Of a DNA stretch of 34,560 nt, positions 1-34,560 are shown piece after piece. The notes under the pieces were generated by a model, which searched no databases, was not told where the DNA came from, and worked only from the letters and a program-made list of their open reading frames with translations. Each line of letters begins with the position of its first letter. Positions within the stretch are counted from its first letter, which is position 1. Both the position numbers and the translations under genes were made by a program. The DNA is from a virus, in IMG/VR virus record IMGVR_UViG_3300043543_000742, positions 1 to 34,560 of that record; one strand, given 5' to 3'.

Positions 1-342
1 ATGAACGCGACCATCCCCGTCTACCGCGCTGACGGCCGGCTCTACGACGTCGTCACCGAACGCGCGCTCGCCCGGCTCCAGGCGGCGGGACTCACCGCGC
101 GCGTCGTGCGCCATCGCAAGGGGCGCATCAACCGGGCCATCCTGTTCGTCCGCCAGGGCGAGGCGCCAATGCCTCGGACGGCCTACATGGGCACACGGTA
201 CAGCTTCCAGGATCACCTCGAGCACGGCCTCTGTTGGGACTTGAAGCGGCTGGGCGGAGCGCGCTGGGGCACGAACTATGCGCCCGACGAGCTACGGCCC
301 ATCTTTTTGCAGGTGGTGACCGACTGTCTGGTGCGGGCCTGA
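1..342 (+). CDS. hypothetical protein, 113 aa
   Basis: This ORF starts with ATG at the first base of the window, so an upstream start cannot be excluded. The protein is basic in its first half (a VRHRKGRINRA stretch near residue 36) and has an aromatic C-terminal half (YMGTRYSFQDHLEHGLCWDL). I do not recognise a domain or signal peptide. It lies upstream of small phage-type genes and reads in the same direction, so it is probably part of the same phage accessory region. No function is assigned. Codon use looks like that of its neighbours. Confidence 0.6.
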   Translation: MNATIPVYRADGRLYDVVTERALARLQAAGLTARVVRHRKGRINRAILFVRQGEAPMPRTAYMGTRYSFQDHLEHGLCWDLKRLGGARWGTNYAPDELRPIFLQVVTDCLVRA

Positions 343-346
343 GTCG

Positions 347-365
347 TCTTCGGAATTTCCGAAGA
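347..365. other. perfect 8-bp inverted repeat just after the first gene
   Basis: TCTTCGGA (347-354) and TCCGAAGA (358-365) form a perfect 8-bp stem with a 3-base ATT loop, starting 5 bases after the stop codon at 342. No T-run follows on the plus strand, so it is not a classical intrinsic terminator. It may protect the mRNA 3' end or be a protein-binding site. The rest of the gap up to 500 has only the triplet repeat listed separately. Confidence 0.45.
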
Positions 366-450
366 TGCGAGGCAAGCCTGGGTCCTTCCTGGGCGGCGCG
401 GCGGCGGGTGGTTGGGTGGCACAGTTTCGCTTGCGTTACGCGCCGGAAAA

Positions 451-471
451 GGTTGTCGGTTGTCGGTTGTC
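451..471 (+). repeat. three tandem copies of GGTTGTC
   Basis: GGTTGTC occurs three times head to tail without spacing, 30 bases upstream of the ATG at 501, in a 158-bp non-coding gap. A 7-bp unit is shorter than a helical turn, so this may be a slippage repeat rather than an operator array. No Shine-Dalgarno sequence is visible between it and the ATG. Confidence 0.6.
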
Positions 472-500
472 ACCCGGCGGTTTGATTTCAATCCGAAACC

Positions 501-860
501 ATGGCTGATTCTCCGTCCCTCCAGCCGCGATCGTTTGGGAGGATCGCGGTCTCCACGCCAGGAACGCCCGTCCGGATGACCTCCGACACCTCGATCCGGG
601 CCCACCGGATCCGGTTCGCCGTCGCCATCGGCGAGACGGGACGGGTGTTCCTCGGCGTCCAGGGAATGAACAAGGCGACCGGCGCCGGCGTAGTGAAAGA
701 GTTCTGGCCCACGGGCGCGGGCGGCGGCGTGGCCGACGAGCTGGTGCTCGAATCCCCCTCGGGCGATCTGCGGCCGTCGGACTACTACCTCGACGCCAAC
801 ACGGCCGGCGAAGGGTTGATCGTCGCCTACTGGGTCTGGGTTCCGAGCTATGGCAGTTGA
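501..860 (+). CDS. small phage protein, 119 aa, structural-type
   Basis: This is a 119-residue protein with no TM segment or signal peptide. The pattern (STPGTPVRMTSDT, then FAVAIGETGRVFLGVQGMNKATGAG) resembles small beta-rich proteins found near phage structural genes, so it may be a minor virion or decoration-type protein. That is resemblance only. The ATG at 501 has no clear ribosome binding site; Met26 at 576 is an alternative start, but the conserved-looking GTPV segment lies before it, which favours 501. Its 3' end overlaps the start of the methyltransferase gene by 11 bases, suggesting translational coupling. Confidence 0.6.
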   Translation: MADSPSLQPRSFGRIAVSTPGTPVRMTSDTSIRAHRIRFAVAIGETGRVFLGVQGMNKATGAGVVKEFWPTGAGGGVADELVLESPSGDLRPSDYYLDANTAGEGLIVAYWVWVPSYGS

Positions 861-2310
861 TCGCGTGACGCCGGCGATGGCGAAGCGCATCGAGCTGTGG
901 CCTCTGGAGCGGCTGGCGCCCTACCAGCGCAACCCGCGGACGCATTCCGAGGAGCAAGTGACGCAGATCGCAGCCTCGATTGCCGAATTCGGCTTCTGCA
1001 ATCCGATCTTGGTGGACTCGCGCGATGGCATCGTAGCCGGGCACGGGCGGCTGCTCGCGGCGAAGAAACTCGGGCTCGCCGAAGTGCCGGTGATCGTGCT
1101 GGATCACCTCGATGACAACCAGCGGCGAGCGTACCTGCTGGCTGACAACCGGTTGTCGGAGCTGGCCGGCTGGGATCACGAGTTGCTTGCGCTTGAATTG
1201 AAGGAGCTTGGGGACGCCGGGTTCGACCCGACGCTCGCCGGGTTCGACTCGAAGGAGGTTGACGACTTCCTGGCGTCGCTCGAACGGGACGCGGAGTCGG
1301 AAGCCGAACAGGTCGGCGACGCCATTCCACAGTTGCCTGCGGAGGCGGTAACGAAGCCTGCCGACCTGTGGCTGATCGGTCCCCATCGCCTCATTTGCGG
1401 AGACTGCCGCGATCGCAGCGTCATCGCGCGGCTGTTCGGGGATCGGAAAGCGAACGTCGTCATCACCTCGCCACCCTACGCCACGCAGCGGCAGTACGAT
1501 CCGTCGAGTGGCTTCGCGCCGGTCGCGCCGGCGAAGTACGTCGCTTGGTTCCAGGATGTGGCCGCGGCGATCGAATCGGTGCTCGCGCCCGACGGCTCCT
1601 ACTTCCTCAACATCAAGGCCCACGCCGAGGAGGGCGAACGGCACACCTATGTGATGGACCTGGTGCTTGCGCACAAGCGGCAGTGGGGCTGGCGGTTCGT
1701 CGATGAGTTCTGCTGGCGCAAGACGGATGACGGCGTTCCCGGCGGCTGGTCAAACCGCTTCAAGAACGCCTGGGAGCCGATCTATCACTTCTCGCGCGAG
1801 CGCAAGATCAAGTTCCGGCCGCGCGAGGTGGGCCACTGGTCGGACGACTGTTTCGACTACTCGCCCGATAATCCGAAATCGACTTCGGGCAGCGGGCTGC
1901 TGGGCACGGGGCCGCGCGGCGCGGCGGCCGACAAAGGCAAGAACCATGCCGCCTGGCAGACGACGCGGCGCAACGCCAACGACCTCGAAGGGCGGCACGG
2001 CGGACTGGCGCGCCCGTCGAATGTGATCGAGGCTAAGACCGAGTCCTCGCAAGGGAACCACTCGGCGCCGTTTCCCCGCGCGATCCCGGAGTTCTTCATC
2101 AAGGCATTCTCGGACGCCGGTGACGTGATCTTCGACCCGTTCGCGGGCAGCGGCACGACGCTGGTCGCCGCCGGGTTGCTCGGGCGCTCGGGGCTCGGCG
2201 TCGAGATCAGCCCGGCTTACTGCGATGTGATCCTGCGCCGCTTGCAGGAGACCTTGAAGCTTACGCCCGTCGATGCAGTGACGGGCGAACCATTTCAATC
2301 CCACACGTGA
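850..2310 (+). CDS. ParB-like domain/DNA methyltransferase fusion (SPPY type)
   Basis: A 486-residue protein predicted to transfer a methyl group from SAM to a base in DNA. Residues about 12-105 form a ParB/Srx-type N-terminal domain: RNPRTHSEEQV, the GHGR motif at 64-67, then DNRL near 100. The catalytic domain follows, with motif IV TSPPY at 206-210 and the SAM-binding motif FDPFAGSGTT at 428-437. That motif order is the beta class. SPPY is commonest in N4-cytosine enzymes and DPPY in N6-adenine enzymes, so N4-cytosine is the better guess, without proof. ParB-MTase fusions are common in phages, where they may protect phage DNA or alter its expression. No restriction nuclease is next to it. 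A paralogue with a DPPY motif lies at 3104-4363. Confidence 0.9.
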   Translation: MAVDRVTPAMAKRIELWPLERLAPYQRNPRTHSEEQVTQIAASIAEFGFCNPILVDSRDGIVAGHGRLLAAKKLGLAEVPVIVLDHLDDNQRRAYLLADNRLSELAGWDHELLALELKELGDAGFDPTLAGFDSKEVDDFLASLERDAESEAEQVGDAIPQLPAEAVTKPADLWLIGPHRLICGDCRDRSVIARLFGDRKANVVITSPPYATQRQYDPSSGFAPVAPAKYVAWFQDVAAAIESVLAPDGSYFLNIKAHAEEGERHTYVMDLVLAHKRQWGWRFVDEFCWRKTDDGVPGGWSNRFKNAWEPIYHFSRERKIKFRPREVGHWSDDCFDYSPDNPKSTSGSGLLGTGPRGAAADKGKNHAAWQTTRRNANDLEGRHGGLARPSNVIEAKTESSQGNHSAPFPRAIPEFFIKAFSDAGDVIFDPFAGSGTTLVAAGLLGRSGLGVEISPAYCDVILRRLQETLKLTPVDAVTGEPFQSHT

Positions 2311-2324
2311 AGGAGTGAATCACC

Positions 2325-2762
2325 ATGCCTGAAGTTGCCACGCCGAACCAGGCCGAACGCGAGTTCGAGACCGGGACGGACGAATCGTTCAAGAACACGA
2401 GCGCCACGGCCGGAGCCGCGCACAGCGAGAACCAGCGCGTGACGTTCGCCAACATCAAGCGGACCTACGACGTCTACCAGGACCTGGACATCCAGGCCGC
2501 GCGCCAGGCGCTGACCGAGCAGACGCGGCTGAACCAGATCGCCTCGCAGGCGCTCCAGAACGCCGTTGAGACCGCAAATCTGGTCTCGAAGCAGGCCGTG
2601 CGTCACGGCGACATCGCCATCGACGGCCAATGGAATCCCATCCAGCAGGGTGCGGGCGACACGCTGACCGCGCGGGCGGTGTCGATCGACGACGTCTCGC
2701 TCAAGGCCATCGGGGCGGTGGTCGCCGCCGCCGTGGCCGATGCACTCGCCAGCCGCAAGTAG
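2325..2762 (+). CDS. hypothetical phage protein, 145 aa
   Basis: A strong ribosome binding site (AAGGAGTGAATCACC then ATG) fixes the start. The protein is mostly helical. A region around residues 40-85 (VTFANIKRTYDVYQDLDIQAAR) is rich in Gln, Ala and Asn, and the C-terminus (LKAIGAVVAAAVADALAS) is amphipathic or hydrophobic. It has no recognisable enzyme motif. Its position between two ParB-methyltransferase genes, and the terminator directly after it, suggest it closes a first transcription unit. Function unknown; a small virion or regulatory protein is possible. Confidence 0.7.
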   Translation: MPEVATPNQAEREFETGTDESFKNTSATAGAAHSENQRVTFANIKRTYDVYQDLDIQAARQALTEQTRLNQIASQALQNAVETANLVSKQAVRHGDIAIDGQWNPIQQGAGDTLTARAVSIDDVSLKAIGAVVAAAVADALASRK

Positions 2763-2788
2763 TCTTTCTCCTGAAGGGCACAAGGAAG

Positions 2789-2828
2789 GGGCGGTCCCGC
2801 ACTCCTCCGCGGGGCCGCCCTGCTTTTT
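2789..2828 (+). terminator. intrinsic terminator
   Basis: A 12-bp stem pairs GGGCGGTCCCGC (2789-2800) with GCGGGGCCGCCC (2809-2820), all paired with one G-T, around the 8-base loop ACTCCTCC. It is followed by TGCTTTTT (2821-2828). It sits 26 bases after the stop of the 145-residue gene and just before the next ribosome binding site, so it probably ends or attenuates the first operon. Confidence 0.85.
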
Positions 2829-2837
2829 GGGGAAGTG

Positions 2838-3107
2838 ATGATTCGCGAACTGCGGATCTGGTGGCGGCTGCGGCCGCTCGTCAAACAATTCCAGGAGCTG
2901 ACGAAGATGAAGTTCTCTTTGAACGTTGCCATTCAGATGCTGGCGCTGGTGGCGCAGGGCTTGAATGCCTCGATCGACCTGCTGCCCGGGCGCGGCAAGT
3001 TCTGGGCCATGGTCGGGCTGTCGGCCGTGCAGGGTCTCACGGCCGTACTCGCCCACTTCGCCAACCCTGATGGCACGCCGGCCGAAGCGCCCTACATCAA
3101 GAAGTGA
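2838..3107 (+). CDS. small hydrophobic protein, holin-like candidate
   Basis: An 89-residue protein starting at ATG 2838 behind a GGGGAAG ribosome binding site; a GTG directly before it at 2835 is an alternative. The N-terminus is basic (IRELRIWWRLRPLVKQ). Two moderately hydrophobic helices follow, about residues 30-46 (NVAIQMLALVAQGL) and 58-75 (FWAMVGLSAVQGLTAVLAHF), then a polar tail ending in KK. Size and layout fit a small phage membrane protein such as a class II holin, but the helices are only weakly hydrophobic, so this is inference. The stop overlaps the GTG start of the next gene (GTGA), a sign of translational coupling. Confidence 0.6.
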   Translation: MIRELRIWWRLRPLVKQFQELTKMKFSLNVAIQMLALVAQGLNASIDLLPGRGKFWAMVGLSAVQGLTAVLAHFANPDGTPAEAPYIKK

Positions 3108-4363
3108 AGCCCGACCTCCACATCGAGCGCTGGCCCCTCGAGCGGCTGATTCCCTATGCCAGGAATCCGCGGACGCACACCGAGGAGCAGGTGGCGCAGA
3201 TCGCGGCGTCGATCGCCGAGTTCGGGTTTGTCAATCCCGTGCTGGTCGGAGCCGATGGAGTCATCATCGCGGGCCACGCTCGAGCCATGGCAGCGCGGAA
3301 GCTCGGGATGGCCGAGGCGCCGGTGATCGTGCTGGACCACTTGAGCGAGGCGCAGCGGCGCGCGCTGGTGATTGCCGACAACCGGCTTGCCCAGAACGCG
3401 GGGTGGGATGAGGAAATGCTGCGCGTCGAGTTGGAGGCGCTTCGCGAAGACGACTTCAACCTCGACCTACTGGGCTTCGAGGACGCAGAGCTCGAAGCGC
3501 TGCTTGCGGAGCCCCAAGGCCAGTCTTCGGGACTGACGGACGAAGACGCCGTTCCGGAGGTGCAGGATACCGCAGTCACCGTGCCGGGCGACGTGTGGGT
3601 GCTTGGCGACCATCGCTTGGTATGCGGCGATGCCACACAGATGGAAGCCATCCAGAAGGTGCTGGCGAGCGGTCTGGCGGACATGACGTGGACAGACCCT
3701 CCCTATGGGGTCAACTACGGCGCGACGATGAAGGACAAGCTTCGAAAGAAGCATCGCCAGATCGCCAACGATAACCTGGGACCCGCGTTCGAGCCCTTCC
3801 TTCGCGACGCCTGCGCGAACATCCTCACTGTGACCAAGGGCGCGGTCTACATCTGCATGTCGTCCTCTGAGCTGCATACGCTGCACAAGGCCTTCACCGC
3901 GGCGGGCGGCCACTGGTCGACGTTCCTGATCTGGGCCAAGAACACGTTCACCATGGGGCGCTCGGACTACCAGCGGCAGTACGAGCCGATTCTCTACGGC
4001 TGGAAGGAAGGCGCGGATCATTACTGGTGCGGGGCCCGCGACCAGGGCGATGTCTGGTTCGTCAAGAAGCCCGTTGCCAACGACCTGCACCCGACGATGA
4101 AGCCCGTCGAGTTGGTCGAGCGGGCGATTCGCAACTCGAGCAAGAGCCGCGACACGGTGCTCGATCCCTTCGCTGGGTCGGGTTCGACGCTGATCGCTTG
4201 CGAGAAGACTCACCGCCAAGCGCGGCTGATCGAGTTGGAGCCCAAGTACTGCGATGTCATCATCCGGCGTTTTGAAGAATTCTCCAGCAAGCGCGCCGCG
4301 CTCGAATCGGACGGACGAGGGTTCGCAGAGATCGCCCTGGAACGAGGAGCGGTGGCGGCGTGA
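3104..4363 (+). CDS. ParB-like domain/DNA methyltransferase fusion (DPPY type)
   Basis: A 419-residue second ParB-methyltransferase, starting at a GTG that overlaps the previous stop codon. Residues about 5-100 form the ParB-like domain (RNPRTHTEEQV, GHAR at 57-60, ADNRL near 93), clearly paralogous to the N-terminus of the protein at 850-2310. The catalytic half has TDPPYG (DPPY at 198-201) as motif IV and DPFAGSGST at 354-362 for SAM binding, the beta-class order. DPPY suggests N6-adenine (or N4-cytosine) methylation of DNA. Outside the ParB domain and motifs the two proteins differ considerably, so this looks like shuffling of the target-recognition part rather than a recent duplication. 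No partner endonuclease is visible. Confidence 0.9.
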   Translation: MKPDLHIERWPLERLIPYARNPRTHTEEQVAQIAASIAEFGFVNPVLVGADGVIIAGHARAMAARKLGMAEAPVIVLDHLSEAQRRALVIADNRLAQNAGWDEEMLRVELEALREDDFNLDLLGFEDAELEALLAEPQGQSSGLTDEDAVPEVQDTAVTVPGDVWVLGDHRLVCGDATQMEAIQKVLASGLADMTWTDPPYGVNYGATMKDKLRKKHRQIANDNLGPAFEPFLRDACANILTVTKGAVYICMSSSELHTLHKAFTAAGGHWSTFLIWAKNTFTMGRSDYQRQYEPILYGWKEGADHYWCGARDQGDVWFVKKPVANDLHPTMKPVELVERAIRNSSKSRDTVLDPFAGSGSTLIACEKTHRQARLIELEPKYCDVIIRRFEEFSSKRAALESDGRGFAEIALERGAVAA

Positions 4364-4364
4364 G

Positions 4365-4604
4365 GTGGCGCGCTGCGAATGGGAACTCGCCGAAGCAGAG
4401 GCACTGCTGCGCGCCGGCCATCCCGACGTCGCGGGCCTATGCCTCGCGCTTCACGACTGGGCGCAGGAACTGCGGATCTTGCAAGGCGAACGCGCCCAAC
4501 AAACTCGGCAGCCTACGCTGCAGGCCGCTTCCGAACCGTACGCTCGATCTCCGGCCCAAGCGTCCGGCGCGTCTGGCGCAGATCGTACTCGGATTGCAGG
4601 TTGA
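4365..4604 (+). CDS. small hypothetical protein with possibly replaced C-terminus, 79 aa
   Basis: Starts at GTG 4365, one base after the preceding stop, with GAGGAG 15 bases upstream. The first ~50 residues (ARCEWELAEAEALLRAGHPD, then LCLALHDWAQELRILQGERA) look like a genuine helical protein. The last ~30 residues are low-complexity (Ala, Ser, Gln, Arg) and are encoded opposite the minus-strand HigA-like gene. The natural end of this gene may have been lost when the HigA gene arrived. Family not recognised. Confidence 0.5.
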   Translation: MARCEWELAEAEALLRAGHPDVAGLCLALHDWAQELRILQGERAQQTRQPTLQAASEPYARSPAQASGASGADRTRIAG

Positions 4605-4821
4605 GCCAGAGTTCCGCCGTTGTCCCGAAGTAGGCCGCCAGCCGAAGCGCCGTATCGGCAGTGACAGACCGCTGACCGTGCACGATGCCATGGATGCGGT
4701 TCGGTGGCACATGAAGGTCGCGAGCCAGGGCGTTGATACTGAGTCCAAGGGGCTTCATGAATTCTTCGGCCAGGATCTCGCCGGGGTGGATCGGTTCGAG
4801 GAGCTTAGGTTTCTTGGCCAT
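4513..4821 (-). CDS. higA: HigA-family antitoxin, apparently orphan
   Basis: A 102-residue XRE-type DNA-binding protein. It has the HigA signature PIHPGEIL near residue 10, a helix-turn-helix at about 28-60 (INALARDLHVPPNRIHGIVHG), and then TADTALRLAAYFGTTAELWLNLQ. HigA antitoxins bind and neutralise a RelE-fold HigB toxin and repress their own operon. In higBA operons higB precedes higA, but the bases upstream of this gene (4822-4912) have no room for a toxin, so it is probably solitary. It could regulate phage genes or counter a host HigB. It resembles the complete module's antitoxin at 20412-20720 throughout and overlaps the plus-strand gene 4365-4604 convergently. Confidence 0.88.
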   Translation of the reverse strand: MAKKPKLLEPIHPGEILAEEFMKPLGLSINALARDLHVPPNRIHGIVHGQRSVTADTALRLAAYFGTTAELWLNLQSEYDLRQTRRTLGPEIERTVRKRPAA

Positions 4822-4844
4822 GCAAGCAAATCAATCTCCAGACC

Positions 4845-4874
4845 ATGATAAGTTCCTCAGGCCGACACACCCAA
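4845..4874 (-). promoter_or_regulatory. possible promoter of the orphan higA
   Basis: On the minus strand TTGGGT (4869-4874) and TATCAT (4845-4850) are spaced 18 bp apart, 23 bases ahead of the HigA start. The -10 matches the consensus at five of six positions and the -35 is weak. Found by eye only. Confidence 0.35.
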
Positions 4875-4912
4875 CGGGGAATTGCATGTGGTGCGCAGCC
4901 CGGGTTTCGTAA

Positions 4913-5170
4913 ATGCCGATTGAATCTGTCGCTGCCTGGCTGATTCCCGGCATTGGTCTCGCGTCTGGTCTGATCGCCACCTACGTGAGCCTCCAGAACC
5001 GCGCGCTACTCGCCGAGGTCCGCAAGGAACTGGCCGAGCTCGAGAGCCGGATCATTTTGCGCCTTAACGGTCTGTACATCCGGCGCTCCGAATGTGAGTT
5101 GCACAACGCGCTGCTGGAGGAGCGGATCGAGGGGATCGTGCGGCAGAAGAGAGAAGCCGCCAGCGACTGA
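4913..5170 (+). CDS. small membrane protein with coiled coil, possible lysis or spanin-like protein
   Basis: An 85-residue protein. Residues about 6-26 (VAAWLIPGIGLASGLIATYV) form a single N-terminal transmembrane helix. A charged helical, coiled-coil-like region follows (LLAEVRKELAELESRI, then LEERIEGIVRQKREA). An N-in anchor with a periplasmic coiled coil is the layout of i-spanin (Rz-like) proteins and some small phage membrane proteins; no overlapping lipoprotein (Rz1) gene was found, so the lysis role is tentative. No good ribosome binding site precedes the ATG. The stop codon lies inside the loop of a hairpin. Confidence 0.6.
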   Translation: MPIESVAAWLIPGIGLASGLIATYVSLQNRALLAEVRKELAELESRIILRLNGLYIRRSECELHNALLEERIEGIVRQKREAASD

Positions 5171-5180
5171 GGCTGGCGGC
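5156..5180. terminator. hairpin between convergent genes
   Basis: GCCGCCAGC (5156-5164) and GCTGGCGGC (5172-5180) form a perfect 9-bp stem with a 7-base loop that contains the TGA of the preceding gene. On the minus strand the stem is followed by the pyrimidine-rich run TTCTCTCTTCT, so it is best suited to stop the minus-strand unit that ends at 5200. On the plus strand there is no T-run. Confidence 0.6.
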
Positions 5181-5199
5181 GGAGGGTGCGGCGCTGATG

Positions 5200-5745
5200 C
5201 TATTGAGGTTTGATCCGATACGCTCGGGGGCCTTCGGCGGTCTTCAGAGATTCGACCGTGAGCCCCATCTTCTTGCCGAGCGCTCCGCTGAGGAAACCCC
5301 GGACGCTGTGGGCCTGCCAGCCGGTGACGGACATGATGTCGGCGAGGGTGGCGCCCTCGGCGCGGCGCAAGAGTTCGAGGACGATGGCTTTCTTCGAGCC
5401 TTCGCGCGCGACTATGGGCTGCGTGGCCACCTTGGCCGCCTTGGTCTGCTTCGGCGCGATAGTGGCGGTGTGTGGCGCGGCGGTGGGCGTCAGAGCCTGG
5501 ATGGCGCGCCATATGCGCGCAACGGCGGTCTTGCGGTCGGTGAACTTCTTAACCGGCTTCAGGTCGCCGAAGGGCGGCACGCCGGCGAAGCCATTCCAGA
5601 TTTCCACCAGCCGCTCTGTGGGCCAGTTGGCGGCGAGTTTTGCGAGTTCCTTCTCGGTGCCGAATCGCAAGTGCTCGTCCGGGATCGCATCTCCAGCGAG
5701 GTAGGCGGTGATGATGTTGTCGGTGTCGATGGCAAAAGTCGTCAT
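5200..5745 (-). CDS. DUF3489-type protein, 181 aa
   Basis: Starts at the ATG at 5745, behind AAAGGA. An ORF extension to 5838 has a proline/arginine-rich start and is unlikely. The N-terminal half is acidic (IDTDNIITAYLAGDAIPDEH). A basic, Ala/Thr-rich linker (KQTKAAKVATQP) leads to a C-terminal winged-helix-like domain at about 118-178 (KAIVLELLRRAEGATLADI, then GFLSGALGKKMGL). This matches my memory of the DUF3489 family, which is common in prophages and plasmids and probably binds DNA; its function is not established. It is the last gene of a four-gene minus-strand cluster between the methyltransferase region and the terminase. Confidence 0.8.
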   Translation of the reverse strand: MTTFAIDTDNIITAYLAGDAIPDEHLRFGTEKELAKLAANWPTERLVEIWNGFAGVPPFGDLKPVKKFTDRKTAVARIWRAIQALTPTAAPHTATIAPKQTKAAKVATQPIVAREGSKKAIVLELLRRAEGATLADIMSVTGWQAHSVRGFLSGALGKKMGLTVESLKTAEGPRAYRIKPQ

Positions 5746-5759
5746 AGCAAGTGTCCTTT

Positions 5760-5993
5760 CTATCGGGTCATGCCGCCGAGTTGTCCGTCGGCGGTGAGGT
5801 GCAAGTTCTTGTAGTAGCCGCTCGAAACCCTCCCCCACCCGAATGGCGTAGCGAGCTCGTGCCGGGCGGCAATGCGGCTGAGTTTCAGGCGGTGCGTGCC
5901 GTTGGAAAACTCCTTCTTGAGGTGGCCCCAGCGGTCGAGCTTCCAGCCGTTTCGCGTGGCCCAGGCGACCAGTTCTTCGCGGGTGATGGCCAT
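5760..5993 (-). CDS. small hypothetical phage protein, 77 aa
   Basis: Start chosen at the ATG at 5993, with GGGAGGA about nine bases upstream. The protein begins MAITREELVAWATRNGWKLD and contains RLKLSRIAARHELATPFGWG; it is basic and aromatic, with no membrane segment. The N-terminal helix followed by GWKLDRWGHLKK could be a small nucleic-acid-binding fold. Family function unknown. It is separated from the genes on either side by 4 and 14 bases, so it is co-transcribed with them. Confidence 0.7.
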   Translation of the reverse strand: MAITREELVAWATRNGWKLDRWGHLKKEFSNGTHRLKLSRIAARHELATPFGWGRVSSGYYKNLHLTADGQLGGMTR

Positions 5994-5997
5994 GGCG

Positions 5998-6186
5998 TCA
6001 GTCCTCCCGGCGGCGGTCGATGAGGCCGCTCGCATCCTCAACCGACTGCCGGATGTCGTTCCAGCAGTCGCGGCAAAACTGGGCCTTGTCGAGGAGCAGC
6101 CCCTCGCGGTTGGCTAACACGAGCTCGCGGTGGATCGGCTTCGCCTCATCGCACAGCGAGCATTCGATGTAGGGTTGTGCGGTCAT
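5998..6186 (-). CDS. small zinc-finger-like protein, 62 aa
   Basis: Begins at ATG 6186 behind CAGGAGACGAACC, a good ribosome binding site. Four cysteines in the pattern CSLC (residues 9-12) and CRDC (about 38-41) suggest a small treble-clef or ribbon-type zinc site. The rest is acidic and helical (WNDIRQSVEDASGLI). Possible roles are DNA or protein binding in early phage regulation. No specific family is recognised. Confidence 0.7.
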   Translation of the reverse strand: MTAQPYIECSLCDEAKPIHRELVLANREGLLLDKAQFCRDCWNDIRQSVEDASGLIDRRRED

Positions 6187-6201
6187 GGTTCGTCTCCTGG
6201 T

Positions 6202-6453
6202 TCAGTACTCGAGGCCCTTGGCGTCGACCGCGCTCGTGTCTCCCAGATCGGCGAGCACGTAGGCGAGCTGCTCGGTGATGCGGCCGAGGTCGCCCGAGTA
6301 GCCCCAGTCGGCGGGCGCGGCGGCCTGCCGATTCTTGTGCTCGGCGAGGCGCACGGCGATGCGCTTCAGCAGGTCCTGGGCTTCGGCGTGCCGGGCGGCG
6401 TAGCAGCCGGCGGCGGTCTGTTGCGTGGTCGATTGCGCTTTGGTGTTCCTCAT
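6202..6453 (-). CDS. hypothetical phage protein, 83 aa
   Basis: Start taken at ATG 6453 because GGAG lies six bases upstream; another in-frame ATG at 6468 lacks one. The sequence is helical (AEAQDLLKRIAVRLAEHKNR) and ends in DLGRITEQLAYVLADLGDTS. No catalytic motif is visible. It is the first gene of the minus-strand cluster and faces the terminase small subunit gene across a 72-bp gap. Function unknown. Confidence 0.7.
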   Translation of the reverse strand: MRNTKAQSTTQQTAAGCYAARHAEAQDLLKRIAVRLAEHKNRQAAAPADWGYSGDLGRITEQLAYVLADLGDTSAVDAKGLEY

Positions 6454-6525
6454 TGCGACTCCATTCATCGCTTCGGTTCCGGGTAGAAGCAAGCGAATTC
6501 CGCAATCGAATCGCGAGAAAGTTCC
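6454..6525. promoter_or_regulatory. divergent intergenic region, presumed promoters
   Basis: This 72-bp gap separates the minus-strand cluster from the plus-strand packaging genes, so promoters for both directions are expected here. I could not pick out a convincing -35/-10 pair by eye. GAGAAAG just before the ATG at 6526 is the ribosome binding site of the terminase small subunit. Confidence 0.35.
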
Positions 6526-7023
6526 ATGCCGTTGCTCAGCCTGCGCGCCTACGCCAAACATCGCGGCGTGAGCCTGGCGGCGGTGCAAAAGGCGATCCAT
6601 TCCGGGCGGATTACGCCCAACGCGGACGGCCTGATCGACAGCGACCGCGCCGATGCCGAATGGAATGCGAAGACGCGGCCCGGGCAGCGGCGGACGCGTC
6701 CGGTGGCCGCCGCGCCGCGCGAACCGGCCGAGGCGCCTGCCAGTGGACTCGATTACTTTCGCGCCCGGGCGATCCGCGAAAGTTACCTGGCGCGGCTGGC
6801 CAAAATCGAGTTCGAGGAGCGCATCGCGAAGGTCGTGGATCGCGACGAGGTGCAGGTGGCGGCGTTCACGCGCGGGCGCGTGGTCCGCGACAACATGCTG
6901 AACATCCCCGACCGGGTGGCGGCGACTCTCGCCGCCGAGAGCGACGTGGACAGAGTGCACCGCATTCTGAGCGACGAGATTCGGATGGCCCTGGATGTCC
7001 TTGCCGGCCCCAACAGCGACTGA
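6526..7023 (+). CDS. terminase small subunit (Nu1-like)
   Basis: A 165-residue protein. The N-terminus (LSLRAYAKHRGVSLAAVQKA, then IHSGRITP) is a winged-helix/MerR-like DNA-binding domain as in lambda gpNu1-type small terminases, which recognise the packaging site and recruit the large subunit. A Pro/Arg/Ala-rich linker follows at about 48-75. A helical C-terminal half (YFRARAIRESYLARLAKIEF) ends in VHRILSDEIRMALDVL and probably mediates oligomerisation and contact with the large subunit. It overlaps the large subunit gene by 29 bases, the usual coupling. Confidence 0.85.
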   Translation: MPLLSLRAYAKHRGVSLAAVQKAIHSGRITPNADGLIDSDRADAEWNAKTRPGQRRTRPVAAAPREPAEAPASGLDYFRARAIRESYLARLAKIEFEERIAKVVDRDEVQVAAFTRGRVVRDNMLNIPDRVAATLAAESDVDRVHRILSDEIRMALDVLAGPNSD

Positions 7024-8899
7024 GATCTACAACGCCGCCTTCAACGCGGGCCTCCGGCCGGATCCGGTGCTGACGGTCTCCCAATGGGCGGACCGCTACC
7101 GGAAGCTCTCCGGCAAAGCCGCGGCGGAGCCCGGCCCGTGGCGCACGGAGCGAACGCCCTATCTGCGCGAGATCATGGATTCGCTCTCGCCGTCATCGCC
7201 GGTCGAACGCGTGGTGTTCATGAAGGGCAGTCAGATCGGAGGCACCGAGTGCGGCAACAACTGGGTCGGCTATGTGATCCACAAGTCACCCGGTCCGATG
7301 ATGGTGGTGCAGCCCACGGTCGAGCTCGCCAAGCGGAACTCGAAACAGCGCATCGATCCGCTGATCGAAGAAAGCGACGTCCTGCGGGAACTCGTAAAGA
7401 GCCCGCGATCGCGCGACTCGGGCAACACGGTTCTCTCGAAGGAGTTTCCCGGCGGCGTGCTGGTGATGACGGGCGCCAACAGCGCCGTGGGGCTGCGCTC
7501 GATGGCGGTGCGGTATCTGTTCCTGGATGAGATCGATGCCTATCCGGGCGACGTCGACGGCGAAGGCGATCCGATCCACCTGGCCTTCGCGCGGACGCGC
7601 ACGTTCTCGCGCCGCAAGGTGTTCCTGTGCTCGACGCCGCTCATTACGGGCCTGAGCCGGATCGAGGCGGCGTTCGCCGAAAGCGACCAGCGGCGCTACT
7701 GGGTGCCTTGCCCACACTGCGGCGAGTTCCAGCTGCTGAAGTTCGAGCGGCTGCGGTGGCCCAAGGGCGAGCCGCGCAAGGCAGCCTACCGCTGCATCGC
7801 CTGTGAGCAGGCCATCTTCAACCATCAGAAGAACACGATGCTCGCCCGCGGCGAGTGGCGGCCCGAGGCGCAAGGCGACGGGCGCACGCGCGGCTATCAC
7901 CTGTCAAGCCTCTACAGTCCGGTGGGCTGGTATTCCTGGGAGCGTGCCGCTGAGGACTGGGAGAAGGCGCAGAGGGATGTCGAGCGGTTGAAGTCGTTCG
8001 TGAATCTCGTGCTGGGGGAATCCTGGCAGGAGCGCGGCGACGCGCCCGACTGGCAGCCGCTCTACGACCGCCGCGAGGATTATCCGATCGGCACGGTCCC
8101 ACGGGGCGGACTGTTTCTCACCGCCGGCGCCGATGTGCAGCGGGACCGCATCGAAGTTGAAGTCGTGGCCTGGGGCCGGGGCAAGGAGTCGTGGTCGGTC
8201 GACTACCGCGTGCTGGTGGGAGACACGGCGCGGGCCGACGTGTGGCGGGAGCTCGACGTGCTGCTGGATGAAGAGTTCCCGCACGCAAGCGGCATCCGTA
8301 TGCCGATTCGTGTGCTGTGCGTGGACTCGGGCTTCAACCCGCGCATCACCTATGACTGGGTGCGCCAGCACCCGCAGGCCTCCTGGGGGCCCGCTGGCGC
8401 AAGGGCGTCGCATCCGAAGACCGCCGTAGCGGTGAAGGGCACGGCGCGGACGGACCGGCTGATTTTGGGCGCCTCGCCCGTCGATGCCAGCAAACGCCGC
8501 GGCACGCGGTTGTGGACGCTGGGGACGCCCGTGGCCAAGTCGGAGCTCTACAGCCGCCTGCGCCTCGTGCCGCCGGCCAAGGAAAGCGGCGAGCCGTTCC
8601 CGGCAGGCTACTGCCACTTCCCGCGCTACGAGGAAGACTACTTCCGGCAGTTGACCTCAGAAAGCTTGGTCAAGGGCCAGTGGGTCGTCGCGCCCAACCG
8701 GCGCAATGAGGCGCTGGACTGCCGGGTCTACGCGCGCGCGGCGGCCTCGATCTACGGCATCGACCGCTTCAGTGAGAAGCACTGGCGGGAACTCGAGGCC
8801 CTCTTGCCCGCGCCCGCCGCGCAGCCGGAACCGGCGGCGCCGCCTGAGCCACGCCCGGTGCGCCGCGTGACGGTGCGATCGAACTGGATGAAGCGATAA
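6995..8899 (+). CDS. terminase large subunit (GpA family)
   Basis: A 634-residue motor-nuclease that packages DNA into the prohead, of the lambda gpA type. The ATPase half has a Walker A-like GSQIGGTE at about 78-84 and Walker B YLFLDEIDAYP with DEID at 178-181. A zinc-ribbon-like insertion (CPHC, then CIAC about 30 residues later) sits near residues 235-270, a feature common in GpA proteins. The C-terminal nuclease half has conserved-looking acidic positions in GADVQRDRIEV and LCVDSGFN. The tail (after about 600) is Pro/Ala/Arg-rich and probably binds the portal. Length is normal for the family. The start lies inside the small subunit gene; ATG 6995 has only a weak ribosome binding site. Confidence 0.95.
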   Translation: MSLPAPTATEIYNAAFNAGLRPDPVLTVSQWADRYRKLSGKAAAEPGPWRTERTPYLREIMDSLSPSSPVERVVFMKGSQIGGTECGNNWVGYVIHKSPGPMMVVQPTVELAKRNSKQRIDPLIEESDVLRELVKSPRSRDSGNTVLSKEFPGGVLVMTGANSAVGLRSMAVRYLFLDEIDAYPGDVDGEGDPIHLAFARTRTFSRRKVFLCSTPLITGLSRIEAAFAESDQRRYWVPCPHCGEFQLLKFERLRWPKGEPRKAAYRCIACEQAIFNHQKNTMLARGEWRPEAQGDGRTRGYHLSSLYSPVGWYSWERAAEDWEKAQRDVERLKSFVNLVLGESWQERGDAPDWQPLYDRREDYPIGTVPRGGLFLTAGADVQRDRIEVEVVAWGRGKESWSVDYRVLVGDTARADVWRELDVLLDEEFPHASGIRMPIRVLCVDSGFNPRITYDWVRQHPQASWGPAGARASHPKTAVAVKGTARTDRLILGASPVDASKRRGTRLWTLGTPVAKSELYSRLRLVPPAKESGEPFPAGYCHFPRYEEDYFRQLTSESLVKGQWVVAPNRRNEALDCRVYARAAASIYGIDRFSEKHWRELEALLPAPAAQPEPAAPPEPRPVRRVTVRSNWMKR

Positions 8900-8911
8900 C
8901 GGGCGTGACCC

Positions 8912-9121
8912 ATGGCGTACTCGCAAACCCAACTCGAAGCGCTCGAGGCGGCGCTGGCCAGCGGCACGCTGCGCGTGACGTTTGAAGGCCGAAGCCTCGA
9001 GTACCGCAGCGTCGATGAACTCAAGAAAGCGATCGCCGAAGTGAAGGCCGCCATGGCTGCCGCGGATCCGGTTCGGCCGCGCTCGCGCGTGATCCGGACC
9101 TACACAACCAAGGGTTTCTGA
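8912..9121 (+). CDS. gpW-like head-tail joining protein
   Basis: A 69-residue protein located exactly where lambda gpW lies, between terminase and portal, and of nearly the same length (lambda gpW is 68). The pattern fits that family: an N-terminal helix (QLEALEAALASG), a short beta hairpin (LRVTFEGRSLEYRS), a second helix (VDELKKAIAEVKAAM) and a basic tail. gpW-type proteins sit below the portal and help stabilise packaged DNA before the tail joins. Its stop overlaps the portal ATG (TGATG). Confidence 0.85.
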   Translation: MAYSQTQLEALEAALASGTLRVTFEGRSLEYRSVDELKKAIAEVKAAMAAADPVRPRSRVIRTYTTKGF

Positions 9122-10611
9122 TGGGCTACTGGCGGAATCTGATGCTGGCGGCATTCGGGGCGCCGCTTCGGGCGCTTTCAGGCTACGAGGCCGCCGCCAG
9201 TACGCGCCGCACGCAGGGCTGGAACCCATCGAATGAAGGGATCAATGCCCTGGTGGCCGGTGGCGGCGACGCGCTGCGGTCCCGCTCGCGCGACATGGTC
9301 CGCCGCAACGCCTGGGCGAGCAACGCGGTCGAAAGTTTCGTCGGCAACGCCGTCGGCACAGGCATCAAGCCGCAATCGAAACACCCTGACCCGGAGGTGA
9401 AGCGACGGCTTCAGGAACTCTGGCTCCGGTGGACCGACGAGGCCGACGCAGCGGGACTCACGGACTTCTACGGACTCCAGGCGTTGGTTTGCCGCTCGAC
9501 GATCGAAGGCGGCGAGTGCCTGGTGCGCATTCGCGAGCGACGGACTGAAGACGGCTTGACGGTGCCGCTGCAACTTCAAGTGCTCGAAGCCGAGCACCTG
9601 CCGACAGCGAAAAACGAGAACCTGCCAAACGGAAACGTCATCCGCGCCGGAATCGAGTTCGACCGGATTGGCCGCCGGGTTGCGTACCACCTCTACCGCG
9701 AGCACCCGGGCGAGAAGCTCACGTTCTTCAACACCGGCGAGACCGCGCGCGCGCCGGCCGAGACCGTGTTGCACATCTATAAGCCACTGCGGCCTGGCCA
9801 GCATCGCGGCCAGCCGTGGCTCGCGCAGGTGCTGGTGAAGCTGCAAGAGCTCGACCAGTACGACGACGCCGAACTGGTCCGCAAGAAGCTGGCGGCCATG
9901 TTTGCGGCCTTCATCACCGAGAACAACCCCGAGGATCCGGTGATCGGCGCAAAGCCCGGCGAGGGGGAGATGGATGCAAGCGGCACGCCGCTGGCCGGCA
10001 TCGAGCCGGGTTCCATGGTGAAACTGCTTCCGGGCGAAGACGTGAAGTTTACCGAGCCGGGCGACGTGGGCGGCATGTACACCGAGTTCATGCGGGTGCA
10101 ATTGCGCGCCATCGCCGCGGGCCTGGGGATCACCTACGAGCAGCTCACCGGCGATCTCGAGCGCGTGAACTACTCCTCGATCCGCGCGGGATTGCTCGAG
10201 TTCCGCCGCCGCTGCGAGCAGTTCCAGCACCAGGTGATGGTCTACCAGTTCTGCCGCCCGGTGTGGCGGGCCTGGATCGAGGCAGCGGTTCTTAGTGGCG
10301 CGATCGACGCGCGCAACTACGCATCGAACCCGAACGCCTATCTCGACGTCGAGTGGCGGCCGCCGTCGTGGGCGTGGGTCGATCCGCTCAAGGACATGAA
10401 TGCCGAGGTGGTGGCCGTGCGCGCGGGCTTCAAGCCGCGCAGCGCCGTGATCAACGAGATGGGCTACGACGAGGAAGACGTCGACCGGCAGGCCGCCGCC
10501 GACAACGCACGGGCCGATGCCTACGGCAACGTCTACGACTCCGATCCCCGCAAGACCACGAGCAACGGGCAGCGAGTCGTTGAGCCAGAGTCCCTCACGC
10601 AAGTTCCATGA
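9121..10611 (+). CDS. phage portal protein (lambda GpB family)
   Basis: A 496-residue portal, the dodecameric ring at one capsid vertex through which DNA enters and leaves. Recognisable elements are the N-terminal DALRSRSRDMVRRNAWASNA and EGGECLVRIRER, then VLHIYKPLRPGQHRGQPWLA near 215, and the later GLGITYEQLTGDLERVNYSS near 338 followed by the conserved SIRAGLLEFRR. The C-terminal part contains the usual WRPPSWAWVDPLKD segment. Length agrees with lambda gpB-type portals. It overlaps both neighbours by a few bases (TGATG, ATGA). Confidence 0.95.
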   Translation: MGYWRNLMLAAFGAPLRALSGYEAAASTRRTQGWNPSNEGINALVAGGGDALRSRSRDMVRRNAWASNAVESFVGNAVGTGIKPQSKHPDPEVKRRLQELWLRWTDEADAAGLTDFYGLQALVCRSTIEGGECLVRIRERRTEDGLTVPLQLQVLEAEHLPTAKNENLPNGNVIRAGIEFDRIGRRVAYHLYREHPGEKLTFFNTGETARAPAETVLHIYKPLRPGQHRGQPWLAQVLVKLQELDQYDDAELVRKKLAAMFAAFITENNPEDPVIGAKPGEGEMDASGTPLAGIEPGSMVKLLPGEDVKFTEPGDVGGMYTEFMRVQLRAIAAGLGITYEQLTGDLERVNYSSIRAGLLEFRRRCEQFQHQVMVYQFCRPVWRAWIEAAVLSGAIDARNYASNPNAYLDVEWRPPSWAWVDPLKDMNAEVVAVRAGFKPRSAVINEMGYDEEDVDRQAAADNARADAYGNVYDSDPRKTTSNGQRVVEPESLTQVP

Positions 10612-11807
10612 CGAACCTTTCGCATATCGCTTCGCGCGTGTTCAACACGCCGCTGATGATCGATTCGAAGAAGCTCGCGGCGATCCTGGCCGTGCTGGCC
10701 CCGCGCTTGGGCCTCGAGCCGCCAGCGGTGGAAGTTGCTTTGCTCACCGAGCAAAGGGCGCGGAGGCCGTACGCCGTCACCGACGCAGGCGTCGCCATCA
10801 TCGAAGTCTCGGGCAGCCTGGTCAACCGTTCGTCGGGGATGGATGCACAGTCGGGCCTCACCTCCTACGAGCAGTTGGGCAATGAAATTCTCGACGCGGC
10901 GACGGACCCGCAGGTCCGAGGGATCCTCTTACGCTTCGACAGCTATGGCGGCGAGGCCAACGGCGCCTGGGATGTGGCGAGCCTCATCGAGGAGGCTGCG
11001 CGCATGAAGCCCGTCTGGGCATCGGTCGATGACTGGGCCTTGAGCGCGGGGTACCTGCTGGCCTCGGCCACCGATCGCATCTGGGTCACCCGCACCGGCG
11101 GCGTCGGCTCGGTGGGCATCATCGCCATGCACCTCGATCAGAGCGGCTGGGACGCGGCGAACGGCCTCCGCTACACGACCCTCTTTGCCGGGGACCGCAA
11201 GAACGACTTCAACCCGCACGAGCCGCTTTCCGACGGCGCCCGCTCGGTGCTCGTGGCCGAGGTCGACCGGCTCTACGGCATGTTTGTCGACGCCGTGGCC
11301 CGCCGCCGCAGCCTGAGCGCCGCGGCCGTGCGCGGAACCGAAGCGGGCATCCTCTACGGCGAAGACAGCGTCGCTCTAGGCTTTGCCGACCGCGTCGGCA
11401 CGTTCCGCGACGCCCTGGCCGCGATGATGGAGTCCTTGTCCAAACCGAAGTTCACGAAAGGAGGCACAACTGTGTCTGAAGCAACCCAGGCGGTAACGAG
11501 TCCGCCCGTTCCCGATCTTGCCGCCATTGAGGCCGCTGCCCGCGAGCAGGGCTACGCCGAAGCGGCCGAGATCGTCGTGCTGTGCTCGATCGCCGGCCGG
11601 CCCACGCTCGCCGGTGATTTCATCGCCCGCCATCTGTCGGCGGCCGACGTCCGCAAGGAACTGCTCGCGCTGCGCGCCGAGGCCAACCAAGAAGAGATCC
11701 GGTCCAACGTTCTGCCGGAGGCGAGCACCACGTCGAAGCAGAACCTCGACGAGAACCCGGTCGTCAAGGCCTGCGTGGCCTTGGCCGGCACGAAAGGAGC
11801 GAAGTAA
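10608..11807 (+). CDS. S49 family prohead protease (gpC-like) with C-terminal scaffold region
   Basis: A 399-residue SppA/ClpP-fold serine protease that processes the procapsid. The S49 catalytic dyad is visible: Ser146 in WALSAGYLLAS and Lys198 in LFAGDRKND, 52 residues apart. FDSYGGEANG (about 110-119) and TGGVGSVGI (about 163-171) are typical structural motifs. From about residue 289 the sequence becomes a helical, charged tail without protease features (IEAAAREQGYAEAAEI, then VRKELLALRAEANQEE). As in lambda C/Nu3, that tail appears to be also made separately from an internal start (see 11472-11807). It overlaps the portal stop (ATGA). Confidence 0.93.
   Translation: MTNLSHIASRVFNTPLMIDSKKLAAILAVLAPRLGLEPPAVEVALLTEQRARRPYAVTDAGVAIIEVSGSLVNRSSGMDAQSGLTSYEQLGNEILDAATDPQVRGILLRFDSYGGEANGAWDVASLIEEAARMKPVWASVDDWALSAGYLLASATDRIWVTRTGGVGSVGIIAMHLDQSGWDAANGLRYTTLFAGDRKNDFNPHEPLSDGARSVLVAEVDRLYGMFVDAVARRRSLSAAAVRGTEAGILYGEDSVALGFADRVGTFRDALAAMMESLSKPKFTKGGTTVSEATQAVTSPPVPDLAAIEAAAREQGYAEAAEIVVLCSIAGRPTLAGDFIARHLSAADVRKELLALRAEANQEEIRSNVLPEASTTSKQNLDENPVVKACVALAGTKGAK
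11472..11807 (+). CDS. internal in-frame scaffold protein (Nu3-like), GTG start
   Basis: Within the protease gene, AAAGGAGG (11457-11464) lies seven bases before an in-frame GTG at 11472 (codon 289). This is one of the best ribosome binding sites in the window, where none is needed for the longer protein. Translation from it would yield 111 residues, starting VSEATQAV and mainly helical and charged. In lambda the scaffold Nu3 is made from an internal start in gene C and shares its C-terminus. The arrangement here matches, so a separate scaffolding protein is the likely product. Confidence 0.75.
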   Translation: MSEATQAVTSPPVPDLAAIEAAAREQGYAEAAEIVVLCSIAGRPTLAGDFIARHLSAADVRKELLALRAEANQEEIRSNVLPEASTTSKQNLDENPVVKACVALAGTKGAK

Positions 11808-11810
11808 CCC

Positions 11811-12185
11811 ATGCCTGTCCAATCCGAATCGAACTACCTCGGCGACTGGCTCAAATTCGAGGAGGACAACCTCTACAGTCGCGACGAGGTCACCGTCGCG
11901 AGCGGCCAGAATCTGGCGGCCGGCACCGTGGTCGGCGTCATCACCTCGAGCGGCAAGGTGACGCAGCTTGCGCCGGCCGCTTCCGACGGCTCGCAGAACG
12001 CCGCCGGCGTGCTGCTGAACGCCGTCGACGCGAGTACTGCCGACAAGCCCGGCGTCATCGTCGCTCGTCACGCCATCTGCTCGGACAAAGGTCTCGTGTG
12101 GCCCGGCTCGATCACCGGCCCGCAGAAGACCGCCGCCATCAGCCAAATGAAAACCCTGGGCATTCTCGTCCGGGAAGGAGCCTAA
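11811..12185 (+). CDS. head decoration protein (gpD-like)
   Basis: A 124-residue protein of the lambda gpD type. It trimerises on the expanded capsid and stabilises it against DNA pressure. The pattern DEVTVASGQNLAAGTVVGVI, with AAGVLLNAVDAS and IVARHAI later, is typical of this family, as is its position between scaffold/protease and major capsid genes. The start has AAGGAGCGAAGTAACCC upstream. A C-terminal segment (KTAAISQMKTLGILVREGA) fits the family. Confidence 0.92.
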   Translation: MPVQSESNYLGDWLKFEEDNLYSRDEVTVASGQNLAAGTVVGVITSSGKVTQLAPAASDGSQNAAGVLLNAVDASTADKPGVIVARHAICSDKGLVWPGSITGPQKTAAISQMKTLGILVREGA

Positions 12186-12188
12186 CCC

Positions 12189-13199
12189 ATGCCGATGCTC
12201 AATCCATTCGCCACCGATGCCTTCAACATGGTCGCCCTCACGGCGGCCATCAACAAGATCCCCAACACCTACGGGCGCCTGGAGCAGTTGAACCTCATGC
12301 CCGCCACGGGCGTCCGTACGCGCACGGTCATCATCGAGGAGATGAGCGGCGTGCTCAACCTGCTGCCCACGCAGCCCGTCGGCGCGCCCGGCACGGTGGG
12401 CACCCAAGGCAAGCGCAAGGTGCGCTCGTTCGTCATCCCGCACATCCCGCACGATGACGCCGTGCTCCCTGAAGAGGTCCAGGGCATCCGCGCATTCGGC
12501 TCGGAGTCCGAGACCGAGGCGCTTGCCGATCTGCTCGCCCTGAAGCTCCAGAACATGCGCAACAAGCATGCCATCACGCTCGAACACCTGCGCATGGGCG
12601 CCCTCAAGGGCGTGATCCTCGATGCCGACGGCTCGGTTCTCTACAACCTCTACACCGAGTTCGACATCAGCCCCAAGACGGTCAACTTCGCGTTGTCGAC
12701 GGCTTCGACCGAGGTGCTTCTCAAGGTGCTCGAGGTGAAGCGCCACATCGAGGACAACCTCAAGGGCGAGTTCATGACGGGCATCCTGTGCCTGTGCTCG
12801 TCGGGGTTCTACGACGCCTTCACGACGCACGCCAAGGTGAAAGAGGCCTTCCAGTACTACCAGCGGAACCAGCAACTCGGCAACGACTACCGCACGGGGT
12901 TCACCTTCGGCGGCGTGACGTTTGAGGAGTACCGCGGCCAGGCGACCGACGCCTCCGGAGCCGTGCGGAAGTTCATCGCCGACGACGAGGCGCACTTCTT
13001 CCCGCTTGGCACCGCCAACACCTTCCGGACGTTCTTCGCGCCGGCAGACTTCAACGAGACGGCGAACACGCTGGGCCTGCCGCTTTACGCCAAGCAGGAG
13101 CCGCGGAAGTTCGGACGCGGCACCGATCTGCACACGCAGCAAAACCCGCTGCCGATCTGCCTGCGGCCAGAGGTGCTGGTCAAGGGGACGAAGTCCTGA
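12189..13199 (+). CDS. major capsid protein (gpE-like)
   Basis: A 336-residue major capsid protein of the lambda gpE type with the HK97 fold. Visible family features are TAAINKIPNTYGRLEQLNL near the N-terminus, RTVIIEEMSGVLNLLP, the KRKVRSFVIPHIPHDDAVLP region around 75-90, and the C-terminal LPLYAKQEPRKFGRGTDLHT with QNPLPICLRPEVLVKG. Length matches the family. It is preceded by GGGAAGGAGCC and separated from the decoration gene by only a few bases, so it is highly expressed with it. Confidence 0.95.
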   Translation: MPMLNPFATDAFNMVALTAAINKIPNTYGRLEQLNLMPATGVRTRTVIIEEMSGVLNLLPTQPVGAPGTVGTQGKRKVRSFVIPHIPHDDAVLPEEVQGIRAFGSESETEALADLLALKLQNMRNKHAITLEHLRMGALKGVILDADGSVLYNLYTEFDISPKTVNFALSTASTEVLLKVLEVKRHIEDNLKGEFMTGILCLCSSGFYDAFTTHAKVKEAFQYYQRNQQLGNDYRTGFTFGGVTFEEYRGQATDASGAVRKFIADDEAHFFPLGTANTFRTFFAPADFNETANTLGLPLYAKQEPRKFGRGTDLHTQQNPLPICLRPEVLVKGTKS

Positions 13200-13201
13200 G
13201 C

Positions 13202-13507
13202 ATGAGCGGCTGGGAAGCGGCGGTGAGCAACCTGAACACTGCCGTCGTCGACACGTTCGGCCGCGCGGTTCTCTACCTGCCAGAGGCGGGCGGGCAGGCC
13301 GCCATCCGCGCGGTGTTTCAGCCGGCGCGGGAGGCCGAGGACGCTTCGCCCGGCGTCTATGCGGTACTGTTCGTCCGCCTGGCGGACCTGCCTGCTGCGC
13401 CGGTGCGCGGCGACGAGGTCGAGATCGAAGGCAGTCGGTACAAGGTCTTCGATATCGAAGCCGACGCCGAGGGCGCCGCCATGCTCCGGCTGCGTAAAGT
13501 CAACTGA
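13202..13507 (+). CDS. FII-like head-tail attachment protein
   Basis: A 101-residue beta-rich protein immediately after the major capsid gene, the lambda FI/FII position. The C-terminal half (VRGDEVEIEGSRYKVFDIEA, then MLRLRKVN) is typical of short head-tail connector proteins that form the surface to which the tail docks. N-terminal residues WEAAVSNLNTAVVDTFGR form a helix. Family assignment rests on position, length and the DEVEIEG...YKVFDIE pattern. It ends two bases before a hairpin. Confidence 0.75.
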   Translation: MSGWEAAVSNLNTAVVDTFGRAVLYLPEAGGQAAIRAVFQPAREAEDASPGVYAVLFVRLADLPAAPVRGDEVEIEGSRYKVFDIEADAEGAAMLRLRKVN

Positions 13508-13558
13508 CTTCCGCCAGATGTGGCGGAGGTTTGCGACTTGTGGGCAATTGCGCACAAG
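13508..13558. other. two tandem hairpins in the head-tail gene gap
   Basis: The 69-bp gap 13508-13576 contains two inverted repeats. CTTCCGCCA (13508-13516) pairs with TGGCGGAGG (13521-13529), nine pairs with one G-T and a GATG loop, starting right after the stop codon. CTTGTG (13537-13542) pairs with CACAAG (13553-13558), flanking GGCAATTGCG. Neither is followed by a T-run. They may stabilise or attenuate the head mRNA at the head/tail boundary. Confidence 0.55.
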
Positions 13559-13576
13559 TTCTCTTGAAGACGGTTC

Positions 13577-14032
13577 ATGCCAAGCGTCAGGGTCTACCAG
13601 AAGAAGCAACTGCGGCTCGACCTGCTCAACTTCCGGCAGCGGCAGATGTATGAGCTGGGTGCGGCCGGTGTCACGGCTGTGAAGGCGCGGCTCGCCGCGG
13701 CCCAAGGCCCGGAGGATTCCGCGGCTAAGCCCCTCACCAAGCGCTACGCGATCTGGAAGACGCGCAAGGGCAAGGGCAACCGCCGCAACCTGACTTTTTC
13801 GGGCGATCTGCTGCGCAACTTCCAGGTCCGCACGGTCAGCGAGAACCGCGCCAAGGCCAACGTCTCGACCCGCAAGGACCGGATCAAGGCCTGGGCCAAT
13901 CAGAAGCGCGAGGCGTGGATGGTGTTTTCGCCGGAGAACAAGGCGTCGGTCATGGAGGCAGCCCGCAAGCTGCTGGAAGCGATGAAACCCCGACTGCTCG
14001 TTGAACGCGCCTTGGGAGGCAAGCAGCGATGA
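13577..14032 (+). CDS. neck/tail completion protein (Z- or gp10-like)
   Basis: A 151-residue protein, very basic. The central part (KPLTKRYAIWKTRKGKGNRR, then LTFSGDLLRNFQV) resembles the phage virion morphogenesis/HK97 gp10 type: a conserved LT.SG.LL pattern in proteins that close the tail top or join the neck. Position after the FII-like gene corresponds to lambda Z. No strong ribosome binding site is evident, only GAAGACGG. The C-terminal VMEAARKLLEAMKPRLLVER is helical. Family placement is tentative; neck role likely. Confidence 0.7.
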   Translation: MPSVRVYQKKQLRLDLLNFRQRQMYELGAAGVTAVKARLAAAQGPEDSAAKPLTKRYAIWKTRKGKGNRRNLTFSGDLLRNFQVRTVSENRAKANVSTRKDRIKAWANQKREAWMVFSPENKASVMEAARKLLEAMKPRLLVERALGGKQR

Positions 14033-14502
14033 TCAACCCGGCGGAACTGGTGGACAACCTGGTCGCTCTGCTCCGCGACATCCCGGAACTGGTCACCGAG
14101 ATGGGAGGCGATGAGCAGCGGATCTTTGCCTACCACGATCAGTATCCGAAGCGCGCGAGCCTCGCGGCGGCGATCCACGAGATGCCCGCGCCGGGGATCA
14201 TGGCGGTCTGGCAGGGGACGCAGCCGTCGAGTTTCGGCGGCGTGGATGTCTGGCGGCATCAGCTCACGCTCTATCTGCGGGCCCGCGAGACCTTTGACGG
14301 CGACCCGCCCACGGCCTACTACCGGCTGTTCCGGCTGATCACGAAGGGTGTGCCGGCGTCGGTTGGCGTGCCGATGCTGAACGCCACAGTGCATCCATCC
14401 TGCCACCCGATGGATCTGCCGCGCATCGAGCGGCAGACCGACGCCGAAGGGCTCGACTATTTCGAGGCGCCGCTCAGTTTTCTGGAGATGGGAGATGAAT
14501 GA
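14029..14502 (+). CDS. tail terminator-like protein (U-like)
   Basis: A 157-residue protein overlapping the previous gene by four bases (ATGA). Position between the Z-like gene and the tail tube gene is that of lambda gpU, the ring that ends tail polymerisation. Features are the N-terminal helix (PAELVDNLVALLRDIPEL), a beta segment WRHQLTLYLRARE and a YYRLFRLITKGVP helix, consistent with the tail-terminator fold. Sequence identity to a named family is not certain. The end overlaps the small ORF at 14495. Confidence 0.65.
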   Translation: MINPAELVDNLVALLRDIPELVTEMGGDEQRIFAYHDQYPKRASLAAAIHEMPAPGIMAVWQGTQPSSFGGVDVWRHQLTLYLRARETFDGDPPTAYYRLFRLITKGVPASVGVPMLNATVHPSCHPMDLPRIERQTDAEGLDYFEAPLSFLEMGDE

Positions 14503-14665
14503 AACCGTGCTCATGCGCTCGCCCGATGGCGAGGTGCAGGAAGTGGAAGCCACGCCGGCCGAGCTCGTGCCACGCATGGTAGCTGGCTGGCGGCAGGTCA
14601 CCCAAGAGGAGGTAACGCCTGATGTCCGTCGCGAGGATGCAGGAAATCCAGATCTGCTTCGGTAA
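14495..14665 (+). CDS. very small phage protein, 56 aa
   Basis: A short ORF that bridges the U-like and tail tube genes. ATG 14495 overlaps the upstream stop (ATGAATGA), with GGAG seven bases upstream, and the TAA at 14663-14665 lies inside the tail tube gene. The protein starts MNETVLMRSPDGEVQEVEAT and continues with a VPRMVAGWRQV motif. Similar tiny proteins with a DGxxxEV...GW pattern occur in phage head/tail regions, role unknown. It carries the ribosome binding site (GAGGAGG) of the next gene. Confidence 0.6.
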   Translation: MNETVLMRSPDGEVQEVEATPAELVPRMVAGWRQVTQEEVTPDVRREDAGNPDLLR

Positions 14666-15662
14666 GCAGAAGCAGACCAACATCTCGACCGCCAACACCG
14701 GCGTCCAGATGTGGCAGTTGCGGAAGCTCAACGCCGCGCTCGCCAACCCGAAACTGAACACCGAAAACGACGCCGAAGAGTTCGGCAAGGGGCACGAGTT
14801 TCCGACACAGTCGTTCCAGACCTCGTGGGACGTCAACGGCACGCTGGAGAAATACCTCGGCGCGGAGATCGGCGCCTGGGCGATGGCTTTCGGGCTCGGC
14901 AAGGTCGTCAAGTCCGGCACGACGCCGAACTTCACCTACACCTGCACGCCACTGTTCCCGGCAAACGGCGATGCGGCCGAACTGCCCTACTTCTCCTTTG
15001 TCGAGCAGATCCGTCCCGGCGCGGGCGTCGTCGTGGACCGGATGGCGGTGGGATGTGTGGTCGAGGGCTGGACCATCTCGATCGGCTCGGGGCCCGGCCG
15101 CGCCAACTCGAAGATCACCGTCGAATTCGTCGGCTCGGGCAAGACCACGGAGCCCTCGGGCATCACCATGCCGGCAGCGACGGTCGAGAAGTTGCTGCCG
15201 TCGGCGTCGCTTGCGCTCACGATCAACGGCGTCAACTACGTCTCGAACAAGAACATCGTTTCGCTTGAAACGTCCTGGAAGAACAATGTCCGCCTCGACG
15301 GCGGCTTCTATCCCGGCTCCGGCTTCCAGACGCCAGGCGATGGCGCAAGCGGGGCGATCCGTGGCCGGCTTGAGTTCGGCAACCGCCAGGGAACACTCCG
15401 GTTTGTCGCCCGCTTCGAGAACGGCTCGACGGAACTCACGAAGCTCAAGAGCCAGTCCACAGGCACAGCAGTGCTGGCGCTCACCTACGATGCGAACAAC
15501 TCGCTCGAAATCACCTGGCACAAGGTCTCCTTCGCCTCGGCTGAGGTGGGCGAGACGGACGGCATCGTCACCGTCTCCGTCGAGTGCCTGCCGATGTGGG
15601 ATGAGACGAACGGCATCGTCTCGGCGGTGGCCAAGTGCAACGTGGACGGGATCTGCCAGTAA
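14622..15662 (+). CDS. tail tube protein (V-like)
   Basis: A 346-residue protein, preceded by GAGGAGG, in the lambda V position. The beta-rich sequence with SFQTSWDVNGTLEKYLGAEI near 67, ITVEFVGSGKTTEPSG near 167 and NKNIVSLETSWKNNVRLDGG near 206 looks like a siphoviral tail tube protein (Phage_tube_2-type). The duplicated pattern suggests two tube domains. Copies of it would stack into the rod, with length set by the tape measure protein. The family call is from pattern and gene order. Confidence 0.82.
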   Translation: MSVARMQEIQICFGKQKQTNISTANTGVQMWQLRKLNAALANPKLNTENDAEEFGKGHEFPTQSFQTSWDVNGTLEKYLGAEIGAWAMAFGLGKVVKSGTTPNFTYTCTPLFPANGDAAELPYFSFVEQIRPGAGVVVDRMAVGCVVEGWTISIGSGPGRANSKITVEFVGSGKTTEPSGITMPAATVEKLLPSASLALTINGVNYVSNKNIVSLETSWKNNVRLDGGFYPGSGFQTPGDGASGAIRGRLEFGNRQGTLRFVARFENGSTELTKLKSQSTGTAVLALTYDANNSLEITWHKVSFASAEVGETDGIVTVSVECLPMWDETNGIVSAVAKCNVDGICQ

Positions 15663-15665
15663 GGA

Positions 15666-16274
15666 ATGGCCATGTTTGACGCAAAGCAACCCATCACCAT
15701 CCACCTGCGGACGCCGGAAGGCGGCAAGGCCATCCGCGTGCGATTCCCGACCGACGATGAGTGGATCGACCGCCAGAAGAAGCGCAAGGTCATCGTGAAG
15801 CAACTGGGGCGCGGCGTGTCGGAGACCACGATCCCGGACTCGGCAGAAGCCGACGCCGCGCTGCTCGCGAAGATCCGCGTGCCGGAGGAGAACGCTCCCG
15901 AGGTCGATGCCTTCGAAGCTAGCCGGATCATCGAGCAGTTGAGCCAGGCCGAAGTCGATGACGTCGTCCAGGAGGGTGACGCCTTCCGGGTGACGCTGCG
16001 TGTCCTCGGCGGCACCGCGAACCACACGCTGCGGATGCCCTCGGCCAAGGACGTCTTCGAATACCGCCGCGGCTTCGCGCGCGTGCTCGATCTGCCCTAC
16101 AACCGCCAGGAACTGATCATCAACCTCGCCCCGGCGGCCGCGCTCTTCAAGAAGCTGCTCGAATCCTCCGAGGGTTACGCCGGCGAGGTGCCGATCATCC
16201 ACCAGGCCGTCGCGGTGAAAGCCGCCATCGACGCTCTCGACGGTGCCTTCCAGGAGACCGGCGACCCAAACTGA
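15666..16274 (+). CDS. tail assembly chaperone, zero-frame product (G-like)
   Basis: A 202-residue product ending at TGA 16272-16274. The sequence (ITIHLRTPEGGKAIRVRFPT near the start and LPYNRQELIINLAPAAALFK near 150) is helical and acidic, without TM segments. It corresponds by position to lambda gpG, which chaperones the tape measure protein during tail assembly. Its last codons are CCA-AAC inside CCCAAAC, so a fraction of ribosomes should slip into the -1 frame and make the longer product described separately. Confidence 0.8.
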   Translation: MAMFDAKQPITIHLRTPEGGKAIRVRFPTDDEWIDRQKKRKVIVKQLGRGVSETTIPDSAEADAALLAKIRVPEENAPEVDAFEASRIIEQLSQAEVDDVVQEGDAFRVTLRVLGGTANHTLRMPSAKDVFEYRRGFARVLDLPYNRQELIINLAPAAALFKKLLESSEGYAGEVPIIHQAVAVKAAIDALDGAFQETGDPN

Positions 16275-16603
16275 CTCACCGGGAGTGGCCTGAAAAACCC
16301 TCCCTGCGCTTCCTGATTCACTGGGCGCTCCGCCGCGAGGAACTCTGCGACCCCGGCCTCTGCCCGGACGCTCCCGACGATGGCGGCCGCTGTGACCAGT
16401 GCCCGCTGGACAAACTGGATGCCGCACAATCCTCCGAGGCGGGACTGTTGCTGCGGCGTGCGCTCGACCTTCGGGCGGCGCTGAAAATGGGCGTCCGGAT
16501 CGGCCTCGACGAGATTCGGGCGGATGAGTTCCAGGCGCTGGTGGTGCTGGAGGAAGAGCAGGAGAAACTCGACCGGGAAAGGCTGAACGCGAGCCGGCCC
16601 TAA
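15666..16603 (+). CDS. tail assembly chaperone frameshift fusion (GT-like), 312 aa
   Basis: If ribosomes slip -1 at 16265-16271, codons continue from CTG 16271 to TAA 16601-16603, adding 110 residues to the first 202. The extension begins LTHREWPEKPSLRFLIHWAL and has no start codon near its beginning, which is the signature of a frameshifted reading frame. It contains four cysteines (C-x4-C-x9-C-x2-C, positions 26, 31, 41, 44 of the extension) that could bind zinc, then a charged helix ending DRERLNASRP. In lambda, gpGT links gpG-coated tape measure to the tail tube protein; the same role is inferred here. Location immediately before the tape measure gene (apart from a moron) supports this. 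Confidence 0.8.
16265..16271 (+). promoter_or_regulatory. -1 programmed frameshift site CCCAAAC
   Basis: The heptamer C CCA AAC matches the canonical X XXY YYZ form with the zero frame as read (CCA then AAC) and directly precedes the TGA stop. The -1 frame then runs open for 110 codons. A small stem GGGAG (16281-16285) with CTCCC (16300-16304) begins 9 bases downstream and could act as the stimulator; it is only five pairs. Confidence 0.85.
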
Positions 16604-16818
16604 GCTGCCTGATGAACCGGTTCGTGATGAAGGCGCATGAGTTGTTCCGCCTTCAGGGCAACCATCGCGTACGTGCGCCCTTGATCATCGCTGAACTCGA
16701 CTTCATACACTCCGGGCGCCCAGCTCTCCACAACGGTCCCGACCTGGCCGCGAACCAGACCTTGTTCCGGGAGGTCCTCGAGAAGGGCAACAACAGAATG
16801 CAGATCGATGTCCGGCAT
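16600..16818 (-). CDS. DUF4926-like protein, 72 aa
   Basis: Start taken at ATG 16818, behind AGGCAGG. The protein reads MPDIDLHSVVALLEDLPEQG, then VRGQVGTVVESWAPGVYEVE and ends in helical charged residues, a small SH3-like fold typical of DUF4926 as I recall it. It is the second gene of a minus-strand pair with a DUF6883-like gene 13 bases upstream. This pairing recurs in bacteria and is suspected to be a small toxin-antitoxin or immunity module, not established. It ends convergently with the frameshift fusion; the two stop regions overlap by four bases. Confidence 0.75.
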   Translation of the reverse strand: MPDIDLHSVVALLEDLPEQGLVRGQVGTVVESWAPGVYEVEFSDDQGRTYAMVALKAEQLMRLHHEPVHQAA

Positions 16819-16831
16819 AGCCTGCCTCTCC

Positions 16832-17161
16832 CTACAGTACATAACAAGTCGTCAACCTCGGCAAGTCCTCGCCGTCGCGAACGATCCAGGCGCTGCGGAT
16901 GGGTACCTTTCGGTCACCCCACCGGAACTCGAAGTCAATCGTATAGCGGCGTCCATAAGGGGTCGGTGGACCCGGCAACGCCTCACCATTCCGGGCCGCT
17001 TCGATCAATGCCTCGCGCAACGCTTGGGCGTCCCCTTCCGTGATACCAAGCGAGGCAAAGACCCGAGCCTTATGACGACCACGCGTGTGTTGGAGGTTCA
17101 GGCAGTAGGCCGTCAGCTTCTGAATATCGACAATGGCCCGCTCCCCGTTCGGTAGCCTCAT
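16832..17161 (-). CDS. DUF6883-like protein, 109 aa
   Basis: Start taken at ATG 17161, giving MRLPNGERAIVDIQKLTAYC, which fits the usual M-x-LPN start of this family; a 12-residue extension from 17197 (MRTCRNCYAEHW) is possible but its ribosome binding site is no better. Central sequence NLQHTRGRHKARVFASLGIT and the C-terminal WIVRDGEDLPRLTTCYVL agree with DUF6883. It is co-oriented with the DUF4926-like gene and lies opposite the late operon between the chaperone and tape measure genes. It is probably a moron with a role during lysogeny; function unknown. Confidence 0.75.
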   Translation of the reverse strand: MRLPNGERAIVDIQKLTAYCLNLQHTRGRHKARVFASLGITEGDAQALREALIEAARNGEALPGPPTPYGRRYTIDFEFRWGDRKVPIRSAWIVRDGEDLPRLTTCYVL

Positions 17162-17195
17162 CCAGTGCTCAGCGTAGCAATTCCTACACGTCCTC

Positions 17196-20100
17196 ATGCC
17201 GGCCGATAACAAGCTCGAACTCGTCGTTGAAGTCGATGCCAACAGGGCCAATGCGTCCATCAAGAGCGTCAACGCGAGCCTGTCGAGCATGGAGGCGTCG
17301 GCGGCGAAGACCGCGCGCGGCGCGGCGCAGGGCATCGACGGCATGACCGCGGCCATGGTGAAAGGCGCCACCGCCGGGAACCTGCTCGCCGACGCCATCA
17401 AGAGCGCGTTCGCCTGGGCCAAAGAGTTCACCGTCGGCTCGGTCATGATGGCGGCTCAGAACGCCAAAGCCGAAGCCTCGCTCAAGGCGCTGGCCAACGC
17501 GCACGGCGTGGGCGCGGTTGCGGCGGCCAGGCAGGTGGCGGCGATCGAAGAGATCGGCTTCGAGTACACCGAAGCGGCGCACGCCGTCCAGCGATTGATC
17601 GTGGCCGATCTGGAGCTATCGAAGGCGCAAGGCCTGGCGAAGCTGGCCAAGGACGCGGCGGCGGTCCAGAATATCGCCGCCGGCGAGGCCCTCGAGTCGA
17701 TCGTAATGGCCATCGAATCGGGCGCCTCGCGGGGCTTGCGCACCTTAGGCTTGTTCGTCGACTTCCAGAAGGAATCTCAGATCGCCCAGCTTCAACTCGG
17801 CCGCGCACTGTCCGAGACAGAGGAGAAGCAGCTCCGCTATAACGCCGTGATTCGCGAAGGCGCGAAGATCCAGGGCGCCCACGCGGCGGCCTCCCAGACG
17901 GTCGAAGGGCAACTGGGCGCGCTGCGCCGAGAGTTCAACAACCTGCGCGAAGACATCGGAGCCCAGTTCCAGAATGACTTCAAGGCGTTGATTGGCAACC
18001 TGCGCGGCCTGGTCGCCTGGCTCCGGGAAAACACAGATCTGCTCAAGAAGTTCGGCGAGGTGGCCATTTGGGTGTCGGGCGTCCTGGCGACCTACGCCCT
18101 CGCCGACAAGATCATGGCGCTGGCGAAGTCGATCGCCGCGCTCCAACTCGCGAGCATCAACCCCTACGCGCTGCTCGCGGTGGGCGTGGTGGGCGCGGGC
18201 TTCGCCCTCTACTCGCAGTGGAAGGACACCCAGGATCAGCTTCAGGCTCGGTTCGACGAGATGCAGCGGAAGGCGCTGCGCGAGGACCTGCTGAGCGGCA
18301 AGACCAGCGTGGACGCGCTGCGCAAGCAAGGAATGACCGACGAGCAGATCCGTGGCTTACTTGGAGAGAAGCGCTGGCTGCCCGGTGAGTGGGAGCCGCC
18401 CACCTACGAGGGTCCCAAACTCCGCATCAAGTCGTCATCGGAGCCCGACCTCGAAGCACTGAAGCGGGCGGCCGAGATCCGGAAGCGCCAGTTGGAAGTG
18501 GAGCGGGAGAGCGCACGCGCGCTCGAAGAAGCGCGGCGGCGCGGGCTGACTGGATTCGCGCGAGACGTGGCCGAAGTCCAGGAGCAGCTCCGCAAGTGGA
18601 CTACATTCGTGGACGAGCGCGGCAACGAGCAGCGAATCGCACTCACGCGCAAAGCCTGGGAGAACGTCATCGGCGAACTTCGCGTGCGCCTGGCGAACTG
18701 GCAGAAGGAAGTCCAGGAGACCAATCGCAAGAACCTTGCCGAGTACTTGGCCGCGGAAGAAGAGGCCGCGCGGCAGCGGCTCGAGATCGAGTCGCACCTG
18801 TTCAGCCAGCGGCTGGCTTACAACGAGGAGATTTCCAAACGCAACCTCGATCACCTCGAGCAGATGCTCGGCATTGAGGAGACGTGGGCCGGGATCGCGC
18901 GCGAGGCCCAACTGCGGGCGCTCGATGCCACGAATGCGCAGACGCTGGAGCAGAAGGTCGCCGTCGAGCAGCGCAAAGCGGCCATCGAGATCGAGTACCT
19001 CACCCGGGTACACGAGATCCGAATGCGGCTATTCGATCTCGAAACCTCGCGGATGGTGATCGAGGAAGAGGCGCAGCTCAAACGGCTCGGCTATCGGGCT
19101 GATGAAATTCAGGCGCGGATTGCTGAGCTCACCGCACAAAGGGATGAGATCCGGCGGTTCCAGCAGGAGGCCACGGACGCCGCGATCCAGGGCGCGCGTG
19201 AGACGGCGGCGATCCGCCAGGCGCAGTTGGTGCGAGACCACAACCAGCGAATCTTCGATTCCTTCAAGCGCCAAGCCGAGGGCGTCTTCGACGCGCTGCT
19301 TACCAAGTCGCAGTCCATCTGGTCGGCCATCGGCAACTCGCTCAAGACCGCTCTATCGACCGCCATCAAGGACGTGGTCACTTCGCGGGTGGCCGCGATG
19401 CTGATGCAGCTCTTTACTGGACAGCGAGTCTCACTGGCTGGTGGAGGCGCCTCCGGCGGCGGCACTCTTGGCAGACTCGGCGGCCTGCTCGGTATCGGCG
19501 CAGCGCCGGTCTTCGGACAGGGCGGTGGCGGTCCCATTCCCGGTGGCGCGGCCGGCGGGTGGGGCACGCCTCCCTTCGTCCCTTCGACCCGCGGCGGGGG
19601 CTGGAGTGGCCTGCTCGGCGGCTGGAAGGATTTTCTTGGCTTCGGCGGCGGCGTCCAGTATGCGCCGGGCAAGGCCGTGACGTGGGAAGCCGCCACGATG
19701 GGCCAGAAGCTCTCGGCCCTCGGACGGTCCAATGCCGCGCTGGTCGGCGGTGCGACGCTTGCCCTGATGGGCCTCCAGCGCGGCGGCGTCTCCGGCCTCG
19801 CCATGACCACCGCCGGCGGCACGATGATTGGCTTCAGGTATGGCGGTCCTCTCGGCGCGGCCATCGGCGCCGGGATTGGCGCCGTCGCCGGGCTTGTGCG
19901 GCTGTTCGTCAAAGGCGCCGAGGAGAAGGCGCGCGAGAAGATCAAGGCCACCTACGGGGTCGACATCCGCGACAAGGGCGTGCTGAAGCAGATTGTCGAC
20001 ATCGCCAAGCAGGGCTTTGGCGGCAATCTGGAGGCGGCCATCCGGAGCCAGCAGATCCGTGACCTGGTCGAGTTGTACGCACTGTCGACAGGCCAAAGCA

Positions 20101-20408
20101 CTTGGGGGCTCCCGGCAACCGTACGCCCGGTGTCGCTCCTTCAGCAAGGGGGCGGGCTGTTCCAATCGAGTTCCGGCGGCCTGACGCTAGCGCCGCTCGG
20201 TGGCGGCACGCCTTCGGCAACGGCGGCTCCCACGGTGATCAACATCACCGTGCCCGGAGCAAAGGAGTTCTTCGAGAAGGAAACGGTGCGCGTAGTGGTC
20301 GAGAATCCGCGAGCCGTGCAGTCCGCGGCAATGACCGCGACCAAGGCTAGCGCTGGCCGCCGCGAGATGACCGGCCTGCAACTGAGCCCAGGGTTGATCC
20401 TGTCTTAA
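17196..20408 (+). CDS. tail tape measure protein
   Basis: A 1070-residue protein setting tail length; at roughly 0.15 nm per residue the tail would be about 160 nm. The N-terminal 150 residues are alpha-helical and Ala-rich (VDANRANASIKSVNASLSSM). A hydrophobic stretch lies at about 289-335 (ASINPYALLAVGVVGAGFALY), followed by a long coiled coil at about 410-700 rich in Glu, Arg, Gln and Ala. The C-terminal third is Gly-rich (from about 748), with GGPLGAAIGAGIGAVAGLVR near 882. No lysozyme or peptidase motif is seen. It starts immediately after the minus-strand DUF6883 gene without a clear ribosome binding site. Confidence 0.93.
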   Translation: MPADNKLELVVEVDANRANASIKSVNASLSSMEASAAKTARGAAQGIDGMTAAMVKGATAGNLLADAIKSAFAWAKEFTVGSVMMAAQNAKAEASLKALANAHGVGAVAAARQVAAIEEIGFEYTEAAHAVQRLIVADLELSKAQGLAKLAKDAAAVQNIAAGEALESIVMAIESGASRGLRTLGLFVDFQKESQIAQLQLGRALSETEEKQLRYNAVIREGAKIQGAHAAASQTVEGQLGALRREFNNLREDIGAQFQNDFKALIGNLRGLVAWLRENTDLLKKFGEVAIWVSGVLATYALADKIMALAKSIAALQLASINPYALLAVGVVGAGFALYSQWKDTQDQLQARFDEMQRKALREDLLSGKTSVDALRKQGMTDEQIRGLLGEKRWLPGEWEPPTYEGPKLRIKSSSEPDLEALKRAAEIRKRQLEVERESARALEEARRRGLTGFARDVAEVQEQLRKWTTFVDERGNEQRIALTRKAWENVIGELRVRLANWQKEVQETNRKNLAEYLAAEEEAARQRLEIESHLFSQRLAYNEEISKRNLDHLEQMLGIEETWAGIAREAQLRALDATNAQTLEQKVAVEQRKAAIEIEYLTRVHEIRMRLFDLETSRMVIEEEAQLKRLGYRADEIQARIAELTAQRDEIRRFQQEATDAAIQGARETAAIRQAQLVRDHNQRIFDSFKRQAEGVFDALLTKSQSIWSAIGNSLKTALSTAIKDVVTSRVAAMLMQLFTGQRVSLAGGGASGGGTLGRLGGLLGIGAAPVFGQGGGGPIPGGAAGGWGTPPFVPSTRGGGWSGLLGGWKDFLGFGGGVQYAPGKAVTWEAATMGQKLSALGRSNAALVGGATLALMGLQRGGVSGLAMTTAGGTMIGFRYGGPLGAAIGAGIGAVAGLVRLFVKGAEEKAREKIKATYGVDIRDKGVLKQIVDIAKQGFGGNLEAAIRSQQIRDLVELYALSTGQSTWGLPATVRPVSLLQQGGGLFQSSSGGLTLAPLGGGTPSATAAPTVINITVPGAKEFFEKETVRVVVENPRAVQSAAMTATKASAGRREMTGLQLSPGLILS

Positions 20409-20411
20409 GTG

Positions 20412-20720
20412 TTAAGCGGCGTTTCGTGGGAGAACTTCGCGCTCGATCTTGCTCTGGAGGGCATCTTCCGCAGCCGCCAGGTCGTATTTGGCCTGGAGGT
20501 TGACCCACATCTGGGCCGAGGTGCCGAAGTAGCGCGCCAACCGCAGCGCCGTATCAGCGGTAATGCCTCGCTGGCCCTTTATGATTCCGCCGATCCGGTT
20601 CGCGGGCACGCGCAGCGCCGTAGCGAGGGCGTTCGCGGTCAGGCCGGCCTCGTTCAGCAGGTCCTGTAGAACCTCCCCGGGATGGATCGGTGGCAAGCGC
20701 TTCGGCTGTTTGGTTGCCAT
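20412..20720 (-). CDS. higA: HigA antitoxin
   Basis: A 102-residue antitoxin starting at ATG 20720, behind GGAGG; an upstream in-frame extension to 20783 overlaps higB and is not needed. It has PIHPGEVLQDLLNEAGLT at the start, an XRE-type helix-turn-helix (NALATALRVPANRIGGIIKG) and TADTALRLARYFGTSAQMWV. It binds HigB and represses the higBA promoter. It ends three bases after the tape measure stop. It resembles the orphan HigA at 4513-4821 throughout. Confidence 0.92.
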   Translation of the reverse strand: MATKQPKRLPPIHPGEVLQDLLNEAGLTANALATALRVPANRIGGIIKGQRGITADTALRLARYFGTSAQMWVNLQAKYDLAAAEDALQSKIEREVLPRNAA

Positions 20721-20734
20721 GTTAGAGCCTCCTT

Positions 20735-21010
20735 TCAGTGGTAATCGACAATTTCGACGTTGTGAGCGTCTCCGTCCCGCCATTCAAAGCAGATCCGGAA
20801 CTGGTCGTTGATTCGGATACTGTGCTGGCCTTTCCGGTCACCCTTGAGTGCTTCCAGCCGGAGGCCAGGCAACTCGAGATCCCGGAGAGACGTAGCCGCG
20901 TCCAAGAGTTCCAATCGGATCCGAGCCGCCTTTTCGATGCTTTGAAACTTCCGGCTGAATTTCCGATCCAGCAGCAACTGCACATCTTTCTGGCGGCAGG
21001 ATCGGATCAT
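20735..21010 (-). CDS. higB: HigB toxin (RelE-fold mRNA interferase)
   Basis: A 91-residue protein matching the HigB pattern: IRSCRQKDVQLLLDRKFSRK at the start, LRLEALKGDRKGQHSIRIND and RICFEWRDGDAHNVEIVDYH at the end. HigB cleaves mRNA on the ribosome and is blocked by HigA. Gene order toxin-antitoxin with a 14-bp gap is the usual one for higBA. The module reads against the late operon. Its start lies 41 bases from the next plus-strand gene. Confidence 0.93.
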   Translation of the reverse strand: MIRSCRQKDVQLLLDRKFSRKFQSIEKAARIRLELLDAATSLRDLELPGLRLEALKGDRKGQHSIRINDQFRICFEWRDGDAHNVEIVDYH

Positions 21011-21019
21011 ACGAATACC

Positions 21020-21048
21020 ATATTACGACGCGCGTACAACCAAGGCAA
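21020..21048 (-). promoter_or_regulatory. possible higBA promoter
   Basis: On the minus strand TTGCCT (21043-21048) and TAATAT (21020-21025) are 17 bp apart, each matching four of six consensus positions. The -10 ends nine bases before the HigB start, so the mRNA would be nearly leaderless. The site also abuts the ATG at 21052 on the other strand. Confidence 0.35.
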
Positions 21049-21051
21049 TTC

Positions 21052-21498
21052 ATGACCCGCCAGGAACTGATTGAGAAGATCGCACGGGCGATCGCGGTGA
21101 TGGAAGGCTACTACGCCACCACCGCGAAACCAACTCTTGCCCAGCGGAACGCGAACCCGGGCAACATCCGGCAGTGGCGCGACGCGCGCGGCCGACCGTA
21201 CCCCACCCAACGCGGCTATGTCGACTTCGTCGCGTGGGCGTCCGAGCGGTTTCCCGGCGCCTCCCGCGAGGAGATGAGCCGGCGAGCGCTTGAGGAAGGC
21301 TGGCGGATCCTGCGCGTGCTCGTGGGGCAGTACCTCGATGGGAAGTATACGCAGGGGAAGCCGCCGACGCTTGAGGAGATGTTCCGGGTGTACGCGCCCT
21401 CGGCGGACGCCAACCATCCCGCCAACTACGCCCGCTTCGTCGCTCGCAAGATCGGCGCGCGCCCAGAACAAAGACTCCTCGACCTGGTGACCGCCTGA
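21052..21498 (+). CDS. lysozyme/transglycosylase-like virion protein
   Basis: A 148-residue protein. NPGNIRQWRDARGRPY near residue 35, GYVDFVAWASERFPGASRE, then ILRVLVGQYLDGKYTQGKPP and LEEMFRVYAPSADANHPANY with YARFVARKIG at the end are the signature of the small phage peptidoglycan-hydrolase-like family (NPGN...Y.P..DNNP..Y). Such proteins either degrade the cell wall during DNA entry or act as endolysin. I favour a cell-wall hydrolase; which stage is unknown, since no holin lies beside it. It comes directly after the higBA cassette. No signal peptide is visible. Confidence 0.75.
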   Translation: MTRQELIEKIARAIAVMEGYYATTAKPTLAQRNANPGNIRQWRDARGRPYPTQRGYVDFVAWASERFPGASREEMSRRALEEGWRILRVLVGQYLDGKYTQGKPPTLEEMFRVYAPSADANHPANYARFVARKIGARPEQRLLDLVTA

Positions 21499-21899
21499 TG
21501 CCCGGCTCGGTTCAGAACGCGGCGCCGCTCACCGTGCTACCGGCCAGCCTCGCGCGCGCCTTCGTCCACGAGCGCGAGTATCCGGTTCTCGACAACGAAT
21601 ACCGCAACGGCGAATCCCAACGCTCGGTCCAGGCGACCAACAGCCGCAAGCGCTGGCGGCTGGCCAAGCGCCTGACTCCGGTGCAACTCGCGGCCCTCCG
21701 CAATTTCCACGACGCCCGCAAGGGCCCGACCGAGCCGTTCTACTTCTACGACCCCTATGAGACCAGCCCAAAGTTCTCGCACGATCCGACAGGCCAGGCA
21801 GTCACGGGCCGGTACACCGTTCGCTTCGCCGGCGAGTGGAGCCAGTCGGTCTCGCTCGGCCGCGCGGACGTTTCCATCGAACTGATCGAGGTGGCTTGA
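21498..21899 (+). CDS. minor tail protein, gpM-like
   Basis: A 133-residue protein, start overlapping the previous stop (TGATG). It contains the motif LTPVQLAALRNFHDARKGPT near residue 60 followed by FYFYDPYE, then YTVRFAGEWSQSVSLGRADV. This fits the minor tail protein family of lambda gpM/DUF2460 type, linking tail tube to tip. A related module starts the big protein at 24646. Function by family and position only. Confidence 0.72.
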   Translation: MPGSVQNAAPLTVLPASLARAFVHEREYPVLDNEYRNGESQRSVQATNSRKRWRLAKRLTPVQLAALRNFHDARKGPTEPFYFYDPYETSPKFSHDPTGQAVTGRYTVRFAGEWSQSVSLGRADVSIELIEVA

Positions 21900-21902
21900 A
21901 CC

Positions 21903-22301
21903 ATGCCCGGCAAATCCCAATCCCATACCGACGCCGTGCTCAACGTGCTGCGCGGCACCACACTCAACGGCGTCTCGCCGTACGTCGGCCTTTTCTCCAC
22001 GGCTCCCGCTAACGACGCTGCCGCGGGCACCGAACTTTCCGGCAACGGCTACCAGCGGCAGACCGTGACGTTCGGCGCGCCCGTCACCGACTCAGGCAAC
22101 GTCCGGAAGATCTCGAACACGAACAACATCTCCTTCGGCCCGGCCTCGGCGGACTGGCTCCAGGCCGTCGCCTTCGGCATCTTCGACGCCTCATCGGGCG
22201 GCACGCTCCTCTACTGGGACGCACTGACCACGCCCAAAACCATTCAGCAGGACGACTACGGCCAGTTCGCGCCCGGCACGCTCGTCGTCAAGGAGGACTG
22301 A
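21903..22301 (+). CDS. phage tail/fibre-associated protein, 132 aa
   Basis: A 132-residue, Gly/Ser/Thr-rich protein with VSPYVGLFSTAPANDAAAGT, then GNGYQRQTVTFGAP and LQAVAFGIFDASSGGTLLYW. This combination (LFST.P..GTE..G.GY.RQ) is common among small phage tail proteins encoded near the tip genes. It is beta-rich with no signal peptide. Its exact role is unknown; it may be a tail-surface or fibre-attachment protein. Gaps to both neighbours are three bases or less. Confidence 0.7.
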   Translation: MPGKSQSHTDAVLNVLRGTTLNGVSPYVGLFSTAPANDAAAGTELSGNGYQRQTVTFGAPVTDSGNVRKISNTNNISFGPASADWLQAVAFGIFDASSGGTLLYWDALTTPKTIQQDDYGQFAPGTLVVKED

Positions 22302-22302
22302 C

Positions 22303-23103
22303 GTGGCCATCGACACGATGGACAAACTGGTCGCCGCGCTGCCCGGCCAGCACCGCCACCTCTTCAAGGCCTCCCAGACTGCCGAGGGCGCGGGCACGTG
22401 GCACTCGCTGTGGAAAGCGGCGGGTAGTCCGGGCGCCGGTTCAACGCCGCCCGCGGGCAACGGCCAGGTGCCTACACGCCTCACTGCCGGGGCGATCACG
22501 CTGGTGAACCCAAGCGGCGCAAACAAGCTGTACCTCGCGCGGTTCTCCGTCGCCGGCGCAACCGCGGGCACGGTAATTCTCTACGACCGCCTTTGGCACA
22601 ACTCTGGGCTCAACGGCAACATCACCACGGCGCAGACCATTGCGACGCCGCCCACGCTGACGCGGCCGGACGCCGACGGCGCCGATGTCGAGCTGTGGGG
22701 CGAGGTCTACACGACGATGGGCGCGACCGCGAGCGTCTTCACGGCCACCTATACCAACCAGGACGGCGTCACCGGGCGTTCCGCAACGTACTCCATGCCC
22801 GCCAATGCGCTCTCGGTCGGGCAGATGTTCCCGTTTACGCTCCAGGCAGGCGACACGGGCGTGCGAACGGTGAGCCAGGTGCAGTTGTCGGCCGCGACAG
22901 GGACCGCCGGGGACTTCGGCCTCGTGCTCCTGCGCCGGCTCGCCGAACTGCCGATCACTGCCGTCAATGTGCTGGCCGACCGCGACGCCTTCGCCCTGGG
23001 TATGCCTGAAATCTTCCCGGATGCCTGCCTGGCGCTTCAGGTGCTTTGCACGACCACAAGCACCGGCAACATCATGGCGGCGGTTGAGTTCATCGAGGGC
23101 TGA
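22303..23103 (+). CDS. phage structural protein, 266 aa, GTG start
   Basis: A 266-residue protein beginning at GTG 22303 with AAGGAGGA upstream; the GTG is one base after the previous stop. The sequence is rich in Thr, Ala, Gly and Val. It has long beta-prone stretches (ITLVNPSGANKLYLARFSVA near 66 and TVILYDRLWHNSGLNGN near 88), and FGLVLLRRLAELPITAVN further on. It lies between tail proteins in a coupled cluster and so is probably a tail or decoration component. No domain is recognised. Confidence 0.65.
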   Translation: MAIDTMDKLVAALPGQHRHLFKASQTAEGAGTWHSLWKAAGSPGAGSTPPAGNGQVPTRLTAGAITLVNPSGANKLYLARFSVAGATAGTVILYDRLWHNSGLNGNITTAQTIATPPTLTRPDADGADVELWGEVYTTMGATASVFTATYTNQDGVTGRSATYSMPANALSVGQMFPFTLQAGDTGVRTVSQVQLSAATGTAGDFGLVLLRRLAELPITAVNVLADRDAFALGMPEIFPDACLALQVLCTTTSTGNIMAAVEFIEG

Positions 23104-23999
23104 TGCCGGGCAGGAGCGCGTATCCGAACCAGTCGGCGCGGATCACGCGCGCAGCCCTCACCCCGAAGCCGGAAGACGGTGTTCGGGCGGCCCTGTCGGC
23201 TTACTTTTTCGGCAGCGGTGGCAGCGTCCAGGCCATGGCTGGGGGTGCGGCGGGGCTGGCGAACACGGCGGCGGGCCTGAGGGTTCTGCGTTCGGTCTCA
23301 GGGACTGTGTTTGCCGGTTCCTGGGGCACGGCGGGCCTCACCCGCGCCTTGCGCCTGAACGGATTCACGAGCAGTGCGGGAATCACTTCAGGGACCAATC
23401 GGCTGCTGCGCGGCCTGGCGGGAGCCGCGTCGGCTGGCGCGAATGCGGCTGGTGGGATGTGGCTGATCCGAACGCTGGTCGCTGCCTCAGTTGGACTTGC
23501 GGGGGTCCACGCGCACTTGGCGAGGCTTCGCGCCTTTGCGGGCAGTGCCCACAGCGCAAGTAGCATTGACGGCACGGTGGCCATCGCGCGTGCCTTGGCG
23601 GCCACATGCGTCGCACAGTCGAGCTCAGGCGGGAAACTCTCCCTGGCAAGGGCGCTCAATGCGGCCACGCTGGGTGTCGCCGCCATCCGTGCCCGCTTGG
23701 TTCGTGTGCGCGCGCTGACCGGTGCGGGGCTTTCCGAGGGCGCGCTGGTGGGCCGGTTGGCCGTGATCCGCAGTCTCGCCGGTCGGCTCGCCGGATGGTC
23801 TGCGATCGTCGGGAAGCTGCTCTCCGCGGTTCGCACTATCCTGGCGCGCACGGTTTTCGCCCGTGGAGACGCTCGCACGGCCATTATCGGCTTCGAGGAA
23901 CGATCGATCGTCGTATGCGGTGAACAACGCCTGATCACACCTGCCGCTGAGACTCGTACCTTGACCGTGCGCGAGGGCAAGAGGCAGATCGACGCATGA
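23103..23999 (+). CDS. Ala/Leu-rich repeat tail protein
   Basis: A 298-residue protein overlapping both neighbours (TGATG and ATGA). From about residue 51 to 250 it is built of roughly ten degenerate ~20-residue repeats with the core L-x-[RI]-x-L followed by Ala/Gly: GLRVLRSVSG, GLTRALRLNG, TNRLLRGLAG, VAIARALAAT, LSLARALNAA, LVRVRALTGA and LAVIRSLAGR among them. The C-terminus is different (FEERSIVVCGEQRLITPAAE). Phage tail proteins with L.G...G.l.v.r.L.G repeats are known to me; these may be a beta-solenoid or an extended spacer. Function unresolved. Confidence 0.65.
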   Translation: MPGRSAYPNQSARITRAALTPKPEDGVRAALSAYFFGSGGSVQAMAGGAAGLANTAAGLRVLRSVSGTVFAGSWGTAGLTRALRLNGFTSSAGITSGTNRLLRGLAGAASAGANAAGGMWLIRTLVAASVGLAGVHAHLARLRAFAGSAHSASSIDGTVAIARALAATCVAQSSSGGKLSLARALNAATLGVAAIRARLVRVRALTGAGLSEGALVGRLAVIRSLAGRLAGWSAIVGKLLSAVRTILARTVFARGDARTAIIGFEERSIVVCGEQRLITPAAETRTLTVREGKRQIDA

Positions 24000-24259
24000 C
24001 CTTCACCAAAGACCCCGACGCCATCCTCGACTACGCGGTTGATTGGAGCCGGTGGCTGGCCGGAGACACGATTGCCGCCAGCGTGTGGATTGTGCCCATC
24101 GGGCTAGCGAAAGCCACCGAGAGCAACTCAGCCACGAAGGCCATCGTCTGGCTCTCGGGCGGATCAGCAGGACAGAACTACACGGTGACCAACCGCATCA
24201 CCACCGCCGCCGGTCGAACTGAAGATCGGTCTTTCACCATTCGCGTTGAGGAGCGCTGA
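23996..24259 (+). CDS. phage fibre-tail adaptor-type protein, 87 aa
   Basis: An 87-residue beta-sandwich-like protein, start overlapping the previous stop (ATGA). KDPDAILDYAVDWSRWLAGD and then VWLSGGSAGQNYTVTNRITT followed by GRTEDRSFTIRVEE are typical of small phage proteins that link fibres to the tail. No signal peptide. It ends just before a minus-strand gene. Confidence 0.7.
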   Translation: MTFTKDPDAILDYAVDWSRWLAGDTIAASVWIVPIGLAKATESNSATKAIVWLSGGSAGQNYTVTNRITTAAGRTEDRSFTIRVEER

Positions 24260-24291
24260 TGCCGGACTGCTCGCCTGGACGGTACCCGTGA
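24259..24291 (+). pseudogene. 10-codon ORF remnant at the junction with a minus-strand gene
   Basis: TGATG overlap at 24257-24261 opens a 10-codon frame (MPDCSPGRYP) that stops at TGA 24289-24291, just before the minus-strand gene ends at 24295. The TGATG coupling is the same as at other junctions here, so this may be the vestige of a longer gene truncated by the incoming minus-strand gene. A chance overlap is also possible. Confidence 0.3.
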
Positions 24292-24294
24292 GAT

Positions 24295-24585
24295 TCAGCT
24301 CTTGGCTTCGGCGCCGTGTTGGCCCGCACTCGCGCCCTGAATCACCCGGTCAACAAGAGATCGGAGCCGGATCGCGTCTTCGGGCCGAAGGATGAAGCAA
24401 TCCCAGTGGCCGTACTTCGTACGGTAGCCGCACACGTACCTGAATGCGACCCAGATCCTCTTCCAAACGCTGCGGTACTGGTTCAAGTACACGCTGGTGT
24501 ATAGCTCGTTCTCGTCCGGATCGTAGCTGAACTTCAGCGTGTGCTCGTCACTGAAGCAGGCGCATTCGAAGAACTCTGTCGTCAT
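24295..24585 (-). CDS. small conserved phage protein, 96 aa
   Basis: Starts at ATG 24585 with GGGAG about ten bases upstream; a longer N-terminal extension is not needed. The sequence MTTEFFECACFSDEHTLKFS, then VYLNQYRSVWKRIWVAFRYV and GYRTKYGHWDCFILRPEDA resembles a small family I recognise from several phages, always of unknown function. The CxC near residue 8 and the aromatic block are its marks. It runs against the late operon between the fibre adaptor and the large tail-tip gene, so it is a moron candidate. Confidence 0.75.
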   Translation of the reverse strand: MTTEFFECACFSDEHTLKFSYDPDENELYTSVYLNQYRSVWKRIWVAFRYVCGYRTKYGHWDCFILRPEDAIRLRSLVDRVIQGASAGQHGAEAKS

Positions 24586-24645
24586 GGGCGCAGGCTCCCG
24601 GCTTGTTCCGTGAGTGTCCACATATAGATTGTCGCTTGAATAGAG

Positions 24646-27600
24646 ATGCCTGATTTCATCGGCAACATCGCGGTCCCCGAGATCGCGCCGAGCGGCGTGT
24701 TTCCGCTCACGCCCGATTACCCGCTCGAGGTGCGGCGCGATCACGAGGTCGCCGTGCACCAGTTTGGTAGCGGCAATACGAAGATCGAGCAGCGCTTTCT
24801 CCTGGGCACCGGCGCGCGGCGCTTCACGATTCGCAAGCAGTGGCTGCGGGATGCTGACCGCCTCGCTCTGCGCAACTTCTGGGAGGCGAAGTACGGCCCC
24901 TACGGCGCGTTCACCTACAACGCTCCAAATGACGACGGCATCGGGAGCACGCCCGTCATCTGCCGCTTCGCCAACGAGCCACTCTCCTGGGAAATGGTCG
25001 CCGACTGGGCGTGTTCACTTGGGGTGACGCTCGTCGAGATTCCCCAGACCAGCCTGTCGTATCCGCTCAACCAGACTGTCCAACGCTTCCCGCCTGCCGC
25101 ACTCCAGACCGCGCTGCTCTCGCAAGTCCAGGAGATCATCCCGCTCGTCCGCATCCAGCCGCTCGAACCTGGCTACCTCGCAATCCATGTCTCCGACCGC
25201 CGTTGCACGATCGGCAGCCAGCTCTACCAGGCGCGCCTCGTTGAGTTCGACGGCATCTCGCAGTCCGTCGGCAACGAGTCCGACGAAGCCCAGTTCACCT
25301 TCGGCAACGCCGACCGCGTGATGCGCGACCTGGCCAACGACGTCGATCTCTTCCGCGCTGAGATCGCCTTCAGCCTCTTCCACGCCGGCACCGGCATCAA
25401 GCTTCATCTCTGGAAGGGCAACATCGTGAACTGGACCTGCGACGCCGGCCCCGAGTTCCGAGTGACCGCCGCCGATGGCCTCTATGAGCTGAACTTGCCC
25501 TATCCGACGCGCAAGATCTCCCGCACCTGCTGGAAGCGTTTCAACGACGGCCAGGCATGCCCGTTCTCCGAACACGGCGCGCTCGATCTGGTCCACTTCC
25601 CCGAGGCCGACCCCACGCGCTGCGACAAGGGTTTCGACACGCCCAACGGCTGCCGCGCGCACGGCATGAACGACTACTACGGCGGCATCATGGCCAAGCC
25701 TCAGGGCGTGCGCATCAAGGACAACTCGACCGGTGTCTGGGGTTTCGGCCGCTCGACACTCACCTCCGTCTCGCTGGTCGCCGACTCGATCTACGATCAG
25801 GTCCTGCCCGAGATCTACACCGACTCTCCCCTGCCCGTGAACGCCAAGATCGCCTCGGGCCGCGACGAGAGCGACTTCTACGCAGCCGTAGGCATCGTCG
25901 GTGAAGGCCCGCTGGGTGCTTACGGCACAGGCCACAAGCTCGACGGGCAGCACCATCACGGCTATCCTGGTTCGCTCGGGTTGATGACCAGCCTGGGGCC
26001 AGATCCGAATCCAACGACCTTCGGCATGGACACGGACGCTGGCCCGGAACGCGCGGCCGGCACGGCATTCCTCATGATCCGCCGCTCGGACGCCAAAGGA
26101 TTGCAGCTTTCACGCCTGAGCGAACACGCGATGGAAGCCGTCGTCGCCCAGGGCCTCGGCGGCTGGGTGTGGACCTCGCCCGGCGTGCGCGTCTTCTCAC
26201 CCGCATTGACCAACCCGATCTGGATCGCCGTCAACATGCTCCTGCGCGCCCGAGGCTTGCGGCTGGGCTTGGGCGCCACCACCGCGCAATTGGACTTCGC
26301 CGAGACCTTGTTTGACGTGGAGGCGGCGATTGCGGCGTCGGCGGTCTGCAACGAACAGGTTTCGAAGCTGGTCGGCGCGGGTACGGATACGCAGTTCAAG
26401 TTCCGCGGCGTGCTTCAGGAGGAGAAGCCGCTGCGCGACTGGCTCCAGGAAGTGCTGATGAACTGCCTGGGCTATTACACCTTCTCGAACGGCAAGCTCA
26501 AACTCGGCGTCCGTGTGAACTCCTCGGCGGTCGAGGCCTTCACCGAAGGCAACATCCTGTTCCGTAGCCTGCAACTCGCGCCGCTGAAGCCCTCGTTCAA
26601 TCACCTGACGGCGAACTTCGCCGACGAGGATTTCGAGTTCGTCGCCAACTCGATCTCGCTCTACGACATCGACCACGCCACGCTGATCGCGGGCGGGGCC
26701 GGTCCGCTGTTCCTGAAGTCGACGGTGAATCTCTCGGGCACGGCTTCCAAGTCGCAAGCGGCGCGGATCATCACGGTCCGCCTGCGAGAGGAGTTGGGCG
26801 GCATCACACCGGAGGAGTGGAAGAAGGCGCGCGAGATCGGCTTCCGCACGACCGTGCTTGCGCTCAACACCGAGCCCGGCATGGTCTGCTCAATGACCCA
26901 TCCGGACATGCCCGGCGGGCAGGGTGAGTTCCGCGTGACCGGCTGGCGGCTCAATCGCGACTACTCGATCGACATCCAGGGCCGCACGACGACGGACTCG
27001 ATGTACGACCTGGTCGCCGGCCCGAAGCCCGCTGACGTTGTGCCCGAGCCGCCAACCGAGGAAGTACTCATCGACACGGGCGTCCCGGGCGTGCTGACCG
27101 GCGTTCCGCGCCTGGGTGATTACGGCACCTTCGCCATCGACGACATGTCGGTTGCACCCGACGCCTCCGGCAACTCGAACATCATCGGCGCGCATGAGAT
27201 CACCCTGGCGCTCTACTACGTGGACGAGCTGGCCACCGATCTCTGGGCGTCCATCGACACAGCCATCGACGCCGCGACCGACCCGGTCACCGTGGTCTGC
27301 GCCGTCAATCCCGATACGCAGAGAGTCTTCCGCGTGGGCGACTTTATCGTCTTCAACGATGAGTCGGCCGACCCTGCGAACCCTGGCCGGCGATCGTACG
27401 AGTGCGCCCAGATCACCGGACCGGGAGCGCCGGGCGACGTCGTGCCGAGCGGCGAGTTCCACCTGCAACGCGCCTACCCGGGCGTCCCCGAGGGCCAGGC
27501 GACCTTCGGCACCTTGCGCTGCGCGCATCTCGCTGGCATCCGCTTCTACAAACTCGACCAGAAGACGTTCACCTTCAGCGTCCGCAGGGGCTTCTTCCGC

Positions 27601-28401
27601 ACGCCCGGGCTACCCGCGAGGGTTGAGGCGAAGCTGCCGAGCGCCTGCATCGTGGCGGCGCTCGCCGGCGTGGCGAATCATTTCGGCTACGGGCCCTTCA
27701 CCGTCTTCCCGCTCTCCCGACACAACGAGCCTTACATGCCGGGCCTCCGGACCTGCAACGGCGGGGCGTACACCTTTCAGGTCCCCGGCCCGCTCACGGT
27801 GCAAGAAAACGTCGTCATCCCCATGAAGGGGCAGGACGCCGCCTCGATCCGCTGCGTCTACGCTTATCTCCAGCGGGGCACGACCGACGGACAGTCGGCG
27901 TTCCTCGTGAAGATCAGCCGCGACGGCGGAACGACGTGGGAGCCGCTCGAGTACATGGGCATTGCGCAGGCCCTGCCCGACGCCTATAAGACCACCTACG
28001 ACTTCCTGGTGAACAACGAAGGCTTGGGGCTCCCCGCCACGCGCCGTCTGCCGTATGCCGACTACGGCCTCGTGCTGAACTCGGCGGTGACCGCCGGGCC
28101 CGATCCGCAGACCTTGCAGACCGCTTCTTACGGCGCGAACCGGCTCGGCCTAGTTGCCGGCGGCTTCGTGTTCCTCGATCCCGGCGGCGCGAACGAAGAG
28201 TTCGTCCGCGTGATCAGCGTAGATCCAGACAATCAGACGTTCGAAGCGATCGTGACCAAAAACCACGCCGCGGGCGAGCGCATCAGGCCCACGATCTGGC
28301 CGACGCCGGTGCTCAACGAGGGCAACGACCTGGCCTTCGACATCCTGGCTGTCGCATCGCCGGATCCGGGCTCAGACCTGACGGTGGTGATTCAGACCTG
28401 A
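24646..28401 (+). CDS. large tail-tip protein, apparent gpM-gpL-gpJ-type fusion
   Basis: A 1251-residue protein. Residues about 1-130 resemble the gpM-like module (LALRNFWEAKYGPYGAFTYN). Residues about 140-345 look like gpL: LYELNLPYPTRKISRTCWKR, with four cysteines at 295, 305, 326 and 336 (C-x9-C-x20-C-x9-C) that may hold an iron-sulfur cluster as in lambda gpL. The middle (about 440-800) has the pattern of a gpJ-type central tail hub (FRGVLQEEKPLRDWLQEVLM, then TFSNGKLKLGVRVNSS). The rest (800-1251) is beta-rich. No separate K- or I-like gene was found in the window. Such fused tip proteins act in host contact and DNA injection. Confidence 0.8.
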   Translation: MPDFIGNIAVPEIAPSGVFPLTPDYPLEVRRDHEVAVHQFGSGNTKIEQRFLLGTGARRFTIRKQWLRDADRLALRNFWEAKYGPYGAFTYNAPNDDGIGSTPVICRFANEPLSWEMVADWACSLGVTLVEIPQTSLSYPLNQTVQRFPPAALQTALLSQVQEIIPLVRIQPLEPGYLAIHVSDRRCTIGSQLYQARLVEFDGISQSVGNESDEAQFTFGNADRVMRDLANDVDLFRAEIAFSLFHAGTGIKLHLWKGNIVNWTCDAGPEFRVTAADGLYELNLPYPTRKISRTCWKRFNDGQACPFSEHGALDLVHFPEADPTRCDKGFDTPNGCRAHGMNDYYGGIMAKPQGVRIKDNSTGVWGFGRSTLTSVSLVADSIYDQVLPEIYTDSPLPVNAKIASGRDESDFYAAVGIVGEGPLGAYGTGHKLDGQHHHGYPGSLGLMTSLGPDPNPTTFGMDTDAGPERAAGTAFLMIRRSDAKGLQLSRLSEHAMEAVVAQGLGGWVWTSPGVRVFSPALTNPIWIAVNMLLRARGLRLGLGATTAQLDFAETLFDVEAAIAASAVCNEQVSKLVGAGTDTQFKFRGVLQEEKPLRDWLQEVLMNCLGYYTFSNGKLKLGVRVNSSAVEAFTEGNILFRSLQLAPLKPSFNHLTANFADEDFEFVANSISLYDIDHATLIAGGAGPLFLKSTVNLSGTASKSQAARIITVRLREELGGITPEEWKKAREIGFRTTVLALNTEPGMVCSMTHPDMPGGQGEFRVTGWRLNRDYSIDIQGRTTTDSMYDLVAGPKPADVVPEPPTEEVLIDTGVPGVLTGVPRLGDYGTFAIDDMSVAPDASGNSNIIGAHEITLALYYVDELATDLWASIDTAIDAATDPVTVVCAVNPDTQRVFRVGDFIVFNDESADPANPGRRSYECAQITGPGAPGDVVPSGEFHLQRAYPGVPEGQATFGTLRCAHLAGIRFYKLDQKTFTFSVRRGFFRTPGLPARVEAKLPSACIVAALAGVANHFGYGPFTVFPLSRHNEPYMPGLRTCNGGAYTFQVPGPLTVQENVVIPMKGQDAASIRCVYAYLQRGTTDGQSAFLVKISRDGGTTWEPLEYMGIAQALPDAYKTTYDFLVNNEGLGLPATRRLPYADYGLVLNSAVTAGPDPQTLQTASYGANRLGLVAGGFVFLDPGGANEEFVRVISVDPDNQTFEAIVTKNHAAGERIRPTIWPTPVLNEGNDLAFDILAVASPDPGSDLTVVIQT

Positions 28402-28406
28402 GCGAA

Positions 28407-28742
28407 TTACGAGACCTTCTTGAGTCCGGCCTGGATGGCCCGCTTCAAGACGGTTTGGTAACCGATGCCTTCTTTGGCGGCTATCTGCTGCGCGCGTTCG
28501 AGGTCGGCCACGGGCAAGCGGATCGAAATGGCCCTGGTGGCCTTTGCTTTGGCTTTCTCAACCAGCTCAGCCAGGACTTTCGCGTCCGTGGCTGGAATCG
28601 GCGAACCGGGCGAGCGCAGGAGGGTCCCCTGCTTCAACGCCCGCTCGAATTCCCGCTGGGTCTGCCGCCGGCCTTGCGGCGTCGTGTACCAAGCCGCTTC
28701 GGCACTCATGGAAGCCAATTCAGCCTTCGATTTTCGGGACAT
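28407..28742 (-). CDS. CopG/RHH-type antitoxin-like protein, apparently orphan
   Basis: A 111-residue basic protein starting at ATG 28742. The C-terminal segment RAISIRLPVADLERAQQIAA followed by GIGYQTVLKRAIQAGLKKV is the ribbon-helix-helix shape of CopG/BrnA-like antitoxins, with a beta strand, then two helices. The N-terminal part (KAELASMSAEAAWYTTPQGR) is the variable toxin-binding side. No BrnT- or other toxin-like gene lies next to it: only 59 bp separate it from the next plus-strand gene, and its stop is 5 bp from the preceding one. It could be a lone regulator or counter a host toxin. A weak TATACT -10 lies upstream. Confidence 0.78.
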   Translation of the reverse strand: MSRKSKAELASMSAEAAWYTTPQGRRQTQREFERALKQGTLLRSPGSPIPATDAKVLAELVEKAKAKATRAISIRLPVADLERAQQIAAKEGIGYQTVLKRAIQAGLKKVS

Positions 28743-28801
28743 GGCCTCACCAGTATAGACGCGGATCGTATATACACATCAGTCCATAGTCTGGGGCCGT
28801 G

Positions 28802-31800
28802 ATGCCGTCCGAACCTCTCCTTCTCTTCGATCCTCGCCGCACGATCCAGCTTCAGGGCTTCTCCGGCCGCGCCGCGACCACTACGCTCCACGACGCCACG
28901 GAGACCGGTTTCCAGGTCTCGGGCATTTTCCAGGCGGCCGAGGACTTCGCCAACGTCCAGATCTTCTCTGCGTACGATTACTTCAACCACCTGCGCCTGA
29001 AGCCACTCCCCGTGACGGATCTCTCCGGCCTGACGCTCCAGTACGGCATGGAGATCTTGCCAGTCAACGGCGAGGAAGGCAACGTCCGGCCGGACTGCGT
29101 GCGCTACGCCTCGGTCGGGTGGGACAAGCTCACCATCACGACCGGCGCGGGTGACATCTACGAAGTCCCGATGATGCATCACGCGGCAGTCGTTTCGGGA
29201 AACTACGCTCCCGGCAGATTCGGCTTCTCGCTTCACGACCGCAACGCCGCCACCCTCGACGATCTGCTCGTTGGCAAGCCCACGCCAGCCCTCACCGATC
29301 AGGCCTACGTCTACTTCATGGGCACGCGCTGGTCGTGCTCTTCGGCCGAGGCCATCGCCTTCTGCAATCTCGAAACCCGGCTCCTGAACAATATCGGCGC
29401 GCCCAACGTTCCTTCGTGCGAGCAGGCCATCTGGTGGCAGGACGACCCGAACTTCTGGCACTACCTGCTGGTGAACAACGGCGGCGCGGGCATCCAGGAG
29501 GCCGGCGCGACCGACGCCGCCGACATCGCCTCGCGTCTGGCCGCGATGGTGGGCCTTTCGAGTTGGCTGGTGGACTGTACCGCCTCCGGCAACGTCATCA
29601 CGGTCTCGCTCGAGCCGGGCGTGAATGGCCCCGTGACTGTCTCGACCAACAGCGGCTCGGCGCCCGTGACTCTCAGCCGGTTCGTGCCCGGAATCTACAC
29701 CGCGCAGGTCGCGTCCTCGGCCGAGATCCGTGTTGGCGACTATGTCGGGGTCGACATCGGCAGCGCCAACGACGAGGTAGTCAAGGTTTTGGCCGTGGGT
29801 CCGGGCACGTTCACGGGGCACTTTACCAAGCCGCATTACGGCAAGGTCTACAACATCCAGTGCCGCGTGCTGCCACGGGCGCGGCACTTCGGAAGAGTGC
29901 TCAAGAGCCGCATGGTGGACGCGCCGGCACCCGATTACGGCGAGCAGCCGACAAGCCTCGCCACCGAGCAATTCACTACGACGAACACCTCTTGCGAATT
30001 GAAGGTGCGGCTTGTTGCGCAACTGGGCCAGTACGGCCGTGATGCCAACGGCATGCCCGTGCGCGTCTCGGTCGATGGCGAAAACCAGATCGTCCGGATC
30101 GAGAAGAACGACGACGCGTTCGGGGCGACGTCGCTCGCTACCGCCGTCGAAGGCGCCAGCAACACTCGCGTCTATCGCTTCACGTTCCCTTTCGCCTCCC
30201 TCTCCGGCTACCTGAACGGAGACCGCAACTCCCTCGTGCCCGTTCCCGCCGATGACATTGTGAAGATCCATCTCACCTTCGCCCCGCGCTTCGAGGACGT
30301 GGAGGCGGGACTGCGAGAAGGCGGGCGGCTGAAGGAGGCCGTCACCGCCACCCAGCCTGGAACCGAAGAGGAGTGGCATCTGACACAGGCCGAACAGATG
30401 CTCGCGGGACGCAAGTACTACGTCGGCACGCCTGATGTTGAAGAACGCATCGCCTGCCTGGCCAACTTTGGCCTGTTCAAGCCCGACCCTGACGACCCCG
30501 CCACTTGGTACTACCGCCTGCTCGTGCGCCGCGGCGAGGACTCCTCAACGCCGCAGGTTTGTCAGCCCGGCACGCGCATCCAGCGGATCTCGACCATCAC
30601 AGGCACACGCTCGGACATCGAGTGGCAGGTGAGGATCTCGAACCTCACCGTCACCGGAGACCGGACGCTGAAAGTGGGCGGCGATGCGCCGCGCATCGAA
30701 GAATCCGATGGCCGCTGCCGGTACGACGGCTTCTGGGAAGACTACCGTTACGGCGCGGGCTGGCCCACGCAGTGGTGGTCGCTCGGCCACGCCAAGCGCT
30801 GCGCACCGAACGACGCCCAGGACCAGCGGACTGTCACCATCCGCTACTCTTACCCGCGCGAGCACGATCTCTACCTCGGCACGTGGCTCGGCCGCGATGC
30901 GGGCCGGATCGAGGTCACGATCGACGGCGGCGCGCCCGTCGTCCACGATCTGTATCTCAACGACTACAACGGCCTCGCGGCCATGATGAAACTCGCCGGC
31001 GCGCTGCCTGCCGGGACGCACACGGTCGAGATCCGCGCGCTGTTCGACAAGCACCCGGCGAGCAGCGGCTACTACTTCTACTTTGACTACCTGTGGCCGC
31101 TCGAATCGCAAGACCCACCCGACCCGCCAAAGGTCTACCATGACGTCTCCGCGGCAATCGACTTCGACACCGACCACGGCTACAAGAAGCCACCTGCGTG
31201 GCACGTGTGGCACTTGAAGCAGCTTGGTTTCATGGGCCACGCGGACGTCTATATGGGCGTCTTCTGGAACAACAAGCGCCGCCGCGTCGAGGCGACTTAC
31301 CCGAACTGCACCGTGAGCCTCGGCGCCTGGCAGGAGGATCAGCCGCTCTGGATCAACCTCTCCGGCACCACGCTCTATTTCTCGCCCGGCGCAGGCCTCG
31401 CCGCCGAGGACATCGCCGCGCACCTGAGGGCGATGATCAACGTCACCTTCCCCGGCGTCTGGTGCACGAGCGAGGGCGGCTCGATTCACATTCGCTCCCG
31501 CGCGCCGAGCTACACCTTCACCATCTCGGCCAGTCCGCAATTGGGCATTTCGCAGGGTACGCCAGCTCTCGACCAGTCGGGCGCCGAGGGCGACTGGGAG
31601 ATGATCGACTCGATCTCGCCCGTCATGACCCACGGCGCGCGGAACTGGATTCGCGACCTGGCGCGGGAGTTCAAACAGGCAGGCATCCCGGCAAGCTTCG
31701 CCTTCTCGATGGAGTGCTATCGCCCGCCGGCCGAGATGCGGGCGCGGTATCTCCACTACGAAAATGGCGTGGTTTCGCCGGGGCAGGAGGTGTTCCTGCC

Positions 31801-32695
31801 CATTCCGTCACACCAGATGCACTTCGGCCCGCGCGTGCGGGCCTACCTCAGGCAGATGTACAAAGAGTGCGCCGATGAACTGGCCGCTGCACAGCTGCCG
31901 ATCGTTCTTCAGTTTGGTGAAACCCAGTGGTGGTACTTCGACAACATCGGCCCTGAGGAAGACGGCCTCGATCCAGACGGCGGGATGCCATTCTATGATT
32001 CGGAGACCATTGCTGCGTTTCAGCAGCGGTACGGACGCCAGATCTGGCCCTTCCGGCGCAACACCGACTCGCCCCAGGACGACATCGAAGCGGCAGACTT
32101 CCTGCGCGACCGCATCTGGGAGTACTGCGCCGAGGTCATCGGCTACGTCAGGTGCTTTCACCCAACAGCGGTGTTCGAGTGCCTCTGGCCGCTCGACGCC
32201 AACCAGGGCAAGCCCGCGCCGGACCCGGCGTTCCGCGCGCTCAACTTTCACGTCAATCTGCCGCACGAGTGGAAAACGTCGGCCTACGGCGTGAAATACT
32301 TCCGCTCGGAAGGCTTCGACTACGACGTCTGGCAGAAGAACGCGCGGCTCATGCGGCAGACGCTCGAGTTCCCGCTGAAGCTCGGCCGCCCGGCCTCGGA
32401 GTGCATGTACCTGGCCGGCATCTACGGGCCGCCCGACCCGCCGATGCGCGAGGCGTACGGCATGTGGCGGAATCGCGGGCTGTACTCGTTCTGCTTCTGG
32501 GCGTTCGATCAGTTCTGCCTGAACTCGCGGCCGCTGCCGCTCGAAGTGCCCGTGCAGTCCACGGCGACGCTTGTCTCCTATCGCCAGCCGCGCGCCGCGC
32601 GCTCGCCCGAAGCGCCCGTCGCCGTTGCCTATGCGCCTGAGCCGAGCAGCCGGATGAACACGTTCCGCTTGAACGCGAGGAGGTTGAACGGATGA
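28802..32695 (+). CDS. large tail protein with probable TIM-barrel hydrolase domain
   Basis: A 1298-residue protein (counting from GTG 28799; ATG 28802 chosen). The first ~640 residues are beta-rich and of unknown fold. Residues about 640-770 (WPTQWWSLGHAKRCAPND, then DLYLGTWLGRDAGRIEVTID) look like a jelly-roll carbohydrate-binding-type module. Residues about 945-1200 resemble a clan GH-A TIM barrel: ARNWIRDLAREFKQAGIPA, Glu1040 in LQFGETQWWYFDN as possible acid/base and Glu1126 in AVFECLWPLDAN as possible nucleophile (numbering from ATG 28802). If real, it would cleave a surface or wall polysaccharide. The catalytic assignment is inference from pattern. It overlaps the fibre gene by four bases. 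Confidence 0.75.
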   Translation: MPSEPLLLFDPRRTIQLQGFSGRAATTTLHDATETGFQVSGIFQAAEDFANVQIFSAYDYFNHLRLKPLPVTDLSGLTLQYGMEILPVNGEEGNVRPDCVRYASVGWDKLTITTGAGDIYEVPMMHHAAVVSGNYAPGRFGFSLHDRNAATLDDLLVGKPTPALTDQAYVYFMGTRWSCSSAEAIAFCNLETRLLNNIGAPNVPSCEQAIWWQDDPNFWHYLLVNNGGAGIQEAGATDAADIASRLAAMVGLSSWLVDCTASGNVITVSLEPGVNGPVTVSTNSGSAPVTLSRFVPGIYTAQVASSAEIRVGDYVGVDIGSANDEVVKVLAVGPGTFTGHFTKPHYGKVYNIQCRVLPRARHFGRVLKSRMVDAPAPDYGEQPTSLATEQFTTTNTSCELKVRLVAQLGQYGRDANGMPVRVSVDGENQIVRIEKNDDAFGATSLATAVEGASNTRVYRFTFPFASLSGYLNGDRNSLVPVPADDIVKIHLTFAPRFEDVEAGLREGGRLKEAVTATQPGTEEEWHLTQAEQMLAGRKYYVGTPDVEERIACLANFGLFKPDPDDPATWYYRLLVRRGEDSSTPQVCQPGTRIQRISTITGTRSDIEWQVRISNLTVTGDRTLKVGGDAPRIEESDGRCRYDGFWEDYRYGAGWPTQWWSLGHAKRCAPNDAQDQRTVTIRYSYPREHDLYLGTWLGRDAGRIEVTIDGGAPVVHDLYLNDYNGLAAMMKLAGALPAGTHTVEIRALFDKHPASSGYYFYFDYLWPLESQDPPDPPKVYHDVSAAIDFDTDHGYKKPPAWHVWHLKQLGFMGHADVYMGVFWNNKRRRVEATYPNCTVSLGAWQEDQPLWINLSGTTLYFSPGAGLAAEDIAAHLRAMINVTFPGVWCTSEGGSIHIRSRAPSYTFTISASPQLGISQGTPALDQSGAEGDWEMIDSISPVMTHGARNWIRDLAREFKQAGIPASFAFSMECYRPPAEMRARYLHYENGVVSPGQEVFLPIPSHQMHFGPRVRAYLRQMYKECADELAAAQLPIVLQFGETQWWYFDNIGPEEDGLDPDGGMPFYDSETIAAFQQRYGRQIWPFRRNTDSPQDDIEAADFLRDRIWEYCAEVIGYVRCFHPTAVFECLWPLDANQGKPAPDPAFRALNFHVNLPHEWKTSAYGVKYFRSEGFDYDVWQKNARLMRQTLEFPLKLGRPASECMYLAGIYGPPDPPMREAYGMWRNRGLYSFCFWAFDQFCLNSRPLPLEVPVQSTATLVSYRQPRAARSPEAPVAVAYAPEPSSRMNTFRLNARRLNG

Positions 32696-34560
32696 GCAAG
32701 TATCCGAACTCCATCGACGACGCATCGAGCCTCTACTCGCCCGCCGATGCCTTCTCGGCCAAGCCGCTCGAAACGATCACCACGATGCCGGTCTATGCTG
32801 GCGACACGACGATCAGCGTCGAGTCCACCGGCGTGGGCTTCCCGGACGAGTACGGCATCCTCTCTATCGACGACGAGTTGATCGTCTACACCGGCAAGAC
32901 AGCCACGCAGTTCACCGGCTGCCAGCGCGGAGCGTTCGGCACCATCGCTGCGCAGCACACCTCCGGCGCCACCGTGCGCGCCAACATGGTCTCAGCGTAT
33001 CTGAAGGCGCTCCAAGAAGCCGTCGTCGCGATCGAGCAAGAACTCGGCACGGCATCCAACCGCAACTATGTGCGCAAGGACGGCGCGGTGACGATCACCG
33101 GCGCGAAGGCATTCGTCGATGGCGCGGAGTTCGGCTCGGGCACCAAAGCGGCCACGGGGCTGGTCCGGCTGCCGAACACCGGTGCGGTGAAGTGGCGCAA
33201 GGCCGACAGCTCGGGCGACCTGGGTCTCGCGCTGAACGCCAACGACCACCTCGTAGCCGACGCGATCATCGACTTCGCGCCCGGGCAGACCTTCGGCGCG
33301 TTCTCCTACCCGGACGCCGGTTACGGCAACAAGGGCATCGTGCAGATTGATGCCGCCGGTGGCCTCGCGGTCGAATCGGGCGTGCTGTCGATGGCTCCCT
33401 CCGGCACGTCGCCTGGCACGTATTCGAAAGTCACCGTCGACGCCAAAGGCCGCGTGACCGCAGGCGCGAACCTCGCGGCGGGCGACCTGCCCTCCCACAC
33501 GCACACCGCCGCCGATATCGTGAGTGGCGAGTTCCCGCACAAGGTCCAGAAGGACGGGATCGACGTCGGCACGCGCCGCGCGCTCAACCTCGTCCAAGGC
33601 ACTCGTGTTTCGCTGGCGGCCGCCGATGACCCCGCCAACGACCGGGTCAGCGTGACCATCAGCGCGAGCCCGCCCGAAGCCGGCGAAATCACCAACGCCC
33701 TCGGCTACCTCCCGGCCAATCGCGCGGGCGAGCACTTCACTGGGCCGATCGACTGCGGCCCGCACCAGACCGTCGGCGGCCCACTCGAGAACATGGCGAA
33801 GTACTCAGAGGACTTCGCCGCGAGCGTCTGGGACAAGAATGGCGGCTCCTGCTCCGTTACCTCGAACGCCATCATCGCTCCGGACGGCAACCAAACCGCG
33901 GACGTGATCGCGGCGGTCACCTCGACGCCCGTGGTCCAGCAGCAGGTTGCAGGCCTTGCCGACGCCGGCACATACACCTTCTACATCTGGGCGCGAGTCC
34001 CCTCTAGCACCCGCAAGGTGTCGATCGCCATCGTCGACAACCCGTACGCGGCCTACCTCGCCGGCCCGACCCAGATCACGCTCACGACCTCCTGGCAGCG
34101 CTTCAAGATCACCGGCACGCTCGCGAGCGGCCAGACCGGCCTCTGGATCATCGTCCGCCAGTACGCCGCCAACGGCGACGACTGGACGACCGGCGACATC
34201 CACCTCTGGGGCGCCTGCCTCCAGCACGGCAACGACCCACAAAAGGCCTACGCCCGCACCTGGGCCTCGCAAACGCCGCATCTCGCCTCCGGCCTCGCCG
34301 TCGGCCCCATCGTCATCGCCGCCCCGGACAACACCACCTCACCCCTCAAGATCCACTGCCCCGGCTCCAACCTTGCCGACAGCACCCTCCTCGAACTCAC
34401 CGCCAACGGCGAACTCATCCTCGCCGGCGGCTCCGGCAACGGCTACCGCTTCGCTGAACTCGGGTCCGCCAACAACCCCTCCGGCTGGGCCGGCGTCCTC
34501 AAGGTCAAAACCCCCGCCGGCGCCACCCTCGGCTACATCCTCCTGTACTCGAACGCTTAG
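32692..34560 (+). CDS. tail fibre protein with carbohydrate-binding-type domain
   Basis: A 622-residue protein whose TAG is the last base triplet of the window. Start overlaps the previous stop (ATGA). N-terminal 100 residues (TTISVESTGVGFPDEYGILS, then ELIVYTGKTATQFTGCQRGA) look like the tail-attachment domain. The middle has typical fibre sequence GTYSKVTVDAKGRVTAGANL near residue 243, with LPSHTHTAADIVSGEFPHKV. Residues about 366-525 look like a CBM-type beta sandwich (YSEDFAASVWDKNGGSCSV, then TYTFYIWARVPSSTRKVSIA). The C-terminus (YRFAELGSANNPSGWAG) is probably the receptor-facing tip. It likely binds host surface sugars. Confidence 0.85.
   Translation: MSKYPNSIDDASSLYSPADAFSAKPLETITTMPVYAGDTTISVESTGVGFPDEYGILSIDDELIVYTGKTATQFTGCQRGAFGTIAAQHTSGATVRANMVSAYLKALQEAVVAIEQELGTASNRNYVRKDGAVTITGAKAFVDGAEFGSGTKAATGLVRLPNTGAVKWRKADSSGDLGLALNANDHLVADAIIDFAPGQTFGAFSYPDAGYGNKGIVQIDAAGGLAVESGVLSMAPSGTSPGTYSKVTVDAKGRVTAGANLAAGDLPSHTHTAADIVSGEFPHKVQKDGIDVGTRRALNLVQGTRVSLAAADDPANDRVSVTISASPPEAGEITNALGYLPANRAGEHFTGPIDCGPHQTVGGPLENMAKYSEDFAASVWDKNGGSCSVTSNAIIAPDGNQTADVIAAVTSTPVVQQQVAGLADAGTYTFYIWARVPSSTRKVSIAIVDNPYAAYLAGPTQITLTTSWQRFKITGTLASGQTGLWIIVRQYAANGDDWTTGDIHLWGACLQHGNDPQKAYARTWASQTPHLASGLAVGPIVIAAPDNTTSPLKIHCPGSNLADSTLLELTANGELILAGGSGNGYRFAELGSANNPSGWAGVLKVKTPAGATLGYILLYSNA

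Follow-up and report, generated by a model that had tools for sequence, protein, structure and literature searches.

In phage lambda, a -1 frameshift occurs near the end of the tail assembly chaperone gene (gpG/gpGT), as predicted for the locus described here; in both, the genes for tail tube, chaperone, extension and tape measure follow one another in this order, and T overlaps the start of H as the extension overlaps the tape measure gene in loci without an insert. The lambda heptamer is GGGAAAG, compared with CCCAAAC here. HK97 gp13/gp14 is an annotated -1 frameshift product, and signals of the dnaX type combine a slippery heptamer, a downstream stem and an upstream Shine-Dalgarno-like stimulator, resembling the elements at our locus. 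Tail assembly chaperones have been described as low in sequence similarity, and function here is best judged from the roles published for gpG and gpGT (PMC5009743).

We report an analysis of a 34,560-nucleotide stretch of viral DNA (IMG/VR record IMGVR_UViG_3300043543_000742, positions 1 to 34,560; hereafter the window, i.e. the whole stretch), which has terminase, portal, protease and capsid E genes and comes from a phage of soil Acidobacteria. Specifically, comparison of homologous sequences establishes a frameshift architecture, a slippery site and a conserved extension, and supports the original prediction, made from the letters of the window, of a programmed -1 frameshift in the tail chaperone gene. 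Very probably, the gene encodes a tail assembly chaperone of the lambda gpG/gpGT type, of which programmed -1 ribosomal frameshifting yields two lengths. A frameshifted tail chaperone is a known kind of gene; the protein families are new, and the lambda-type tail frameshift is extended to phages of Acidobacteriota.

Homologue set

In bacterial genomes, searches with the chaperone half identified 46 loci, almost all under the label Bryobacterales or other Acidobacteriota; in IMG/VR they identified 139 relatives, of which 80 were kept. A profile search with the extension gave 179 relatives of which 80 were kept, and many of these were the same contigs as in the chaperone-half search. The same contigs recurred under different locus ids, and counts were made on distinct sequences (n = 134 distinct chaperone sequences). 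No match to either half was found by tblastn against 50,697 phage records, and none emerged from two scans that looked for relatives of the members that diverge most. Up to six copies of the tail module were seen in single Acidobacteriota genomes (e.g. L009, L010, L020, L026 and L040 in one MAG, and L015, L023, L041 and L045 in another), probably representing several related prophages per genome.

Gene layout

The chaperone gene and its extension lie between the probable tail tube gene and the tape measure gene, i.e. in the lambda V-G-T-H arrangement (Table 1). ATG 15672 is the likely start of the chaperone, since the sequence AAGGA (15661-15665) precedes it with a spacing of 6 nt and most homologues begin at the same Met. 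The 312-residue fusion given originally corresponds to ATG 15666; the better start gives 310 aa. As was also predicted, the heptamer has the exact X XXY YYZ form in the zero frame, with the stop directly after it (the ORF 15666-16274 ends in ...GGC GAC CCA AAC TGA), and the -1 frame is open from the heptamer onward for 110 codons. The extension is missed by ordinary ORF calling. Elsewhere in the window, two related proteins (850-2310 and 3104-4363), both phrog_498, each combine a ParB-like nuclease domain with a DNA methyltransferase.

Table 1. Coordinates of features in the window
Feature	Position	Strand	Remarks
Tail protein upstream of the chaperone, probably the tail tube (position of lambda V)	14622-15662	+	phrog_290, E 1.5e-16
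Zero-frame ORF, gpG-like tail assembly chaperone	15672-16274	+	200 aa; 202 aa from alternative ATG 15666
Shine-Dalgarno-like AGGAG, possible stimulator	16252-16256	+	8 nt upstream of heptamer
Slippery heptamer C CCA AAC	16265-16271	+	-1 shift; zero frame, X XXY YYZ
Zero-frame stop TGA	16272-16274	+	adjoins heptamer directly
-1-frame extension, gpT-like domain	16271-16603	+	110 codons, TAA at 16601-16603; dN/dS, alignment, helical model
Downstream stem	16281-16304	+	16281-16285 with 16300-16304, 16287-16288 with 16298-16299; 9-nt spacer; covariation
Cysteine cluster C-x4-C-x9-C-x2-C	16346-16402	+	codons start at 16346, 16361, 16391 and 16400; all four invariant
Overlapping pair, DUF4926 and DUF6883	16600-16842 and 16832-17197	-	E 1e-27 and E 2e-28
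Tape measure protein (lambda H position)	17196-20408	+	homologues match tape-measure PHROGs 28, 167, 1533 and 4200

The slippery site among homologues

The window holds three copies of CCCAAAC with 3.0 expected by chance, and its GC-rich DNA commonly has long open frames; taken alone, the presence of the heptamer and the open frame is no evidence. It is the position of the heptamer and its conservation that, across the sequences compared, carry the case beyond chance. Of the 134 distinct chaperone sequences, 125 have a canonical slippery heptamer, either CCCAAAC (107 sequences) or a substitute: AAATTTT in 15 (16 with L157, whose zero frame continues beyond the site), and AAATTTC and AAAAAAC in one each. 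L298, which has AAAAAAC, and L297, the most divergent of those with AAATTTT, belong to two additional genomes, also of Acidobacteriota. On the chaperone tree the site types are separated by approximately 11 parsimony changes. The letters of the site keep changing yet stay slippery, which is strong evidence, at the level of sequence comparison, that slipping itself is what is selected. Moreover, in 102 homologous zero-frame ORFs an in-frame X XXY YYZ heptamer occurs off-site at 5 of 19,584 in-frame positions, and at the site itself in nearly all of the ORFs. At four loci (L099, L100, L104 and L106) a -1-frame TGA abuts the heptamer (TGACCCAAACTGA), so that a slip can only take place within the bases of the heptamer and a shift further upstream could not work.

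In the remaining nine homologues (L027, L028, L030, L031, L032, L033, L036, L038 and L044) AGTTTT or ACTTTT replaces the canonical heptamer; these homologues keep the extension, and where it is complete also the cysteines. At these sites the A-site TTT can re-pair and the P-site codon cannot, and several have TAG directly after the site; a non-canonical -1 slip is possible. Together with this subgroup, the four slippery heptamers that occur at a single homologous site form a natural series for testing the requirements of slippery sites in bacteria, with AAATTTT, AAAAAAC and AGTTTTTAG among the natural versions available for ranking. Among the papers searched, there was none naming CCCAAAC in connection with phage frameshifting and none on a zinc tail chaperone.

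Stimulatory elements

The original prediction also included a weak 5-bp stem 9 bases downstream; the distance held, and the stem is slightly stronger than described, with 5+2 bp around a 1-nt bulge. Many relatives have a longer version (GGGGAG-U-GGCC pairing with GGCC-CUCCC) 8-9 nt past the heptamer. Covariation of the stem among 63 sequences was 0.061. Shuffles gave 0.036 +/- 0.005, with none of 500 reaching the observed value, and slid positions gave no more than 0.022; four sequences have G-C to C-G swaps at one stem pair. Codon usage is narrower for the G, E, P, S and L residues encoded by both stem arms than in the extension background. The folding energy was slightly low relative to shuffles (mean z -0.6) and alone gave no support for the stem, whereas covariation did. 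A putative downstream stimulatory structure is present as a covarying stem. Upstream, AGGAG is found exactly at the 8-nt spacing in 73 of 91 CCCAAAC homologues; this is suggestive of an upstream stimulator and only suggestive, because its conservation is partly expected from the use of Q-E codons.

The extension and its cysteine cluster

Changes in the extension fall mostly on the third codon position of the -1 frame, and the median dN/dS is about 0.15 (0.15 to 0.165), i.e. the open -1 frame is under purifying selection at the protein level. In an alignment of 84 extension sequences, 11 columns are invariant, including those of the four cysteines, which are potential metal ligands. The predicted C-x4-C-x9-C-x2-C pattern is real (extension residues 26, 31, 41 and 44), and the alignment answers in the affirmative whether its cysteines are conserved; the middle spacing varies between 8 and 10 residues among homologues. 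The extension model is helical with a mean pLDDT of 85, and about 62-78 in the cysteine loop. No known zinc domain family was matched by the extension in Pfam, PDB or Foldseek. It is plausible that the four cysteines hold a structural metal ion, zinc or other; that the cluster is specifically a zinc site is a guess.

Neither half gave a significant match in Pfam, PHROGs or NCBIfam, or a reliable match in PDB (profile search) or by Foldseek of both models, and sequence comparison with lambda G and T detected no homology; by these searches both are new protein families. Foldseek matches of the chaperone half to an unnamed protein among viral models (A0A6M2VCE7; E 0.008, TM about 0.5) and to a "tape measure chaperone" of Proteus phage PM135 were uncertain and weak, respectively, and were not used.

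Junction with the tape measure gene

Of 105 measurable loci, 46 have a tape measure gene that begins before the extension has ended, with an overlap of about 10-13 nt when there is no insert. In the other 59 the junction carries inserts of 0.2-4.5 kb and constitutes an insertion hotspot. The inserts are often antisense two-gene cassettes and often toxin-antitoxin pairs; they were noted in the window (16600-17197, minus strand) and in L027, L075, L076, L077, L078, L080, L083, L092, L097, L100, L108 and L109. Their contents include a HicB-like antitoxin with a HicA-like partner (the partner recognised by eye), a Gp49-like toxin with an HTH antitoxin, and a TIR-like ORF (by eye). The DUF4926/DUF6883 genes of the window overlap and occupy the slot of true toxin-antitoxin pairs in relatives, which suggests an uncharacterised toxin-antitoxin or defence pair.

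Discussion

Separate translation of the extension, either from a start codon in its frame or by reinitiation after termination at the TGA, might be considered since the two frames meet at a stop, where coupling is common, and some homologues have a TTG or GTG 30-72 nt downstream. We regard it as very unlikely. The absence of a plausible start, noted originally, was confirmed: the first ATG, GTG or TTG of the window's -1 frame is TTG 16448, past all four cysteines, and conserved residues begin already 4-5 codons after the heptamer. Among homologues, 67 of 119 have no ATG, GTG or TTG in the upstream open stretch or the first 75 nt of the extension, and the start codons of the others lie mostly inside the conserved WPExPSLRFL stretch, leaving no start codon plausibly able to drive the extension alone; nor would an own start need a heptamer that changes letters and stays slippery. 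The same heptamer bears on transcriptional rather than ribosomal slippage as the source of the long form, which runs of A or T in some homologues (AAAAAAC; T5 in AAATTTTTAG) would allow. CCCAAAC of the window has runs of only three bases, and polymerases generally need longer runs than this to slip; both the stem and the X XXY YYZ frame rule fit ribosomes, and this origin too appears highly improbable. The probability that a sequencing or assembly error, or decay, has split one intact ORF by an indel is close to nil. Such breaks do exist within the extension of L022 and L102, but these are the only loci where the extension is not kept open in the -1 frame; the break at the site recurs in the same place in more than 100 distinct sequences from many metagenomes and genomes, closed by different stops (TGA, TAG or TAA), and the homologues refute this explanation.

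Programmed ribosomal frameshifting in a tail chaperone gene is the preferred reading. Weighing against it are the nine homologues with AGTTTT or ACTTTT, the two broken extensions, and searches that matched no characterised tail chaperone reliably in sequence or fold. What the cysteines do is a separate matter. With the frameshift being real, they could form disulphides or an iron-sulphur cluster instead of a zinc site, and six members, the best at E 0.02, weakly and non-significantly match the C-terminal 2Fe-2S domain of FhuF. We consider this somewhat unlikely: disulphides are not favoured in the cytoplasm, where tails are assembled, and C-x2-C together with C-x4-C is more usual for zinc, although no fold relative was found either way.

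Under programmed frameshifting, most ribosomes would terminate at TGA 16272 and yield the short gpG-like chaperone, and in a minority the P- and A-site tRNAs on CCA AAC would shift one base back to CCC AAA and translation of 110 further codons would give the gpGT-like fusion. The role of the short form would be to coat the tape measure protein; the minor long form would recruit the tail tube protein through its C-terminal domain, in which the four invariant cysteines would hold a structural metal ion, probably zinc, and both forms would depart before the tail is completed. We infer the ratio of the forms, their partners and the metal, and also the chaperone role, the latter from gene order and frameshift architecture and not from sequence homology. 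Tentatively, with a chance approaching even, the gpT-like domain may be a metal-dependent tail-tube recruiter built on a Cys4 site, in which case assembly would require metal to be loaded into a domain that only frameshifting produces. Should the cysteines bind metal, the long chaperone represents a new structural solution for recruitment of the tail tube subunit.

The roles of lambda gpG and gpGT are taken as matching those proposed here (PMC5009743). Unlike in gene order and frameshift position, there is no detectable homology to lambda in either half, and lambda T has no cysteine whereas the extension in the window has four. In HK97, the moron gp15 sits between the frameshift product and the tape measure gene H, i.e. 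in the same slot as the cassettes here; in contrast, the inserts at our junction are antisense and often toxin-antitoxin pairs. Finally, compared with dnaX, where the signal has a corresponding upstream element that is only suggestive at our locus, frameshifting at this locus would lengthen the protein beyond the stop and not truncate it.
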